Source: Motilibacter peucedani
GTDB lineage: Bacteria > Actinomycetota > Actinomycetes > Motilibacterales > Motilibacteraceae
Direction: 5' to 3'
Assembly: GCF_003634695.1 (NCBI RefSeq)
Contig: NZ_RBWV01000016.1
Location: 1 to 64,000 of the forward strand
Length of the DNA stretch: 64,000 bases
Shown one piece after another: positions 1 through 64,000 of this stretch (position 1 is the stretch's first letter; each line of letters opens with the position of its first letter). The notes under the pieces were generated by a model. It was not told the origin of the DNA, did no database searches, and saw only the letters and a program-made list of their open reading frames with translations. A program made the translations under genes and the position numbers.

Positions 1-411
1 GGCGGCCTGCACGGGTGCGGGCCCGAGGGTGCGGCGGGCCTTGAGCAGGGCGTCGAGGTGTCCGGCGTTGACCTGCCCGGCGGCGAGGGCGGCGGTGAAG
101 CGGGGCAGCTCGGCGACGAGGCGTGCGCGCACCAGCCGGGTCGCGGCATCGCCCGGGTCCAGGCGCAGGTGGTGGCGCAGCCAGGCCTTGGTGGTGGGTG
201 CCTGGTCGTGGCGGTAGGCCTCGCGGGCGTCGACCGCGCGCAGGGTCGCGGCTTCCAGTGCGGCGAGCCGGGCCTGCAGCCCGGCGATCACGCGCAGCCG
301 CGCGAGCAGCGACTCCGCGTCGAGCTCGCCGGCAGGCAGGGCGGCGGCGGTGTCGAGGGCGTCGGCCGCGACCGCCCACGCACCCGCATCCTGCACCGCC
401 ACTGCAACCAT
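1..411 (-). CDS. DUF222-domain protein, 5' part (runs off the window)
   Basis: About 137 codons are present, starting at the ATG at 411 and reading out of the window at base 1. The visible part is an Ala/Leu-rich helical region (for example ALEAATLRAVDAREAYRHD and an RLVRARLVAELPRF stretch) typical of DUF222, the N-terminal domain of the actinobacterial 13E12-type proteins whose C-terminus usually carries an HNH nuclease. The start is fixed by an in-frame TAG four codons upstream. No clear Shine-Dalgarno is seen, and a TAGGTT box six bases before the ATG suggests a leaderless mRNA. The HNH part, if any, lies outside the window. A full-length relative lies at 42955-44625. The truncation is a window edge, not evidence of a pseudogene. 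Confidence 0.8.
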   Translation of the reverse strand, partial: MVAVAVQDAGAWAVAADALDTAAALPAGELDAESLLARLRVIAGLQARLAALEAATLRAVDAREAYRHDQAPTTKAWLRHHLRLDPGDAATRLVRARLVAELPRFTAALAAGQVNAGHLDALLKARRTLGPAPVQAA

Positions 412-584
412 GCGCCGAACCTAACAGCCACCGCTGACACAGTCCGGCCGCGACAGAAACCCCTGTGGACAAGCATATCCACGACGTCGAGATGTCCACA
501 GCTGCGCAGATGCGGCTGTGGATTGACGACAGACCACACAATCCCAGTCAGTCGCGACAGGCTGCGTGGTCAGGAGCCCGCTGG

Positions 585-1919
585 TCAGGGCTGCTCGCAC
601 GCCGGAGCATCGCCCGCGAGCGACGCGCCTCCGAGCCACGACGGCAGCGCCCGCGTCTCGGGGACCGGCGCCCATCCCGACTCGGAGCGGGCGTAGCCCC
701 ACGACGGCCCGTCCTCGAGCAACGTCCGCAGCGCGTCCAGCAGCCGCTCGACGTCGTCGCTCGACGTGCCGAGCCCGACGCTCACCCGCACCGCGGCCGC
801 GGTGCCGAGGCGCGCGAGCAGCGGGTGGGCGCAGAAGCGGCCGTCGCGTACTCCGATGCCGTGCTCCGCGGAGAGGTAGGCCGCCACCTCGCCCGGGTCG
901 CGGCCCGGCACGCTGAACGTCACGATGCCGACCACATCGGTCGCGTCGTGCCAGATGCGGTGCGTCCGGATGCCGAGGGAGGCCAGGCCCTCGGACAGCC
1001 GGGACGTGAGCGCGTGCTCGTGCGCCTCGAGCGCACCGTCGCGCAGCTCGCCCAGTGCCCGCGCGGCTGCTGCCAGCGCCGCGACGCCGAGGACGTTGGG
1101 TGTACCCCCTTCGTGGCGCGCGGGCGCCGTGGTCCACTCCGTCGCCTCGACGCGTACCTCTCGCACGGCGCCACCACCGGCGAGGTAGGGCTCGGCGGTG
1201 TCGAGCCAGTCGCGACGGCCGACCAGGGCACCGGCACCGTAGGGCGCGTAGAGCTTGTGGCCGGAGAAGGCGAGGTAGTCGACCCCGGTCGCGGCGAGGT
1301 CGACCCGGCGGTGCGGGACGAGCTGCGCGCCGTCGACGGCCAGCCGTGCACCGTGGGCGTGGGCCAGGTCGGCGAGCCGGCGCAGCGGCAGGCACTCGCC
1401 GGTCACGTTGGACGCGCCGGTCACGCTGAGCAGGGCGGTGGGCCGTCGTGCGAGCTCGGCCTGCAGCGCCCCGAGCGTCTCCTCGACGCTGGAGCCGCTG
1501 CGCACGATGCGGTCGCCGCGGCGCTGCCAGGGCAGGAGGTTCGCGTGGTGCTCGACGTCGAGCACGACCACCTCGCCCGGCACCGCGCTCGCCAGGAGGC
1601 CCAGGGCGTCGGTGGTGTTGCGGGTGAACACCACCACGTCGTCGGCACGGGCACCCACGAACGAGGCGACCTCGGCACGCGACTGCTCGTAGACCGCGGT
1701 GCACAGCCGCGACAGGTAGCCCGCGCCGCGGTGCACGCTGGACCAGTACGGCGTCAGCTGCGCAACGGCCGCGGCCACCTGCTCGAGCGCCGGTGCGCTG
1801 GCCGCGATGTCGAGGTTCGCGTAGCGGCGGGTCGAGCCGTCGACGAGCGGGACCTGCGTCGTCGCACCCACCAGGGCGGCGAGGGGAGCGACAGGGACGG
1901 ACAGAGCCTGGACGGACAT
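585..1919 (-). CDS. SufS-like cysteine desulfurase / class V aminotransferase-fold PLP enzyme
   Basis: The 444-residue protein has the whole class V aminotransferase fold. Visible are EHHANLLPW (residues 123-131), the DGAQ cofactor Asp near 196, the Schiff-base lysine in SGHKLYAPYG (Lys222), and RFCAHPLL, which aligns with the SufS-type active-site cysteine loop (Cys363). It should release sulfur from cysteine or a cysteine derivative as an enzyme persulfide. About 40 extra residues at the C-terminus, ending CEQP, are unusual. The start is an ATG with AGAGGGG upstream, only about 30 bases after a SAM-IV riboswitch on the same strand. This predicts repression when SAM is high and a role in sulfur mobilisation rather than housekeeping Fe-S assembly. 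There is no sufBCD context here. An EgtE-like C-S lyase is an alternative. Confidence 0.85.
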   Translation of the reverse strand: MSVQALSVPVAPLAALVGATTQVPLVDGSTRRYANLDIAASAPALEQVAAAVAQLTPYWSSVHRGAGYLSRLCTAVYEQSRAEVASFVGARADDVVVFTRNTTDALGLLASAVPGEVVVLDVEHHANLLPWQRRGDRIVRSGSSVEETLGALQAELARRPTALLSVTGASNVTGECLPLRRLADLAHAHGARLAVDGAQLVPHRRVDLAATGVDYLAFSGHKLYAPYGAGALVGRRDWLDTAEPYLAGGGAVREVRVEATEWTTAPARHEGGTPNVLGVAALAAAARALGELRDGALEAHEHALTSRLSEGLASLGIRTHRIWHDATDVVGIVTFSVPGRDPGEVAAYLSAEHGIGVRDGRFCAHPLLARLGTAAAVRVSVGLGTSSDDVERLLDALRTLLEDGPSWGYARSESGWAPVPETRALPSWLGGASLAGDAPACEQP

Positions 1920-1949
1920 GAGGAACCCCTCTGTCGAGGGACCCGGAGG

Positions 1950-2074
1950 AGCTCGGGTCCGCGCTTGCCGGGCCCCCGGTCGGGGTCGGCCGTGTCGTCA
2001 CCCGGGGCACCCCGCCGCGAAGGAGGAGGGTTGCCGGCCAGCAAGCCGGGGCTGAACGCTGGCGCTCGTGACAG
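1950..2074 (-). promoter_or_regulatory. SAM-IV riboswitch (minus strand)
   Basis: Read on the minus strand, the segment contains the SAM-IV core: GAGCGCCAGCG, CCCCGGCTTGCTGG, CCGGCAACCCTCC, GCGGGGTGCCCCGGGTGACGAC, and the distal GGCAAGCGCGG pseudoknot element. From memory this is very close to the mycobacterial SAM-IV RNA. It lies in the leader of the SufS-like gene. A GGACCCG/CGGGTCC hairpin just downstream, next to the AGAGGGG ribosome site, is a candidate expression platform. Binding of SAM is expected to reduce expression. Confidence 0.88.
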
Positions 2075-2080
2075 CTGCAC

Positions 2081-2111
2081 ACGCTAGCGCGTGCTCCCCG
2101 GCTGTTGTCCA
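2081..2111 (-). promoter_or_regulatory. Candidate promoter of the SufS-like gene
   Basis: On the minus strand TGGACA (2111-2106) is followed after 19 bases by TAGCGT (2086-2081). Transcription would begin just before the minus-strand SAM-IV riboswitch. The spacer is longer than ideal, so the -35 assignment is tentative. Confidence 0.45.
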
Positions 2112-2137
2112 GTCCCGGGAGCCGGAAAACGCAGCGC

Positions 2138-2165
2138 TTGACATTGTCTACCGGATCAGTAGAGT
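2138..2165 (+). promoter_or_regulatory. Promoter of the sulfur operon
   Basis: A consensus TTGACA (2138-2143) and TAGAGT (2160-2165) are separated by 16 bases. Initiation would fall about ten bases before the plus-strand SAM-IV riboswitch starts, which is the expected geometry. Confidence 0.7.
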
Positions 2166-2174
2166 TAGCGCCAC

Positions 2175-2290
2175 GGTCATGAGTGCCAGCGACAAGCCCC
2201 GGCTCGCTGGCCGGCAACCCTCGCAGTGCGGTGGGGTGCCCCGGGTGACGACCAGGTCTGCGACCGCACGGTCCGCAGGCAAGCGCTCTG
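2175..2290 (+). promoter_or_regulatory. SAM-IV riboswitch (plus strand)
   Basis: The segment shows the SAM-IV signature in order: GGTCATGAGTGCCAGCG, CCCCGGCTCGCTGG, CCGGCAACCCTCG, GTGGGGTGCCCCGGGTGACGACC, a CTGCG...CGCAG side stem and the final GGCAAGCGC. It precedes a nine-gene operon of flavin monooxygenases and an amino-acid importer. Immediately downstream CTCC-TGAA-GGAG can fold over the ribosome site of a leader peptide, so SAM could act by controlling that peptide's translation. Confidence 0.9.
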
Positions 2291-2307
2291 CTCCTGAAGG
2301 AGGGTCC

Positions 2308-2424
2308 GTGCAGCACTCGACGAGGTGCCACGACGACCAGCACGTGCGCGGTTCTGCCGACCCGCTGCTGACCTCACGGCGCCACGTGGACCTCGTCCGC
2401 GTCGCCAGCTGCACCTGTCGCTGA
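2308..2424 (+). CDS. Cysteine-type leader peptide (regulatory uORF)
   Basis: A 38-codon frame starts at GTG 2308 with a strong AAGGAGG six to ten bases upstream and ends at TGA 2422. Its C-terminus reads LLTSRRHVDLVRVASCTCR. This matches the 'RRHVDL-RVAS-CR' pattern I know from small actinobacterial leader peptides placed ahead of sulfur-assimilation genes. Two Cys codons (TGC, TGT) lie in the last five codons. A GC-rich hairpin begins nine bases after the stop. Slow translation at the Cys codons when Cys-tRNA is short could change folding of the downstream RNA, as in classical attenuation. A shorter form starting at GTG 2344 is possible. The functional role is inferred; the frame and the motif are seen. 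Confidence 0.75.
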   Translation: MQHSTRCHDDQHVRGSADPLLTSRRHVDLVRVASCTCR

Positions 2425-2432
2425 CCTGACGT

Positions 2433-2450
2433 GCCGCCCAAGGGGGCGGC
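2433..2450 (+). terminator. Attenuator-like hairpin after the leader peptide
   Basis: GCCGCCC (2433-2439) pairs perfectly with GGGCGGC (2444-2450) around an AAGG loop, nine bases after the leader-peptide stop and about 110 bases before the first operon gene. No T-run follows, so termination, if it happens, would be of the GC-hairpin actinobacterial or Rho-assisted type. Confidence 0.5.
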
Positions 2451-2562
2451 CGACAGTGACGTCCGTCCACCGCGTACCTCTGTGCGTGCGCTCAGCCCTG
2501 CCCGCGCTCCGCCGTCCCGGCAGGACGGCCGAGCGCAGCCCTCCCACACCAGGAGACCCCTC

Positions 2563-3702
2563 GTGCCTGTGCCCCTCTCCGTCCTCGACCTGTCGCCGGT
2601 GCCCTCCGGCGGCACAGCGAGTGACGCGTTCAACAACACGCTGCGCCTCGCGAAGGCGGTGGAGTCGTTCGGCTACAAGCGCTACTGGCTGGCCGAGCAC
2701 CACCTCGTGCCAGGCGTCATCAGCTCCGCCCCCGCGGTGCTCGGGGCGCTGGTGGCAGGAGCGACGCGCACCCTGCGCGTCGGCTCCGGAGCCGTGCTGC
2801 TCGGCCACCAGACCGCGCTCTCGGTCGTCGAGCAGTTCGGCCTGCTGGACGTCGCCTTCCCCGGCCGCATCGACCTCGGCATCGGGCGCTCCGGAGCGCC
2901 GCGCCTGCCGGGAACGTCAGCAGCGCCGGCGCGGTCGCCGCAGCCGGCACACGAGGTCGACGGCCTGGTCATCCCGGAGCCGTTCGCCTTCACGCTCTCG
3001 GGCGAGCTCGGCGAGAGGATCCGCACGCAGCTGCAGCTGCTCACGCTGCCTGGGGCACAGAGCCCGGGTTTCGCCGCCCAGGTCGACGACGTGCTCGCCT
3101 TCGTCAACGGCAGCTTCACGACCGAGTCGGGTCACCGCGCGCACGCCGTGCCCGGCGAGGGCGCCGACCTGCAGGTGTGGGTCCTGGGCAGCAGCGGCGG
3201 TGAGAGCGCCCGCGTCGCAGGGGAGCGAGGGCTCCCCTTCGCCGCCAACTACCACGTGACGCCGTCGAACGTCCTCGACGCGGTCGCCGCCTACCGCGAG
3301 GCGTTCCGGCCGTCGCAGTGGCTCGACGAGCCCTACGTCGTGGTCTCCGCTGACGCGGTCGTCGCCGAGACCAGTGAGCGCGCCCGCGAGCTGGCTTCGC
3401 CCTACGGCCTGTGGGTCCGCAGCATCCGCGCCGGCGGGGGAGCGATCCCCTACCCGTCGCCGAAGGAGGCCGCCGAGCACGAGTGGTCCGACGAGGACCG
3501 CAAGCTCGTCGCCGACCGCGTCAGCACGCAGTTCGTCGGCACGCCCGCCGAGGTCGTCGAGCGCCTGCAGACGCTGCAGCGTGTCACGGGCGCCGACGAG
3601 CTCGTCGTCACCACTGTCACCCACGACCACGTCGACCGCGAGCGCTCCTACGAGCTGCTCGCCGCCGCGTGGGCGTCCGCAGACGAGGGACCGACCCGAT
3701 GA
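2563..3702 (+). CDS. LLM-class flavin-dependent oxidoreductase (MsnO8-like)
   Basis: The 379-residue protein has the bacterial-luciferase-like TIM barrel of the MsnO8 subgroup: LSVLDLSPV at the N-terminus, GYKRYWLAEHH near residue 40, a VGSGAVLLGHQTALSVVEQF stretch, and GRIDLGIGRSGAP for flavin binding. It is expected to use FMNH2 and oxygen to oxidise a small substrate. The start chosen is GTG 2563, preceded by AGGAGA, because the MsnO8 N-terminal strand begins here; the frame open upstream runs through the leader. It is the first gene after the SAM-IV/leader-peptide region and overlaps the next gene by ATGA. Substrate unknown; an organosulfur compound is inferred from regulation. Confidence 0.88.
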   Translation: MPVPLSVLDLSPVPSGGTASDAFNNTLRLAKAVESFGYKRYWLAEHHLVPGVISSAPAVLGALVAGATRTLRVGSGAVLLGHQTALSVVEQFGLLDVAFPGRIDLGIGRSGAPRLPGTSAAPARSPQPAHEVDGLVIPEPFAFTLSGELGERIRTQLQLLTLPGAQSPGFAAQVDDVLAFVNGSFTTESGHRAHAVPGEGADLQVWVLGSSGGESARVAGERGLPFAANYHVTPSNVLDAVAAYREAFRPSQWLDEPYVVVSADAVVAETSERARELASPYGLWVRSIRAGGGAIPYPSPKEAAEHEWSDEDRKLVADRVSTQFVGTPAEVVERLQTLQRVTGADELVVTTVTHDHVDRERSYELLAAAWASADEGPTR

Positions 3703-4907
3703 CCACGACAGACCACCTCCACCTCGCAGTGGCGCTGGACGGCGCCGGCTGGCACCCCGCCGCGTGGCGGGCCGCGGGCACCGCGCCCGCCGACCTCCTC
3801 TCCGCCGACCACTCCCTCGGCCTCGTTCGCCAGGCAGAGGCCGGGCTGCTCGACCTCGTGACGTTCGAGGACTCCTTCGCGGTGCAGTCCTCGTCGCGCG
3901 AGCGGCTCGACGAGCGCACCGACCAGGTACGCGGCCGGCTCGACGCCCTGCTCCTGGCCTCCCGCCTCGCCCCGCTCACGAAGCAGATCGGCCTCGTGCC
4001 GACCGTCACCACGACGCACACCGAGCCGTTCCACGTCTCGACCTCGGTCGCGACGCTGGACTGGGTCAGCAGGGGCAGGGCCGGCTGGCGGGTGCAGGTC
4101 TCGGCCCGCGACGTCGAGGCCGAGCAGTTCGGCCGTCGCGAGGCGCCGCACCTGGACCTCGCCGCGTACCAAGCCGGTCAGCAGCAGGAGGTCGTCGCCG
4201 AGCTGTTCGACGAGGCGGCCGATGTCGTCGAGGTCGTCCGCCGGCTCTGGGACAGCTGGGAGGACGACGCGATCATCCGCGACGCGAGCACCGGGCGCTT
4301 CGTCGACCGCGACAAGCTGCACTACGTCGAGTTCGAGGGCCGCTGGTTCTCCGTCAAGGGCCCGTCGATCGTGCCGCGCTCGCCGCAAGGCCAGCCGGTC
4401 GTCGTCGCGCTGGCGCACGCCCGCATCCCCTACGAGTTGGCCGCCCGATCGGCCGACGTCGTGCTCGTGACGCCGCACGACGACCGGTCAGCCGCCGCGA
4501 TCGAGGCGGAGGTGCGCGCAGCGGAAGCCGCCGTAACCCGCCGGGGGACGCCGCTGCAGGTGTGGGGCGAGGTGCTCGTGCTCCTCGACGACAACGCCGC
4601 CGTGGCACGCTCGCGCAAGGAGCGCCTCGACGAGCTCGACGGAGCGCCGTTGGAGTCCGACGCACTGGTGTTCACAGGTACGCCGGGGCAGCTCGCCGAC
4701 CAGCTGCTCGCCTGGCGAGAGCGGGGCTACACAGGCTTCCGGCTGCGTCCCGGCGTCGCCCAGGTCGACGTGCCCCACATCGTCCACGGCCTGGTGCCCG
4801 AGCTGCAGCGGCGCGGCGCCTTCCGCACCGCCTACGAGGCGGACACCCTGCGCGGCCTGCTCGACCTCGCCCCTGCCGCCAACCGCTACGCCGCCCCCGC
4901 GGCCTGA
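3699..4907 (+). CDS. Divergent LLM-class monooxygenase (NtaA/DszA type)
   Basis: 402 residues, related to the NtaA/SnaA/DszA flavin monooxygenases: TTTHTEPFHVSTSVATLDWVS, a WDSWEDDA region and IVPRSPQGQPV. It differs from its neighbour at 4922 in one important place. The QAGxSxxG loop that normally follows RSPQGxPV is replaced by VALAHARIPYELAARSADVV, so the FMN-phosphate site is altered. It could use reduced flavin weakly, act on a different substrate, or be a partner of the next protein. The start overlaps the previous stop (ATGA at 3699). Function unproven. Confidence 0.82.
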   Translation: MTTTDHLHLAVALDGAGWHPAAWRAAGTAPADLLSADHSLGLVRQAEAGLLDLVTFEDSFAVQSSSRERLDERTDQVRGRLDALLLASRLAPLTKQIGLVPTVTTTHTEPFHVSTSVATLDWVSRGRAGWRVQVSARDVEAEQFGRREAPHLDLAAYQAGQQQEVVAELFDEAADVVEVVRRLWDSWEDDAIIRDASTGRFVDRDKLHYVEFEGRWFSVKGPSIVPRSPQGQPVVVALAHARIPYELAARSADVVLVTPHDDRSAAAIEAEVRAAEAAVTRRGTPLQVWGEVLVLLDDNAAVARSRKERLDELDGAPLESDALVFTGTPGQLADQLLAWRERGYTGFRLRPGVAQVDVPHIVHGLVPELQRRGAFRTAYEADTLRGLLDLAPAANRYAAPAA

Positions 4908-4921
4908 CGCGAGAGCCACTC

Positions 4922-6313
4922 ATGACCACCACCGACCAGCGCAAGCGCCAGGTGATCCTGGCCGCCCACTTCCCGGGCGTGAACAACACCACCGTGTGGA
5001 GCGACCCCGACTCGGGCAGCCAGATCGACTTCGACTCCTTCGTCCACCTCGCCCGCACAGCCGAACGCGGCAAGCTCGACTTCTTCTTCCTCGCCGAGGG
5101 ACTGCGCCTGCGCGAGCAGCGCGGCAGGATCCACGACCTCGATGTCGTGGGTCGGCCGCACACGCTCTCGGTGCTCGCGGCGCTCGCCGCGGTCACCGAG
5201 CACCTCGGCCTCGCCGGCACCATCAACGCCACCTTCAACGAGCCCTACGAGCTCGCCCGCCAGCTGGCCTCGCTCGACCATCTGTCCGGCGGGCGGGCGG
5301 CCTGGAACGTCGTCACCTCGTCCGACGCCTTCACCGGCGAGAACTTCCGGCGCGGCGGCTACCTCGACCACGCCCTGCGCTACGAGCGTGCCGGCGAGTT
5401 CATCCAGACCGCCCGTGAGCTCTGGGACTCGTGGGCGCCGGGGACGGTGGTGGCCGACCGGGCCACCGGCACGTACGTCACCGACCCCCGCGCCGGCGAG
5501 TTCGAGCACCACGGACCGCAGTTCGACATCGCCGGCCGCTCCACCGTGCCGCGCAGCCCGCAGGGCCACCCGGTCATCCTGCAGGCCGGCGACTCCGTCG
5601 AGGGCCGCGAGCTGGCCGCCAGCACGGCCGACGCCATCTTCAGCCGGCACAGCGCGTTCGACCCCGCCCGGGCGTTCTACACCGACGTCAAGGACCGGCT
5701 CGCGACCTACGGCCGCGACCGCGACGAGCTCAAGATCCTCCCGGCCGTGACCTACGCCCTCGGCGAGACCGAGGAGGAGGCGCAGGCCAATGCCGCGGCC
5801 GTGCGCCGCCAGCAGGTCAGCCCGCAGACGGCCATCCTGCTGCTGGAGCAGCTGTGGAACCGCGACCTGTCCGCCTACGACGCCGACGGGCCCCTGCCCG
5901 AGGTCGACCCCGACGTGTCGGCGGACTCGATCATCCGGGGCAGGGCACCGATGTACAAGGAGCCGCTGAAGACGGCCAAGGAGTGGCGCGAGCTCGCGGA
6001 CGCCCACGGCTACAGCATCCGCGACCTCGTCATCCACGTCACCGGCCGCCAGTCGTTCATCGGCACGCCGGCGCAGGTCGCCGAGCAGATCGACACCTAC
6101 GTCCAGGCCGAGGCGGCCGACGGCTTCATCCTCGTCCCGCACATCACGCCCGCCGGTCTCGACCCCTTCGTCGACTCCGTCGTGCCGCTGCTGCAGGAGC
6201 GCGGCGTCTTCCGCACCGACTACGAGGGTGCCACCCTGCGCGAGAACCTGGGCCTGCCGCCGGCCCGGCCGGCCTCGAGCACGGCGCGGGCACGTCGGGC
6301 GGTGTCGGCGTGA
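4922..6313 (+). CDS. NtaA/SnaA/DszA-family FMNH2-dependent monooxygenase
   Basis: The 463-residue protein is a canonical member: FDSFVHLARTAERGKLDFFFLAEG, TFNEPYELARQLASLDHLSGGRAAWNVVTS (the family's signature block, here split by a few residues), a HHGPQFDIAGR stretch, and RSPQGHPVILQAGDSVEG with the intact flavin-phosphate loop. Relatives cleave C-S or C-N bonds or make lactones using FMNH2 and O2. Start ATG 4922 follows a 14-base gap after the previous gene and has GCGAGAG upstream. Reduced flavin is probably supplied by the flavin reductase encoded next, whose start overlaps this stop. Related Bacillus enzymes (YtnJ, YxeK) process S-alkylated cysteines, a useful model here. Confidence 0.9.
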   Translation: MTTTDQRKRQVILAAHFPGVNNTTVWSDPDSGSQIDFDSFVHLARTAERGKLDFFFLAEGLRLREQRGRIHDLDVVGRPHTLSVLAALAAVTEHLGLAGTINATFNEPYELARQLASLDHLSGGRAAWNVVTSSDAFTGENFRRGGYLDHALRYERAGEFIQTARELWDSWAPGTVVADRATGTYVTDPRAGEFEHHGPQFDIAGRSTVPRSPQGHPVILQAGDSVEGRELAASTADAIFSRHSAFDPARAFYTDVKDRLATYGRDRDELKILPAVTYALGETEEEAQANAAAVRRQQVSPQTAILLLEQLWNRDLSAYDADGPLPEVDPDVSADSIIRGRAPMYKEPLKTAKEWRELADAHGYSIRDLVIHVTGRQSFIGTPAQVAEQIDTYVQAEAADGFILVPHITPAGLDPFVDSVVPLLQERGVFRTDYEGATLRENLGLPPARPASSTARARRAVSA

Positions 6314-6831
6314 CGGCGCTCTACGAGTCCGACCTCGACGTGGCGCGGGTGACCTCGGACCTCTTCAAGCAGGTGTTCCGCCGCCACGCCGCAGGCGTCG
6401 CGGTCATCGCGACGGGAGGCGCGTCGCCGACGGGCTTCACGGCTACCTCCCTCGTCTCGCTGTCGGCGGACCCGCCGCTGCTGAGCTTCAACGTCTCGCA
6501 CGGCTCGTCGAGCTGGCCGGCCGTCGAGAGGGCGACGCACCTCTCGCTCCACCTGCTCGCGGTCGACCAGCAGGACGTGGCGACGGTGTTCGCCACCAGC
6601 GGCATCGACCGCTTCGCCGCTCTCGACGACTGGCGCCGCGGTCCGCTCGGCCTGCCGGTCATCGGCGGGGTGATGGCGTGGATGGCCGTCGCGGTGCGGG
6701 CCAAGGTGCCGGCGGGCGACTCCTCCGTCGTCATCGCCGAGGTCATGCACGCCGAGCACACCGACAGCGACCCGCTGCTCTTCCACGGCGGCCGCTACGG
6801 CGCGCTCTCCCGCCCGGCGGGTGTGCAGTGA
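6310..6831 (+). CDS. Flavin reductase (FMN-dependent monooxygenase partner)
   Basis: 173 residues with the split-barrel flavin reductase domain: FRRHAAGVAVIATGG, TGFTATSLVSLSADPPLLSFNVS and the HGGRYGALSRPAG C-terminus. It should reduce free FMN with NAD(P)H for the three LLM oxygenases upstream. The start is GTG 6310, which overlaps the preceding stop (GTGA), and its own stop overlaps the next GTG start. This tight packing fits a translationally coupled operon. Confidence 0.9.
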   Translation: MTALYESDLDVARVTSDLFKQVFRRHAAGVAVIATGGASPTGFTATSLVSLSADPPLLSFNVSHGSSSWPAVERATHLSLHLLAVDQQDVATVFATSGIDRFAALDDWRRGPLGLPVIGGVMAWMAVAVRAKVPAGDSSVVIAEVMHAEHTDSDPLLFHGGRYGALSRPAGVQ

Positions 6832-7784
6832 GCACGGAGCTCGCGACCGTCCCCGTCGACCCCACGACGCGCGCCGCGCACGAGGAGGTCGTGCCGCTCC
6901 GGCACCCGGGGCGCTGGATCGCGACCGCGGTGGTGCTCGTGGTGCTTGCTCAGCTCGTGCACGGACTGGTGACGAACCCCTTCTTCCAGTGGGACCGGTT
7001 CCGCTACTGGTTCTTCCGCCCGGTCATCCTCGACGGGCTGGTCATCACGCTCAAGGTGGCGGCAGCGAGCGCGGCGCTCGGCCTGCTGGCCGGGGTGGTG
7101 CTTGCCCTCGGCCGGCTCTCGCGCAACCCGGTGCTCAACGCCGTCAGCTGGGTCTACGTCTGGCTGTTCCGCTCGGTGCCGCTGATCGTCGTGCTGCTCT
7201 TCCTCTACAACTTCAGCGCGCTCTACCAGACGCTGAGCCTCGGAGTGCCGTTCGGACCGGAGTTCTTCCGCTTCGACGAGAGCAGGCTCGCCACCGACAC
7301 GGTGATCGCCATCATCGGGCTCAGCCTCAACGAGGCCGCCTACGCCGCCGAGGTCGTGCGCGCCGGCATCCTGTCGGTCGACCAGGGCCAGCAGGACGCG
7401 GCTGCAGCGCTCGGCCTGCCCCGGGGCTACCACTTCACCCGCATCGTGCTGCCGCAGGCGCTGCGCTCGATCATCCCGTCCTACGTCAACCAGCTGATCG
7501 GTCTGCTGAAGGCCACGTCGCTGGTGTTCTACGTCTCGCTGCTCGACCTGTTCGGCTCTGTGCAGAGCCTCGGCAGCACCTACTCCGGCGAGATCGTGCC
7601 GCTGCTGATGGTTGCGACGGTCTGGTACGTCGTGCTCACCAGCGTCGTGTCCGTCGTCCAGTTCTACGTCGAGCGCTACTACTCGCGCGGCGCGCTGCGC
7701 AACCTGCCTCCCACGCCGCTCCAGCGGCTGCGGGCGGCGCTCTCCCGGCAGGCCGCCGCTGCACCGACAGGAGCCACCCGATGA
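6828..7784 (+). CDS. Polar amino-acid ABC transporter permease
   Basis: A 318-residue membrane protein with a long N-terminal segment, about six predicted transmembrane helices and a HisM/GlnP-type core. The EAA loop is clear (EAAYAAEVVRAGILSVDQGQ, then a LGLPRGYHFTRIVLPQALR stretch), which contacts the ATPase. Its ATPase and binding protein follow. As a single permease gene it should act as a homodimer. The start GTG 6828 overlaps the flavin reductase stop. The family imports amino acids such as cystine, and context suggests an organosulfur amino acid. Confidence 0.92.
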   Translation: MSTELATVPVDPTTRAAHEEVVPLRHPGRWIATAVVLVVLAQLVHGLVTNPFFQWDRFRYWFFRPVILDGLVITLKVAAASAALGLLAGVVLALGRLSRNPVLNAVSWVYVWLFRSVPLIVVLLFLYNFSALYQTLSLGVPFGPEFFRFDESRLATDTVIAIIGLSLNEAAYAAEVVRAGILSVDQGQQDAAAALGLPRGYHFTRIVLPQALRSIIPSYVNQLIGLLKATSLVFYVSLLDLFGSVQSLGSTYSGEIVPLLMVATVWYVVLTSVVSVVQFYVERYYSRGALRNLPPTPLQRLRAALSRQAAAAPTGATR

Positions 7785-8620
7785 CCACCACTGCCGTCAC
7801 GTCGGCACCACTGCGTACTACTCCGGCAGTCTTCCCGCTGCCGACGCTGGCCGCCGAGCACCCTGCCGCCGTCGAGGTGGTCGGCGCGCACAAGTCGTAC
7901 GCCGGACGCGAGGTCCTGCGCGGCATCGACCTCGCCGTCCGGCCCGGTGAGGTGACCGTCGTCATCGGGCCCTCGGGCTCCGGCAAGTCGACCCTGCTGC
8001 GCGCGGTCAACCACCTCGAGAAGCTCGACCGCGGTCACGTCAGCATCAACGGCGAGCTGCTCGGCGTCCGTCGCCACCGCGGTCGGCTCAAGGAGCTGCC
8101 CGAGCGCGAGATCCTCGCCCAGCGCCGACGCATCGGCTTCGTCTTCCAGGGCTTCAACCTCTTCCCGCACCTGAGCGTGCTCGACAACGTGGCCGCGGCC
8201 CCTGTCGCCTCGGGCCAGCTGGGCCGGCCTGCGGCGCGCGAGCTCGCCCGCGAGCTGCTCGACCGGGTGGGCCTCGGCGACAAGGTCGACGCCTACCCCC
8301 GCCAGCTCTCAGGCGGCCAGCAGCAGCGGGTCGCCATCGCCCGGGCCCTCGCCCAGCAGCCGGGCGTCATCCTCTTCGACGAGCCGACCTCCGCCCTCGA
8401 CCCCGAGCTCGTCGGCGAGGTGCTCGCCGTCATCCAGGCGCTCGCCACCGGCGGCACCACCCTGGTCGTCGTCACCCACGAGATCGGCTTCGCCCGCGAG
8501 GTCGCCGACACCGTCGTCTTCCTCGACGACGGGCGGATCGTCGAGCAGGGCCCGCCCGCGCAGGTCCTCGACCGCCCGCAGCACCAGCGCACACGAGACT
8601 TCCTGCGCGCCGTCCTCTGA
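7781..8620 (+). CDS. Amino-acid ABC transporter ATP-binding protein
   Basis: 279 residues with Walker [11 protein letters not shown]-loop [18 protein letters not shown], signature LSGGQQQR, Walker [15 protein letters not shown] and a switch histidine in [10 protein letters not shown]. It is of the GlnQ/HisP type and energises the permease encoded immediately upstream (ATGA overlap at 7781). An insert of about 10 residues after the Walker A helix ([17 protein letters not shown]) is common in importers of cystine and related substrates. The N-terminal 30 residues precede the conserved domain and may be a linker. Confidence 0.95.
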
Positions 8621-8670
8621 CGCACGCCGCACCCCACCAACCCCCCACGAACCACTTCCGAGGAACTCCC

Positions 8671-9699
8671 ATGCCTTCTTCCGCTGCCAGACCCGCCCTC
8701 GCCGCCCTCACGGCCCTCGCCCTCACCGCCCTGGCCGCCTGCGGCAGCAGCGGCGACGACGCGGGGTCGAGCCCCCGCACCAGCAACGTCGCAGCCGCCG
8801 GAGGGGCCGCCTCGGTGCAGGTCGGCGCCGTCTCGAACGGAGCCGCCACGCCGGTGACGCTCACCGTGCCGGAGGTCGCGGCCATCCGCGCCGAGCTGCC
8901 CAAGGCGCTCGTCGACAAGGGCAAGATCGTCATCGGTCTCGGCCTGCTGCCCTCGGGCAGCCCGCCGCTCGGCTACACCGGCTCCGACCAGAAGACGCTC
9001 ACCGGCTCCGAGCCCGACCTGGGCCGACTGGTGGCCGCCGTCTTCGGCCTGACCCCGGTGCTGACCAACGCCACGTGGGAGAACCTGTTCGTCGGGCTCG
9101 ACAGCGGCAAGACCGACGTCGGCATCACCAACATCACCGACACCGAGCAGCGCAAGCTGAAGTACGACTTCGCGACCTACCGGCAGGACAACCTCGGGTT
9201 CGAGGTGCTGAAGTCCAACAGCTGGACCTTCGACGGCACCGCCGAGAGCCTCGCCGGGAAGACCGTCGTAGTGGGAGCCGGCACCAACCAGGAGAAGATC
9301 CTGCTGGAGTGGCAGGCGAAGCTCAAGGCCGCCGGCAAGAAGCTGACGGTGAAGTACTTCCCCGACCAGGGCACCACCTACCTCGCGTTGAGCTCCGGCA
9401 AGGCCGACGCCTACTTCGCGCCCAACCCGAGCATCGCCTACCACGTCACGCAGTCGCAGAGCTCGTCCCACCCGACGCGAAACGCGGGCACCTACTCCGG
9501 TGCAGGTGCGTCGCTGCAGGGCCTGATCGCTGCCACGTCGAAGAAGGGCAGCGGGCTGGCGAAGCCGCTGGCCGACGCCATCAACTACCTCATCGACAAC
9601 GGGCAGTACGCCGCCTGGCTCAAGGCGTGGAACCTGTCCAACGAGGCCGTCAAGACCTCGGAGGTCAACCCGCCCGGCCTTCCGATCACCAACTCCTGA
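8671..9699 (+). CDS. Amino-acid ABC transporter substrate-binding lipoprotein
   Basis: 342 residues. A signal peptide with lipobox LAAC places a lipid-modified Cys near residue 24, followed by a Ser/Gly-rich tether and a family 3 solute-binding domain ([54 protein letters not shown] as separate blocks). It should capture the operon's substrate outside the membrane. GAGGAA lies upstream of the ATG. The preceding 50 bases contain no obvious promoter, so it is probably co-transcribed. The ligand cannot be read from sequence. Confidence 0.93.
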
Positions 9700-9713
9700 C
9701 CACGGAGACCACC

Positions 9714-10655
9714 GTGCTCCACCTCGAGCCACTGGGAACCTACGTGACTACATCGATCGCCGGTCCCGTCTACGCGACACCGGCGGACCCCGGCCGCATC
9801 GGCGACTACCGCATCGTGCGCGAGCCGGGCGACACCAGGCCGCTCTACCGCTTCCGCGACCGGCTCGGCGCGCAGGCGGAACCCGGCCGCTTCCACCTCT
9901 ACGCCGGCTGGTTCTGCCCGTGGGCCCAGCGGAGCACGCTCGTCGTCGCCCTCGCGGGACTGCAGGACGCCGTGTCGGTTTCCTACGTGGACGGCGCCCG
10001 CGACGCGCGGGGCTGGGCCTTCCGCGAGACGTCCGGTCCTGACCCGGTCAACGGGTTCGTGCTCCTGCGCGATGCCTACGAGGCGACCGAGCCGGGGTTC
10101 GACGGGCACGTGTCCGTGCCGACGCTCTGGGACCGGCGGACCCGGCGCGTGGTCAGCAACGACTACGGGCTGCTCGACGCCGACCTCGCCACGGCGTTCC
10201 TGCACCTGTCGACGACCGGGCTGGAGCTCTACCCGGCAGCCCTGCGCGACCGGGTCGACGAGCTCGACCGCTGGCTCGGCCCGGCCGTCAACGCGGGCGT
10301 CACGGCGGCGCAGGGCGATGGCGAGCAGGCGCTCTCGGCACGGGCACGGTTGAACGAGGCGTTCGAGGCGCTCGACGCGCGACTGGCGGGCTCCCGCTTC
10401 CTGCTCGGCGACCGGCTGACACTGGCCGACGTGCGCCTGTGGGTGACGCTCGTGCGCTACGACGTGCAGGCCAACGCGACGGGGGCGCTCGGCGGCCCGC
10501 TCGCCGACCACCCCCAGCTGTGGGACTACGCGCGCGACCTCTACCAGCGTCAAGCGTTCCGGTCCACGACAGACCTCTCGACCTTCACCGCGCCGGGCGC
10601 GCTCGTGCCCGACTGGGAGCGGCCGACGAGGAGGTCGGCGGGGGTGGCACCGTGA
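9714..10655 (+). CDS. Glutathionyl-hydroquinone-reductase-like GST-family protein
   Basis: 313 residues of the Xi-class GST (YqjG/EcGHR) type. The active-site block is GWFCPWAQR (catalytic Cys of the CPWA motif), followed by [18 protein letters not shown] and a C-terminal helical domain with [22 protein letters not shown]. Such enzymes reduce glutathionyl- or mycothiol-type conjugates. In an actinobacterium the thiol would more likely be mycothiol, so a role in removing a thiol adduct from the imported compound is plausible but inferred. Start GTG 9714 has GGAG eight bases upstream; GTG 9744 is the alternative. It overlaps the GNAT gene by GTGA. Confidence 0.85.
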
Positions 10656-11395
10656 CCGAGCTGCTGGCTCCCGGGACGGCGAGCGGCTCCGACGAGTCGC
10701 TGCTCGACAACGCGGCCTGGGCCTCGCTCACCGGCGGGCACAGCTCTTTCGCACAAGGGGAGGACCTGGTGCTGCGCTACCCGCCCGACGTGTCTCCCTT
10801 CGTGGCCGTCGCTCCCGGGGCGGGCAGCTGCGTGTGGCCGGAGCTCGCGCGACTGGCCGGACCGGGGGAGGTCGTGGCGCTCTCCGGCGCAGCTGTCGAC
10901 ATCGCCACCCTGCCCGACGACTGGCATCTGGTCGGGAGCGGCGAGGGTGTCCAGCTGGTCGCCACCGCCGCCCTCACGTCTGCGCCGGAGCCCGAGGCGG
11001 TGCTGCTCGGCGCACCCGACGTCGAGGAGATGCTCGAGCTGGTCGCTCGCACACAGCCCGGCCCGTTCCTGCCGCGCACCTACCAGCTCGGCACCTACCT
11101 CGGCATCCGCCAGGAGGGACGTCTCGTCGCGATGGCCGGCGAGCGGTTGCACCCGCGCGGGTGGACCGAGATCAGCGCGGTCTGCTCCGACCCGGCCCAC
11201 CGTCGGCGCGGTCTCGCGACCCGGCTGGTGCGGGCGGTCGCCCACGGCATCCGCGAGCGCGGCGAGACGCCGTTCATGCATGCCGCGGCCACCAACGTGG
11301 ACGCGATCCGGCTCTACGAGTCGATCGGGTTCCGGCTGCGCCGGCGCACCGGCTTCTGGGCGGTCCGGACGCCGGGCGCCGCCGTCAGCGCGTGA
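10652..11395 (+). CDS. GNAT acetyltransferase (FR47-like)
   Basis: 247 residues. The N-terminal half is poorly conserved. The C-terminal half is an FR47-like GNAT domain with AVCSDPAHRRRGLATRLVRA (acetyl-CoA pyrophosphate loop RRRGLA) and TNVDAIRLYESIGF. It is the last gene of the operon and overlaps the previous stop. In the Bacillus yxe pathway a GNAT N-acetylates S-modified cysteine before a flavin monooxygenase opens the C-S bond, so a similar step is suggested here. Its last 11 bases overlap the 3' end of the convergent glycosidase gene. Confidence 0.85.
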   Translation: MTELLAPGTASGSDESLLDNAAWASLTGGHSSFAQGEDLVLRYPPDVSPFVAVAPGAGSCVWPELARLAGPGEVVALSGAAVDIATLPDDWHLVGSGEGVQLVATAALTSAPEPEAVLLGAPDVEEMLELVARTQPGPFLPRTYQLGTYLGIRQEGRLVAMAGERLHPRGWTEISAVCSDPAHRRRGLATRLVRAVAHGIRERGETPFMHAAATNVDAIRLYESIGFRLRRRTGFWAVRTPGAAVSA

Positions 11396-14267
11396 AGGGC
11401 AGCAGGGCGCGGGTGAACTGCCACGGCCGCTGGGCGACCCCCGAGCACGAGTCGCTGCCGGCGGTGCCGACGCAGCCGCCGTTGTCGCGCTGCAGCGCCC
11501 AGAACGACACGGTGCCGATGCCCGCCCGCTCGGCCCACCGCTCGAACGGCACGGCCTGGTCGGCGCGGAAGACCTCCGGCGGCCCGTAGTCGTCGATGCC
11601 GAGCATCTGCGTCACCCCGACCGTCGACCACAGCCGGTCTGTCGGCACGCCCGGGTGCAGGTCGGCGAGCTGCCCGACGAGCGCGGTGGCAGCGCCCTGG
11701 GCGTCGCGCAGCATGTCGTGCGGCGCGTCGTCGTAGTAGTCGAAGGTCATGATGTTGACGACGTCGATCCGGGCGTGGGCCTTCTCCGCGCTGCGCAGCA
11801 CCGCGAGCCCGTCGTCCTCCAGCCCGTGCGTCGAGGTCGGCAGCGTGTAGGACACCTGCAGCGGCACGTGCTCGCGCGCTGCCCACCGCTGCACGCGGTT
11901 GATCGCGCGGTTGCGGCGCACGACCGCCGCAGCGTTCGCGAGCGAGGCGTCCTCGACGTCGAGGTCGATGCGGCTCACGGAGTAGGTGCGGATCACCGAC
12001 TCGTAGGCCTCGGCGATCTTGCTGACGCTCGAGCAGCTGTCGGCGATGTCGGTGCCGGTGCTGTCGGCCGAGTAGCCGCCGAACGACGGGATGACGTCGC
12101 CGCCGCGTGCCTGGATCGCCGCGATGTCGGCGCCCCACGTCGCGGGTGAGACCGGCTGCGAGGTGTCGCCGTTCCACCAGACCGTGCACGAGCCCGGGCG
12201 CTCGGTCTGGAAGAAGGCGAGCGTCAGGTGCTTCGCGCCTGACGCGCGCGAGACCGCGAGCGGGCTCTCGCCCGTGTAGGCCTCGAAGTACGGCGCGAAC
12301 ACGTGTGCCGGCAGCGGCTCGGGCGTCCGGCCGGGTGCCGGCACCGGTGCGTCCGGCGGTCCGGCCGGCGAGGCCAGGGCCAGCTGCGCGGCGGCTGCGG
12401 CCACAGCCGTACCCGTCATGTCGAGCGCCGGCTCGTCGGTCTGCCACGAGCGCACGTCGTCGACGTAGCTCGAGCCGTGGCCGTCGAAGGCGGCGTAGCC
12501 GGGCACCGAGCACGCGCGCATGCCCTCCTGCAGCCCGTCGAGGCCGTCGGCGAAGAGATCCGAGCTGTTGGGCCCGTTGACGACCGCGCCCACGGCGAGC
12601 GGCGCCGTGCCGTCGGTGCTGCCGCGCAGGTTCGCCACCTGGTGCTGCATGCAGCGCGGGAAGGTCGTGCCCGCGCCGACCATCGAGCTGACGCCCCAGG
12701 CGTTGGCGCCCAGGAGCCAGTCGCGCTGGCTGGTGGCGAAGCCCGCGTAGGAGCGGGAGCCGGTGAGCCGCTCGTACCACCCCTCGGTCGCGACCAGTCC
12801 CCACGTGTGGGCGTTGACGTCGAAGTCGGTGTAGACGCCGCCGGCGCGGAAGGGGTCGGAGGCAGCACGGCGTACGCCGGTGGCGAGCTGGCGGCGCACG
12901 TCGCCCAGCAGGGTGGCCGGCGACACCGCCGCTGTGCGCCCGTCGGCCGCGAGCGCGCGCACGAGGTCGAGGTGCGCCAGCGCGCTGGTGTCGTAGAGGT
13001 TGAAGGTGTCGCCGGTCTCGGTGGCGAGGTAGGCGCGCGCCCAGCGCGAGGCGGCAGCGAGGTACGCGTGCCCGTCGACCCCGAGCGCCTGGCTGGCCAG
13101 CGCGATCTCGGCGCCGCCCAGCTCCATGTCGTCGCGCCACGTGCTCTCGGGGTAGAAGTCGTTGGGCAGCGCGGTCGTGAGCGGTTCGGGCGGAGAGGCG
13201 GTGTCGGCCAGGGCGTAGAGCGAGGTCGCGCGCCGCAGCTCGCGGGTCGCCCGGTGCCGGTCGGTGCGCGCGTCGACCTGGGCGGCCATCGCGAACGCCG
13301 CGGCGACGCGACCGGCGAGGTTGGGGCTGACCGGCTGCCCGGCAGGGGCCGCGTCGAAGACCGGCCGGTGCGAGGTCGCGTAGCGCAGCCCGCGAGCGGT
13401 CGTCGCGTCGTCGGCCTCCGGCAGGCGCCAGAGGTCGTGGTCGCCGAGGAAGCTGCCGTCGGCACTGCCGCCACCGAGCCCGACCTGCAGGTGCAGCGTG
13501 CGCGTCCCCTCGTCCCACATCTTCGCGAGCCAGCTCTGCCCGCGGCGCGCCTCGTGCCGCAGGTCGTTCGGCGCGGCGGCACCCAGGCTCCGCTCGCTCG
13601 CGAGCAGGAGGATGTCCGCGTAGGCAGCGGTGTGCGTGAACTTCAGGTAGTCGCCGGCGTCGAACCAGCCGCCGCTGACGTCGACGGGGCCGCCGGTGCG
13701 CGTGAGGTCGTGCTCGAGCACCGCGTCGCTGTCGGGGTCGAAGCTCGGCGTCGCGTAGACGTCGGCGCTGGCGTCGTGCAGGTGGGACGGCTGCCGACGG
13801 AGCGGGCCGCCCGGCACCGTGGCGCCGTCGCGCTGCACCCCGAAGAAGCTCACGCCGTCGGCGACGAGCGGGCCGTAGAGGTCGCCGGGGGGCCGCACGG
13901 AGAAGGGCACGGACACGGCAGAGGCGTCGCCGGAGACCCGGACGGTGTAGCGACCCGGCGCGCGCACCGACGAGAACGAGACCTCGTAGACCGCGGGCCA
14001 GGCAGCGCTCCAGCTGCCACGTGCCCGCGACGGCAGGGCTCCGCTCGCCACGGTCGAGCCGTGCGCGTCGAGGACCGCGTAGGAGCCGTGGAGGGCGCGG
14101 CTCGCGAGGACGAAGGCGTGCTTCTCCTCAGCGGGCAGGTAGCCGACCTGGTCGACGCGGACGACGGCCCGCACGGACGCGGCCGACGCGGGCGCGGCGC
14201 CGACACCTCCGGTCGCGGCCAGCACGGCGAGGACGCTGATGACGGCGGCTCGTGCACTCCGAGGCAT
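11385..14267 (-). CDS. Secreted GH9-GH18 fusion glycoside hydrolase
   Basis: 960 residues. Residues 1-30 form a signal peptide. Residues about 33-125 resemble the Ig-like CelD_N domain. Residues about 130-635 are GH9, with the nucleophile-side block WFDAGDYLKF (Asp203, Asp206) and a DEPALDM acid block (Glu612). After a Pro-rich linker, about 655-940 is a GH18 domain of the Pyrococcus-ChiA-like type, with SRIDLDVE (Asp768, Asp770, Glu772). GH9 includes endoglucanases and also exo-glucosaminidases. Pairing with a chitinase-type GH18 hints at chitin or chitosan rather than cellulose. The first Asp of the usual GH18 DxxDxDxE motif is Ser here. Start ATG 14267 has a good promoter upstream. No carbohydrate-binding module is recognisable. 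Confidence 0.88.
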   Translation of the reverse strand: MPRSARAAVISVLAVLAATGGVGAAPASAASVRAVVRVDQVGYLPAEEKHAFVLASRALHGSYAVLDAHGSTVASGALPSRARGSWSAAWPAVYEVSFSSVRAPGRYTVRVSGDASAVSVPFSVRPPGDLYGPLVADGVSFFGVQRDGATVPGGPLRRQPSHLHDASADVYATPSFDPDSDAVLEHDLTRTGGPVDVSGGWFDAGDYLKFTHTAAYADILLLASERSLGAAAPNDLRHEARRGQSWLAKMWDEGTRTLHLQVGLGGGSADGSFLGDHDLWRLPEADDATTARGLRYATSHRPVFDAAPAGQPVSPNLAGRVAAAFAMAAQVDARTDRHRATRELRRATSLYALADTASPPEPLTTALPNDFYPESTWRDDMELGGAEIALASQALGVDGHAYLAAASRWARAYLATETGDTFNLYDTSALAHLDLVRALAADGRTAAVSPATLLGDVRRQLATGVRRAASDPFRAGGVYTDFDVNAHTWGLVATEGWYERLTGSRSYAGFATSQRDWLLGANAWGVSSMVGAGTTFPRCMQHQVANLRGSTDGTAPLAVGAVVNGPNSSDLFADGLDGLQEGMRACSVPGYAAFDGHGSSYVDDVRSWQTDEPALDMTGTAVAAAAAQLALASPAGPPDAPVPAPGRTPEPLPAHVFAPYFEAYTGESPLAVSRASGAKHLTLAFFQTERPGSCTVWWNGDTSQPVSPATWGADIAAIQARGGDVIPSFGGYSADSTGTDIADSCSSVSKIAEAYESVIRTYSVSRIDLDVEDASLANAAAVVRRNRAINRVQRWAAREHVPLQVSYTLPTSTHGLEDDGLAVLRSAEKAHARIDVVNIMTFDYYDDAPHDMLRDAQGAATALVGQLADLHPGVPTDRLWSTVGVTQMLGIDDYGPPEVFRADQAVPFERWAERAGIGTVSFWALQRDNGGCVGTAGSDSCSGVAQRPWQFTRALLPFTR

Positions 14268-14284
14268 GCGGCACCCGATCTGTC

Positions 14285-14297
14285 AGGAAACCTTCCT
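14285..14297. promoter_or_regulatory. Inverted repeat AGGAA-N3-TTCCT, candidate operator
   Basis: AGGAAACCTTCCT is a perfect 5+5 inverted repeat between the promoter and the start codon of the GH9-GH18 gene. Similar AGGAAA-TTTCCT repeats precede secreted glycosidase genes in other actinobacteria as far as I recall. A regulator bound here would block transcription. Confidence 0.45.
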
Positions 14298-14310
14298 ACC
14301 GGTCGCCGGG

Positions 14311-14339
14311 ACGCTAGACCCGCGGGCCGTGCCGGTCAA
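14311..14339 (-). promoter_or_regulatory. Promoter of the GH9-GH18 gene
   Basis: On the minus strand TTGACC (14339-14334) and TAGCGT (14316-14311) are separated by 17 bases, close to consensus for the main sigma factor. Initiation would fall about 40 bases upstream of the ATG, with the AGGAA repeat inside the leader. Confidence 0.65.
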
Positions 14340-14347
14340 GACCTCGC

Positions 14348-16588
14348 TCATCGGCCGAAGAGGGTGGCGCGCGCCTCGTCACCGGGCACTGGCCGGGCGA
14401 ACAGGTAGCCCTGCACGCGCGGGCAGCCCATCTGCACGAGCGCCTCGAGCTGGGCGGCGTCCTCCACGCCCTCGGCGATCACTGTGAGGCCGAGGCTGCG
14501 CCCGAGCGCCACCACGGCGCTGACGACCGAGGCGTCGGCGGCGTCGCCGGGGAGGCCCTGCACGAAGGAGCGGTCGATCTTCAGCGCGTCGGCGGGCAGC
14601 TGGCGCAGCCACGACAGCGACGAGTAGCCGGTGCCGAAGTCGTCGAGCAGCGTGGCCACCCCCGCCTCGCGCAGGGCCCCCAACATCTGGCGCGCCCGCG
14701 TCGGCTCCTGCAGCAGCACGCTCTCGGTGATCTCCAGGCCGAGCTGCGCCGGCGGCAGGCCGGCCTCGCCGAGCACGGCGAGCACGTCGTCGACGAAGCC
14801 GGGGTGCAGCAGCTGGCGGCCCGAGACGTTGACGGTGAGGTAGGGCGTCTCCGGCTGTCCCGCGCACCAGCCGGCGAACGTCGTGACGGCCTCGCGCAGC
14901 ACCCAGCGGCCGAGCTCGACGATGAGGCCGCAGTCCTCGGCGACGGCGATGAACTCCTGCGGGCTGACGACCCCGCGGGTCGGCGACGTCCAGCGCGCCA
15001 GCGCCTCGACGCCCACCGGCCGTCCCGTCGCGCTGTCGACGATCGGCTGGTAGACGAGCCGGAAGCCGCCGACCTCGAGCGAGCGGCGCAGCTCGCCCTC
15101 CAGCTGCAGCCGGCTCGCGGCGCGGCGCTGCATCGTGGCGTCGAAGACGGCGATCGAGCCGGGCGCGCGCTCCTTGGCCGCGTACATCGCCGAGTCGGCC
15201 TCGCGCAGCAGCTCGCGGGCCTCGGTGGCTCCGCTGCGGCACCACGCGATGCCAGTGCTGCCGCGCACGTAGACGTCCGTGCCGCCGACGTGGAGCGGGG
15301 TGCTCCACAGCTCCGCGATGCGCTCGGCGACCCGCACCGCCTCGGCTTCGCCCGGCAGGTCCTCGCACAGCACGACGAACTCGTCCCCGCCGAGGCGCGC
15401 GACGGTGTCGGAGGGGCGCACGGTCGCCACCAGCAGCGGCGCCAGGGACGCGAGCAGCGCGTCGCCCACCGAGTGGCCCAGGGAGTCGTTGACGTACTTG
15501 AACCCGTCGAGGTCGATCATCAGCACGGCGGTGCAGGCACCGGTACGCCTGTCGCGGGTCAGCGCGTGCGTCAGCCCGTCGAGCACGCGGGTCCGGTTCG
15601 CCAGCCCGGTGAGCGGGTCGTGCAGTGCCGCCCAGCGGGTCTGCGCCTCGGCCGCGCTGCGGTCGAGGGCACCGGCGAGGACGTTCGCGACGCCGACCAG
15701 GAAGTGCTGGTCGTCGGGGTCGTAGTCGCGGGGGCGGTAGGAGTGCGCGCACAGCACGCCGAACGGCCCGCCGGCCCCGCCGCCGACCAGCGTCGTGACG
15801 CCGCCCTGCAGCGAGTCGTGGCAGCCGTCCTCGGTCCACGAGAACCGCTCGTCGGCGCGTACGTCTGCGCTCACCACCGTCTGTCCGGTCGCGAGCGTCA
15901 GCGCCGCCTGAGAGAGCGCCGCGTCGAGCGGCAGCACCGTGTCGGCGAGCTCGTCGGTCGCGTTGTCGGCCACCGTGCGCAGGCCGTCGTCGTCGCGCCG
16001 CAGCACGGTGACGACCTCGATGTCGAGCACCTCTGCCACCAGGCCCACCGCCCGGCGCAGCAGCGCCGTGGGGTCGACGGCCCGGAGCGCGAAGCTGCCG
16101 AGCTCGGCGACCGCGCGCTGCTGGGCGACGCGGCGGTCGAGCTTGGCCAGCGAGGCGCGCGCGGCCTGCTCGGCGATGCGCTGCTCGGTGACGTCGTGGA
16201 CCTGGAGCATCACGCAGTCGCCCAGCACCGGCACGAGGTCGACGACGGTCTCGTTGCCCGCGGCGGCTCGCGCCGTCTCGTCCGGCTCCTCCGGCGGTCG
16301 TCCCGCCATGGTCGCGCGTCTGACGGCGGTCTGCTCGGCGACGACGCGGCGCATGTCGGACACGGCGGCCGGGTCGTGCGGGAAGAGGCCGGCGAACGTG
16401 GTGGCGCGCATGTGGTCGAGCCAGGCCTGGCCGACGTAGCTGCGGCCGACCGCGTTGGCGGCCACGAGGACGAAGTCGTCGCCCGTGCGCTGCCACAGGT
16501 AGGAGGGGAGCACCGACTGCTCGAAGAGGTCGTTGACCGCCTCCGCGCCCGTCGTCGTGCTGTGCACCCGTGCCCCCGTCTCGCGCAC
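14348..16588 (-). CDS. PAS-GAF-GGDEF-EAL cyclic-di-GMP enzyme
   Basis: 746 residues, no membrane segments. A PAS-like region (about 20-135) is followed by a short coiled coil, a GAF domain (about 155-310), GGDEF (315-480) and EAL (490-745). The cyclase motif is intact (LGGDEF, 399-404) and is preceded by an RPSD inhibitory I-site at 391-394. The EAL side is also complete: EAL at 529-531, VNVSGRQL, LEITES, DDFGTGYSS, LKIDRSFV and EGVED. The protein could therefore both make and break c-di-GMP, with the PAS/GAF part choosing. Start ATG 16588 is the longest option; no strong ribosome site is seen. No partner gene lies next to it. Confidence 0.92.
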   Translation of the reverse strand: MRETGARVHSTTTGAEAVNDLFEQSVLPSYLWQRTGDDFVLVAANAVGRSYVGQAWLDHMRATTFAGLFPHDPAAVSDMRRVVAEQTAVRRATMAGRPPEEPDETARAAAGNETVVDLVPVLGDCVMLQVHDVTEQRIAEQAARASLAKLDRRVAQQRAVAELGSFALRAVDPTALLRRAVGLVAEVLDIEVVTVLRRDDDGLRTVADNATDELADTVLPLDAALSQAALTLATGQTVVSADVRADERFSWTEDGCHDSLQGGVTTLVGGGAGGPFGVLCAHSYRPRDYDPDDQHFLVGVANVLAGALDRSAAEAQTRWAALHDPLTGLANRTRVLDGLTHALTRDRRTGACTAVLMIDLDGFKYVNDSLGHSVGDALLASLAPLLVATVRPSDTVARLGGDEFVVLCEDLPGEAEAVRVAERIAELWSTPLHVGGTDVYVRGSTGIAWCRSGATEARELLREADSAMYAAKERAPGSIAVFDATMQRRAASRLQLEGELRRSLEVGGFRLVYQPIVDSATGRPVGVEALARWTSPTRGVVSPQEFIAVAEDCGLIVELGRWVLREAVTTFAGWCAGQPETPYLTVNVSGRQLLHPGFVDDVLAVLGEAGLPPAQLGLEITESVLLQEPTRARQMLGALREAGVATLLDDFGTGYSSLSWLRQLPADALKIDRSFVQGLPGDAADASVVSAVVALGRSLGLTVIAEGVEDAAQLEALVQMGCPRVQGYLFARPVPGDEARATLFGR

Positions 16589-16886
16589 CGTCGTGCGTGC
16601 GCCCTCTCAGGGTAGGTCACTCACCGCAGGGGGTCCGTGACGCGGTGCGCTTGCAGCAGGAACGATTCCGGGTGCGCAGGTCAGCGGGGCGGGTCGTCGC
16701 GCCCCCTCCGCGCGACGACCTGCCCCCAGCGCCGACCACCCCGGTACGACCCCCCTGCGCACCGCGGCGTCCCCCCGGGCGCCTGACACCTCCAAGGGTG
16801 CTGGGACGGCGGCCCGTCGTCTGTCACCGAGCGGACAGCAGCCCTGTCGTCCGTGCGACAGGCGGCCGCCCGGGCAGGATGGGCAC
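16589..16886. other. Divergent intergenic region with a strong hairpin
   Basis: This 298-base gap between divergent genes contains a perfect 11-bp stem: GGTCGTCGCGC (16692-16702) and GCGCGACGACC (16710-16720) with a 7-base loop, extendable with one mismatch. A second small repeat CTGTCG-N6-CGACAG lies close to the DUF6221 start. It lies upstream of both flanking genes, so it does not serve as the 3' terminator of either. It may end an unannotated RNA or serve as an operator. No coding frame with normal codon bias was seen. Confidence 0.5.
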
Positions 16887-17144
16887 GTGGACGATCTCGT
16901 CGCCTGGCTGCGCCGGCAGGTCGCCGACGACGACCGGCACTGGCGCGTGGCCTGGAAGTGGCGCCAGGCGCACCCGGACGTGGTGCTCGAGCAGCTGGCG
17001 CGGTGCGCCGCGCTGGTCGAGGTGCTCGACGCGTACGCCGCGGAGCCCGACCCCGCCGCCCGCGCCGCCTGGGAGCGGGCGGTGCGGGTGCTCGCCACCG
17101 CGTACGAGCGGCGGGCCGGCTACCACCCGTCGTGGCGGCCGTGA
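16887..17144 (+). CDS. DUF6221-like small protein
   Basis: 85 residues starting at GTG 16887 with MDDLVAWLRRQVADDD and continuing with a helical H-P-D-V-V-LEQLARCAALVEVLD pattern and a C-terminal LATAYERRAGYHPSWRP. This is the layout of the actinobacterial DUF6221 family, common as small cytoplasmic proteins near mobile or regulatory loci. No function is known. It ends just before the presumed operator region of the LacI gene. Confidence 0.7.
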   Translation: MDDLVAWLRRQVADDDRHWRVAWKWRQAHPDVVLEQLARCAALVEVLDAYAAEPDPAARAAWERAVRVLATAYERRAGYHPSWRP

Positions 17145-17150
17145 CGCCTG

Positions 17151-17179
17151 TTGCGCAAGGTCGCGAATTGAAAACAATT
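17151..17179. promoter_or_regulatory. Palindromes upstream of the LacI gene, candidate autoregulatory operators
   Basis: Two inverted repeats lie 50-80 bases before the LacI start: TTGCGCAA (17151-17158) and AATTG-AAAA-CAATT (17166-17179). LacI-family proteins bind such palindromes and often regulate themselves. The AT-rich second repeat stands out strongly in a GC-rich background. Confidence 0.45.
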
Positions 17180-17228
17180 GCACGGCACTGCCGGGTCCGG
17201 TCAAGATCCGTCCCTTACGATCGCCCCC

Positions 17229-18248
17229 ATGAAGGCACGCCTCGCGGACATCGCGGCTCACGCGGGGGTCAGCGAGGCGACGGTCAGCCGGGTGCTGAAC
17301 GGGCGCCCGGGGGTCGGGCCCACCACCAAGCAGGCGGTGCTCACCGCGCTCGACGTGCTGGGCTACGAGCGCCCGTCGCGCCTGCGAGAGCGCTCGGCCG
17401 GGCTCGTCGGGCTCATCGTGCCCGAGCTCGAGAACCCGATCTTCCCGGCGTTCGCCCAGGTGATCGAGACGGTCCTGGCGCAGAGCGACTACACCCCGGT
17501 GCTGTGCACGCAGACGCCCGGCGGCGTCTCCGAGGACGAGTACGTCGAGATGCTGCTCGAGCGCGGGGTCTCCGGCATCATCTTCATCTCCGGGCTCCAC
17601 GCCGACACGCGCATGTCGACCGACCGCTACCACCGGCTGCGCGAGCGCGGACTGCCGATCGTGCTGGTCAACGGCTACGTCGAGGGCGTCGACGCGCCCT
17701 TCATCTCCAACGACGACGTCGCCGCGATGGACCTCGCGGTGCGGCACCTGGTCGCCCTGGGCCACCGGCGCATCGGGCTGGCGGTGGGCCCGGAGCGCTT
17801 CGTGCCGGTGATCCGCAAGATCCAGGGCTTCCGCGCCGCGCTGCGCGACACCCTCGGGGTCGAGGACGCGTCCGAGTTCGTCGAGCCCTCGCTCTTCAGC
17901 GTCGAGGGCGGCCAGGCCTCGGGCAACCGGCTGCTCGACAAGGGCTGCACGGCGATCATCTGCGCGTCGGACATCATGGCGTTCGGCGCGGTCCGGGCCG
18001 CCCGCGGCCGCGGGCTGCACGTGCCGGGCGACGTCTCGGTCGTGGGCTACGACGACTCGCCGCTGATCGCGTTCACCGACCCGCCGCTGACCACGATCCG
18101 GCAGTCGGTCCGGGTCATGGGCCAGGCCGCGGCGCGCGCGCTGCTCGAGGAGCTCGCCGGCACTCCGTCGCCGCGGGCGGAGTACGTCTTCCGCCCCGAG
18201 CTGGTCGTGCGCGGGTCGACGAGCACCGGCCCCGGCGTACGCGTCTAG
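17229..18248 (+). CDS. LacI-family transcriptional regulator
   Basis: 339 residues. The N-terminal HTH is textbook (LADIAAHAGVSEATVSRVLNGR) and is followed by a sugar-binding domain (LVGLIVPELENPIFPAF, VVGYDDSPLIAFTDPPLTTIRQ). ATG 17229 is six bases after a TACGAT box, so the mRNA is probably leaderless. No sugar genes lie beside it, so the target may be remote (perhaps maltodextrin- or cellobiose-type genes) or itself. Confidence 0.92.
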   Translation: MKARLADIAAHAGVSEATVSRVLNGRPGVGPTTKQAVLTALDVLGYERPSRLRERSAGLVGLIVPELENPIFPAFAQVIETVLAQSDYTPVLCTQTPGGVSEDEYVEMLLERGVSGIIFISGLHADTRMSTDRYHRLRERGLPIVLVNGYVEGVDAPFISNDDVAAMDLAVRHLVALGHRRIGLAVGPERFVPVIRKIQGFRAALRDTLGVEDASEFVEPSLFSVEGGQASGNRLLDKGCTAIICASDIMAFGAVRAARGRGLHVPGDVSVVGYDDSPLIAFTDPPLTTIRQSVRVMGQAAARALLEELAGTPSPRAEYVFRPELVVRGSTSTGPGVRV

Positions 18249-18261
18249 CGGCCTGCCGCCG

Positions 18262-18552
18262 TCAGCTCCCTGCGGGAGCGCCGACGACCAGGGTCCACGG
18301 GCGCACCGCCCACGAGACGACCAGCCCGGCGCTGACGTACGGGTCCTCGGCGACGAAGGCCTCGACGACCGCCGGGTCGTCGACCGACCACACGAGCAGC
18401 CCGCGGTCGACCGGGTCGGCGAGCGCGCCGGCCATGACGAGCTCGCCGCGCTCGTGCGCCGCGCGGATGAGCTCGAGGTGTGCGCCGCGGTGCGGGTCGC
18501 GGCGCTCGAGCATGTCGGGGACGTAGGAGTACTCGAGCAGGTAGACGGCCAT
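18262..18552 (-). CDS. YCII-related small protein
   Basis: 96 residues: MAVYLLEYSYVPDMLERR, then DPHRGAHLELIRAAHERG and an AEDPYVSAGLVVSWAVRPW end. This is the ferredoxin-like YCII fold with the conserved His of the RxxH region. Members are suspected small enzymes or dechlorinase-like proteins with no firm general function. It lies 11 bases downstream of the antiporter gene on the same strand and may be co-transcribed with it. Confidence 0.85.
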   Translation of the reverse strand: MAVYLLEYSYVPDMLERRDPHRGAHLELIRAAHERGELVMAGALADPVDRGLLVWSVDDPAVVEAFVAEDPYVSAGLVVSWAVRPWTLVVGAPAGS

Positions 18553-18563
18553 GTGCGCAGAGC

Positions 18564-20027
18564 CTAGGGAACGGCGAACTCCGCCGCGAGCCGGTCGTGC
18601 AGCTCGGGGTCGGCCAGCACGACCACGTCGTCGCCCGCCTGCAGCCGGGTGCCGGCCCGCACGGCGACCAGCTGGCTCTCGCGCACGACGATGCTCACCC
18701 AGAGCCCGCCGAGCTGGTCCTGCAGGCGTTCGACCGACACCCCGTCGGCCCGGGACCCCGGCTCGACGTGCAGCCGGTGCACCCCGTCCGGCTCGTCGCG
18801 CAGCCGCACGCCGATCGACCACGGCTCGGGCTCGACCGTGCGCACCGGCAGCCGCAGCAGCTCGGCGACGACCGGCACGAGGCTGCCCTGGACGAGGACC
18901 GAGAAGACCACGACCACCACGACGATGCCGAAGAGGCGCTCGGCCTGCGGCACGTGGGCCTCGAGCACGAGCACGCCCAGCAGGATCGGCACGGCGCCCT
19001 TGAGCCCCGAGAAGAGCACGAAGGCCAGCTCGGGCGGGCGCAGCCGGGCGGGCAGCAGGCACAGCCCGGCGAGCACCGGCCGGATGACCAGGGCCAGCAC
19101 GACGGCCAGCACGAGCCCTGGCCAGAGCACGTCGGGGTCGCGCAGCGTGTCGAGGTCGATCGTGAGGCCCAGCAGGACGAAGGCGACGATCTCGCCGAGG
19201 CTGCCGAGCGCTGAGGAGAAGCGCTCCACTTCTCGTTTGTAGGGCGCGCCGGCGTCGCCGACGAGGATGCCCGCGACGAAGACGGCGAGGAAGCCCGAGC
19301 CGTGGGCGAGGGTGCCGACGCCGTAGAGCACGAAGGCGCACGCGGTGGTCCGCAGCGGGTAGAGCGCCTCGCTGGGCAGCGGCACCCTGCGCACGAAGAC
19401 CAGCAGGAGCCGGCCGCCGACCACCCCGACGACCGCGCCCACGCCCATCTGCAGGCAGAACTCCCAGGCGACGTGGCCGAACGCGCCCGCGCTGACCCCG
19501 CCGGCCGAGAGCAGGCTCGCCAGCAGCGCGATGCCGACCGGGTCGTTGGCGCCCGACTCGCCCTCGAGCACCGTGCTGCTCCGGCCGGCGATCTGCCGGC
19601 GCCCGAGGACCGAGAACACGACGGCGGGGTCGGTCGGCGCGACGGCGGTGGCGACCAGCAGGGCGGGGTACCAGTCGAGCCCGAAGGCGACGTGCAGCAG
19701 CAGCCCGCCGGCGGCCGCGGTGAGGAACGTGCCGGCCACCCCGACGGCCACGATCGGCGCCGCCGCGGCACGGAACCGGTCCCAGCCGATGTGCATGCCG
19801 CCGTCGAATAGCACCACCACCAGCGCGAGCGTGACGACGTGCTCGACGGTCAGGCCGCTCGGCGCGTGCAGGTCGGGGACGACCGCCACCGCGACCGCCG
19901 CGGAGGCGAGCACCAGCAGGGGAGCGGGTACGCGGAGCCGCTCGGTCAGGCGGTTGGACAGGACCGCCGCCAGCCCGGCGAGGGCGGCGAGCAGGACGAC
20001 GAGCGCGTAGTGCTCGGTCTCGGACAA
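18564..20027 (-). CDS. Potassium/proton antiporter (CPA1, NhaP2/CvrA-like)
   Basis: 487 residues with about twelve hydrophobic segments and conserved transport motifs VAPTDPAVVFSVLG and EGESGANDPVGI (the Asp pair of the ion site). A soluble C-terminal TrkA_C-type domain (about 400-485; GVSVERLQ, GDDVVVLADPELHDRL) probably senses nucleotide or ions. It exchanges K+ or Na+ for protons at the cytoplasmic membrane. The start is the unusual TTG at 20027, chosen because AGGAG lies upstream and the first helix begins shortly after. Confidence 0.88.
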   Translation of the reverse strand: MSETEHYALVVLLAALAGLAAVLSNRLTERLRVPAPLLVLASAAVAVAVVPDLHAPSGLTVEHVVTLALVVVLFDGGMHIGWDRFRAAAAPIVAVGVAGTFLTAAAGGLLLHVAFGLDWYPALLVATAVAPTDPAVVFSVLGRRQIAGRSSTVLEGESGANDPVGIALLASLLSAGGVSAGAFGHVAWEFCLQMGVGAVVGVVGGRLLLVFVRRVPLPSEALYPLRTTACAFVLYGVGTLAHGSGFLAVFVAGILVGDAGAPYKREVERFSSALGSLGEIVAFVLLGLTIDLDTLRDPDVLWPGLVLAVVLALVIRPVLAGLCLLPARLRPPELAFVLFSGLKGAVPILLGVLVLEAHVPQAERLFGIVVVVVVFSVLVQGSLVPVVAELLRLPVRTVEPEPWSIGVRLRDEPDGVHRLHVEPGSRADGVSVERLQDQLGGLWVSIVVRESQLVAVRAGTRLQAGDDVVVLADPELHDRLAAEFAVP

Positions 20028-20096
20028 CGGGGGCTCCTGGGGAGGGCGCGACGAGGACTGCTGCCGACCAGGCTTCCCGGCACACCGTTCGAGTCG

Positions 20097-20169
20097 TGCC
20101 CCAGGAGGGAATCGAACCCCCGACGCCCTCCTTAGGACGGAGGCGCTCTGTCCACTGAGCTACTGAGGC
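20097..20169 (-). tRNA. tRNA-Arg (anticodon CCT)
   Basis: On the minus strand a complete cloverleaf folds: acceptor GCCTCAG/CTGGGGC, D arm GCTC-AGTGGACA-GAGC, anticodon arm CCTCC-GTCCTAA-GGAGG with anticodon CCT, and a T arm with TTCGATT loop. It reads AGG codons. The CCA end is not encoded. It lies between the antiporter gene and a divergent CNNM gene. Confidence 0.95.
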
Positions 20170-20324
20170 GGAGTCCACAGCCTAGCGGCGCCGGGTGGAC
20201 AGCAGCGGCGCCGCTCTTGGCACCATAGGCTCATGGAGGACGTCGTGGTGGACAGGCACCGCAGGGCCGGGGCTCCCCCCGGTCCCCGGCGGCGAAGACG
20301 GAGCAGAGGCGGGCTGACGGCGGC

Positions 20325-21674
20325 ATGCTGACTGCGCTGCTCCTGCTGCTGCTCGCCCTCGCCCTGGTCGCGGCCTGCGGGCTCTACGTCGCGGCCGAGT
20401 TCTCGCTGCTCACCGTCGACCGCACCAGCGTCGAGCGCGCCGCCGAGCAGGGCGACCGCGGCGCGGCCGGGGTGCTCCACGCGCTGACCACCCTCTCGAC
20501 CCAGCTCTCGGGCGCCCAGGTCGGCATCACCGTCACCAACCTGCTCATCGGCTACCTCGCCGAGCCCTCGATCGCCCGGCTCGTGCGCGGCCCGCTCACC
20601 GACGCCGGCGCGAGCGACGGCGCGGCCGACACGGTGGGCGTCGTGCTCGCGATCCTGCTGGTCACCGTGCTGACCATGGTCTTCGGCGAGCTCGTGCCCA
20701 AGAACCTCGCCATCTCGCGCCCGCTCGCCACTGCCAAGGCGGTGCAGCGCTTCTCGCGCGCCTCGACCCGGCTCACCAGCGTGCTCGTGCGCCTGCTCAA
20801 CGGCACTGCCAACGCGCTGCTGCACCGCGTCGGCGTCGAGGCGCAGGAGGAGCTGGCCTCGGCGCGCTCGGCGCAGGAGCTCGTGTCCCTCGTGCGCCGC
20901 TCGGCCGAGCAGGGCACCCTCGAGCCCGGCACCGCCGACCTGCTCCAGCAGAGCCTGGTGTTCGGCGAGCGCATGGCGCGCGACGTCATGACCGCCCGCG
21001 TGCAGGTCCACACGGTGACGACGGGTGCCACGGCGGCCGACGTCGTGACGCTCACCCAGGCCACCGGGCACTCCCGCTTCCCGGTCGTCGCAGGCGTCGC
21101 CGACGACGTCGTCGGCATGGTGCACCTGCGCCAGGCGCTCCAGGTGCCCTACGACTCGCGGCCCCGTGTCCGCGTCCGCGACCTGATGGTCGCCCCGGTG
21201 CTCGTGCCCGAGACCCTCGAGCTCGACCCCCTGCTCGACCAGCTGCGGGCCGGCGGCATGCAGGCGGCCGTCGTCATCGACGAGTTCGGCGGGGTCGCCG
21301 GGCTCGTCACGCTCGAGGACCTCATCGAGGAGCTGGTCGGCGACGTCGTCGACGAGCACGACGAGGACGACGCCCAGGCCCGCCGGCTCCCCGACGGCTC
21401 CTGGTCGCTGTCGGGGCTGCTGCGCCCCGACGAGGCCTCCCGCCACGTCGGCGTCGAGCTCCCCGAGGACGACGACTACGAGACGCTCGGCGGACTGATC
21501 ACCGTGCAGCTCGGCCGGGTGCCGCAGCTCGGCGACGAGGCCACCCTCGTGCTGCCGGGCGGACCCGAGGAGCCGGAGACCCGCGTCGCCCTGCGCGTCA
21601 CCGCCATGGACCTGCGGCGCGTCGACCGCATCTCGCTCCAGGTGCTGAGCGCCCCGCCGGCGGAGGAGCCGTGA
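20325..21674 (+). CDS. CNNM/CorC-family transporter with CBS pair (hemolysin-like)
   Basis: 449 residues. The DUF21 membrane domain (about 1-190; YVAAEFSLLTVDRT, VFGELVPKNLAI) is followed by a CBS pair (about 210-340; VIDEFGGVAGLVTLEDLIEE) and a C-terminal CorC_HlyC domain (about 360-440; DDYETLGGLI). The family handles Mg2+ or Co2+ efflux or homeostasis, despite the old name hemolysin. A TAGGCT box lies about 95 bases upstream. The stop overlaps the start of a second, shorter family member (GTGA). Confidence 0.92.
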   Translation: MLTALLLLLLALALVAACGLYVAAEFSLLTVDRTSVERAAEQGDRGAAGVLHALTTLSTQLSGAQVGITVTNLLIGYLAEPSIARLVRGPLTDAGASDGAADTVGVVLAILLVTVLTMVFGELVPKNLAISRPLATAKAVQRFSRASTRLTSVLVRLLNGTANALLHRVGVEAQEELASARSAQELVSLVRRSAEQGTLEPGTADLLQQSLVFGERMARDVMTARVQVHTVTTGATAADVVTLTQATGHSRFPVVAGVADDVVGMVHLRQALQVPYDSRPRVRVRDLMVAPVLVPETLELDPLLDQLRAGGMQAAVVIDEFGGVAGLVTLEDLIEELVGDVVDEHDEDDAQARRLPDGSWSLSGLLRPDEASRHVGVELPEDDDYETLGGLITVQLGRVPQLGDEATLVLPGGPEEPETRVALRVTAMDLRRVDRISLQVLSAPPAEEP

Positions 21675-22771
21675 GCCCGGTCGTCGCCGTCGTCCTCTCG
21701 GCGCTGCTCCTGCTCGGCAACGCGTTCTTCGTCGGCGCCGAGTTCGCCCTCGTCTCGGCCCGCCGCTCGTCGGTCGAGCCGCTCGCGCAGGCCGGCTCCG
21801 CCCGGGCCCGCCGCACCCTCGAGGCGATGGAGGACATCTCCCGCATGCTGGCGGGCGCCCAGCTCGGGGTGACCGCCTGCTCGCTCGGCCTCGGTGCGCT
21901 GGCCGAGCCCGCGGTCGCCTCCCTGCTCGAGGGGCCCTTCGAGGCGGTGCACCTGCCGCACGGCGCCGTCCACCCGGTCGGCTTCGTGATCGCGCTGACG
22001 CTGGTCGCCTTCGTGCACATCGTGCTCGGCGAGATGGTGCCCAAGAACCTCAGCATGGCCGGGCCCGACCGGGCCGCGCTCGTGCTCGGCCCGGCGCTGC
22101 TGCTGCTCGTGCGCGCGACCCGGCCGCTCATCACCTCGCTCAACGCGCTGGCCAACGGCACCCTGCGGCTGGTCGGCATCGAGCCGAAGAACGAGGTGAC
22201 CAGCGCCTTCACCCGCGACGAGGTGGCCGGGCTGGTCGAGGAGTCGCGCCGAGAGGGCCTGCTCGACATCGACGAGGAGCGCCTGGTCATGGGGGCGCTC
22301 ACCTTCGAGGAGCGCACCGTCCGCTCGGTGCTGCTGCCCCTCGACCGACTGGTCATGGTCGAGCTCGGCGCCACCCGCGGCCAGGTCGAGCAGGCGGCGG
22401 CGCGCACGGGCTTCTCCCGCTTCCCCGTGCGCTCCGGCACCGAGCTGGTGGGCTACGTGCACATCAAGGACACCCTCGTCGACCTGCCCGCCGAGCGCGA
22501 GCGGCCGCTGGCGCGGGAGTCCGTGCGCCCGATGCCCGCGGTCGTGGTCACCGACCCGCTGCGCACGGTGCTGGTCGCCATGCAGCGCACCGCCGCCCAC
22601 CTCGCCCGGGTCCACGACACCGACGGCGCCCTGCTCGGCGTCGCGGCGCTCGAGGACGTCATCGAGGAGTTCGTCGGCGAGATCCGTGACGAGGGCCGCG
22701 CCGAGGTGCGCCCCGGCGCACGCCCGGAGCGGCGCACGGACGGTCGCGCCGACCGCCGGCCCGCGCGCTAG
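21671..22771 (+). CDS. Second CNNM/CorC-family transporter, lacking the C-terminal domain
   Basis: 366 residues with the DUF21 membrane domain (GNAFFVGAEFALVSARRS, VLGEMVPKNLSM) and a CBS pair (about 205-340). It ends soon after EDVIEEFVGEI with no CorC_HlyC domain, unlike its upstream paralogue. GTG 21671 overlaps the previous stop, so the two products may form a hetero-oligomer, as is usual for such tandem pairs. Confidence 0.9.
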   Translation: MSPVVAVVLSALLLLGNAFFVGAEFALVSARRSSVEPLAQAGSARARRTLEAMEDISRMLAGAQLGVTACSLGLGALAEPAVASLLEGPFEAVHLPHGAVHPVGFVIALTLVAFVHIVLGEMVPKNLSMAGPDRAALVLGPALLLLVRATRPLITSLNALANGTLRLVGIEPKNEVTSAFTRDEVAGLVEESRREGLLDIDEERLVMGALTFEERTVRSVLLPLDRLVMVELGATRGQVEQAAARTGFSRFPVRSGTELVGYVHIKDTLVDLPAERERPLARESVRPMPAVVVTDPLRTVLVAMQRTAAHLARVHDTDGALLGVAALEDVIEEFVGEIRDEGRAEVRPGARPERRTDGRADRRPAR

Positions 22772-22780
22772 GGTGCGCGG

Positions 22781-23554
22781 GTGCGCCGGTCCACGTCGCC
22801 CGCCCTGCTGGGTGCGGGCCTGCTGCTCGCGCTGAGCGCGTGCGGCCCGTCCGACGCCCAGCCGGTCTCCCTGCCGAGCCCGCCCGTCAGTGCCGGCGCT
22901 CCCGCCTCCGCCGGCGCGCCACCGCCCAGCACCGCCTCGGCGACGCCGACCGCGCGGGCCACCGCCCCCTCGGCGAGCGCGGCGGCCACCAAGCTCCTCG
23001 CCCAGGTCCGGACGCTGCACGAGTCTCGCGGCGCCTACCGCGTCAACGGCACCACGACCTTCCGCGGTCGCCCGATCGTCCTCGACGTGACCGTCATCGC
23101 GGACGCCGCGCGCGGCAGCATCACGTTCGCCGGGCGCAAGCTCAAGGTCATCCGCATCGGCGGCACCGTCTACGCCAAGGGCGACCCCGAGTCCTTCGTC
23201 GACCTGCTCCGGGTGCCGGCGGCCAAGGCCGAGACGGTGCCCGACGACAAGTGGCTCGCCATCCCGGTCGCCGGCTCCACCGAGCCGCTGGTCGCGGTGC
23301 TCGACGTCGAGCGGGTGCTGCTCGCGAAGTCGCCGCGCCTGGGCGCCTCGGGGTTCTTCTACGCCGGGCAGACGGCCCGTCAGCTCGTGCCGGGCGGCAT
23401 CCCCGGCGTCTCGCTGGTGCTGCCGCGCACGGGCAAGCCCACCGTCATCGGCATGACGCTGCAGGTCGACGGTGCGCCCGTCTCGGTGCTGCCCTGGCCG
23501 TCGAAGAACCTCGGCGTGAAGCTGCCGAAGAAGGACCGGATCGTCCGGCTCTGA
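22781..23554 (+). CDS. LppX/LprAFG-like lipoprotein
   Basis: 257 residues. A signal peptide with lipobox LSAC (Cys about 22) is followed by a Pro/Ala/Ser/Thr-rich tether to about residue 65 and an LppX_LprAFG-like domain (LLAQVRTLHESRGAYRVNG, IRIGGTVYAKGDPESF, GIPGVSLVLPRTGKP). Relatives in mycobacteria carry lipids across the periplasm. The start GTG 22781 sits five bases after a TAGGGT box, suggesting a leaderless message. Confidence 0.8.
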   Translation: MRRSTSPALLGAGLLLALSACGPSDAQPVSLPSPPVSAGAPASAGAPPPSTASATPTARATAPSASAAATKLLAQVRTLHESRGAYRVNGTTTFRGRPIVLDVTVIADAARGSITFAGRKLKVIRIGGTVYAKGDPESFVDLLRVPAAKAETVPDDKWLAIPVAGSTEPLVAVLDVERVLLAKSPRLGASGFFYAGQTARQLVPGGIPGVSLVLPRTGKPTVIGMTLQVDGAPVSVLPWPSKNLGVKLPKKDRIVRL

Positions 23555-23562
23555 GCCGCCGT

Positions 23563-23586
23563 GGTCGCGAGCGTCAGCCCGCGACC
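23563..23586. terminator. Convergent hairpin between lipoprotein and ROK genes
   Basis: GGTCGCG (23563-23569) pairs with CGCGACC (23580-23586) around a ten-base loop, directly after the lipoprotein stop and covering the 3' end of the convergent ROK gene. It could work in both directions. There is no T-run. Confidence 0.4.
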
Positions 23587-24827
23587 CAGCGCGCCGGGTT
23601 GCTGCGTACGCGGTCGACGACCGAGCGCGCCGCGCCCAGGACCGCAGCCTCGGCACCCACGCGGGCCGGCACCACCGTCGGCCGCGACCACGGCGCGGCC
23701 AGCACGCGCTCGGCGATCTCCCGCTCGAGCGCCGGCGCGATCCACGGCGCGAGGTCGCGGTAGATGCCGGCGAGCTTGACCAGGTCGATGTCGAGCAGGT
23801 TCAGCGCGCCCGAGACCGCTACGCCGAGCGCCCAGCCCGCGCGCTCGAGCGCCGCGAGCGTGGCGCCGTCGCCCTCCTCTGCCAGCGCGAGCAGGTGGGA
23901 GGCGGTCGGCGTGCCGCCCAGCGACGTACCCGGGCTCATCGGCACCCCCGCCGCCCGGCGGATGGCGTCGTGGCCGGCGAACTGCTCGAGGCAGCCACGG
24001 GCACCGCACTTGCACTGCGGGCCGTCGGGCACGACCGCGACGTGGCCGAGCTCGCCGCTCCAGCCGTGCCGACCGCGGAAGAGCCGGCCGTCGAGGACGA
24101 TGCCGCCGCCGACGCCGATCTCGCCCGAGATGAGCAGGGCGTCGACGTGGCCGGACTCCGACATCTCGGCAAGGGCCGCGAGGTTGCCGTCGTTGTCGAC
24201 GGTGAGCTCGAGGGTGGAGAGCAGCGGCTGCTCGTGCGCCAGGGCGAGCACGTCGAGGTCGGACCAGCCGAGGTTGGGCGCGAGCTGCAGCGGGCCGTAG
24301 GGCGCCCGCACCAGGCCGGGGATCGCCAGGGTCGCGGCGTGCAGACCGAGCCCCGTCGCGTCACGGGCGTCCTGCGCCAGGTCGGCGAGCCGACGGAACA
24401 CCTCGGCGGGGCCGGTGTCGCGGAAGTCGCCCTCGACCACCTCGAGGTGGCGCACCGCGCCGCTGAAGTCGACGATGCAGACGGCCGCGTAGTCGACGTT
24501 GAGCTCGAGCCCGAGGCCGGCGGGGCCCTGGGGGTCGAGCTCCAGGCCGGTCGCGGGCCGCCCGACGCCGCCACGGGCGCTCCGGCGGGTCTCGCGCACG
24601 AGACCGGCCGCGATGAGGATGTCGACGAGCGAGGACGACGTGGCGCGGGTCAGGCCGGTCTCGGCCGAGATGCCCGCGCGCGAGATCGGGCTCGCCGCCC
24701 GGGCGATGCGGTCGAGCGCCAGGACGAGGTTGGCCTCGCGCAAGTGGGCCTGCCGCGCCGGCGACGACGACGGCGGCCGGAGCTCGTCGCGGAGCTCGTC
24801 GCGGGTCTCGTCTCGGGGGGCGGGCAC
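23574..24827 (-). CDS. xylR: ROK-family xylose-type repressor
   Basis: About 417 residues. A winged HTH (about 35-95; ISRAGISAETGLTRATSSSLVDIL) is followed by a ROK domain with the ATP-site-like VDNDGNLAALAE and the zinc motif CKCGARGCLEQF. It is divergent from xylA and xylB, the classical XylR arrangement, so it should repress xylose genes when xylose is absent. The GTG at 24827 is the best start I can see; TTG further upstream in the same frame is possible, and codons before residue 20 are an odd ETRDELRDELR repeat. An operator-like repeat lies in the divergent region. Confidence 0.85.
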   Translation of the reverse strand: MPAPRDETRDELRDELRPPSSSPARQAHLREANLVLALDRIARAASPISRAGISAETGLTRATSSSLVDILIAAGLVRETRRSARGGVGRPATGLELDPQGPAGLGLELNVDYAAVCIVDFSGAVRHLEVVEGDFRDTGPAEVFRRLADLAQDARDATGLGLHAATLAIPGLVRAPYGPLQLAPNLGWSDLDVLALAHEQPLLSTLELTVDNDGNLAALAEMSESGHVDALLISGEIGVGGGIVLDGRLFRGRHGWSGELGHVAVVPDGPQCKCGARGCLEQFAGHDAIRRAAGVPMSPGTSLGGTPTASHLLALAEEGDGATLAALERAGWALGVAVSGALNLLDIDLVKLAGIYRDLAPWIAPALEREIAERVLAAPWSRPTVVPARVGAEAAVLGAARSVVDRVRSNPARWVAG

Positions 24828-24898
24828 GGGGGCGACGGTGCCAGAGGCGGAGCCGTTGCACAAACACGGGGGGCTGCGGCACGCACGTGCGGCGGGAG

Positions 24899-24926
24899 TT
24901 GACACGAGCGCGCGTCCTGCTAAGTT
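24899..24926 (+). promoter_or_regulatory. xylA promoter
   Basis: TTGACA (24899-24904) and TAAGTT (24921-24926) are spaced by 16 bases, upstream of xylA. The -10 element overlaps the GTTCA inverted repeat, so a bound repressor would exclude RNA polymerase. Confidence 0.65.
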
Positions 24927-24938
24927 CAGCCATTGAAC
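24924..24938. promoter_or_regulatory. Candidate XylR operator GTTCA-N5-TGAAC
   Basis: A perfect 5+5 inverted repeat lies on the xylA -10 region and extends with flanking A/T bases (AAGTTCA...TGAACAA). Its place between the divergent xylR and xylA genes supports an operator. Confidence 0.6.
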
Positions 24939-24995
24939 AATCGCGGTCGCGGCGACAGCTGCGGTTCCCGCACCCCCCTCGCACCCAGGAGTGAC

Positions 24996-26183
24996 ATGGC
25001 TGTCAAGCCCACCAAGGAAGACAAGTTCTCGTTCGGTCTCTGGACGGTGGGCTGGCAGGCGCGCGACCCGTTCGGCGACGCGACGCGCGGCCCGATCGAC
25101 ACCGTCGAGGCCGTGCACGAGCTCGCCGAGCTCGGCGCCTACGGCATCACGTTCCACGACGACGACCTGATCCCGTTCGGCGCCGACGACTCCGTGCGCG
25201 ACAAGGCGATCGCCGACTACAAGAAGGCTCTCGAGGACACCGGCCTGGTGACCCCGATGGTCACGACCAACCTTTTCACCCAGCCGGTCTTCAAGGACGG
25301 CGGCTTCACCAACAACGACCGCGAGATCCGTCGCTACGCGCTGCGCAAGGTGCTGCGCAACGTCGACCTCGCCGCCGAGCTGGGCGCGCAGACCTACGTC
25401 ATGTGGGGCGGGCGCGAGGGCGCCGAGACCGACTCGGCGAAGGACATCGCCGCGGCGCTCGACCGCATGCGCGAGGGCATCGACACCGTCGCGGCCTACG
25501 TCAAGGACAAGGGCTACGGCCTGCGCCTCGCGATCGAGCCCAAGCCGAACGAGCCCCGCGGCGACATCCTGCTGCCGACCGCCGGCCACGCCCTGGCGTT
25601 CATCCGCCAGCTCGAGCACAGCGACATCGTGGGCATCAACCCCGAGGTCGGCCACGAGCAGATGTCCAACCTCAACTTCGTGCACGGCATCGCCCAGGCG
25701 CTGTGGGAGGGCAAGCTCTTCCACATCGACCTCAACGGCCAGAACGGCCCGAAGTTCGACCAGGACCTCATCTTCGGCCACGGCAACGTGCTCAACGCGT
25801 TCTTCACCGTCGACCTGCTCGAGAACGGCTTCCCGAACGGCGGGCCGAAGTACGACGGGCCGCGCCACTTCGACTACAAGCCGCTGCGCACCGAGGACGC
25901 GACCGGCGTGTGGCGCTCGGCCGAGGCCAACATGACGACCTACCTGCTCCTGAAGGAGCGCGCCCTCGCGTTCCGCCAGGACCCCGAGGTCCAGGCCGCC
26001 ATGGAGGCCTCGAAGGTCTTCGAGCTCGGCCAGCCGACCCTCGGCGAGGGCGAGACCTACAAGGACCTGCTCGCCGACCGCAGCGCGTTCGAGGACTTCG
26101 ACGCGGTCGCCAAGGGCGCACAGGGATACGGTTTCGTCCACCTCGACCAGCTGGCGATCGAGCACCTGCTCGGCGCCCGCTAG
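24996..26183 (+). CDS. xylA: Xylose isomerase
   Basis: 395 residues, normal for the actinobacterial class I enzyme. The active-site block [14 protein letters not shown] holds the ring-opening histidine. The metal-binding region shows [11 protein letters not shown] and a [18 protein letters not shown] block, then [17 protein letters not shown]. It converts D-xylose to D-xylulose in the cytoplasm. ATG 24996 is preceded by CAGGAGTG. Followed 39 bases later by xylB in the same direction. Confidence 0.98.
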
Positions 26184-26222
26184 TCCACTCCCGTCCTTCC
26201 ACAGCAGCAGGGATCCCGCCCC

Positions 26223-27626
26223 ATGGCTCTCGTCGCCGGCATCGACTCCTCCACCCAGTCCTGCAAGGTCGTCGTCCGCGACGCCGACACGGGCGAGCTG
26301 GTCCGCGAGGGCCGTGCGTCGCACCCCGACGGCACGGAGGTCGCCCCTGCCGCGTGGTGGGACGCCCTGCAGGAGGCGATCGCCCAGGCGGGCGGCCTCG
26401 ACGACGTCGAGGCCGTGGCCGTGGGCGGCCAGCAGCACGGCATGGTCTGCCTCGACGAGTCCGGCGAGGTCGTGCGCGACGCGCTGCTGTGGAACGACAC
26501 CCGGTCGGCCGGCGCGGCCACCGAGCTCATCCGCGAGCTCGGTGGCCCGTCTGCCTGGACCGACGCGGTCGGCTCGGTCCCCGTGGCCTCGCTGACCGTC
26601 ACCAAGCTGCGCTGGCTGCGCGACAACGAGCCCGAGAACGCGGCGCGCACCGCCGCGGTCTGCCTCCCGCACGACTGGCTGACCTGGCGCCTGGCGGGCT
26701 CGCCCGGGCTCGAGGCGCTCGCCACCGACCGCGGCGACGCGAGCGGCACCGGCTACTGGTCGCCCGCGACGGGCGACTACCGCCGCGACCTGCTCGAGCG
26801 GGCCCTCGGCCACGACGCCGTCCTGCCGCGCGTCCTCGGCCCGCGCGAGTCGGCCGGCACCCTCGCCGGCTCGTCCGCACTGCTGGGCGCCGGCTCCGGC
26901 GACAACGCCGCCGCGGCGCTCGGCCTCGGCGCCGCCCAGGGCGACGTCGTCGTCTCCCTCGGCACCTCCGGCGTGGCGTGCGCGATCGCCGACGCGCCGT
27001 CCGCCGACGCCAGCGGTCTGGTCGCCGGCTTCGCCGACGCCACCGGCCGCTTCCTCCCGCTCGTCTGCACCCTGAACGCCGCCCGCGTGCTCGACGGTGC
27101 CGCCCGCCTGCTCGGCGTCGACCACGCCGAGCTCTCCCGCCTCGCCCTCTCGGTGCCCGCCGGCGCCGGCGGCCTGGTCCTCGTGCCCTACCTCGAGGGC
27201 GAGCGCACGCCCGACCTGCCCAACGCGACCGGCTCGCTGCACGGGCTCACCCTCGAGACGATGACGCCGGCCTTCCTCGCCCGCGCGGCGGTCGAGGGGC
27301 TGCTCTGCGGGCTCGCCGACGGCATCGACGCGCTCACCGCGCAGGGCGCGGTCATCGAGCGGGTGCTGCTCATCGGCGGCGGCGCCAAGTCCGAGGCCGT
27401 ACGCCGTACCGCTCCCGCCGTCTTCGGCCGCCCCGTCGTGGTGCCCCCGGCCGGCGAGTACGTCGCCGACGGCGCCGCCCGTCAGGCCGTCTGGGTGCTC
27501 TCCGGCGCCGACGAGCCGCCGGTCTGGGCGCGCGAGGGCACCGAGTCCTACGACGCCGAGGCCACCCCGGCCGTCCGCGAGCGCTACGCCGAGGCCCGCG
27601 GCAAGATCCTCGACAAGGTGGGCTGA
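26223..27626 (+). CDS. xylB: Xylulokinase
   Basis: 467 residues of the FGGY kinase family: N-terminal [34 protein letters not shown], the catalytic-base region [23 protein letters not shown] and the C-terminal ATP block [13 protein letters not shown]. It phosphorylates xylulose to xylulose 5-phosphate, completing entry into the pentose phosphate pathway. Start ATG 26223 has CAGCAGGG upstream. It is transcribed with xylA; no xylose transporter lies beside them. Confidence 0.97.
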
Positions 27627-27639
27627 CCCCTACCGCCAC

Positions 27640-27721
27640 CCCCCTCGGCGAGGATCATGAGGTTCTCAGGTGACACGCCCGGCGTGCCTGCTGGGAATCT
27701 CATGATCGTCGGCTGAGGGGG
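27640..27721. repeat. Large imperfect palindrome (about 80 bases)
   Basis: Outer arms CCCCCTC (27640-27646) and GAGGGGG (27715-27721), then GATCATGAG (27653-27661) and CTCATGATC (27699-27707), and an inner CACGC-CCG-GCGTG stem, fold into one long hairpin. It lies between xylB and the convergent MFS gene and includes that gene's last codons. It could be a bidirectional terminator or a REP/MITE-like element. I saw no second copy in the window. Confidence 0.7.
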
Positions 27722-28934
27722 TGGGGGGAGTGGCGAGGGCCGGGCGCTCGTCCATGGCGCGCCAGGACCGGCGCAGCGGGAGCACGCCGGTGAGCACGTA
27801 CGCAGCGCCTGCCGCCGCCATCGCGCCGTGCACGCCCAGCGTGGTGGCGAGCACCGCGCCGACGAGCCCGCCCAGCGGCATGCCGGCGAAGGCCACCGCC
27901 ACACTGACGGCCAGCACCCGGGCGCGCAGCGCCTCGGGGATCCGCTCGAACTGCACCGTCGCGAGGATCGGGTTGAGCAGCCCGGCGGCGAGCCCGCCGC
28001 AGAGGACCACGCCCACCAGCAGCGGCACCGGGGCGCCCAGCGCCGTGGCGAGGAAGCGCGGGCAGCCGGCCAGCAGCAGGCCGACCGCGAACGTCGCCCG
28101 GCGGGGGAGCCGGGGCCCGATCCGCACCATCGCCAGCGAGCTGACCGTGGCGCCGAGCGCTGCTGCGCCGAAGACCAGGCCCAGGCTGCCGGCGCCGTGG
28201 CCCTCGCTGCGCACCCACAGCGGCAGCAGGGTCGTCGCGTAGGCGGCGTCGAGCAGGTTGGTCAGCAGGAGCATCCGCGCCACGGCCAGGAGGAGCCCGT
28301 CGCGGCGCAGGAAGCGCAGTCCGTCGGCCAGCCGCTGGGCGTAGGCGCCCTCGGAGGGGGCCGGCGGCTGTGCGGGCACCAGCGCCGTGCAGGCGAGGGC
28401 GAGCACGAAGCTCGCCGCGTCGACGGCGATGACGGGGGCCGCGCCGAACGCGGCGACGAGTGCTCCGGCCAGCGGGGCGCCGACGAGCCCGGCGCCGCGC
28501 TCGACACCCTCGTAGAGCCCGGTCGCCGCCTCCATCGGAGTTCCTGCGCCCTCTGCGACCTGGGGCAGCAGCGCGAACTTGGCGGTGTCACCGGGGCCGC
28601 GGACCGCGCCGAGCAGTGCGACCAGGACGAGCAGGGTCGACAGGTGCAGCGCACCGGCGGCGTGCAGCACCGGCACCGCCGCGGCTGCTGCGGCGCTCGC
28701 GCCGTCGCACAGCAGGCTGGCGCGGCGGGCGCCGACCCGGTCGACGACCGGTGCGGCGGCGACCGAGCTGACGACGTAGGCCGCCAGCTCGGCGAAGGCC
28801 ACCAGACCCGTACGCGTCGCGCTGCCCGTCGTGACCAGCACGAACCACGGCACGGCGACGACCGACATGCGCGTGCCGGTGCTGGAGACGCCCTGCGCCA
28901 CCAGCAGGGCCGGCAGCCCGCCGCGCAGCGTCAT
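27666..28934 (-). CDS. MFS transporter
   Basis: 422 residues with about twelve membrane segments, of the MFS_3/EntS-like exporter type (LLVAQGVSSTGTRMSVVAVPWFVL, LVALLGAVRGPGDTAKFALLP). It probably exports a drug or metabolite. ATG 28934 overlaps the stop of the upstream HTH regulator (ATGA), so that regulator very likely controls it. The last 15 codons run into the 80-base palindrome. Confidence 0.88.
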   Translation of the reverse strand: MTLRGGLPALLVAQGVSSTGTRMSVVAVPWFVLVTTGSATRTGLVAFAELAAYVVSSVAAAPVVDRVGARRASLLCDGASAAAAAAVPVLHAAGALHLSTLLVLVALLGAVRGPGDTAKFALLPQVAEGAGTPMEAATGLYEGVERGAGLVGAPLAGALVAAFGAAPVIAVDAASFVLALACTALVPAQPPAPSEGAYAQRLADGLRFLRRDGLLLAVARMLLLTNLLDAAYATTLLPLWVRSEGHGAGSLGLVFGAAALGATVSSLAMVRIGPRLPRRATFAVGLLLAGCPRFLATALGAPVPLLVGVVLCGGLAAGLLNPILATVQFERIPEALRARVLAVSVAVAFAGMPLGGLVGAVLATTLGVHGAMAAAGAAYVLTGVLPLRRSWRAMDERPALATPPTPSADDHEIPSRHAGRVT

Positions 28935-29539
28935 CGCGGGTCCGAGTGGCGTGGCGCCGGCTCGGGGAGCAGCTGCCACTGGAAGCCGACGCGCTCCTCG
29001 CCGGGGGCCAGCGGGCGGTCCGGGTCGTGTCGCTGGAACTCGGCGAGCAGGGCGTCGACGCGGTCGAGGAGCTCCTGCGCGCGCGCGGGGGTCAGGTCGA
29101 GCGTGGTGTCGGAGAGGGACCCGACGTCGAGCCACTCGGCCGGCGCGGTGTCCATGGCCGCGACCCAGCTCTGCATGCGTGCGGCCTGCGCAGCGGCGAC
29201 CACGCCCACGAAGTCGATGGCCGCCACGCGACCCGCGGGCTCGGCCGGGATGCCGTCGAGCCGGGTGCCGCGGTGGGCGGCGCGCCACCAGCGCTCACGT
29301 CCGTGCTTGTCGGCTGGCCCCTCGTCCTCGGTGATGAAGCCGTAGGTCGCGAGCGTGCGCAGGTGGAAGCTCGCCGACGCGCTCGAGACGCCCACGCGCT
29401 CGGCCAGCCTGGTCGCGGTCGAAGGGCCCTCGCGGCGCAGCAGTGCCAGCAGGCGCATGCGCAGCGGGTGCGCGATGCCGCGCAGGGTGCGGGCGTCGAG
29501 GACGAGCTCGTCTGCTGGGCGGCCGGGCTGGTCGGGCAT
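28931..29539 (-). CDS. ArsR-like winged-helix regulator
   Basis: 202 residues. An N-terminal ArsR/HTH_20 domain (RTLRGIAHPLRMRLLALLRREG, ATRLAERVGVSSASASFHLRTL) is followed by an uncharacterised helical C-terminal half. No CxC metal site of classical ArsR is visible, so a small-molecule ligand is more likely. The start chosen is ATG 29539, because the domain begins shortly after; an open frame extends upstream but has no support. It is coupled to the MFS gene. Confidence 0.85.
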   Translation of the reverse strand: MPDQPGRPADELVLDARTLRGIAHPLRMRLLALLRREGPSTATRLAERVGVSSASASFHLRTLATYGFITEDEGPADKHGRERWWRAAHRGTRLDGIPAEPAGRVAAIDFVGVVAAAQAARMQSWVAAMDTAPAEWLDVGSLSDTTLDLTPARAQELLDRVDALLAEFQRHDPDRPLAPGEERVGFQWQLLPEPAPRHSDPR

Positions 29540-29552
29540 GGATGCAACGTAC

Positions 29553-29564
29553 CCTTTGCAAAGG
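29553..29564. promoter_or_regulatory. Perfect 12-bp palindrome CCTTTGCAAAGG
   Basis: It lies 14 bases before the start of the ArsR-like gene, an AT-rich island in GC-rich DNA. A likely autoregulatory operator for the HTH/MFS operon. Confidence 0.55.
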
Positions 29565-29635
29565 ACTCGTGGCAAGAGGGGCTCAGCCCACAAGGACCAA
29601 GGGTTCCCGAACACCGTTGCATCGACAGCACATCG

Positions 29636-29645
29636 CGATATATCG
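29636..29645. promoter_or_regulatory. CGATATATCG palindrome, candidate PadR operator
   Basis: It lies 34 bases before the PadR start, in the context CGCGATATATCGTTAGCG. ATATATCG-type palindromes are typical in front of actinobacterial PadR genes. Confidence 0.6.
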
Positions 29646-29679
29646 TTAGCGTCCCCTTTGATACTCCGAGGAGGAGAGC

Positions 29680-30417
29680 GTGCGACACCCCACCCCCTAC
29701 AACCCCTTCAGCTGGCCGCCCGACGACAGCGGCGAGGGCCGCGGCCGGCGAGGCCGTCGGCACCACCACCCCGAGGCCCGTGGCGGCGACGAGCGCGGTG
29801 GCCCCGACGCCCGCCACTCCGGCGGACGCGACGCCGGTCATGACGAACGCCCGCACGGCCGCCCCTTCGGGGCGCCCGAAGGCCTCGGTCCCGGCTTCCC
29901 CGGCCTGCCCTTCGGCGGCCGGCGCGGCGAGGGCCGTCGGGGAGGGCGCGGCCGCGGACGCGGTCGGGCCCAGCGCGGCGACGTGCGCACGGCCACCCTG
30001 CTGCTGCTCGCCGAGGAGCCGATGCACGGCTACCAGCTGATGCAGGCGATGGACGAGCGCACCGGCGGCGCCTGGCGCCCGAGCCCCGGGGCGATCTACC
30101 CGACGATCAACCAGCTCGAGGACGAGGGCCTGGTCACGACGGCGGCCGAGGGCGGACGCAAGCTCGTGACCCTCACCGAGGCCGGCCGCGCCCACGTCGA
30201 GCAGCAGCGCACGGTGTGGGGCGACCCCTTCGCCGCCCTGACCGCCGACGAGGCCGACGGACCTGACCTGCGCGGTCCGCTCGGCGAGGTCGCGGTGGCC
30301 GCTCGGCAGATCTCCCACCACGGCAGCCCCGCTCAGGCCGAAGCAGCGGCCAGGGTGCTCGCCGAGGCACGGCGCTCGCTCTACCTGATCCTGGCCGAGC
30401 ACCCGTCGGCGCCATAG
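29680..30417 (+). CDS. PadR-family regulator with long Gly/Arg/His-rich N-terminus
   Basis: 245 residues. The first 100 are a low-complexity stretch rich in Gly, Arg, His and Asp. The PadR winged helix follows (about 105-180; TATLLLLAEEPMHGYQLMQAM, GAIYPTINQLEDEGLV) and then a short helical tail. PadR proteins repress exporters or stress genes. No obvious target lies adjacent other than itself. GTG 29680 has GAGGAGAG upstream. The His-rich tail could bind metal, which is inference. Confidence 0.9.
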   Translation: MRHPTPYNPFSWPPDDSGEGRGRRGRRHHHPEARGGDERGGPDARHSGGRDAGHDERPHGRPFGAPEGLGPGFPGLPFGGRRGEGRRGGRGRGRGRAQRGDVRTATLLLLAEEPMHGYQLMQAMDERTGGAWRPSPGAIYPTINQLEDEGLVTTAAEGGRKLVTLTEAGRAHVEQQRTVWGDPFAALTADEADGPDLRGPLGEVAVAARQISHHGSPAQAEAAARVLAEARRSLYLILAEHPSAP

Positions 30418-30430
30418 GCCTGAGCGCCGG

Positions 30431-31087
30431 TCACGCGACGGCAGCGCCGACCAGAACCCAGGCCACCAGCAGCGGAGCTGCGGTCGGCAGGTCGGCCACC
30501 ACCCGGGCGGCACCCGCCGCGAGCAGGGCGGCCGGCGGGTGGGTGGTCGCGACGCCGAGGACTGCCATGCCTGCCGCCCGCCCCGCGGTGACCCCGGCGG
30601 GGGCGTCCTCCACGACGACGCACGACTCCGGCGGCACGTCGAGCTCGCGCGCCGCGAGCAGGTAGCCCTGCGGGTCGGGCTTGCCGCGCTCCACGCGGTG
30701 GGCGTCGACCACGACGCCCGGAGCGGGTACGCCTGCGGCCGCGAAGCTCGCGCGCACCAGCTCGTCGACGCCGGAGGTCACCACGGCCCAGGACCCGGCC
30801 GGCAGCGCCGAGAGCAGCGACGCCGCACCGGGGTAGGCCGGCATCGTGGGCGCCTGCTCGGCGAGGTAGCCCTGCAGCCGGTCGAGCTCGGCAGCCGCGT
30901 CGAGGTGAGGAGCCACCGTGGTGATGGTGTCGAGCCCGCGCCGGCCGTGCGTCTCGCTCCACACAGCCGCGGGGTCGAGCCCGTGGTCGCCGGCCCAGCG
31001 GTCCCACACCGCGCGGTAGACCGCGTAGGAGTCGAGCAGCACCCCGTCGACGTCGAAGAGCACGGCCCGGCGCGCCGGCCCGGTCAC
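30431..31087 (-). CDS. HAD-superfamily sugar phosphatase
   Basis: 218 residues, subfamily IA. The nucleophile motif is FDVDGVLLDS, motif II is VVTSGVDE, the lysine block is RGKPDPQGYLLAARELD and the acidic motif is VVVEDAPAGVTAGRAAGM. It resembles glycerol-3-phosphate or hexose-phosphate phosphatases (YfbT-like) or beta-phosphoglucomutase. GTG 31087 overlaps the stop of the RecQ-like gene (GTGA). Confidence 0.88.
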   Translation of the reverse strand: MTGPARRAVLFDVDGVLLDSYAVYRAVWDRWAGDHGLDPAAVWSETHGRRGLDTITTVAPHLDAAAELDRLQGYLAEQAPTMPAYPGAASLLSALPAGSWAVVTSGVDELVRASFAAAGVPAPGVVVDAHRVERGKPDPQGYLLAARELDVPPESCVVVEDAPAGVTAGRAAGMAVLGVATTHPPAALLAAGAARVVADLPTAAPLLVAWVLVGAAVA

Positions 31088-33219
31088 GGGCGCTGGTGCA
31101 GCACGAGGGGGAGCACGGGCCCGCTGCCGGCCTCGCGCAGCAGGGCCGCTGCGACGGTCGCCGTCCAGCCCGAGACCAGCACGTCGTCGACGAGCAGGAG
31201 CGGGCCGTCGGGGACGGCGGCACCGGGGCGTACGCGCAGGGTCTCGAGCAGCGCCGCCGCACGCACGCCGGACGCGACCTCGCGCGGCGGAGGCGGGCCG
31301 GTCACCTCGAGCAGGTCGGTGACCAGCGGCAGGCGGCCGACCTGGGCGACGTAGGCCCCGGTCGAGCCGACCAGCTGCGGGTGGCTCCGCGAGGGCACGA
31401 CCACCACGCAGCTCGGGCGGGCGACCCAGCTGGTGCGCCAGCGGGAGAGCACCTGCACCAGCGCCGCGCCCAGCTCGTCGGGCAGCTCGCGGTCGGTGCC
31501 GGCCAGCGGTGCGAGGGCGTCGACCCACGCAGGGTCGTCGGCGAAGGCGAGCGCGCGGCCGGGCTCGGCCTGGGACGAGGCGGGGATGCGGCCGCGACGT
31601 GCCGCCGGGCCCGAGCCGCTGCCGCCGGTGGGCCACATCTTGCGCGGCTCGAGCACGACGTCGCGCCCGCGCAGCGAGTCGCGGGCGGCGACCACCCGCT
31701 CCGGCGGCACGGCGGTGCCGGGCGCCGGCAGCCGCCCGGTGCAGACCGAGCACCGGCCGCACGGCTCGGGGTCGGGGTCGTCGAGCGCCCGCTGGAGGAA
31801 GGCCATCAGGCAGCCCTCGCCAGCGGCGTAGCGGCGCATGATGTCGGCCTCGTCGGCCCGCGCGCGGCGCAGCCGGGCGAAGCGCTCGTCGTCGAAGGTC
31901 CAGCCCGTGCCGGTCGAGCGCCACCCGCTGCCCTCGCGGTCGACCGCACCGTCGACCGCGAGCAGCTTGAGCAGCGCCTCCAGCCGGCCGCGGCGGACCC
32001 CGGTCGCCGCCTCGAGCGCGGGGACGCTGCGCGGCTCCGGCGAGGAGTCGAGCTCGGCGAGCACCCGGGCCGCCGAGTCGGGGTCGGGGATCGTGGCGGT
32101 GGCGAAGTGCTCCCAGATGCGCGGGTCGGACTCGGCCGCCGGCAGCAGCACCGCGGTCGCCGAGTCGATGCCGCGCCCGGCGCGGCCGACCTGCTGGTAG
32201 TAGTCGACCGGGCTCGCCGGCGAGCCGACGTGGACCACGAAGGCGAGGTCGGGCTTGTCGAAGCCCATGCCGAGCGCGGAGGTGGCCACCACCGCCTTCA
32301 CCTCGTTGGCGCGCAAGGCGTCCTCGACCCGCAGGCGCTCGCCCGGCTCGAGCTTGGAGGAGTAGGCCACCGCCGAGATGCCCTGCTCCCGCAGGTAGCC
32401 CGCCAGCCGGTCGGTCTCGGCCACGGTGAGGGTGTAGACGATGCCCGAGCCGGCGAGCCCGGTGAGCGCCTCGGCCACCCACGCGTACCTCTCGAGCGGG
32501 CCGAGGCCCGGCACGACCGCGAGCGTGAGCGACCCGCGGGCGAGCGCACCGCGCACGGTCACCGTCTGCTCGCCGAGCTGCGCGGCGACGTCGCTGGTGA
32601 CGCGGGCGTTCGCAGTCGCGGTGGTCGCCAGCACCGGCACGTCGCCGAGCCCGGACAGCAGGTCGCGGCTCAGCCGCAGGTAGTCGGGGCGGAAGTCGTG
32701 GCCCCAGCTCGAGAGGCAGTGCGCCTCGTCGACGACGACCAGGCCGACGCGGCGCAGCAGCCCGGGCAGCACCGAGCGGGCGAAGCGCGGGTTGGCCAGC
32801 CGCTCGGGCGAGAGCAGGAGCAGGTCGACCTCGTCGCGCTCGAGCGCGGCCTCGACCGACGGCCAGTCGTCGACGTTGCCGGAGTGCAGCGCGTCGGCGC
32901 GCACGCCCGCACGCACCGCGGACGCGACCTGGTCGCGCATGAGCGAGAGCAGCGGGCAGACCACGAGCGTCAGCCCGCCGCCTGCGGCCCGGGTCGCCGC
33001 CGTGGCCATGAGGTAGACCGCCGACTTGCCCCAGCCGGTCGCCTGCACCACCAGCGCCCGGCGGCCCTCGACGACGAGCGCGTGCGCGGCCGCCACCTGG
33101 TCGGGGCGCGGCACGGCCGCCGGGCCGGCGAGCCGGTGGACGACGTCGTCGGCCGCGGCGGTCAGCGACTCGTCGGTCACAGGCGTGAAGGGCACGAGCG
33201 CCACTCTGCCGCACGCCAC
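31084..33219 (-). CDS. RecQ-family helicase with C-terminal phosphoribosyltransferase-like domain
   Basis: 711 residues. The helicase core has Walker A ATGWGKS, the DEAH block VVVDEAHCLSSWGHDFRPDYL, LATTATAN and motif VI QQVGRAGRG. A Zn-binding segment shows CGRCSVC. After the RQC/WH-like region, the last 200 residues form a different domain ending in LLLVDDVLVSGWTATVAAALL, the PRPP loop of type I phosphoribosyltransferases. The helicase unwinds DNA in repair. What the PRTase-like part does is unknown; it may bind a nucleotide. The GTG start at 33219 is the longest; other starts exist nearby. Confidence 0.9.
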   Translation of the reverse strand: MACGRVALVPFTPVTDESLTAAADDVVHRLAGPAAVPRPDQVAAAHALVVEGRRALVVQATGWGKSAVYLMATAATRAAGGGLTLVVCPLLSLMRDQVASAVRAGVRADALHSGNVDDWPSVEAALERDEVDLLLLSPERLANPRFARSVLPGLLRRVGLVVVDEAHCLSSWGHDFRPDYLRLSRDLLSGLGDVPVLATTATANARVTSDVAAQLGEQTVTVRGALARGSLTLAVVPGLGPLERYAWVAEALTGLAGSGIVYTLTVAETDRLAGYLREQGISAVAYSSKLEPGERLRVEDALRANEVKAVVATSALGMGFDKPDLAFVVHVGSPASPVDYYQQVGRAGRGIDSATAVLLPAAESDPRIWEHFATATIPDPDSAARVLAELDSSPEPRSVPALEAATGVRRGRLEALLKLLAVDGAVDREGSGWRSTGTGWTFDDERFARLRRARADEADIMRRYAAGEGCLMAFLQRALDDPDPEPCGRCSVCTGRLPAPGTAVPPERVVAARDSLRGRDVVLEPRKMWPTGGSGSGPAARRGRIPASSQAEPGRALAFADDPAWVDALAPLAGTDRELPDELGAALVQVLSRWRTSWVARPSCVVVVPSRSHPQLVGSTGAYVAQVGRLPLVTDLLEVTGPPPPREVASGVRAAALLETLRVRPGAAVPDGPLLLVDDVLVSGWTATVAAALLREAGSGPVLPLVLHQRP

Positions 33220-33265
33220 CGACGTCCCGACCGCCGCGGGCCCCGGCCTGTGGACGAGCGGGAGG

Positions 33266-34144
33266 TCAGCGCCCGCCGCGCGACTGCGGGACGCGGCTCA
33301 GGTCGCTGGCCAGCACCGTGGCCGCGAGCGCCTTGACCGAGGACTTGGCCTCGGAGCGCGGGTTGCTCATCAGCACCAGGTCGACCGAGCCGAGCTCGGG
33401 CAGCCCGTGCTCGGGGCCGAGCGCGACCAGGTTCGCGGGCATGAGGCTCTTGGCGATGCTCGAGACGCCGATGCCGGCCGACACCGCGGCGATGAGGCCG
33501 TTGACCCCGCGGCAGATGCACACGTTGCGCCACGGCCGGGCCGCCCGCTCGAGCGCCTTCTGCATCTGGGTCCGGCTGATGCTCGGGTTGGGGTAGACCA
33601 CCAGCGGCACCGGCTTCGCCGGGTCGAGCGAGGTGCCCGGCGTGCCCACCCAGACCAGCCGCTCGCGGCTCAGCAGCGTGCCGCGCTGGTCGTCGTCGAC
33701 CCGCTTGCCGAGGAAGAGGTCGAGCCGGTCGTTCTCGAGCCGGCGGTGCAGCGTGCCGCTCTGGTCGACCGTGAGCTCGAGCTCCACGAGCGGGTGGTCG
33801 CGGCCGAAGTCGTACAGGATCTGCGGCAGCCCGGTGAGCGCGAGGTCGTCGGACATGCCCAGCCGCACGCGTCCGGTGGGGCGCTCGGAGGAGAAGTAGG
33901 CCGAGGCCTGCTCGTGCGCCCGCAGGATCGAGCGCGCGAAGCCGATCATGGCCTCGCCGTCGGGCGTCAGCGACACCGAGTGCGTGTCGCGGTGCACCAG
34001 CTGGCGGCCCGCGGCGGTCTCGAGCTTGCGCACGTGCTGGCTCACCGTCGGCTGCCCGATGCCGCGCGTGCGCGCCGCCTGGGTGAAGCTGCGCGTCTGG
34101 GCGACCGCGAGGAACGTCTCCAGCTGGCTCGGCTCGAACAGCAT
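33266..34144 (-). CDS. LysR-type transcriptional regulator
   Basis: 292 residues: winged HTH (LETFLAVAQTRSFTQAARTRG, PTVSQHVRKLE) and a LysR substrate-binding domain (LRLGMSD-like block near residue 95, GVNGLIAAVSAGIGVSSIA). It is divergent from an MFS exporter gene with about 105 bases between, a common regulator/target arrangement. A TGATCGC sequence occurs twice in that gap and may be part of the site. Confidence 0.92.
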   Translation of the reverse strand: MLFEPSQLETFLAVAQTRSFTQAARTRGIGQPTVSQHVRKLETAAGRQLVHRDTHSVSLTPDGEAMIGFARSILRAHEQASAYFSSERPTGRVRLGMSDDLALTGLPQILYDFGRDHPLVELELTVDQSGTLHRRLENDRLDLFLGKRVDDDQRGTLLSRERLVWVGTPGTSLDPAKPVPLVVYPNPSISRTQMQKALERAARPWRNVCICRGVNGLIAAVSAGIGVSSIAKSLMPANLVALGPEHGLPELGSVDLVLMSNPRSEAKSSVKALAATVLASDLSRVPQSRGGR

Positions 34145-34249
34145 GGCTATCTCGATCCCTGATCGCAGTAAGTCGCTTGATCGCTCTTCCGTATGAGCGG
34201 CTCGTGCCGAAGTCTAGGAGGACAGTGCAGAGCTAGGAGAGGTTTCCCC

Positions 34250-35575
34250 GTGAGCCCGGCGGCCACAGCCACCACCGCAGACCCGACCGACACGTACGAC
34301 GCCGCGACCGACACTCCCACCGACGTCCACCCCGCGGAGCCCGCCACCCGCCGCTCGGCCATCCGCGACGCGCTCGCGCAGCGCAACTACCGCATCTACG
34401 TCATGGGCCAGGCCGTGTCGAACACCGGCAACTGGTTCCAGAGCATCGCGCTCGACTGGCTGGTCCTCCAGCTCACGCACAGCTCGGCCGCGGTCGGCGT
34501 GACGATGGCGCTGCAGTTCCTGCCGATGCTGCTGTTCGGGATGTACGGCGGGGTGCTCGCCGACCGCTACCCGCGCCGCCGCATCCTCATCGCCACCCAG
34601 TCGACGGCCGGCGTGCTCACCGCCTGCCTCGCCGCGCTGACGCTCACCGGCCGCGAGACGGTGTGGGAGATCTGGGCGATCGCGCTGCTCGGCGGCATCG
34701 TCTTCATGGTCGACAACCCGACCCGCCAGGCGTTCCTGCACGACCTGGTCGACTCCGAGCACATCTCGAGCGTCGTCGCTCTCAACGGCGCGGTGTTCCA
34801 CTCCACCCGGCTGGTGGGCCCGGCCCTCGCCGGCGTGCTCATCGGCGCCCTCGGCTGCGGCTGGGCCTTCGTCATCAACGCGCTGTGCTTCCTCGGCCCG
34901 CTCGTCTCGCTGTTCACGCTGTCGGTGGGCAACACCGTGCGCACCGCTGGTGCGAGCCGCGGCAAGGGCGAGATCCGCGCGGCACTGCGCTACGTGCGCC
35001 GTCACCGCGACATCGCCGCGACCATCGCGCTGGTCGGCGTGGTGGGCACCTTCGGACTGAACTTCCCGGTGGTGCTGACCGGCATGGCGCAGGACGTCTT
35101 CCACGGCAACGCGACCTACTACGGCTTCTTCAACGTCATGCTCGCCGTCGGCTCGGTGACCGGCGCCCTGCTCTCCGCGGGCCGGCCGAAGACGCCGCTG
35201 CGCGGGCTGGCCCTGGGTGCGGTCGGCTTCGGCGCGGCCCAGGCGCTCGCGGCGCTCATGCCCGGCGTCGCCGTCTTCGCCGTGGTGCTCGTCGCCATGG
35301 GCGGCTTCAACCTCGCCTTCCAGGCTCTCGCGAACTCCTCGGTGCAGCTCTCCAGCGACCCGGCGCTGCGCGGCCGCGTCATGAGCCTCTACATGCTCGT
35401 CTTCGTCGGCGGCACGCCCATCGGCGCGCCCATCGTCGGCGCAGTCACCGCCCACGAGGGCGCGCGCGCCGGCATGCTCTTCTGCGGCGCCGTGCCCATG
35501 CTGGCTGCGCTGTGCCTGCTCGGTGCGCTCGCCGTACGCGACGGTGCAGGCCTGCGCCGCGCCTGCACCGCCTGA
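34250..35575 (+). CDS. MFS exporter (EntS-like, MFS_3)
   Basis: 441 residues with twelve predicted membrane helices after a polar 40-residue N-terminus: QAVSNTGNWFQSIALDWLVLQL, GGVLADRYPRRRIL, VMSLYMLVFVGGTPIG. The MFS_3 group exports siderophores and drugs. GTG 34250 was chosen because AGGAGAGG precedes it by eight bases; a more upstream ATG gives 19 extra residues without support. Expression is probably controlled by the divergent LysR gene. Confidence 0.9.
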   Translation: MSPAATATTADPTDTYDAATDTPTDVHPAEPATRRSAIRDALAQRNYRIYVMGQAVSNTGNWFQSIALDWLVLQLTHSSAAVGVTMALQFLPMLLFGMYGGVLADRYPRRRILIATQSTAGVLTACLAALTLTGRETVWEIWAIALLGGIVFMVDNPTRQAFLHDLVDSEHISSVVALNGAVFHSTRLVGPALAGVLIGALGCGWAFVINALCFLGPLVSLFTLSVGNTVRTAGASRGKGEIRAALRYVRRHRDIAATIALVGVVGTFGLNFPVVLTGMAQDVFHGNATYYGFFNVMLAVGSVTGALLSAGRPKTPLRGLALGAVGFGAAQALAALMPGVAVFAVVLVAMGGFNLAFQALANSSVQLSSDPALRGRVMSLYMLVFVGGTPIGAPIVGAVTAHEGARAGMLFCGAVPMLAALCLLGALAVRDGAGLRRACTA

Positions 35576-35587
35576 CGGCTCGGGGAG

Positions 35588-37036
35588 TCAGCTCCGGGTC
35601 CAGGACTGGTTGCTGGCCCCGTTGCACCACCACACGTCGACCGGGGTGCCGTTGCCGGTGCCGACGCCGGCCGCGTCGAGGCAGAGCGCGGGGTCGACGG
35701 CGCTGGTGATCGTGCCGTCGTCGCGCACCTCCCACTGCTGGGCTGCGACGGGGGCGCAGTCGGCCAGCACGACCGGTGACCCGGCGGAGGCGCCGTCACC
35801 GCCGACGGCCATGCACGTCGAGCCGTAGACCGTGAGCTGCTTGGAGCTGTTCCAGCCCCACGACTGGTTCTCGCCGGCGTTGCAGTCCCAGAGGTCGAGC
35901 TGCGTGCCGGCGGTGGTGCTGAATCCGGGCACGTCGACGCAGCGTCCCGACCCCACGCCGCGGATCACCTCGCCGGGAGGCGCTGGCGGCAGGTCGTTGA
36001 CCGGCGACCTGCGGCCGTAGCCGTAGCCCCACCGCAGCTGCGCCACGCCGGAGGCGTTGTTGTCGACGAGGTCGCCGGACGGGGTCAGCGACTCGATCGA
36101 GTAGGCGTCGCCGGTGCGCAGACCCGGCCAGTAGACCAGGCCCATGCCGAGCGCCCGGGCCGTGTCGGTGACCGCTGCGAGGTAGGACGTGTAGACGTTG
36201 CCGTCGTGGGCGCCGTAGTTGAGCCCGGTCGTCATCGGCGAGCCGACCTCGTCCATGATCGTGCGCGAGGCGTAGGCGCCGATGCGCGGCAGCAGCTCCG
36301 CCTTCCACTCCGCCTCTGTGGTGTAGGAGAACCAGTAGCCGTAGAAGTGCAGCGACAGCAGCGTCCCTGCGAGCTCGGGCGCCGCGCCGACGCCCACGAC
36401 GCTGTCGTTGTAGCCGGTGCCCGAGATGACGACGCGCCCGCGCGGGACGTCGCTGTGGCGGGCGAGCCAGCCGGAGGTCACCGCCACCCACTGGTCGAGG
36501 GTGTAGCCGTGCGGCTCGTTCATGGGTTCGAAGTAGACCCACGGGTTGTCGCGGTAGTCCGAGACCACCGTGTCCCACATGCGGTTCCACGCCGCTGGGT
36601 CGTCGATGAAGCCGTCCTTGCTGGTGTCGGCCTCCCAGTAGCTGAGGATCACCTTGGTGTGCCGGTTGGTGGCCGCGTCGATGGCCCCCTTGTAGGACGC
36701 CCACCAGTCGTTGCCGACGCTGCTCGGGTTGATGGGCAGCCGCAGCGTCGTGGCGCCGAGGTTCTGCCGGAAGCCCTTGACGACGTCGCGGGCGGTCCGC
36801 GACACCTGGCGGTAGGAGTAGGAGGTGCTCAGCCCACTGGGCACCACTGCGTCGCTGGCGAAGTTGTCGCGCGGGTCGGCCCAGTTGACGCCGCGGAAGC
36901 CGTTGGTGCCGGCGGGAGGTACGGCGGGGTGCGTCCCAGCCTGGGCGACGCCCGCGGGGGCGAGGAGGGCGAGGGCCGCGCCGAGGGCGGCGACCAGCGC
37001 GAGGCGGCGGGGACGGCGGTGCGAAGGTGCGGACAT
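35588..37036 (-). CDS. Secreted GH5-like glycosidase with ricin-type lectin domain
   Basis: 482 residues. Signal peptide (1-33), a GH5/cellulase-fold catalytic domain (about 40-340) with acid/base FEPMNEP (Glu174) and probable nucleophile TIMDEVG (Glu263), then a ricin B trefoil (about 355-480; repeated C-D and QSW blocks: GENQSWGW, AAQQWEV, ASNQSWTRS). The lectin should anchor it on a glycan such as xylan or a galactan. The exact GH5 subfamily is not clear. It lies downstream of the LacI gene and opposite to a sugar ABC importer, which may take up its products. Confidence 0.85.
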   Translation of the reverse strand: MSAPSHRRPRRLALVAALGAALALLAPAGVAQAGTHPAVPPAGTNGFRGVNWADPRDNFASDAVVPSGLSTSYSYRQVSRTARDVVKGFRQNLGATTLRLPINPSSVGNDWWASYKGAIDAATNRHTKVILSYWEADTSKDGFIDDPAAWNRMWDTVVSDYRDNPWVYFEPMNEPHGYTLDQWVAVTSGWLARHSDVPRGRVVISGTGYNDSVVGVGAAPELAGTLLSLHFYGYWFSYTTEAEWKAELLPRIGAYASRTIMDEVGSPMTTGLNYGAHDGNVYTSYLAAVTDTARALGMGLVYWPGLRTGDAYSIESLTPSGDLVDNNASGVAQLRWGYGYGRRSPVNDLPPAPPGEVIRGVGSGRCVDVPGFSTTAGTQLDLWDCNAGENQSWGWNSSKQLTVYGSTCMAVGGDGASAGSPVVLADCAPVAAQQWEVRDDGTITSAVDPALCLDAAGVGTGNGTPVDVWWCNGASNQSWTRS

Positions 37037-37085
37037 GCGGGCTCCTGCGTCGTCGGAGGAAGCGGCTGTACGACTGTGGTGCAGC

Positions 37086-38126
37086 CTAGCCCTCGGGCCG
37101 GCTGGGCGGCGGGGCCGTGCTGGCGCGCACGACCAGCGTCGTGGGCACGATGACGCGCTCGTCGGTGAGCACCTCCCCGGCCAGCTGGCGCAGCAGCAGG
37201 TCGACCAGGCGCAGGCCGATCTCCTGGAAGTCCTGGTGCACCGTGGTCAGCGGCGGCCAGAGGTAGTCGGCGAGCGGCACGTCGTCGAAGCCCACGACCG
37301 AGAGGTCGTCGGGGATGCTGCGGCCGCTCTCGTGCACCGCTCGGCAGAGGCCCGCCGCCATCTCGTCGTTGGCGCAGAAGACCGCCGTGACGTCGTCCGC
37401 CGTCGCCAGTGACGCGGCGGCCTCGTAGCCGGAGCGGGCGCTCCAGTCGCCCCTCACCACGGCGGGCTGCTGGCGTCCCGCGGCGGCCAGCGCCGCGCGC
37501 CAGGCGTCGACGCGTACGTCTGCGGGCCCGGAGTCCGACGGGCCGGCCAGGTGGTGCACCGTCCGGTGCCCGAGGCCGAGCAGGTGCTCCACGGCCAGCC
37601 GGGTCCCGGCAGCCTGGTCGGCGCGCACCGCGGGGTGGTGGCCGACGAAGCGCGAGTCCGACACGACGACCGGCAGGGTCGGGGGCAGCACCAGGCTGGT
37701 GGGGGTGGCGGTCTCGGCGCGGATGATGACCAGCCCGTCGATGAGCTGGTGCGACAGGCGCAGCGCCGCCTCGGAGACCTTGCTGCGGGTCGGCGCGACG
37801 ACATCGACGAGGCTGACGGTGTAGCCCCTGTCGCGGGCGGCGCTGACGACGGCCTCGACGGTGCGCGACTCGCCCGTGCGGGCGATCCGGTGCGCGATGA
37901 CGCCCAGGGTGCCGAAGCTGCCGCCGCGCAGGGCGCGGGCGGCCGAGTTGGGGGAGTAGCCCAGCGACTCCATGGCGGCGAGCACCCGTGCGCGCGTCTC
38001 CGGCAGCACGCGCTCAGAGCCGGTGGAGACCCGCGACACGGTCTGGGACGACACGCCGGCGACACGCGCGACGTCGCCGATCGAGGGCTTGGTGCGGTCC
38101 CGGGCCGCCGCCGGGCGCCGCGTCAC
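37086..38126 (-). CDS. LacI-family transcriptional regulator
   Basis: 346 residues. HTH IGDVARVAGVSSQTVSRV and a ligand-binding domain with LGVIAHRIARTGE, LIDGLVIIR and VVGFDDVPLADYLWPPLTTV. It starts with GTG 38126, overlapping the stop of an upstream DeoR-type sensor (GTGA). It is the only DNA-binding protein of this sugar cluster and probably represses the divergent ABC importer and the glycosidase downstream. Confidence 0.92.
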   Translation of the reverse strand: MTRRPAAARDRTKPSIGDVARVAGVSSQTVSRVSTGSERVLPETRARVLAAMESLGYSPNSAARALRGGSFGTLGVIAHRIARTGESRTVEAVVSAARDRGYTVSLVDVVAPTRSKVSEAALRLSHQLIDGLVIIRAETATPTSLVLPPTLPVVVSDSRFVGHHPAVRADQAAGTRLAVEHLLGLGHRTVHHLAGPSDSGPADVRVDAWRAALAAAGRQQPAVVRGDWSARSGYEAAASLATADDVTAVFCANDEMAAGLCRAVHESGRSIPDDLSVVGFDDVPLADYLWPPLTTVHQDFQEIGLRLVDLLLRQLAGEVLTDERVIVPTTLVVRASTAPPPSRPEG

Positions 38127-38671
38127 GGCGCCCAGCCGACCGCGGGCCGGAGCGGCGTCCGGCGCTCGACGGCGTCGGTGACCACGTCGTCGACCTGGTC
38201 CAGGCCGGCGAAGCGGCGCAGGCCCGCGGCGCCCCACGCGGCGCGCTCGGCCACCGCCACCACCCGGTCGGCCGCCGCCATCATGGCCCGGCTGGTGTCG
38301 GCGACGAGCAGCTCGCGCACCGCCAGCCCGGTGTGCGCGTCGATGCCGTCGACGCCCACGAAGGCGACGTCGAGCTGCAGCGCCGACAGGCCCGCCAGCG
38401 CGAGCGGTCCGACGAGCGCGCCCGACGGGGTGCAGTGCCCGCCCGTGACGACGAGGCGCACGCGGGGATGGTGCTGCTCGACGGCGCGCGCGACGCGTAC
38501 GGACGTGGTCACGATCGTGACGCCCGGCACCCGGGCGAGCCGGCGGGCGACCGCCGGGGCGACGGCGCCCGGAGAGACGCCGACCACGGCACCCGGCCGG
38601 ACGACGCCCGCGGCACGGGCGGCGAGAGCCTCGCGGGCCGCTGCGAGCCGGGAGGAGGTGGTCGTGTTCAC
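38123..38671 (-). CDS. DeoR-type sensor domain protein without HTH
   Basis: 182 residues matching the DeoRC sugar-phosphate-binding domain: RPGAVVGVSPGAVAPAVARRL, VTIVTTSVRVA, VAFVGVDGIDAHTGL and VVAVAERAAWG. The N-terminal DeoR helix-turn-helix (about 60-80 residues) is absent, and the same frame upstream shows no HTH-like sequence. The start GTG 38669-38671 is a guess, with a poor ribosome site. It could modulate the overlapping LacI protein as a ligand sensor, or be a decayed regulator. Confidence 0.7.
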   Translation of the reverse strand: MNTTTSSRLAAAREALAARAAGVVRPGAVVGVSPGAVAPAVARRLARVPGVTIVTTSVRVARAVEQHHPRVRLVVTGGHCTPSGALVGPLALAGLSALQLDVAFVGVDGIDAHTGLAVRELLVADTSRAMMAAADRVVAVAERAAWGAAGLRRFAGLDQVDDVVTDAVERRTPLRPAVGWAP

Positions 38672-38804
38672 GTCAACATGCCCATGCCCGCCAGCGTGCC
38701 ACCGCTCCGCCGCGCGGTCAACGGGGCCCGCTGCAGGTTTCTCCACCGGTCTGAGGTGCAATGACCCGGTACGTCCGTCAGCTTCGCCGTGCCCGGGAGT
38801 GGCC

Positions 38805-40118
38805 ATGCAGAACCCCCAGCTCGACCGCCGCCGCTTCCTCGCCCTCGGCTCCGGGCTCGCGGCCGCGATGGGGCTCGCCGCCTGCGGCAGCAACAACGGC
38901 CGCTCGGAGGGCTCCGGGCCGGCGTCGAGCGCCGGCAGCTCGGGCGGCTCCGGCGGCGGGGGCGGCACGCCGTCGCTGTCGCAGTGGTACCACCAGTACG
39001 GCGAGACCGGCACGCAGCAGGCCGTCGAGAAGTACGCCGCGGCGTACGACAAGGCAGAGGTCTCGGTGCAGTGGACGCCCGGCGACTACGACAAGAAGGC
39101 CGCGGCCGCGCTGCTCACCGGCAACGGCCCCGACGTCTTCGAGTACGGCAACGGCGCGACCCTCGACATGATCCGAGGGGGCCAGGTCGTCGACCTGACC
39201 GACCTGCTGGGCGACGCGAAGGACGACTTCACGCCCTCGCTGATCGAGCGGATGACCTACGAGGGCAAGCTCTACGCGATCCCGCAGGTCACGGACATGC
39301 AGCTGCTGGTCTACCGCAAGAGCCTGCTCGAGAAGGCCGGCGTGCAGCCCCCGAAGACGCTCGACGAGCTCATCGACGCCGCCCACACGCTGACCACCAA
39401 GAAGGCGAAGGGGCTGTTCGTCGGCAACGACGGCGGCGTGGGCGTGCTGCCCGGGCCGCTGCTGTGGGCGTCGGGCGCCGACTACCTCGACGACTCCGAC
39501 GCGCCGGGCTTCACGACGCCCGAGGTGGCCCAGGGCTTCGCCAAGCTGCACTCGCTGTTCACCAGCGGCTCGCTGCTCCTGGGTGCTCCGACCGACTGGA
39601 GCGACCCCTCGGCCATCAGCCAGGGCCTCACCGCCATGCAGTGGACCGGGCTCTGGACGGTGCCGGCCCTGCAGAAGTCGCTCGGCGACGACTTCGGCGT
39701 CCTGCCCTTCCCCGCCAACGGCAGCGGCGGCAAGCCCGCTGTGCCGGTCGGCGCCTACGGCTCGCTCGTCAACGCGAAGAGCAAGGACGTCGAGGCGGCC
39801 AAGGCCTACGTCAAGTGGCTCTGGGTGGACAACACCCAGGCGCAGGAGGACTGGGCCACCGGCTACGGCTTCCACATCCCCGCGCGCAAGAGCCTCGCGG
39901 AGAAGTCGACCAAGCTGCAGACCGGCGTGGCCGCCGACGCCGTCTCGTTCGTCAACGACTACGGCCACGCCCAGACGCCGCTGCTCTGGACGCCCGCCTC
40001 GTCGACCGCCTTCGGCGACGCCACGAGCCGGATCATCAAGGACGGCTCCGACCCGGCCAAGCAGCTCGCAGGCGTGGCGACCAAGGTGAAGTCCGAGATC
40101 TCCCGGGTGAAGAGCTAG
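38805..40118 (+). CDS. Sugar ABC transporter substrate-binding lipoprotein
   Basis: 437 residues. The signal has a twin-arginine motif (DRRRFLALG) and a lipobox LAAC (Cys near 26), so it may be exported by Tat and lipidated. A Ser/Gly tether to about 55 is followed by a family 1 solute-binding domain (AALLTGNGPDVFEYGNGATLD, LYAIPQVTDMQLLVYRKSLL). Ligand likely an oligosaccharide. Two permeases follow. No ATPase gene is present. Confidence 0.93.
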   Translation: MQNPQLDRRRFLALGSGLAAAMGLAACGSNNGRSEGSGPASSAGSSGGSGGGGGTPSLSQWYHQYGETGTQQAVEKYAAAYDKAEVSVQWTPGDYDKKAAAALLTGNGPDVFEYGNGATLDMIRGGQVVDLTDLLGDAKDDFTPSLIERMTYEGKLYAIPQVTDMQLLVYRKSLLEKAGVQPPKTLDELIDAAHTLTTKKAKGLFVGNDGGVGVLPGPLLWASGADYLDDSDAPGFTTPEVAQGFAKLHSLFTSGSLLLGAPTDWSDPSAISQGLTAMQWTGLWTVPALQKSLGDDFGVLPFPANGSGGKPAVPVGAYGSLVNAKSKDVEAAKAYVKWLWVDNTQAQEDWATGYGFHIPARKSLAEKSTKLQTGVAADAVSFVNDYGHAQTPLLWTPASSTAFGDATSRIIKDGSDPAKQLAGVATKVKSEISRVKS

Positions 40119-40121
40119 GCG

Positions 40122-41075
40122 GTGGGAGAGCCGGCGCAGCTCCAGGCCGACCGGCTGGGGCGGCTCGGGCGGTTCCGCGGCAGCCAGGACCGCAACCTGT
40201 GGTTCTGGGCGTTCGTCGGGCCGTTCACGGTCGGCCTGCTGGTCTTCGTCTACGTGCCGATCGGCTGGAGCCTCTACCTCAGCTTCTTCGACGCGCGCAA
40301 CACGGTCACGCCGAGCGACTTCGTCGGGCTCGGCAACTACCGCGACATGCTCACGGACCCCGCGTTCGTCGACAGCCTCGGGACGTTCACGGCGTTCGCC
40401 GCCTTCATCGTGCCGTCGACGTTCGCGATCTCGCTCGGCCTGGCGCTGCTGGTGCACAACGCCCGGTGGCTGCAGGGCTTCTTCCGCTCGGTGTTCTTCC
40501 TGCCGACGGCGTGCTCCTACGTCGTGGCGTCCCTGGTCTGGAAGCTCTCGATCTTCAACGGCGTGCGGTTCGGGCTGGCCAACACCGTGCTCGGGTGGTT
40601 CGGCCAGGACCCGGTCGCGTGGCTGTCCGTGACGCACCCGCCGTGGTACTGGGTGGTGTTGGTGACGCTGCGGCTCTGGCTGCAGTCGGGCTTCTACATG
40701 ATCCTCTTCATCGCCGGGCTGAAGCGCATCCCACGCGACATCTACGAGGCGGCCGCCGTGGACGGCGCCAAGCCGGGGTGGCAGACCTTCAGGTGGATCA
40801 CGCTGCCGTCACTGCGCGCCACGTCGACTGCCGTCCTGGTGCTGCTGCTCGTCAACGCCTACCAGTCGTTCGACGAGTTCTTCAACCTGCTCTCGAGCTC
40901 GGGGCAGTACCCGCCCTACGCCCGCCCGCCGCTCGTCTACCTCTACTACCTCGCGCTGGGCAACGGGCAGGACTTCGGCCACGGCAGCGCCGGTGCCGTG
41001 GTCCTCACGCTGATCATCGCGGTGGTCACGGTCGCGCAGGGGCGGCTGCTCGGGCTGGGGAGGAGGGACTCGTGA
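40122..41075 (+). CDS. Sugar ABC transporter permease (MalF type)
   Basis: 317 residues with six predicted helices and a MalF-like core: FVGPFTVGLLVFVYVPIGWS near the start and an EAA-type loop IYEAAAVDGAKPGWQTFRWITLP. It pairs with the next permease. GTG 40122 lies three bases after the binding protein stop. Confidence 0.93.
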   Translation: MGEPAQLQADRLGRLGRFRGSQDRNLWFWAFVGPFTVGLLVFVYVPIGWSLYLSFFDARNTVTPSDFVGLGNYRDMLTDPAFVDSLGTFTAFAAFIVPSTFAISLGLALLVHNARWLQGFFRSVFFLPTACSYVVASLVWKLSIFNGVRFGLANTVLGWFGQDPVAWLSVTHPPWYWVVLVTLRLWLQSGFYMILFIAGLKRIPRDIYEAAAVDGAKPGWQTFRWITLPSLRATSTAVLVLLLVNAYQSFDEFFNLLSSSGQYPPYARPPLVYLYYLALGNGQDFGHGSAGAVVLTLIIAVVTVAQGRLLGLGRRDS

Positions 41076-41938
41076 GCGCCACGGTCGCGAGCAGGCGGCG
41101 GCGCAGACGTACGCCTCTGGAGCGGGTGAGTGCGGCGCTGCGGCTGGCGATCCTGCTGCTGGCCTCGGTGCTGTTCCTCGTGCCGTTCTACCTGGTGGTG
41201 CGCAACGGGCTCGCCTCCGAGGCCGACATCACCTCGCCGGACTGGACGCTGTTCCCCCGCACCCTGCACTTCAGCAACGTGCGCGACCTGTTCGACGACC
41301 CGGCTGTCGACATGGCGCGCAGCATGCTCAACTCGCTGGTCGTGGCGGTGCTGCAGACGCTGGGTACGCTGCTCGTCTGCTCGCTCGCCGGCTACGGTCT
41401 CGCGCGCATCCCCTACCGCTACGCCTCGGCCGTCTTCTGGCTGATCCTCATCAGCATCATGGTGCCGGCGTCGGTGACGTTCGTGCCGACCTTCGTGCTG
41501 GTCTCGAGCCTCGGCTGGGTCAGCACGCTGCGCGGCCTGATCGTGCCCGTGCTCTTCAGCGGGCTGGTGGCCTTCCTGTTCCGGCAGTGGTTCCTCGCGT
41601 TCCCGCGCGAGCTCGAGGAGGCGGCGCGGATCGACGGTCTCGGCTACATGGGGTCCTACTGGCGCATCGTGGTGCCCAACTCGCGGGGGTTCTTCGCCGC
41701 CGTCGGCACCATCACCTTCATCGGCGCCTGGAACTCGTTCCTGTGGCCGCTCGTCATCGCCCAGGACTCCTCGTCGTGGACGGTGCAGATCGCGCTGTCG
41801 ACCTTCCTGACCGCCCAGACGGTCAACCTGCACGAGCTGTTCATGGCGGCGGCGGTGGCGATCGTGCCGCTGCTGGTGGTGTTCGCGGTGCTGCAGCGCT
41901 TCATCATCCAGGGCGTCGAGACGACCGGCACCGACTGA
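41072..41938 (+). CDS. Sugar ABC transporter permease (MalG type)
   Basis: 288 residues, six helices, with the EAA loop ELEEAARIDGLGYMGSYWRIV and the MalG-like C-terminus. GTG 41072 overlaps the stop of the first permease. An Arg-rich N-terminus (SRRRRRRTP) obeys positive-inside. It needs an ATPase from elsewhere, probably an MsiK-type shared subunit. Confidence 0.93.
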   Translation: MSATVASRRRRRRTPLERVSAALRLAILLLASVLFLVPFYLVVRNGLASEADITSPDWTLFPRTLHFSNVRDLFDDPAVDMARSMLNSLVVAVLQTLGTLLVCSLAGYGLARIPYRYASAVFWLILISIMVPASVTFVPTFVLVSSLGWVSTLRGLIVPVLFSGLVAFLFRQWFLAFPRELEEAARIDGLGYMGSYWRIVVPNSRGFFAAVGTITFIGAWNSFLWPLVIAQDSSSWTVQIALSTFLTAQTVNLHELFMAAAVAIVPLLVVFAVLQRFIIQGVETTGTD

Positions 41939-41976
41939 CAGGTCGCGTTCAGGTAGGGAGCCGTAGCATCGTGGCC

Positions 41977-42660
41977 ATGGCGGGTCGCAGCGACGTCGAG
42001 GAAGCTGTCGAGCGCGTCAAGGACGCGGTCAAGCCGCGGCTGCGCGGGTGGCTCCACGCGGGCACGTTCCCGGTCGCCGTCGTCGCGGGCATCGTCCTGG
42101 TGGCGGTCAGCCCGACCGAGCGGGCGCGCATCGCGACCGCGGTGTTCTCGCTGACGGCGGCGCTGCTGTTCGGCGTCTCCGCGGCCTACCACCGCTTCAC
42201 GTGGTCGCCGCGCGCCCAGCGCGTGCTCATGCGGCTGGACCACTCGAACATCTTCCTGATCATCGCGGGCACCTACACGCCGTTCGGCGCGCTGCTGCTG
42301 CCCTCGCACCACGGGCGCACCCTGCTCTGGATCGTGTGGGTCGGCGCCCTGCTCGGCGTGCTCTTCAGGGTGTTCTGGACCGACGCGCCGCGCTGGCTCT
42401 ACACGCCGGTCTACATCGCGCTGGGCTGGGTGGCGGTCTTCTTCCTGCCCGAGATCCTCCACCACGGCGGCGTCGCGGTGCTCGTGCTGCTGATCGTCGG
42501 AGGCGCGCTCTACTCGGTCGGCGGGCTCATCTACGCCGCCCGCCGGCCCGACCCGTCGCCGCGGTGGTTCGGGTTCCACGAGGTCTTCCACGCGTGCACG
42601 CTGGCCGCCTTCGTCATCCACTACGTGGCCGTGTCGATGGTGGCCTACACCTCGAGCTGA
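41977..42660 (+). CDS. Hemolysin III family membrane protein
   Basis: 227 residues, seven predicted helices. The family's His residues are visible (AAYHRFTW, LDHSNIFLIIAGTYTPF, FGFHEVFHACTLAAFVIHYVAV), which belong to the PAQR-like metal site. Bacterial members are membrane hydrolase-like proteins of uncertain role; real haemolysis is doubtful. A TAGCAT box seven bases before the ATG suggests a leaderless mRNA. Confidence 0.9.
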   Translation: MAGRSDVEEAVERVKDAVKPRLRGWLHAGTFPVAVVAGIVLVAVSPTERARIATAVFSLTAALLFGVSAAYHRFTWSPRAQRVLMRLDHSNIFLIIAGTYTPFGALLLPSHHGRTLLWIVWVGALLGVLFRVFWTDAPRWLYTPVYIALGWVAVFFLPEILHHGGVAVLVLLIVGGALYSVGGLIYAARRPDPSPRWFGFHEVFHACTLAAFVIHYVAVSMVAYTSS

Positions 42661-42713
42661 GGCGCGGGGGGTCCGGTCGGAGTCGGTGCGGGGAGCGCGG
42701 GTACGCGGTGGCT

Positions 42714-42744
42714 GAGCGCCCGGCCGCAGGCCGCCGGGCCGCTC
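42714..42744 (+). terminator. Strong hairpin after the hemolysin III gene
   Basis: GAGCG-CCCGGC pairs with GCCGGG-C-CGCTC (one bulged C) around CGCAGGCC, about 55 bases after the stop. No T-run follows. The rest of the 294-base gap to the nuclease gene shows no coding frame with normal bias. Confidence 0.5.
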
Positions 42745-42930
42745 CATCGGCGCACCGCGGAGTCGCAGGCGGCACGGTAGGCGGGCGGAGGTCGTACGCG
42801 CACGCCGGTCGCTCGCCCCGCATCTGGCGCTCGACTCGAACGTCGCCGCTCAGTCCAGGACGTGTCCGCGCAAGCGCCCCTCTACCCACCCCTTCCTCAT
42901 CTTGTGCCAGCGACGGCTCTCCGGTAGGAT

Positions 42931-42946
42931 TCGAACACACGTTCGA
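42931..42946. promoter_or_regulatory. LexA (SOS) box
   Basis: TCGAACACACGTTCGA is a perfect match to the mycobacterial-type SOS box TCGAAC-N4-GTTCGA. It abuts a TAGGAT -10 element (42925-42930), so LexA would block transcription of the DUF222-HNH gene that starts at 42955, and DNA damage would induce it. Confidence 0.85.
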
Positions 42947-42954
42947 ACCGGCGG

Positions 42955-44625
42955 GTGGTGGCAGTGGCGCAGGGTGCGGGTGCGGGGCCTTCTCTGGCCG
43001 ACCTGATGCCGCCGCCGGATGCGACGTGGTTCGGCGAGCTCGACGATCCGGAAGAGATCGACTGGGTCGACTGGTCGGATCTGCGGTGGGCCGACGAGAC
43101 CTGGACCCATGGGCCCTCGGTCCCGGAGCACTCGGAGCCGGTGGAGCGCGCGGAGCAGTGGGGCTGGGTGCCGGGTGAGGGGCTGTTGCGGGAGCTGGCG
43201 GGGCCGGGCCGGGTGTTGGGCGAGGCGCTGGCGGGGGTGGCGCCCTCACCGGGGCTGGTGGCGGCGTTGTGCACGCTGGACGACCCGCGGGACCCGGCCG
43301 CCACGGTGTGGTGGATCGACCCGGGCGGCCCGCGGTGCGAGTCCCGGGCGCTGGACGAGGCCGAGCTGACCGTCGGGGTGGCGCAGGCGTGGGACCGGGT
43401 CGCCTCCTGGGCGTGCGCGCAGCGCGAGACCGCGGTTCAGCGCGCCCGCGCGCTGATGGTGTCGATGCCGTCCCCGGACCCGGTGGGGGTGCCGCGCTGG
43501 TCCGGGGCGGAGGCCGCTGCGGGTGAGCTGGCGGCGGCGTTGCGGATCTCCCCGCGCTCGATCGACGCCCGGCTCGAGCGCGGCGCCCGCCTGCACACAG
43601 CACACCCAGGCACGCTGTGGCTGCTCGAGCAGGGCCTGCTGACCTGGGCGCACGCCCAGGCGGTGGTCGAGGTGTGCGCGCCGCTGACCGACCCCGCGCA
43701 CCTCGCGGCGGTCGAGGCGCGGGTACTTGCCGCCGCGCCGGAGCAGACCCCGGCGCAGCTGCGGCGCTCGCTGGTGCGGGCGGTCGCCCGGGTCGACCCG
43801 GCCGGGCACGCCGCCCGCCACACCGCCGCCGCCACCGAGTCGGTCGGCGTGCGGATGGTCCCGCTCCCCGACGCCCTGGTGAGCATCACCGCGGTGCTGC
43901 CCGCACCGGCCGGGCAGACAGTCCTCGGCGCGCTCGACACCCTCGCCTCCGCGCTGCGCGACACCGTCAGCGGCAAGGGCGACGGTGAGCAGGACGGCGG
44001 CGAGGGCCGTGGCGCTCGACCCGCGACCAGGCCTCGGGTGGGTGCGGCTGAGCGGGCGGATGCGTTGGTGGTGCTGGCCGCCGCGCTCGCCGCGCACCCC
44101 GAGCTGGTCACCGGGGTGCTGGCCGCGGAGCCGGCGCGCCCGCTGGTGCGGGTCACGATCAGCGCCGACACCTTGCTCGGCCTCACGCAGCACCCCGGTG
44201 AGCTCGCCGGCTACGGCCCGATCCCGGCCGGCATGGCGCGCGCGCTGGCCGCGGACGGCACCTGGGCCCGGTTCGTCACCGACCCGGCCACCGGGCAGCT
44301 GCTCGACGCGACCCCGCACCGCTACACCCCGAGCGGGCGGACCCGCGCGTTCGTCGTCGCCCGCGACCAGACCTGCCGACACCCCGGCTGCTCCGCACCC
44401 GCCGAGACCGCCGACCTCGACCACACCGCACCGTTCGACCACCAGGACCCGGCCCGCGGCGGCCCGACCACCACCGTGAACCTCGGACCGCGCTGCCGAC
44501 GCCACCACAACCTCAAGACCTGGCACGGCTGGCGCACTTGGACCACCCCCGACGGAGCCATCGCCCACCGCACACCACTCGGGCGCACCTACACCGTCGC
44601 CGTCCCGCCCCAACCCACCGCATAG
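42955..44625 (+). CDS. DUF222/HNH endonuclease (13E12-like)
   Basis: 556 residues. A poorly conserved acidic N-terminus (1-90) is followed by DUF222 (about 150-420; ARLERGARLHTAHPGTLWLLEQ, LLTWAHAQAVVEV) and a C-terminal HNH domain (about 465-530; CRHPGCSAPAETADLDHTAP, GPRCRRHHNLKTWHGW) with the Cys pairs of the structural zinc and catalytic His of DHTAPF. Members are abundant in actinobacteria and are thought to be homing-type or damage-related nucleases. Start GTG 42955 or 42958. An SOS box lies just upstream. A Gly/Asp-rich insert near residue 340 is likely disordered. Confidence 0.9.
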   Translation: MVAVAQGAGAGPSLADLMPPPDATWFGELDDPEEIDWVDWSDLRWADETWTHGPSVPEHSEPVERAEQWGWVPGEGLLRELAGPGRVLGEALAGVAPSPGLVAALCTLDDPRDPAATVWWIDPGGPRCESRALDEAELTVGVAQAWDRVASWACAQRETAVQRARALMVSMPSPDPVGVPRWSGAEAAAGELAAALRISPRSIDARLERGARLHTAHPGTLWLLEQGLLTWAHAQAVVEVCAPLTDPAHLAAVEARVLAAAPEQTPAQLRRSLVRAVARVDPAGHAARHTAAATESVGVRMVPLPDALVSITAVLPAPAGQTVLGALDTLASALRDTVSGKGDGEQDGGEGRGARPATRPRVGAAERADALVVLAAALAAHPELVTGVLAAEPARPLVRVTISADTLLGLTQHPGELAGYGPIPAGMARALAADGTWARFVTDPATGQLLDATPHRYTPSGRTRAFVVARDQTCRHPGCSAPAETADLDHTAPFDHQDPARGGPTTTVNLGPRCRRHHNLKTWHGWRTWTTPDGAIAHRTPLGRTYTVAVPPQPTA

Positions 44626-44701
44626 CCCGCCGTCCCGCGAGGGCCGAGCGCCCTCGCGCGCCCAGCCGCGCCGAGCTGCAGATCATCTACGCTGACCGAC
44701 C

Positions 44702-45352
44702 GTGCGCATCGTGATCGCCGAGGACAGCGTCCTGCTGCGCGAGGGCCTGACCCGGCTGCTCGGCGACGGCGGGCACGAGGTCGTCGCTGCCGTCGGCGAC
44801 GGCCCCGAGCTGGTGGCCGCGGTGGAGGAGCACCGGCCCGACCTGGCGGTCACCGACGTACGCATGCCGCCGACGCACCGCGACGAGGGCCTGCGCGCGG
44901 CGATCGAGGCGCGCCGCCGCGTACCCGGGCAGCCGGTGCTGGTGCTGAGCCAGTACGTCGAGGACACCTACGCCGCCGAGCTGCTCGCCTCCGGAGACGG
45001 CCGGGGGGTCGGCTACCTGCTCAAGGACCGCGTCGCCGACGTCGGCGACTTCCTGGCCGCGGTGTCGCGGGTGGCCGCGGGCGAGGCGGTGCTCGACCCG
45101 GAGGTCATCGCCCAGGTGCTGGTGCGGCGCCGCTCGGTCGACCGGCTCGCCGCGCTGACGCCCCGCGAGCGCGAGGTGCTCGCGCTGATGGCCGAGGGCC
45201 GGTCGAACCAGGCGATCGCCGAGCGGCTCGTCGTCACCGACGGCGCGGTCGAGAAGCACGTGACCAGCGTGTTCGGCAAGCTCGGGCTGCACCCCGACGC
45301 CGGGGACTCGCGCCGGGTGCTGGCCGTGCTCGCCTGGCTCGGCGAGCCCTGA
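44702..45352 (+). CDS. NarL/LuxR-type response regulator
   Basis: 216 residues. A receiver domain (VIAEDSVLLREGLTRLL, phosphoacceptor Asp in DLAVTDVRMPPTHRDEGL, LSQYVEDTYA, LLKDRV) and a LuxR HTH (LTPREREVLALMAEGRSNQAIAERL as two blocks). No histidine kinase is next to it, so its partner is elsewhere. GTG 44702 lies eight bases after TACGCT, suggesting a leaderless transcript. Confidence 0.93.
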   Translation: MRIVIAEDSVLLREGLTRLLGDGGHEVVAAVGDGPELVAAVEEHRPDLAVTDVRMPPTHRDEGLRAAIEARRRVPGQPVLVLSQYVEDTYAAELLASGDGRGVGYLLKDRVADVGDFLAAVSRVAAGEAVLDPEVIAQVLVRRRSVDRLAALTPREREVLALMAEGRSNQAIAERLVVTDGAVEKHVTSVFGKLGLHPDAGDSRRVLAVLAWLGEP

Positions 45353-45397
45353 GCCGGAGAACGACACGGCTGTAGTTCGAGACGCTACGATGCCCGC

Positions 45398-45700
45398 ATG
45401 GACGCCGTCAGAGCTCTGAGCGGGACCCCCGACGAGCACGCGGGGGCAGGCACGCTGTCCGAGCGCGAGCAGGAGATCCTCGCCTTCGAGCGCCAGTGGT
45501 GGAAGTACGCCGGCGCCAAGGAGCAGGCGATCCGCGAGCTGTTCGACATGTCGGCGACGCGCTACTACCAGGTCCTCAACGCGCTGCTCGACCGTCCTGA
45601 CGCGCTCACCCACGACCCGATGCTGGTCAAGCGGCTGCGCCGGCTGCGCGCCTCGCGCCAGCGGGCCCGGTCCGCCCGCCGGCTCGGCTTCGACGCCTGA
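45398..45700 (+). CDS. DUF3263 protein
   Basis: 100 residues: LSEREQEILAFERQWWKYAG, IRELFDMSATRYYQVLNALLD and a basic tail RRLRASRQRARSARR. This is the conserved actinobacterial DUF3263, a small helical protein with an HTH-like pattern (sigma-70 region 4-like in my reading). It is usually beside a LytR_C gene, as here. TACGAT six bases before ATG indicates a leaderless message. Confidence 0.92.
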   Translation: MDAVRALSGTPDEHAGAGTLSEREQEILAFERQWWKYAGAKEQAIRELFDMSATRYYQVLNALLDRPDALTHDPMLVKRLRRLRASRQRARSARRLGFDA

Positions 45701-46377
45701 TGGCCGGTCGTCGCGACGACGGCGGCGGGGGCTCGCCCCTCGAGGGGCTGGGGGCCCCGCGCCGCGGGTCGCACCGCACCGGCGGCGGGCTCGGCGGCCT
45801 GCTGACCTCGCTGGGCGCCGTGCTGGCCGTCGTGGTCCTGCTCGGCGGGCTCTACGTCGCCTTCGGCCGCGACTCGGGCGACGACGACGGGGGCGCGACC
45901 GCCACCGGGGGCTCGAGCTCCGCCCCGGTCGCGACCGAGGCCGCCAGCGCGAGCGCCACCCCGGCGCCCACGCCCAGCGCCACCCCCTCCGCGACGCCCA
46001 CCCCCTCGGAGACGCCGAGCTCCGAGGCCTCGCCGAGCGGCACTCCGGCCGCCGAGTCCGGCACCGCGGGCGACGGCGGCGCCGAGGACCCGGGCGCGGG
46101 TGACGAGGAGGGACTCCACGACCTGCCGGTCGTCGTGCTCAACCAGTCCGGCCAGGCCGGGCTCGCGGGCCGCACCGCCAGCGCGCTGCGCGCCACCGGC
46201 TGGACCGTCTCCTCGGTCGGCAACTTCCACGGCAGCGTGCCGAGCACGACGGTCTACTACCCCGACGGCGCCCTGGCTGCCGCGCAGGCGCTGGCCGCCG
46301 AGCTGCCCGGGCCCGACCGCGTGCGCCCCGTCTTCTCCGGCATCTCGGCCACCAAGCTCACCGTCATCCTGGCCTGA
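45700..46377 (+). CDS. LytR C-terminal domain membrane protein
   Basis: 225 residues. A basic N-terminus, one transmembrane segment (about 32-55; LGAVLAVVVLLGGLYVAFG), an Ala/Ser/Thr/Pro linker (about 60-130) and a LytR_C domain (about 135-225; VVVLNQSGQAGLAGRTASAL, TTVYYPDG). It should face outward and is probably tied to cell-wall polymer attachment. Its start overlaps the DUF3263 stop by one base (TGATG). Confidence 0.9.
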   Translation: MAGRRDDGGGGSPLEGLGAPRRGSHRTGGGLGGLLTSLGAVLAVVVLLGGLYVAFGRDSGDDDGGATATGGSSSAPVATEAASASATPAPTPSATPSATPTPSETPSSEASPSGTPAAESGTAGDGGAEDPGAGDEEGLHDLPVVVLNQSGQAGLAGRTASALRATGWTVSSVGNFHGSVPSTTVYYPDGALAAAQALAAELPGPDRVRPVFSGISATKLTVILA

Positions 46378-46388
46378 GCGGCGAGGCC

Positions 46389-47264
46389 GTGACCGAGCCC
46401 GCCGACCCGCTGCACGCCCCGCTGCGCACCGACGAGGGCCGCGCCGGCCTCGCCGCGCTGCTCGCTGCGCCCGGGCGGGCGGTCGTCGGGCTCGACTTCG
46501 ACGGCACGCTCGCCCCGATCGTCGACGACCCCGCCGACGCGCGCGCCCACCCGGCGGTGCGCGGCGTCCTCGAGCGGCTCGCGCCGCTGCTCGGGCGGCT
46601 GGCCGTCGTCACCGGCCGGCCGGTCGAGCAGGTCGTCGAGCTCGCCGGTGTGGCGCAGCTGCACCGGCTCGAGGTCCGCGGCCACTACGGCCTCGAGCGC
46701 TGGGACGCCGCCGCCGGGCGGGTCGTCCGCCCCGAGCTCCCCCCCGGCGTCGAGCAGGTGCGGCGCGCCCTGCCGGGTCTGCTGCTCGCCCTGGCGCCCG
46801 ATGCGGCGGTGGAGGACAAGGGCGCCTCCCTGGCCGTCCACACCCGGCGCACGCCCGCGCCCGAGGAGACCTTCGAGCGGCTGCAGGCCCCGCTGGCCGA
46901 GCTGGCCGAGGCGCACGGGCTCGTGGTCGAGCCAGGTCGCTTCGTGCTCGAGCTGCGCCCGCCCGGCGCCGACAAGGGCGGCGCCCTGCGCGCGCTGGCC
47001 GACGAGCTCGGCGACCCGTCGGCGGTGGTGTTCGTCGGCGACGACCTCGGCGACCTGGCCGCGTTCGAGGCCGTGCGGGCGCTGCGGGCGGGGGGCACGC
47101 CTGGCGTCGTCGTCTGCAGCGGCTCCGACGAGGTGCCCGAGCTGCTGCAGCTCGCTGATGCGGTGGTGGAGGGCCCCGCTGGCGTCGCGAGCTGGCTCAC
47201 CGCGCTGGCCGACGCGCTGGGGACGCCGGAGCACCCGAACGGCGCACCGGTGCCACCCGCTTGA
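46389..47264 (+). CDS. otsB: Trehalose-6-phosphate phosphatase
   Basis: 291 residues of HAD fold: nucleophile GLDFDGTLAPIVDDP, VVTGRPVEQV, RGHYGLERW, PPGADKGGALRAL and the acidic motif VVFVGDDLGDLAAFE. It hydrolyses trehalose 6-phosphate to trehalose. The cognate synthase gene is 2.6 kb away on the opposite strand. GTG 46389 follows the LytR_C stop by 11 bases. Confidence 0.95.
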   Translation: MTEPADPLHAPLRTDEGRAGLAALLAAPGRAVVGLDFDGTLAPIVDDPADARAHPAVRGVLERLAPLLGRLAVVTGRPVEQVVELAGVAQLHRLEVRGHYGLERWDAAAGRVVRPELPPGVEQVRRALPGLLLALAPDAAVEDKGASLAVHTRRTPAPEETFERLQAPLAELAEAHGLVVEPGRFVLELRPPGADKGGALRALADELGDPSAVVFVGDDLGDLAAFEAVRALRAGGTPGVVVCSGSDEVPELLQLADAVVEGPAGVASWLTALADALGTPEHPNGAPVPPA

Positions 47265-47331
47265 GCGGTCAGATCGACCTCCTGCCCGCCGATGCTGGCT
47301 CTGAGCCGGACTCGGAGGGGGTGAGGGCTCG

Positions 47332-49884
47332 ATGCGTCGGAGCCGCTCCCGCCTGCCCGGGTCCACCCCGGTCTGGCTCTGCACGGTGGTCCTCGCCGCT
47401 GCCGCCGTCGTGCTGCTCCGCACGGGTGCGCTCGGCACCGCGCCGGCACCGGGCGCCCCCCACGCCCCGTGGCTGCTGCTGGTCGCCGCCCTGGCCGTCG
47501 CCGAGACGGTCATCGTGCACGTCGAGTTCCGCCGCGAGGCGCACACGTTCGGCTTCAACGAGCTGGTGCTGGCCGGGGGGCTGCTCGCCGTCGGGGGTCG
47601 TGAGCTCGTGCTCGCGCAGGCCGTCGCGACGGTCGTCGCGATGCTCGCCCGGCGCCAGGTGCCGCTGAAGTTCGCCTTCAACGTCGCCCAGTACTCCCTC
47701 GCCACGGCCACCACCGTCGCCGTGCTCGGCGCCGTCTGCCCGCGGCCCCACCTGCTCGACCTGCCCACGGCGCTGGCCGTCCTGGGCGCCACCGTCGCCG
47801 GCTCCACGGTCAGCTGGGTGGCGATCCTCGCCGCCATCGCGCTGGTCGACCGGCCGCCCAGCCGGGGCGAGGCGCTCGAGGTGCTGCTCGTCGGCTACCT
47901 CGGCGTGCTCGCCAACGCCGGGCTCGGCCTGAGCCTGCTGCTGCTCCTGCGCGAGGGTCCGCTGGCGCTGCTGTGCGCCGCCCCCGCCGCCGCCGTCGCG
48001 ATCGCGTCCTACCGCGCCTACCTCGCGAGCCGGCAGCGCCGCGAGCACCTCGCCTTCCTGCTCGAGGCGACAAGCGCCCTGCAGTCCGGCGGCGACCCCA
48101 GCGACACGAGCGGCGGCTGGGCGACGGTGCTGCGTACCCTGCGCACCGCCCTGCGCGCCGAGAGCGCGGTGCTGCTCGTGGCACCGAGCGGAGCGGGCGG
48201 CACCGCGGGCGACGACGGCTGGCTGCTGCTGCGTACGGCTGCGGTCGGCGACGAGGGCGTCGCCCGGTTCGAGCGGGTGCCGGCCGAGGCCGCCGCAGCC
48301 CTGCGCCCGTCGGTCGACGGGCTGCACGACCGGCGCCGCGGCGCCGGCGACGCCGCCTGGCTCGCGGCCCGCGACTGGCCGGGCGCGCTGAGCGCGACCA
48401 TCTCCGACGAGGCCCGGGTGCTCGGGCACCTGCTGCTCGGGCCGCGCGTCGGCGCCAACGCGCACTACGCCGCCGCAGACCTCGTGCTCGTCGAGGCGCT
48501 CGCCAACCAGGTCAGCGGGGTGCTCGAGACCGGGCGGCTCGAGCAGGCGCTGCGCCAGATCACCGTGCTCAAGGAGCAGATGCAGCACGAGGCCTGGCAC
48601 GACCCGCTGACCGCGCTCGCCAACCGGGCGCTGTTCCGCGACCGGCTCGAGGCGGCGGTCGGCGCGCCCGACGGCGTCTCCGTGCTGCTGGTCGACCTCG
48701 ACGACTTCAAGGCGGTCAACGACGAGCTGGGGCACGCGGCCGGCGACCGGCTGCTGCGCGCGGTCGGCGACCGCATGCGCGAGGTCGTGCGCGACCTCGA
48801 CACCCCCGCCCGCCTGGGCGGCGACGAGTTCGCCGCGGTGCTCCCGGGCTGCTCGCCCGACGACGCGCACGAGGTCGCGGCCCGCCTGCTGGCCGCCCTC
48901 TCGGCACCGGTCCAGCTCGACGGCGCCCGCGTCCCGGTCCGCGCGAGCGTCGGCATCGCCACCCTCGGCGGCGAGCACCTCACCCCCGAGGAGCTGCTGC
49001 GCCGCGCCGACCTCGCGCTCTACGCGGTCAAGGCCGAGGGCAAGACCGGCGCCCGCGCCTGGTCGCCGTCGCTGACCAGCGCGATGGAGCGGCGTACGGT
49101 GCTGACCGCCACGCTGCCGGCCGCCATCGCGGGCGGCGAGATCGTCTGCCACTACCAGCCGGTGCTCGATCTGGGCAGCGAGCGGGTGACGGCGCTGGAG
49201 GCGCTGGTGCGCTGGGAGCACCCGGAGCGGGGCCTGCTCGGGCCCGACGCCTTCCTGGCGCTCGCGGAGGACGCCGGCTGGATCCACGAGGTCGGCGAGC
49301 GCGTGCTGCGCCTGGCCTGCCTGGAGTACGCCGCGCTGCTCGACGCGTTCCCGCAGACCCCCGAGCTGCTGCACGTCAACATCTCGGCGCTGCAGATGGA
49401 GCCGCGGCTGCCCGAGGCGGTCGCCCGCGCCCTGGCCGACGCCGGGCTGCCCGGCGAGCGGCTCGTCCTCGAGGTCACCGGCACCACGGCGGTGGCCGAT
49501 GCGCCGTCGACGCGGGCCGTGATGGAGGCGGTGTGCGCGCTGGGCGCCGTGTGGGCGCTCGACGACTTCGGCACCGGCTTCGCCGCCATCGACCGGCTCG
49601 CCGACCTGCCCGTGTCGATGGTCAAGCTGCCGCGCCCGATGGTCCGCGGGCTCGGCAGCCCGCGCGGCGCGCGCCTGGTGGCGGGCACCCTCGCCCTGGC
49701 CCGCGAGGTGGGGCTCGACGTGGTCGCCGAGGGCGTCGAGACCCGCGACGAGGCCGACGCGCTGCTGGCGGCAGGCTGCCGCCAGGCGCAGGGGCACCTG
49801 TGGGCGGCGGCGATGCAGCCGGTGGAGCTCGGCCGGTGGATGCGCCGGGGAGCTCAGGCCGGCGTGTCGAGCCCGCGCAGCTGA
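47332..49884 (+). CDS. Membrane GGDEF-EAL protein with altered EAL site
   Basis: 850 residues. About six N-terminal membrane segments (15-240) form an MHYT/MASE-like sensor, then a GAF-like region (about 245-410), GGDEF (about 420-585) and EAL (590-845). The cyclase motif RLGGDEFAAV is intact with an upstream RDLD I-site. The EAL domain keeps LEALVRWEH, VNISALQ, DDFGTGFA and EGVET, but LEVTGTTAV has Gly where the second Glu of the ExxE is expected, and KLPRPMV replaces KIDRSFV. The phosphodiesterase may be weak. Its end overlaps convergent otsA by 31 bases. Confidence 0.9.
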   Translation: MRRSRSRLPGSTPVWLCTVVLAAAAVVLLRTGALGTAPAPGAPHAPWLLLVAALAVAETVIVHVEFRREAHTFGFNELVLAGGLLAVGGRELVLAQAVATVVAMLARRQVPLKFAFNVAQYSLATATTVAVLGAVCPRPHLLDLPTALAVLGATVAGSTVSWVAILAAIALVDRPPSRGEALEVLLVGYLGVLANAGLGLSLLLLLREGPLALLCAAPAAAVAIASYRAYLASRQRREHLAFLLEATSALQSGGDPSDTSGGWATVLRTLRTALRAESAVLLVAPSGAGGTAGDDGWLLLRTAAVGDEGVARFERVPAEAAAALRPSVDGLHDRRRGAGDAAWLAARDWPGALSATISDEARVLGHLLLGPRVGANAHYAAADLVLVEALANQVSGVLETGRLEQALRQITVLKEQMQHEAWHDPLTALANRALFRDRLEAAVGAPDGVSVLLVDLDDFKAVNDELGHAAGDRLLRAVGDRMREVVRDLDTPARLGGDEFAAVLPGCSPDDAHEVAARLLAALSAPVQLDGARVPVRASVGIATLGGEHLTPEELLRRADLALYAVKAEGKTGARAWSPSLTSAMERRTVLTATLPAAIAGGEIVCHYQPVLDLGSERVTALEALVRWEHPERGLLGPDAFLALAEDAGWIHEVGERVLRLACLEYAALLDAFPQTPELLHVNISALQMEPRLPEAVARALADAGLPGERLVLEVTGTTAVADAPSTRAVMEAVCALGAVWALDDFGTGFAAIDRLADLPVSMVKLPRPMVRGLGSPRGARLVAGTLALAREVGLDVVAEGVETRDEADALLAAGCRQAQGHLWAAAMQPVELGRWMRRGAQAGVSSPRS

Positions 49885-51350
49885 GCCTCGAGCCACTCGT
49901 GCGGCGGCAGGGCGCCCGCGGCCGCCACCAGGCCGGCTGAGCGGCGCTCGCGCTCGGCCGGCTCCATCGTCAGCGCGCGGTGCAGCGCCGTGGCGGTGCC
50001 GCTCACGTCGAAGGGGTTGACGAGCAGGGCGTGCTCGCCGAGCTCGTGGGCCGCGCCCGCCTCGGTGGAGAGCACCAGCACGGCGTGGCGCTGCGAGAGC
50101 AGGGGGCCCTCCTTGGCCACGAGGTTCATGCCGTCGCGGACGGGGTTGACGAGCAGCACGTCGGCCAGCCGGTAGGTCGCCAGCGAACGCGGGTAGTCGT
50201 CGTCGACCGTCAGCAGCAGCGGCGACCAGCCGGGGAAGGCGAACTCCTCGTCGATCTCGGCGGCCAGGCGCTGCACGTGGGCGGTGTACTCGCGGTACTC
50301 CGGCAGGTCGTGCCGCGAGGGGTAGGCGCCGGCGACGTGCACGACCCGGCCGACCCACTCGGGGTGGCGGCGCAGCAGCTCGCGGTAGGCCAGCAGCCCG
50401 CGCACGATGTTCTTCGAGAGCTCCGTGCGGTCGACGCGCGCGATGACCAGCCGGTCGCCGATCCGCGCGCGCATGGCGTTCTCGTAGCTGATGACGTCGG
50501 GGCGCGAGCCGCGCTCGCACAGCTCGTCGGCGTCGATGCCCAGCGCGTGCACGGTGACGCGGGTACGCCGTCCCTCCCACGTCACGGTGCCGCCGTCGGT
50601 CTCGTCGCTGGTCACGTCGTCGTGGACGGTGCCGTGCCGCTCGACCCGCGCGCCGAGCACCCGCTCGCAGCAGTCGAGGAAGGCCTCCGCCCAGCGCGGC
50701 GCCAGGAAGCCGGCCTCGTCGGCGCCCAGCACGCCGAGGAGCACCTCGCGCGCGATCTCGGCGGGCAGCATCGAGAAGTAGTCGGCGGGGGCCCACGGCG
50801 TGTGCGAGAAGTGCGCGATGCGCAGGTCGGGGCGCCGGTCGCGCAGCATCCGGGGCGTCAGCGTCAGGTGGTAGTCCTGCACCAGCACCTTCGCGCCCGG
50901 CGCCGCCTCCTCGGCCAGCGCCGCCGCGAACGCCCGGTTGAAGGTCGAGTAGGCCGCCCACTCGCGCGTGAAGCCGGCGTCGAAGACCGGCGCGGTGGGG
51001 GTCGCGTAGAGGCGGTGGTGCACGAACCACAGGGTGGAGTTGGCGACCGCGTTGTAGGCCAGCGAGAACGTGTGGGCGTCGATGCCGTCGGCCTCGGCGA
51101 GCATCCGCACGGCCAGCCCGCCGCCCTCGTCGCCGGCGTCGATGCGCCCGCGCGGGCGGCCCTGCACGGCCTGCCGGTCGGCCTCGGTCAGCGCGGTGCA
51201 CACCCACAGCGCCGAGCTGGTGTCGCGCCCGGCGCTCGAGAGCGCCGAGACCAGCCCGCCGCCGCCCCGGCGCCCCCGCGGCCGCCCCTCGGCGTCGAGG
51301 TGGAACGAGAGCGGACCGCGGTTGGACGCGACGAGCAGGGACGCAGCCAC
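49854..51350 (-). CDS. otsA: Trehalose-6-phosphate synthase
   Basis: 498 residues, GT20. Visible are the N-terminal SNRGPLSFH and GGGGLVSALSS loop, WFVHHRLY, VQDYHLTLTPRMLR, HFSHTPWAPADYFSMLP, RVDRTELSKNIVRGLLAY and NPVRDGMNLVAKE. It makes trehalose 6-phosphate from UDP- or GDP-glucose and glucose 6-phosphate. The classic RLDYxKG is RVDRTELSKN, as in other actinobacterial forms I know. GTG 51350 comes seven bases after a TAGTGT box and has no ribosome site, so it is probably leaderless. Confidence 0.95.
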   Translation of the reverse strand: MAASLLVASNRGPLSFHLDAEGRPRGRRGGGGLVSALSSAGRDTSSALWVCTALTEADRQAVQGRPRGRIDAGDEGGGLAVRMLAEADGIDAHTFSLAYNAVANSTLWFVHHRLYATPTAPVFDAGFTREWAAYSTFNRAFAAALAEEAAPGAKVLVQDYHLTLTPRMLRDRRPDLRIAHFSHTPWAPADYFSMLPAEIAREVLLGVLGADEAGFLAPRWAEAFLDCCERVLGARVERHGTVHDDVTSDETDGGTVTWEGRRTRVTVHALGIDADELCERGSRPDVISYENAMRARIGDRLVIARVDRTELSKNIVRGLLAYRELLRRHPEWVGRVVHVAGAYPSRHDLPEYREYTAHVQRLAAEIDEEFAFPGWSPLLLTVDDDYPRSLATYRLADVLLVNPVRDGMNLVAKEGPLLSQRHAVLVLSTEAGAAHELGEHALLVNPFDVSGTATALHRALTMEPAERERRSAGLVAAAGALPPHEWLEAQLRGLDTPA

Positions 51351-51446
51351 CCGGCGAACACTAGCCGGGATGGGCTCCAGTCCCGGGCTCCGTCGACCGA
51401 TCGGAGGAGCAGAGTCCGCGTCCCCGCACCTCCGAGGAGCCCCGCT

Positions 51447-52427
51447 GTGCCCCGTCGTCTCGGCCTGCTGCTGCTCGCGGTGCTGGCCCTGCTGCCCCTC
51501 CACGCCGCCGGGGCGCAGGCCGCCACCGGCGACGGCGGCGACGTGTCGTGGCCGCAGTGCCCGCACGCGCCGGGCTACGGGCTGCCGATGCCCGGGGCCG
51601 GCGCCGGGTTCGTGGTGGTCGGCCTGACGCAGGGACGCCCGTACGCGCCGAACCCCTGCCTCGACACCCAGCTCGCGCACGTGGCGCGCACCGGCGCCCG
51701 GCTCGGCGCCTACACCTTCGCCGCGATGCCGACGGCCGCCCAGCTGCGCGCGACCGGGGCCACCGGACCGTACGACTCCTCGACGCGCGCCGGCCGGCTC
51801 TCGAACGCGGGCTACGCGCAGGGGCTGTGGTCGGCCGGCGTGCTGGCCGCGCACGGGATCGACGTGCCGATGGTCTGGCTCGACGTCGAGCACCGCCGCG
51901 ACCAGCCCTGGACCAAGGTGCCCGCCGACAACGTCGCCGTGATCACGGGCAGCGTCCGCGCTCTGCAGGACCGCGGCCTGGGCGTCGGCTTCTACTCCTA
52001 CCTCTCCGGCTGGCGCGAGATCACCGGCGGGCTGCGCTCCGAGCTGCCCGTCTGGGCGACCGCCGGCCGGCGCGGCCGGTCGGCCGCGCTCGCCATGTGC
52101 ACCGAGGCCTCCTTCTCCGGCGGTCCGGTGGTGCTCGCCCAGTGGTACGACAGCGTCCGCGACTCGGACCTGGTGTGCCCGGGCGCCGCGCCCGCGGCGC
52201 GCGCGCTGCCGCTGCTCCGGCGCGGTTCGCACGGGCCCGCGGTCGTCGAGCTGCGTACGCGTCTCGGCCTCCCGCCCGCCGAGCAGTTCAGCCGGGCGAC
52301 CGCGCTGGCGGTACGCGCCTTCCAGCGGGCGCACGGACTGGCCGTCGACGGCGTCGTCGGCCCGCAGACCTGGGGCGCACTGCGCGGCGGCCCGGCACCC
52401 GACCAGTGGTTCGGCCGGGGGGCCTGA
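51447..52427 (+). CDS. Secreted DUF1906-type protein with peptidoglycan-binding domain
   Basis: 326 residues. A signal peptide (1-27) is followed by a TIM-barrel GH25-like/DUF1906 domain (GGDVSWPQCP, VWLDVEHRRDQPW, GVGFYSYLSGWREI) and a C-terminal peptidoglycan-binding domain 1 (about 255-315; RRGSHGPAVVELRTRLGLP, AVRAFQRAHGLAVDGVVGPQ, each within the conserved repeat). Probably a cell-wall hydrolase or binding protein. Start GTG 51447 has GAGGAG upstream. Confidence 0.85.
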   Translation: MPRRLGLLLLAVLALLPLHAAGAQAATGDGGDVSWPQCPHAPGYGLPMPGAGAGFVVVGLTQGRPYAPNPCLDTQLAHVARTGARLGAYTFAAMPTAAQLRATGATGPYDSSTRAGRLSNAGYAQGLWSAGVLAAHGIDVPMVWLDVEHRRDQPWTKVPADNVAVITGSVRALQDRGLGVGFYSYLSGWREITGGLRSELPVWATAGRRGRSAALAMCTEASFSGGPVVLAQWYDSVRDSDLVCPGAAPAARALPLLRRGSHGPAVVELRTRLGLPPAEQFSRATALAVRAFQRAHGLAVDGVVGPQTWGALRGGPAPDQWFGRGA

Positions 52428-52447
52428 CGGCTCCCGGCCGGATCGTC

Positions 52448-52453
52448 TATCCT
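52448..52453 (+). promoter_or_regulatory. -10 element ahead of the SAM-I riboswitch
   Basis: TATCCT, with a weak CTGACG 18 bases upstream, would start transcription about 15 bases before the riboswitch. The -35 assignment is uncertain. Confidence 0.45.
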
Positions 52454-52474
52454 GGTCGGCACAACTGAACATTG

Positions 52475-52605
52475 CTCATCCAGAGGGACTGAGGGAACGG
52501 CCCGTCGACGTCCCGGCAACCCTCCTCGAACGTCTTCGTCAGCACGAGGCCCGTCGAGGAGTAGGTGCCAACTCCGGCCTGCGGAAACTCCGCAGGGAAG
52601 ATGAG
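52475..52605 (+). promoter_or_regulatory. SAM-I (S-box) riboswitch
   Basis: The S-box elements are all present in order: CTCATCCAGAGGGACTGAGG, CGTCCCGGCAACCCTCC, GGTGCCAACTCC, GGAAACTCC, and the closing GGGAAGATGAG that pairs with CTCATC to form P1. The AGGAGAG ribosome site of the next gene begins directly at the 3' strand of P1, indicating translational control. SAM should lower expression of the threonine-synthase-like gene and the sulfur carrier behind it. Confidence 0.93.
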
Positions 52606-52622
52606 GAGAGGCCTCGATCGTC

Positions 52623-53888
52623 ATGACGCTCACGTCTGCTGGACCCCGCTCTGCGGTCCGCGCCCCTTTCGGCCCCGCCGTCGCGCTGGCCTGCCGCGAG
52701 TGCGGCACCCGCACCTCGCTCGGCGCCCACTACGCCTGTCTCGAGTGCTTCGGCCCGCTCGAGGTCGTCTACGACCTGCGCCCGGTGACCCGCGAGTCGG
52801 TCGCCGCGGGCCCGCAGTCGATCTGGCGCTACAAGGACTTCCTCCCCGTGCCCGAGGACGTCGCCGCCGCGCCGGGCCTCCAGCCGGGGCTCACCCGCCT
52901 GGTGCGCGCCGACAACCTGGCCCGCGAGCTCGGCCTGAAGTCGCTGTGGGTCAAGGACGACTCGGGCAACCCGACCCACTCGTTCAAGGACCGCGTCGTG
53001 GCGGTCGCGCTCAGCGCGGCCCGCGAGCTGGGCTTCACCACCCTGGCCTGCGCCTCGACGGGCAACCTGGCCAACGCGGTCGCCGCGGCGGCGGCCCGGG
53101 CCGGCCTGCGCTCGGTCGTCTTCGTCCCGAGCGACCTCGAGGACGGCAAGATCATCACCACGGCGGTCTACGGCGGCGCGCTGGTCGCGGTCGACGGGTC
53201 CTACGACGACGTCAACCGCCTGTGCAGCGAGGTCGCCGCCGACCAGGAGTCGTGGGGCTTCGTCAACATCAACCTGCGGCCCTACTACGCCGAGGGCTCC
53301 AAGACGGTCGGCTTCGAGATCGCCGAGCAGCTCGGCTGGCACCTGCCCGAGCAGGTCGTCTCGCCGGTCGCCTCGGGCTCGCTGCTGACCAAGGTCGACA
53401 AGGGCTTCCGCGAGCTCGGCGCCGCCGGGCTGGTCGAGCCGACGCCCTACGCCGTCTTCGGCGCCCAGGCCACCGGGTGCTCGCCGGTCTCGGCGGCCTT
53501 CGCCGCCGGCGCCGACGTCGTCCGGCCCGTGCGCCCCGCGACGATCGCCAAGTCGCTCGCGATCGGCAACCCCGCCGACGGGCCCTACGCGCTCGACGTC
53601 GTGCGGCGCACCGGCGGCGCGGTGGCCGACGTCACCGACGAGGAGGTCGTCGAGGGCATCCGCCTGCTCGCCCGCACCGAGGGCATCTTCGCCGAGACCG
53701 CGGGCGGCGTCACGGTCGCCGTGACCCGCAAGCTGCTGGCCGCCGGCCTGCTCGACCCCGACGCCGAGACCGTGCTGCTCAACACCGGCGACGGGCTCAA
53801 GACCCTCGACGCCGTCGCGCCCGTCGTCGGCCCCACCGCCACCATCGACCCGTCGTACTCCGCGTTCCAGAAGGCAGGCCTCGCATGA
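52623..53888 (+). CDS. Threonine-synthase-like PLP enzyme; probable homocysteine-forming MetM-type
   Basis: 421 residues. An N-terminal zinc ribbon (CRECG...CLECF, 23-45) precedes a fold-type II PLP domain with the Schiff-base lysine in HSFKDRVV, the phosphate loop after ASTGNLANA and SPVASGSLLTKV. It was traditionally annotated threonine synthase (thrC). Being under a SAM-I riboswitch and overlapping a MoaD/ThiS carrier fits methionine, not threonine, control. I recall a recent Streptomyces report of a similar enzyme, MetM, making homocysteine from O-phosphohomoserine with a carrier-bound sulfur. Start ATG 52623 has GAGGAGAGG upstream. A genuine threonine synthase cannot be excluded. Confidence 0.85.
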   Translation: MTLTSAGPRSAVRAPFGPAVALACRECGTRTSLGAHYACLECFGPLEVVYDLRPVTRESVAAGPQSIWRYKDFLPVPEDVAAAPGLQPGLTRLVRADNLARELGLKSLWVKDDSGNPTHSFKDRVVAVALSAARELGFTTLACASTGNLANAVAAAAARAGLRSVVFVPSDLEDGKIITTAVYGGALVAVDGSYDDVNRLCSEVAADQESWGFVNINLRPYYAEGSKTVGFEIAEQLGWHLPEQVVSPVASGSLLTKVDKGFRELGAAGLVEPTPYAVFGAQATGCSPVSAAFAAGADVVRPVRPATIAKSLAIGNPADGPYALDVVRRTGGAVADVTDEEVVEGIRLLARTEGIFAETAGGVTVAVTRKLLAAGLLDPDAETVLLNTGDGLKTLDAVAPVVGPTATIDPSYSAFQKAGLA

Positions 53889-54169
53889 GCGTCAGCGTCC
53901 GCATCCCGACCATCCTGCGCACCTACACCGGCGGTGCCGCCGAGGTGACGGCCGAGACCGCCGACGACGCGCGGCTCTCCGACCTGCTCGACGCGCTCGA
54001 GTCCGCGCACCCCGGCATCCGGGGCCGCGTGCTCGACGACGCGGGCAACCTGCGCCGCTTCGTCAACGTCTACGTCGGCGACGAGGACGTCCGCTTCGCC
54101 GACGGTCTCTCGACCCCGGTTCCTCCGGGTTCGTCCGTCTCTGTCATCCCGGCGGTCGCCGGCGGCTGA
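53885..54169 (+). CDS. MoaD/ThiS-family sulfur carrier (MetO/CysO-like)
   Basis: 94 residues with the beta-grasp fold and the diagnostic C-terminal Gly-Gly (VIPAVAGG), which is adenylated and turned into a thiocarboxylate. It starts ATG 53885 inside the stop region of the PLP gene (ATGA), so the two are coupled and both lie behind the SAM-I riboswitch. It would supply sulfur to the PLP enzyme. The activating MoeB/ThiF-type protein and any Mec+ peptidase are not in this window. No molybdopterin genes are near, arguing against a MoaD role. Confidence 0.88.
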
Positions 54170-54222
54170 CGCCACAGGCAGGCAGTCCTGCCGATGTGGT
54201 GGTGCGGAGCGCGCCGTACCAC

Positions 54223-54228
54223 TACAGT
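54223..54228 (+). promoter_or_regulatory. -10 element of the cold-shock gene
   Basis: TACAGT lies about 60 bases before the cold-shock start codon, leaving a leader of roughly 50 bases. It suggests the gene has its own promoter besides any read-through from the SAM-I unit. Confidence 0.4.
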
Positions 54229-54287
54229 CCTGCCGACCCGGAACCCGCACGGTGCGAGGGTCCGACAGCACGGCACAGGGAGACGCA

Positions 54288-54488
54288 ATGGCGCAGGGCA
54301 CTGTCAAGTGGTTCAACGGCGAGAAGGGCTACGGCTTCATCGCCGTCGACGGGGGCGCGGACGTGTTCGTCCACTACAGCGCGATCGACATGCCTGGGTT
54401 CAAGACCCTCGAGGAGAACTCGCGCGTCGAGTTCGACATCACGCAGGGCAACAAGGGCCCGCAGGCCGACAAGGTCCGCCTGGTCTGA
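54288..54488 (+). CDS. Cold-shock protein (CspA family)
   Basis: 66 residues: [20 protein letters not shown] (RNP1-like) and DVFVHYSAI (RNP2-like) are intact. It binds single-stranded nucleic acid and acts as an RNA chaperone. ATG 54288 is preceded by AGGGAGA. A thrC-like/moaD-like/csp triad also occurs in Streptomyces as far as I recall, so the order may be conserved. Confidence 0.97.
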
Positions 54489-54503
54489 CCCGCTGCGCCC
54501 GAC

Positions 54504-54531
54504 GGCCCGGTCCCTCACGGGGGGCCGGGCC
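54504..54531 (+). terminator. Terminator-like hairpin after the cold-shock gene
   Basis: GGCCCGG-TCCC and GGGG-CCGGGCC pair around a short loop, then CTTCGGCGTTCG. It begins 15 bases after the stop codon and is the strongest GC hairpin in this gap. Confidence 0.65.
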
Positions 54532-54614
54532 TTCGGCGTTCGCAGGAGCCGAAGGGCTGGCACTATGGGTGCCGACACGGACAGGGCTCGCACCGGCCGC
54601 GGGACGAGCAGACA

Positions 54615-57164
54615 GTGAGGAGAGGCCCCATCGAGGCTCTCGCAGCGCAGGCCGACGGGCTGGGCATCGAGGCGGTCGCATCCGGCGCTGAGGGGCGCCG
54701 CCGGTTGCCGCGCGTGCTCTCCGACATCCCGTTCGCCGTGCTGGTGCTCGACACCGACGCGGGCACCGTCACCTACTCCAACCCCCTCGCGCGCGAGCTG
54801 TGCGACTCGGTGCTGCCCTTCCCGGTCTCGGAGTGGGCGCGCGACGCGGGTTTCAGCGCCGGCCTCGACGACGACGGGCCCTTCGCGCAGGCCGCCGCCG
54901 GCTCCGCCGTGCGCGGCGCCTCGGTCGTGCAGCGCCCGCGCGACGGGGCGCCCCCGCGCGTCCTGTGGCTCACCGCAGCCCCGCTGCCCGAGGTCATCGG
55001 CCTGGCGGCCGCCTCGCTGGTCATCCTGCTCGCGGTCGACCCGGGCCTGCTCACCGACGAGCTGTTCGAGGTGCGCGGGCGCGCCCTCGTGGCGGCCGGG
55101 CTGAGCTTCACCATCACCGACCCGCACCGCGAGGACAACCCGCTGGTGTGGGTCAACCCCGCCTTCCTCGCCACGACCGGCTACACCGAGGACGAGGTCA
55201 TCGGGGTCAACTGCCGCTTCCTCCAGGGCCCCGACACCGACCCGGCCGCGATCGTCGCCATGCGCGAGGCGATCGACGCCCAGCAGCCGACGCAGGTCGT
55301 GCTGCTGAACTACCGCAAGGACGGCACCGCCTTCTGGAACGAGGTCTCGCTCTCGCCCGTCTTCGACGGTGCCGAGCGGCTGACCCACTACGTCGGCGTG
55401 CAGGCCGACGTCACCGCCCGCGTCGAGGCCGAGCTGCTGCGCGAGGAGCGGGTGCGCGAGGAGCAGGACGCCCGGCGCCGCAGCGAGCTGGTGCAGTCGC
55501 ACCTCACCCTGCTCTCCGACGCCACCGAGACCCTGGTGGCCAGCCTCGAGGTGCCGGAGGCGCTGCGCCGCCTCGCCGACCTGCTCGTGCCGCGCGTGGC
55601 CGACTGGTGCATCGTCGACCTGCCGCCAGAGGCGGGCGACGACGGCGCCCACGAGGTCGTCGTCACCTGCGCCGACCCCGCGCTCGAGGAGTCGCGCGCC
55701 GCCGTCGAGGCGATGCTCCCGGGCTCGATCGGCCCACGCTCGCGGCTGGGGGAGGTCTTCACGACCGGGCGCTCGAGCCTGCTGCGCAGCATCTCGCCCG
55801 ACGACATGCGCGAGGTGGGCAGCCCCGAGCTGCTCGAGCACTACTCCCGCCTGGGGCTCGGCTCCTCGATCGTGGTCCCGCTCACCGGCCGGCACGGCGT
55901 GCTCGGCACGCTCACCCTGGTCGTGGGCGGCTCCGGGCGCCACTACGACGACGACGACCTCAGCCTCGCCTCCGACCTCGCCCGCCGAGCAGGTCTCATC
56001 GTCGACAACGCGCGCCTCTACGCGCGCGAGCACCACGTCGCCGAGGCGCTCCAGCGCAGCATGCTCCCCGCGCTGCCCGACATCGACGGGCTCGACATCG
56101 CCGCGCGCTACCTCCCTGGCGGCGTCGGCGCCCAGGTGGGCGGCGACTGGTACGACGTGCTGGCGCTCCCCGACGGTGCCGTGGGCGTGGCGATCGGCGA
56201 CGTCATGGGCCACGACATGGCGGCCGCGGCCGCGATGGGCCAGCTGCGCAGCGTCCTGCGCAGCTACGCCTGGCAGGGGCAGAGCGCGGGCCAGGTGCTC
56301 GACAGCCTCGACCGGCTCGTCCAGGGTCTCGACATGGCCCAGCTGGCGACCGCGGTGTTCGCGCGGCTGCTGCTCGAGGAGGAGTCCGGCACCACCGGGG
56401 TCCGCGTCGAGTACGCGAACGCCGGGCACCTGCCCGGCCTCGTCCTCGAGCCCGACGGCACCGTGCGCCGGTGGAACGAGGCGTGGTCGGTGCTGATCGG
56501 CGCGCCGGACGAGGGCACCCGCACCACCGCCACCGACCTGCTCGTGCCGGGCTCGGCGCTGGTGCTGGTCACCGACGGCCTGGTCGAGGTGCGCGGCCAG
56601 GACCTCGACGAGGGCCTCGACCGGCTCGACGCGGCGCTGGCCTCGCTGGTCGACGCGCCCTCCGCCGACGCGCTCATCGACGGCCTGCTCGAGGCGATGC
56701 GCGCGCAGACGGCCGACGACGACATCGCCGTGCTCGTCGTCCGCGTGCTCGCGTGCGGCCCGGGCGAGGAGGGCACCGCGCTGCCGCACGACCCGACCGC
56801 GGCGTCGGTCGCCCGCCGGTTCCTGCGCAGGACCCTGGACGGGCTGGGCGACGAGCACCTCCAGGTCGCCCTCCTGCTCGTGAGCGAGGTCGCCAGCAAC
56901 GCGGTCGCGCACGGAGCGGGCGAGGTGCGGCTGCACGCCCGGCTGCTCCCCGACGGCGCCGCGCGGGTGGAGGTGTCGGACACCGCCTCCGAGGCGCCGG
57001 TCCTGCGCTCCCAGGGCGTCGACGACGAGGGCTTCCCGGCCGAGCGAGGCCGCGGCGTCTACCTGCTCGAGCACCTCTCGCGCGCCTGGGGCACCGAGCC
57101 CGCCGGGCGCGGGAAGACGGTGTGGTTCGAGGTGGGCGGCCCTGAGGGCGGGCTAGCCGGCTGA
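54615..57164 (+). CDS. LOV-GAF-SpoIIE phosphatase with HATPase (blue-light sensor)
   Basis: 849 residues. PAS-like region (about 30-145), a LOV domain (about 155-270) with the photoreactive block GVNCRFLQGPDTD (Cys200) and NYRKDGTAFWNE for FMN, a coiled coil to 300, GAF (about 300-465), a PP2C/SpoIIE domain (about 490-695; GGDWYDVLALPDG, GDVMGHDMAAAA, VTDGLVE, DDDIAVLV) and a C-terminal anti-sigma-type HATPase (about 715-845; EVASNAVAHGAGEV, GRGVYLLEHL). Light should form a Cys-FMN adduct and switch phosphatase and kinase activity on a partner anti-sigma-antagonist, outside this window. Start GTG 54615; an AGGAGAGG lies just after it, so the true start is slightly uncertain. Confidence 0.92.
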   Translation: MRRGPIEALAAQADGLGIEAVASGAEGRRRLPRVLSDIPFAVLVLDTDAGTVTYSNPLARELCDSVLPFPVSEWARDAGFSAGLDDDGPFAQAAAGSAVRGASVVQRPRDGAPPRVLWLTAAPLPEVIGLAAASLVILLAVDPGLLTDELFEVRGRALVAAGLSFTITDPHREDNPLVWVNPAFLATTGYTEDEVIGVNCRFLQGPDTDPAAIVAMREAIDAQQPTQVVLLNYRKDGTAFWNEVSLSPVFDGAERLTHYVGVQADVTARVEAELLREERVREEQDARRRSELVQSHLTLLSDATETLVASLEVPEALRRLADLLVPRVADWCIVDLPPEAGDDGAHEVVVTCADPALEESRAAVEAMLPGSIGPRSRLGEVFTTGRSSLLRSISPDDMREVGSPELLEHYSRLGLGSSIVVPLTGRHGVLGTLTLVVGGSGRHYDDDDLSLASDLARRAGLIVDNARLYAREHHVAEALQRSMLPALPDIDGLDIAARYLPGGVGAQVGGDWYDVLALPDGAVGVAIGDVMGHDMAAAAAMGQLRSVLRSYAWQGQSAGQVLDSLDRLVQGLDMAQLATAVFARLLLEEESGTTGVRVEYANAGHLPGLVLEPDGTVRRWNEAWSVLIGAPDEGTRTTATDLLVPGSALVLVTDGLVEVRGQDLDEGLDRLDAALASLVDAPSADALIDGLLEAMRAQTADDDIAVLVVRVLACGPGEEGTALPHDPTAASVARRFLRRTLDGLGDEHLQVALLLVSEVASNAVAHGAGEVRLHARLLPDGAARVEVSDTASEAPVLRSQGVDDEGFPAERGRGVYLLEHLSRAWGTEPAGRGKTVWFEVGGPEGGLAG

Positions 57165-58637
57165 GTCGGCCGCCAGCGCCTCGAGCGTCGCCCTGGCTCC
57201 CTTGGTGTGCAGGGAGTCCAGCGCCCAGAGGTACGCGGTGGTGAACCTCTCGTCGTCGACCAGGTCCCCGAACACGTCGCGGTTGCGCAGGAACGAGAGC
57301 GGGTCCGCACCCTGCTGGCGCGCGGCCGGGACGAGGACGTCGCGCAGCGGGTCGACGACCTCGATCGGCTCGCCCTGCTCGTCGACGCCCTCGGCGTAGC
57401 GCGCCCAGCTGGCGACCACGGCGGCCGAGCGGTGGACTTCTCCTCCGGAGGCCAGGTTGAGGCGCACCACCGGCAGCAGCCACTTCGGGATGCGGTCGGA
57501 GCTCTCGGCGCACAGGCGTGCCAGGGTGTCGCGCACGCCGGCGTTGGAGAAGCGCTCGACCAGCTCGAGCTTGTAGCCGTCCAGGTCGATGCCGGGCACC
57601 GGCTCGAGGGTCGGGGTCGCCTCGACGTCCATGTAGGAGAGCAGGAAGCGGGCGAAGAGCTGGTCCTGCGCAGCGTCGTGCACCAGCCGGTAGCCCGCGA
57701 GGTAGCCGAAGTAGGCGATGGCCTGGTGGCTCGCGTTGAGCAGGCGCAGCTTCATCAGCTCGTAGGGCTCGACGTCGCTGACCAGCTGCACGCCGGCGTC
57801 CTCGTAGGGCGGGCGGCCCGCGCCGAACCGGTCCTCGAGCACCCACTGGGTGAAGGGCTCGCACACGACCGGCCAGGCGTCGTCGATGCCGAAGCGCTCC
57901 CGCACCTCGGCGCGGTCGTCCTCGGTGGTCACCGGCGTGATCCGGTCGACCATGCTGTTGGGGAAGCACACCTCGGCGCCGACCCAGGCGGCGAGCTCCG
58001 GGTCGCGGAGCGCGGCGAAGCTGGTGAAGCAGCGCCGTGCCACGTCGCCGTTGCCCTGGATGTTGTCGCACGACATCACGGTGAACGGCGGGATGCCGCG
58101 CGCCCGCCGGCGCACCAGCGCCTCGGTCACGAGGCCGAAGGCGGTGCGGGAGGCCGCAGGCTCCGCCACGTCGTGGACGACGTCGGGGTTGTCGACGACG
58201 AACTCCCCTGTGACGGCGTGGAAGTTGTAGCCGCCTTCAGTGATGGTGAGCGAGACGATGCGTACGCCGGGGTCGGCCATGCACTCGATGACCCGCTCGG
58301 GGTCGTCGGGGGCGAACAGGTAGTCGCGGATCGACCCGATGACCCGCGGCTCGAGCGAGCCGTCGGGGCTCTTGACGACCAGGGTGTAGAGGTGGTCCTG
58401 CTTCGCCAGCGCCTCCTGCATGCGGCGGTCGCCGGGCAGCACACCGACGCCGGTGACGGCCCACTCGTGGGCCCCGCCCTCGCTCATCAGGCGGTCGAGG
58501 TACATCGCCTGGTGCGCGCGGTGGAAGCCGCCGACACCGAAGTGGACGATGCCGGTGCGCAGGGCGCTCCGGTCGTAGGAGGGGACGGGGACCCTGCCGG
58601 CGATCTCGGGCAGGGTCGTCGAGCTCAGAGGAGTCAT
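57153..58637 (-). CDS. Mannitol dehydrogenase family (polyol:NAD oxidoreductase)
   Basis: 494 residues, long-chain polyol-dehydrogenase type: N-terminal NAD block VHFGVGGFHRAHQAMYLD, TITEGGYN, SCDNIQGNG, FPNSMVDRITP, KLRLLNASHQAIAYFGYLAG (catalytic region, shown as part of a longer block). It oxidises mannitol, arabitol, or a related polyol to a keto sugar. It is last in the minus-strand transporter operon, three bases after permease 2. It overlaps the LOV gene by 12 bases at the convergent 3' ends. Confidence 0.93.
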   Translation of the reverse strand: MTPLSSTTLPEIAGRVPVPSYDRSALRTGIVHFGVGGFHRAHQAMYLDRLMSEGGAHEWAVTGVGVLPGDRRMQEALAKQDHLYTLVVKSPDGSLEPRVIGSIRDYLFAPDDPERVIECMADPGVRIVSLTITEGGYNFHAVTGEFVVDNPDVVHDVAEPAASRTAFGLVTEALVRRRARGIPPFTVMSCDNIQGNGDVARRCFTSFAALRDPELAAWVGAEVCFPNSMVDRITPVTTEDDRAEVRERFGIDDAWPVVCEPFTQWVLEDRFGAGRPPYEDAGVQLVSDVEPYELMKLRLLNASHQAIAYFGYLAGYRLVHDAAQDQLFARFLLSYMDVEATPTLEPVPGIDLDGYKLELVERFSNAGVRDTLARLCAESSDRIPKWLLPVVRLNLASGGEVHRSAAVVASWARYAEGVDEQGEPIEVVDPLRDVLVPAARQQGADPLSFLRNRDVFGDLVDDERFTTAYLWALDSLHTKGARATLEALAADSAG

Positions 58638-58640
58638 CGG

Positions 58641-59552
58641 CTACTTCACCGCACCGAGCGAGAGGCCGCGGACCAGCTTGTCCTGCGCGGCGAAGCCGGC
58701 GATCAACACCGGCAGCGACACCAGCGTCGCGGCCGCGCAGAGCTTGGCGAGGAAGAGCCCCTCGCTGCTGATGAAGCCGACGAGGAACACCGGGGCGGTC
58801 GAGGAGCGCGTCGCAGTCAGGTTGACCGCGAACATGAACTCGTTCCAGCTGAAGATGAAGCAGATCAGCGCGGTGGCGGCCAGACCTGGCATGACGACCG
58901 GGCGCACGACGTTCCACAGCACCCGCAGCAGTCCGGCGCCGTCCATCTGGGCGGCCTCGAGGATCTCGACCGGCACCTCGGCGAGGAACGAGCGCATCAT
59001 CCACAGCGCGATCGGCAGGTTCATCGAGGTGTAGAGGATGACCAGCGTGTAGACGTTGTCGAGCATGCCGAGGTGCTTGACGATCAGGTAGACCGGCAGC
59101 AGCGCGGCGATCGCCGGCAGGAACTTGGTGGAGAGGAAGAAGAACATGACGTCGGTCCACTTCTCCACCTTCTTGATGGAGAGCGCGTAGGCCGCCGGCA
59201 CGGCGAGCACCAGCACCAGGAGCGTCGAGACGATGCTGGCCGTCGCCGAGTTGACCAGGAACGGCATGACGTCGCGGTCGAACAGTGCCGAGTAGTTCGC
59301 GCCCGTCAGTGGCGCGAACACCGACGGCGGGTTGGTGGCTGCGTCGGCCTCCTTGTGGAACGAGGTCAGCACCATCCACGCCACGGGGGCGAAGAACAGC
59401 AGGGTCAAGAGCCAGGCGAGCACGGTCCACGCCATGCCACCGCGCGCGGCGAGGTCTGGTTCCTTCGTACGCCGTGGCAGGCGCCGCCGCGTGCTGCCGC
59501 CCGCGGTGGCTGGCCGGACTGTCTCGGTCGAGGCGTCGAGGGTGGTGCTCAT
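58641..59552 (-). CDS. Polyol/sugar ABC transporter permease (second)
   Basis: 303 residues, MalG/SmoG-type with six helices and the EAA loop EILEAAQMDGAGLLRVLWNVV. The N-terminus is Arg-rich. ATG 59552 overlaps the first permease stop (ATGA). Together with the dehydrogenase and SorC regulator it suggests polyol uptake. Confidence 0.92.
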   Translation of the reverse strand: MSTTLDASTETVRPATAGGSTRRRLPRRTKEPDLAARGGMAWTVLAWLLTLLFFAPVAWMVLTSFHKEADAATNPPSVFAPLTGANYSALFDRDVMPFLVNSATASIVSTLLVLVLAVPAAYALSIKKVEKWTDVMFFFLSTKFLPAIAALLPVYLIVKHLGMLDNVYTLVILYTSMNLPIALWMMRSFLAEVPVEILEAAQMDGAGLLRVLWNVVRPVVMPGLAATALICFIFSWNEFMFAVNLTATRSSTAPVFLVGFISSEGLFLAKLCAAATLVSLPVLIAGFAAQDKLVRGLSLGAVK

Positions 59553-60499
59553 GCGCCCTGCTCCTCACGGAAGAGCGACGAGATCACGCGCAGGGCGAAC
59601 GTCGCGACGATGATGGTGCCGATGACGACGACGACGCCTGCAGCGGCCGCCTCGCCGTACTCGTACTTGCGGAACATGGTCTGGTAGATCTCGTAGGGCA
59701 GGTTCGTGGTCGCTGTGCCCGGACCGCCCTGCGTGATGGTGAAGATCGCGTCGAACGTCTGCAGGATGTAGATCGAGCCCAGCAGTGTCGCGAGCTCGAG
59801 GTACTGCCGCAGGTGGGGCAACGTGATGTAGCGGAAGGTGTCGAGGCCCTTCGCGCCGTCGACCCGCGCCGCCTCGAGCACGTCGCCGGGCTGCGCCTGG
59901 AGCCCGGCGAGCAGGATCAGCATCATGAACGGCGTCCACTGCCAGACCTGCGAGACCACCACCGCGGGCATCGGGTGCGCCGACACCCACGCGATGCTCG
60001 GCCCGTGGCCTCCGTAGACCTTGGCCACGGCGTTCAGGACGCCGTTCAGCAGGCCGTAGTCGGGGTTGTAGATCATGTGCTTCCAGATCAGTGCCGACGC
60101 GGCCGGCATGACGAGGAACGGGGCGATGAGCAGGGTGCGGGCCAGGCCCCGGCCCGGGAACCGGCGGTCCAGAAGGACCGCCAGCCCCAGGCCGATCGCC
60201 AGGCTGAGGAGCACCACCGAGGCCGTGAGCACCACGGTGTTGACGACCGCGGTGCGCAGCCGGTCGTCCGTGGCCACCGTCTTGTAGTTGCTGAAGGCGG
60301 CGAAGCTCTTCTCGCCCGGCTTGAGGACGTTCCAGTGCAGGGTCGAGATGACGATGGTGGCGAGGAACGGCACCTGCGTCACCACGACGGTGAAGACCAG
60401 GGCGGGCAGGAGCGGCGCCCGGCGCGCCCACCGCGCCTTCGAGCTCAGCGAGCGCTGGCGGACGGCGGGCCGTCCGGGCGCAGCAGCGAGAGTGGCCAT
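59549..60499 (-). CDS. Polyol/sugar ABC transporter permease (first)
   Basis: 316 residues, MalF/SmoF-type with six helices; EAA loop VLEAARVDGAKGLDTFRYITLP. It lies ten bases after the binding-protein gene. No ATPase gene in the cluster; an MsiK-like subunit encoded elsewhere would be needed. Confidence 0.92.
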   Translation of the reverse strand: MATLAAAPGRPAVRQRSLSSKARWARRAPLLPALVFTVVVTQVPFLATIVISTLHWNVLKPGEKSFAAFSNYKTVATDDRLRTAVVNTVVLTASVVLLSLAIGLGLAVLLDRRFPGRGLARTLLIAPFLVMPAASALIWKHMIYNPDYGLLNGVLNAVAKVYGGHGPSIAWVSAHPMPAVVVSQVWQWTPFMMLILLAGLQAQPGDVLEAARVDGAKGLDTFRYITLPHLRQYLELATLLGSIYILQTFDAIFTITQGGPGTATTNLPYEIYQTMFRKYEYGEAAAAGVVVVIGTIIVATFALRVISSLFREEQGA

Positions 60500-60509
60500 C
60501 AGGAGTCCC

Positions 60510-61907
60510 CTACTTCTGCTTCTCGCCGACCGCCTCAGCGAGCTTCTGCCCGCTGTCGAGGGCCTTGTCGACGCTCGTCTTGCCGGCGATCGCGGCGCTG
60601 ACCTCCTGGGAGACCTTGGTGCCGAGGTCGGCGAACTCCGAGATCGTCACGAACTGCACGCCCTTGGTGGGCCGCGGCTGCACTCCGGGGTTGACCGGGT
60701 CGGCCTCCTGGATGGCCTTCAGCGTCAGCGGGCCGAAGGCGGCGGAGGCCTTCTTGTACTCCGGGATCTCGTAGGTGCTGGCGCGCTTGCCGGACGGCAC
60801 GCGGGCCCAGCCCAGCTTCTCGCCGACCAGCTTCTCGTAGTCCTTGCTCGAGGCCCAGAGCATGAACTTCGCCGCGTTGTCGGCGTTCTTCGTCGTCTTG
60901 GGCATCGCCCACGCCCACGTCCAGAGCCAGCCGGACGACTTCGTCTTCACGGTCGGAGCGAGCGCGTAGCCGATCTTGCCCGCGACCTTGCTCACCGACG
61001 GGTCCTCGAGCGAGCCGGCGGCACTGGTGGCGTCGTACCACATCGCGACCTTGCCCTGCGAGAGAGCGTTGAGGCACTCGGAGAAGCCGGCCTGGGCGGC
61101 ACCGGGCTCGCCGTGCGCCTTGACGAGGTCGACGTAGAAGTTGGTCGCCTGCTTGAACTCCGGCGCGTTGACCTCGGCCTTCCAGTCCTTGTCGAACCAC
61201 GTGCCGCCGAAGGTGTTGACCACCGTCGTCAGAGGCGCGAAGATCTCGCCCCAGCCCGGCAGGCCGCGCAGGCAGATGCCCTTCATGCCGGGCTGGGCGC
61301 CGTCGACCTTCGCCGCCGCGTCCGCGACCTGCTGCCAGGTCGGGCGCTCCGGCATCGTCACGCCCTTGGCCGCGAGGACGTCCTTGCGGTACATCAGGAA
61401 CGAGGACTCGCCGTAGAACGGCAGCGCGTAGAGCTTGCCGTCGTCGCCCTGCAGCGAGGTGACGATCGGCTTGAGCAGGTCGGCCTTGTCGAACGAGGTG
61501 TCCTTGTCGGCGTAGCTGTCGAGCTCGTGCAGCCATCCGTTCTTGGCCCACAGTGCCGCTTCGTAGGCGCCGATGGTCGCCACGTCGTACTGCCCCGCGC
61601 CGGTGGCCACCTCCTGGGTCACCTTGTCGCGCAGCTCGTTCTCGGGGAGGATCGTGTAGTTGACCTTGATGCCGGTGTCCTTGGTGAAGGAGTCCGCGGT
61701 CAGCTTCTGGATGTCCTCCATCTGCGGGTTGCCGACCATGAGGACGTTGACGGCCTTGCCGCCGCCGCCTCCGCCGGTGCCGCTCGAGGAGCCGCCGCCG
61801 GAGTTGCCGCCACCTCCGCCTCCTCCCGCTCCGGCGCAGCCGGCGACGAGCGCGGTGGTGGCCAGCACGGCGGCGACGCTGATGCGCCGTGAAGAGCTGC
61901 GGGTCAC
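60510..61907 (-). CDS. Polyol/sugar ABC transporter binding lipoprotein
   Basis: 465 residues. Signal peptide with lipobox VAGC (Cys near 24), then a Gly/Ser-rich tether (to about 50) and a family 1 solute-binding domain (TKDTGIKVNYTILPENELRD, YDVATIGAYEAALWAKNGWL, ALPFYGESSFLMYRKDVL). Resembles SmoE-type mannitol/sorbitol binding proteins. GTG 61907 has AGGAGGA upstream. Divergent from the SorC-type regulator. Confidence 0.93.
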   Translation of the reverse strand: MTRSSSRRISVAAVLATTALVAGCAGAGGGGGGGNSGGGSSSGTGGGGGGKAVNVLMVGNPQMEDIQKLTADSFTKDTGIKVNYTILPENELRDKVTQEVATGAGQYDVATIGAYEAALWAKNGWLHELDSYADKDTSFDKADLLKPIVTSLQGDDGKLYALPFYGESSFLMYRKDVLAAKGVTMPERPTWQQVADAAAKVDGAQPGMKGICLRGLPGWGEIFAPLTTVVNTFGGTWFDKDWKAEVNAPEFKQATNFYVDLVKAHGEPGAAQAGFSECLNALSQGKVAMWYDATSAAGSLEDPSVSKVAGKIGYALAPTVKTKSSGWLWTWAWAMPKTTKNADNAAKFMLWASSKDYEKLVGEKLGWARVPSGKRASTYEIPEYKKASAAFGPLTLKAIQEADPVNPGVQPRPTKGVQFVTISEFADLGTKVSQEVSAAIAGKTSVDKALDSGQKLAEAVGEKQK

Positions 61908-61959
61908 GGGGTCCTCCTGGACTGCTGCGGGAAGGTCTGTCGTCGTCTGTGCACCTCGG

Positions 61960-61972
61960 CGCTCAAACGAGC
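61960..61972. promoter_or_regulatory. Candidate SorC-type operator, copy 1 (CGCTCAAACGAGC)
   Basis: GCTC-AAAC-GAGC is an inverted repeat with 4-bp arms. A second identical 13-mer lies 89 bases away, on the other side of the intergenic region. Copy 1 is about 50 bases before the transporter start. Confidence 0.6.
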
Positions 61973-61992
61973 GGAGTGCTGCTGTGCGGATC

Positions 61993-62044
61993 AATATGGG
62001 CGGTTCGGCGTCCGGCGTCAATGGAGAAGTGCGAATATGGGCGG
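61993..62044. promoter_or_regulatory. Repeated AATATGGGCGG elements
   Basis: AATATGGGCGG occurs at 61993-62003 and 62034-62044, both in the same orientation. Their minus-strand form gives CATATT, a possible -10 for the transporter operon. They may be promoter parts or half-sites of the SorC-type regulator. Confidence 0.4.
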
Positions 62045-62048
62045 CGAC

Positions 62049-62061
62049 CGCTCAAACGAGC
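62049..62061. promoter_or_regulatory. Candidate SorC-type operator, copy 2 (CGCTCAAACGAGC)
   Basis: Identical to copy 1, ending 10 bases before the regulator's ATG, overlapping the ribosome site region. Two identical sites flanking a divergent promoter region fit tetrameric SorC proteins looping DNA. Confidence 0.6.
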
Positions 62062-62071
62062 AAGGAGAGCC

Positions 62072-63028
62072 ATGAGCGTGCCGGGTCCCTCGTCCCTCGT
62101 CCTCACCGCGAGCGTCGCTCGCCGCTACTACCTCGACGGCCGCAGCAAGATCGAGATCGCCGAGGAGTTCGGCCTGAGCCGCTTCAAGGTGGCCCGCCTG
62201 ATCGACACCGCGCGATCGACCGGCCTGGTGCGCATCGAGTTCCACTTCCCGGGGGAGCTCGACCTCGACCTGTCCAGCCGGCTGCAGACCGCCTTCGGGC
62301 TGCGGCACAGCGTCGTGGTGGACAGCCCCGAGGACGACCCGGAGGTGCTGCGCCAGCACCTGGGCCGGGCCGCAGCCGACCTGCTCAGCGAGGTGGTGAC
62401 CGCGGAGGACGTGCTGGGGCTGGCGTGGGCGCGCTCGCTGATGGCGATGCGCACGGCGCTGACCTCCCTCGCCCCGTGCGAGGTCGTGCAGCTGACCGGG
62501 GCGCTCTCTCGCCCCGACGTCGACGAGAGCGCCATCGAGCTGGTGCGCGACGTGGCGCGCAAGGGCAACGGGCCGGCCTTCTTCTTCTACGCGCCGATGA
62601 TCCTGCCCGACGCCGCGACCGCCGCCGTGCTGCGCCGCCAGCTCGAGATCGAGCGGGCCATGAAGCGCTACCCGCGGGTCACCGTGGCCGTGGTCGGCGT
62701 CGGGTCGTGGGAGCCCCGGCACTCGACCGTGGTCGACGCGCTGACCCCGGCCGAGCGGCGCGAGATCCGGGCCCTCGGCGTGCGGGCGGAGCTCTCCGGC
62801 ATCCAGATCGACGAGCAGGGCGACCCGGTCGCGACCCCCCTGACCGACCGGACCATCGGCATCACCGCCGAGCAGCTGCGCGCCGTGCCCGACGTGGTGG
62901 GCATCGTCTACGACAGCTCGAAGGCCGCGGCCGTGCGGGCTGCGCTGCGGGGCGGCTACCTCAAGAGCCTGGTCACCCATGCCAGCATGGCGCGTGAGCT
63001 CCTGGCCGGCGCAGATGACCCCCGGTGA
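62072..63028 (+). CDS. SorC/DeoR-type transcriptional regulator
   Basis: 318 residues. An N-terminal HTH (RYYLDGRSKIEIAEEFGLS, RFKVARLIDTARSTGLVRIE) and a sugar-phosphate-binding domain (AEDVLGLAWARSLMAM, VTVAVVGVGSWEP). It is divergent from the polyol transporter operon and should be its regulator, answering to a sugar or polyol phosphate. ATG 62072 has AAGGAGAG upstream, so the start is well supported. It overlaps the next gene by 14 bases. Confidence 0.92.
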   Translation: MSVPGPSSLVLTASVARRYYLDGRSKIEIAEEFGLSRFKVARLIDTARSTGLVRIEFHFPGELDLDLSSRLQTAFGLRHSVVVDSPEDDPEVLRQHLGRAAADLLSEVVTAEDVLGLAWARSLMAMRTALTSLAPCEVVQLTGALSRPDVDESAIELVRDVARKGNGPAFFFYAPMILPDAATAAVLRRQLEIERAMKRYPRVTVAVVGVGSWEPRHSTVVDALTPAERREIRALGVRAELSGIQIDEQGDPVATPLTDRTIGITAEQLRAVPDVVGIVYDSSKAAAVRAALRGGYLKSLVTHASMARELLAGADDPR

Positions 63029-63824
63029 CGAGAGCGAGGTCCTGCTCCACGGCGGCACGACCAACCGGGGCCGCGTCACCCGCGTCGGCGACACCGTCCG
63101 CCGGCCGGTGCGCCCGACCAGCCGGTCGACCTGGGCGCTGCTGCGCCACCTCGAGGACGTCGGCTTCGCCGGGGCGCCGCGGTTCGTCGGCGTCGACCGG
63201 GCCGGGCGCGAGGTGCTGTCCTACGTCGAGGGCGACGTCGCGACGCCGCCCTACCCCGCGTGGGCGCTGAGCGAGCGGGCGCTCACCAGCGTCGCAGAGC
63301 TGCTCCGCGACTACCACGCGGCCGTCGCCTCCTTCGACGCGTCGGCGCACGAGTGGGGCCGCCCGCTGCCGCCGCGCTACCGCGGCCCGCTGGTCACCCA
63401 CAACGACCCCAACCTCGACAACGTCGTCTTCCGCGACGGCGTCGCCGTCTCGCTCATCGACTTCGACCTCGCCGCGCCCGGGACCGCGCTCTGGGACGTC
63501 GCCTGCGCGGCCCGGCTCTGGGCGCCGCTGCGCGACCGGGCGGACTCGCCGCTCGAGGGTGAGGGCGACGTGGAGGAGGACTCGCTGCGCCGGCTGCGGG
63601 TCTTCGTCGATGCCTACGGCCTCTCGGCCGACGACCGCGAGCACGTCGCCGGCGCGCTGCTCTCCGCCCACGCGTGGTGCTACGGCATCGTGCAGGACGC
63701 CGTGACGCACGGGCACGAGTCCTTCACGCCGTACTGGGTGCAGGGCGGCGCGGCGCAGGCCGAGCGCACGCGTACGTGGCTGTTCGCCCACCGGCGCGAG
63801 GTGCGCGCCGCCCTGGTGCCGTGA
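63015..63824 (+). CDS. Aminoglycoside-phosphotransferase-like kinase
   Basis: 269 residues: N-terminal VGDTVRRPVRPTS, REVLSYVEGDVATPP, the catalytic loop THNDPNLDNVVF and the metal motif IDFDLAAPG. The family phosphorylates small molecules, including sugars and antibiotics. ATG 63015 was chosen over an upstream ATG because the family begins with this segment. Its overlap with the regulator gene suggests co-transcription; a link to polyol use is only a guess. Confidence 0.85.
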   Translation: MTPGDESEVLLHGGTTNRGRVTRVGDTVRRPVRPTSRSTWALLRHLEDVGFAGAPRFVGVDRAGREVLSYVEGDVATPPYPAWALSERALTSVAELLRDYHAAVASFDASAHEWGRPLPPRYRGPLVTHNDPNLDNVVFRDGVAVSLIDFDLAAPGTALWDVACAARLWAPLRDRADSPLEGEGDVEEDSLRRLRVFVDAYGLSADDREHVAGALLSAHAWCYGIVQDAVTHGHESFTPYWVQGGAAQAERTRTWLFAHRREVRAALVP

Positions 63825-63834
63825 GCCGACGGCC

Positions 63835-64000
63835 TCAGCGCTCGAGCGTGCCGCCGGCGCGCCACGCCTCGGCGGCGGTCTCGAGCCGTGCCGCCGCGCG
63901 CAGGTTGCCCTCGGCGAGCCGGCTCTCCTGCGCCTGCTCGCTCGGGCTCACGGCGAAGCGGCCGCACGCGATGACCCTGTGCACCGCGGCCGCGCGGTCC
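63835..64000 (-). CDS. 3' end of an unidentified gene (continues beyond the window)
   Basis: About 54 codons, ending DRAAAVHRVIACGRF...RAGGTLER and TGA at 63835. Every third codon position but one is G or C, as in the real genes here, which separates it from overlapping frames. It converges on the kinase gene with an 10-base gap. I do not recognise the C-terminus. Confidence 0.6.
   Translation of the reverse strand, partial: DRAAAVHRVIACGRFAVSPSEQAQESRLAEGNLRAAARLETAAEAWRAGGTLER

Follow-up and report, generated by a model that had tools for sequence, protein, structure and literature searches.

What does a SAM-IV riboswitch regulate when the first ribosome-binding site behind it belongs to a leader peptide of 38 codons? 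The question is raised by the leader at positions 2138-2562 of a 64,000-nucleotide stretch of Motilibacter peucedani DNA (contig NZ_RBWV01000016.1, positions 1 to 64,000; hereafter the window), where such an aptamer and a cysteine-type leader peptide stand in tandem before a putative organosulfur operon. Here we report that this tandem recurs in actinobacteria. We propose, with a probability of about 0.6, that it is a two-sensor leader working in series, in which the aptamer gates the upstream ORF (uORF) and the operon is on when SAM and cysteine are both low, a NOR-like logic. On this evidence a single mRNA probably integrates two sulfur signals for the cell.

A preliminary description of the leader had named a consensus promoter, a SAM-IV aptamer, a 38-codon uORF whose AAGGAGG can fold with an upstream CTCC, two Cys codons near the C-terminus of the uORF and a GC hairpin nine bases past its stop. 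All of these are present; only the last spacing changes, the hairpin beginning 8 bases past the stop. The features, in order, are:

2138-2165, plus strand: promoter-like site TTGACA-16-TAGAGT, a 10/12 match to consensus (0.0 expected in shuffles)
2175-2291, plus strand: SAM-IV riboswitch aptamer (RF00634, 103.6 bits against a gathering threshold of 38 bits, E 5.7e-18, model positions 1-116, full-length)
2291-2302, plus strand: candidate Shine-Dalgarno-sequestering hairpin CTCC-TGAA-GGAG, a sequence motif
2297-2303, plus strand: Shine-Dalgarno AAGGAGG of the uORF, a sequence motif
2308-2424, plus strand: leader peptide uORF of 38 codons, GTG 2308 to TGA 2424 (ORF list; NF042934)
2410-2412 and 2416-2418, plus strand: uORF Cys codons, TGC and the family-invariant TGT, candidate sensor codons
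2433-2450, plus strand: GC hairpin GCCGCCC-AAGG-GGGCGGC, 7 bp, without a U-tract
2504-2536, plus strand: second, stronger two-part hairpin GCGCTC/GCCGTCC...GGACGGC/GAGCGC, without a U-tract

Ten bases separate the promoter-like site from the aptamer, and the CTCC at 2291-2294 can pair with the GGAG inside the uORF Shine-Dalgarno. The uORF, whose peptide is MQHSTRCHDDQHVRGSADPLLTSRRHVDLVRVASCTCR with the C-terminus RRHVDLVRVASCTCR, has its own Shine-Dalgarno and begins about 140 nt downstream of the predicted 5' end of the transcript, and so is not leaderless in the Canestrari sense discussed below. Its stop lies 138 nt before the start of the operon. The genes on either side of the leader are:

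588-1919, minus strand: SufS-like aminotransferase-V / cysteine desulfurase homologue (PF00266, 277 bits; TIGR01979, 282 bits, below its cut-off)
2073-1956, minus strand: second, divergent SAM-IV aptamer (RF00634, 95.4 bits), upstream of the SufS-like gene
2563-3702, plus strand: MsnO8-type luciferase-like monooxygenase (LLM1), the first structural gene (TIGR03558, 326 bits)
3699-4907, plus strand: NtaA/DmoA-like flavin monooxygenase (LLM3; TIGR03860, 266.8 bits, under its cut-off of 279.7)
4922-6313, plus strand: NtaA/DmoA-family FMN monooxygenase (LLM4; family search, Humibacillus homologue)
6851-9699, plus strand: amino-acid-type ABC transporter (permease, ATPase and SBP; ORFs, SBP PF00497)

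The setting of SAM-IV in the window is thus an LLM sulfur-type operon, an amino-acid ABC transporter, the SBP of which has as its best long match the cystine SBP NF008426 (below cut-off), and a SufS homologue. The minus-strand aptamer, absent from the preliminary description, lies back to back with the other (1956-2073 minus, 2175-2291 plus), about 100 bases away. A like pair, about 150 bases apart, occurs at a Nakamurella locus (L253; 3742-3854 minus and 4005-4118 plus), and the same window also holds a SAM-I (S-box) aptamer at 52473-52607 on the plus strand (85.1 bits).

The uORF scores 40.2 bits against the actinobacterial NCBIfam model NF042934, "putative leader peptide" (cis_reg_atten; cut-off 27, E 1.7e-10), a match that exceeds chance, and it shares that family's RRHVDL...C type of ending. 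Against the Ms5788A and Ms4527A models it reaches 29.9 and 25.3 bits, both under the cut-off of 45; its Cys pattern is C-T-C only, with no run of Cys codons. When ten SAM-IV-linked leaders were scored against NF042934, eight passed the cut-off and two fell just under it. Most NF042934 leaders are without SAM-IV, which was found at none of 20 other leader loci tested, and most SAM-IV loci are without a leader of this type; since the two mostly occur apart, the parts are modular.

How often, then, are they joined? SAM-IV is present in 261 of the 394 genomes of the class. A profile built from ten leaders, run in all frames over the sequence that follows SAM-IV at 117 loci, found the leader in the window and at one other locus (L093, of genome G177, which matches the Janibacter melonis record L249), where it ends RRHVDLLRVSSALCRR and precedes an SsuE-type FMN reductase; 40 further, mostly secondary, SAM-IV loci yielded it in four cases (L300, L301, L314, L315). 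We also scanned about 85,000 species, one genome each, with a pattern combining the SAM-IV core, its CAAGCG end and an H-[VI]-D-[LF] coding stretch. Among the matches with an aptamer core, 24 of 26 run into an in-frame RRHVDL/RLHIDL leader, and the peptide list of those without a core gives 0 of 56. All of the 18 re-scored loci among the 24 are SAM-IV (62-113 bits), and the motif that recurs in frame behind it is RRHVDLxRVSSALC.

The owners of the 24 loci are Intrasporangiaceae (8: Pedococcus, Phycicoccus, Terrabacter, Terracoccus, Humibacillus and Janibacter), Micromonospora (6), Streptomyces (4), Luteipulveratus (2 loci), Nakamurella (2) and two MAGs, one Marmoricola and one Micrococcales. 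The search of related genomes for SAM-IV followed by an RRHVDL-type frame, which had been put forward as a check, therefore finds the tandem in at least six families, with order and strand always alike. The idea of the two elements stacked on one leader is borne out as recurrent in actinobacteria by these 24 scan loci and the four secondary ones; the predicted pairing is no one-off.

The recurrent tandems precede predicted sulfur genes. Downstream of them lie a cysteine dioxygenase (CDO_I) in Terrabacter and at Luteipulveratus L216; an SsuE-like FMN reductase in Pedococcus, Phycicoccus, Janibacter melonis and at Luteipulveratus L202 (called by sequence likeness only in Pedococcus, Phycicoccus and L202); a nitrite/sulfite-reductase-type protein in Marmoricola; polar-amino-acid ABC transporters in Micromonospora and Nakamurella; and a glutathione-transferase-like protein in Streptomyces. 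The amino-acid/cystine-type transporters are of the SBP_bac_3 kind, and sulfonate uptake is also among the functions represented. In Humibacillus the tandem leader stands directly before two LLMs, 61% identical to LLM3 and 69% to LLM4. LLM1, a protein present in 76 genomes, has homologues whose loci showed no SAM-IV (20 loci scanned with Rfam) and no leader (29 loci searched), so the leader does not travel with LLM1. The sister species carries the orthologous LLM operon behind SAM-IV, and no leader was found there; it follows that the leader is dispensable in that species and was gained or lost within the genus.

Conservation within the leader bears directly on what it might sense. Once duplicates are removed, 20 loci remain, and in these the H, D, L and R of the motif are invariant and S nearly so; the variation falls mostly at third positions, which indicates coding constraint. 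Failure of the uORF frame or its Cys codons to be conserved had been set beforehand as the refuting test; both are conserved, and the motif codon proved unexpectedly uniform. The motif Cys is kept at 18 of the 20 loci and is UGU at 18/18; four of four extra loci agree, giving 22/22 SAM-IV-linked leaders that bear the Cys. Related genomes, counted together with the window, supplied ten NF042934 leaders; the codon is likewise UGU in 10/10, whereas the remaining Cys codons of these leaders are UGC. These ten leaders are L119, L122, L123, L125, L130, L133, L136, L140, L142 and L145, most of them without SAM-IV nearby.

Background usage, counted after GC3 filtering in ORFs from the window and the loci, is very different: UGU makes up 1.8% of Cys codons in the window ORFs and 14% at the other loci, and about 86-98% of Cys codons are UGC. 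Were the loci independent, 18/18 UGU would arise by chance with a probability of about 3e-16, a figure that shared ancestry makes too strong, although several families are involved. An invariant UGU against a mostly UGC background points to selection at the codon level; a putative sensor of Cys-tRNA charging would be expected to favour just such a rare Cys codon, presumably read by wobble. The Ser AGC beside the motif Cys codon is strongly conserved too, so part of the signal could be RNA structure or a nascent-chain constraint. Three near-identical Streptomyces leaders (L201, L220, L254), standing before the GST-like gene, end RLHIDLQRVSSAY (RVSSAY) without Cys, and a fourth leader also lacks the motif Cys.

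The position of the uORF suggests how SAM might reach it. At 119 SAM-IV loci a first ORF led by a Shine-Dalgarno could be recognised, and its median start lies 44 nt from the aptamer end for short ORFs and 48 nt for long genes; the leader ORF thus stands where the gene under riboswitch control would normally begin. In favour of the earlier suggestion that SAM controls uORF translation are this agreement and a modest folding result: the energy needed to open the ribosome-binding site of the uORF is 10.5 kcal/mol in the post-aptamer stretch alone versus 7.9 with the aptamer and downstream sequence free to fold together, the pseudoknot being ignored. A terminator search found no intrinsic terminator between aptamer and uORF.

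The course of events that we infer, from SAM binding and ribosome stalling to the direction of each effect, would run as follows. The transcript would start just upstream of the aptamer, and the expression platform would hold the ribosome-binding site of the uORF instead of acting directly on the first gene of the operon. At high SAM the aptamer would be folded and the Shine-Dalgarno occluded, leaving the uORF untranslated and the operon off, whereas at low SAM the uORF would be translated. With Cys-tRNA ample, the ribosome would then clear UGC and UGU and terminate, and the operon would stay low; with Cys-tRNA scarce, it would stall at the rare, wobble-read UGU and the organosulfur operon would be expressed.

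For the step from stalling to the operon, our first guess would be Rho-dependent polarity and our second a structural rearrangement around the hairpins. Spacers after the leader are richer in C than in G (mean skew 0.25, background 0.00), which would suit Rho; yet the first 120 nt of genes are equally C-rich (0.22). Two more specific routes were considered. Attenuation at an intrinsic terminator would need more than the GC hairpin offers: there are no terminator-like sites at 1900-2700, neither hairpin has a U-tract, and by eye no equivalent hairpin is seen at the other loci. The proposal that the uORF controls read-through at this hairpin accordingly finds no support in that form. To see whether a ribosome that stalls at UGU would free the ribosome-binding site of the operon, 20 loci were folded with and without its footprint; the mean opening cost did not fall (8.2 free, 9.1 stalled), so folding, which alone cannot exclude such release, does not support it.

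Other readings of the tandem deserve consideration. The two elements might act as parallel layers, SAM-IV alone terminating transcription prematurely and the leader being a separate cysteine attenuator, with SAM not working through uORF translation. The modularity of the parts (the 20 leader loci without SAM-IV, the many aptamers without leaders) is in keeping with this, as is the Streptomyces clavuligerus SAM-IV leader, which yields a premature transcript unit (PMC8269248). The ribosome-binding site of the uORF, however, sits at the expression-platform position, the usual start site of the regulated gene, and the stretch before it is free of intrinsic terminators; we regard independent action as unlikely. 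A somewhat different objection is that RRHVDLxRVSSA may be a nascent-chain arrest peptide, acting in the exit tunnel and sensing something besides Cys-tRNA charging. The motif is indeed longer than codon counting needs, with its invariant and nearly invariant residues, and the Streptomyces variants retain RLHIDLQRVSSA while losing the Cys. Against this, the constancy of UGU beside UGC elsewhere in the same leaders speaks for a codon or tRNA effect, and the downstream genes are sulfur genes, which makes an arrest peptide improbable to our minds.

Cysteine sensing might also be absent altogether, with SAM-IV controlling the uORF and the operon opened through translational coupling, through re-initiation or through ribosomes that shield the RNA from Rho. 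Mycobacterium tuberculosis offers precedents in a B12 riboswitch with uORFs (PMC11260477) and in an M-box with a uORF and Rho-dependent termination (PMC12810186). Such a relay would leave the near-invariant Cys and its invariant UGU codon without a role, and the 138-nt gap between uORF and operon makes direct translational coupling unlikely; we consider it a distant prospect. That the tandem is a chance neighbourhood or a remnant with no joint function is hardly credible: its absence from the sister species and from the examined LLM1 homologues would fit, but not the independent appearance of the tandem in six or more families, in the same order and on the same strand before sulfur genes.

The series reading, with SAM-IV gating a cysteine-sensing uORF, may extend beyond leaders of the NF042934 type. 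Short ORFs after SAM-IV contain Cys in 23 of 42 cases, with Cys making up 6.9% of codons, and this suggests that the putative principle of SAM-IV with a Cys mini-ORF is broader. It is an evenly balanced proposition that SAM-IV in actinobacteria often regulates a tiny cysteine-codon sensor ORF, whether of the NF042934 type or a mini-ORF such as MRCCCQ or MCCCP, and that these form two-input gates in which the invariant, rare UGU would be the sensor of tRNA charging.

The mini-ORFs themselves are varied. About 20-60 nt behind many SAM-IV aptamers lies a Shine-Dalgarno with a Cys-rich frame (MCIRRMCCR, MRCCCQ, MRCCPLTRSH, MTCRMRR, MCCCP, MCCCCLSLAHR; loci L008, L013, L016, L025, L026, L039, L070, L072, L100, L103, L112, L293, L309 and L316), and several of these precede genes whose product starts ...WSFETRQIHA. 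Streptomyces-like genomes often have instead a conserved six-codon ORF without Cys, MSKRMR or MNQRMR (L023, L028, L030, L035, L036, L041, L042, L049, L050 and others).

If the proposed mechanism is true, a single mRNA reads a metabolite (SAM) and an aminoacyl-tRNA pool (Cys-tRNA) in series, and actinobacteria would be seen to distinguish a satisfied methionine branch from exhausted cysteine when choosing organosulfur scavenging. It would also assign a role to some members of the large NF042934 leader family, explain the tiny ORFs behind some SAM-IV aptamers and provide a ready-made two-input RNA gate.

Compared with known systems, the window has a SAM-IV (RF00634), a full-length aptamer well over threshold before sulfur genes, but its platform holds a putative sensory uORF and not the start codon of the structural gene. 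The uORF is likewise a good NF042934 leader in score and ending, and differs in standing behind a riboswitch. Short polycysteine ORFs of mycobacteria, the Ms5788A/Ms4527A leaders of Canestrari et al. 2020, are reportedly leaderless and cysteine-responsive. With these and with the Cys leaders predicted in 2005 our locus shares terminal Cys codons, sulfur genes downstream and the lack of an obvious intrinsic terminator; from the mycobacterial ORFs it differs in having a Shine-Dalgarno, in Cys codons that do not form a run, in its sub-cut-off scores and in the presumed gating by SAM-IV. The 2005 work predicted Cys leader peptides without terminators and suggested Rho (Seliverstov et al. 2005, PMC1262725).

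A riboswitch coupled with, or controlling, uORF translation ahead of an operon is known from M. tuberculosis, where the B12 riboswitch does the former (PMC11260477) and the M-box the latter, with Rho-dependent termination (PMC12810186); cysteine has 0 occurrences in the main texts of these papers, and neither system has a two-input logic of SAM and Cys. The SAM-II leader of Sinorhizobium metA works through an upstream Shine-Dalgarno distant from the true start (PMC9373788), and differs in its riboswitch class and in having no cysteine leader peptide. The preliminary description had thought the combination undescribed, and within the open-licence PMC literature we likewise found no account of SAM-IV with a cysteine leader peptide or uORF. 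Both parts belong to known families; what seems new, as far as the literature searched goes, is their recurrent combination into a putative two-sensor leader.
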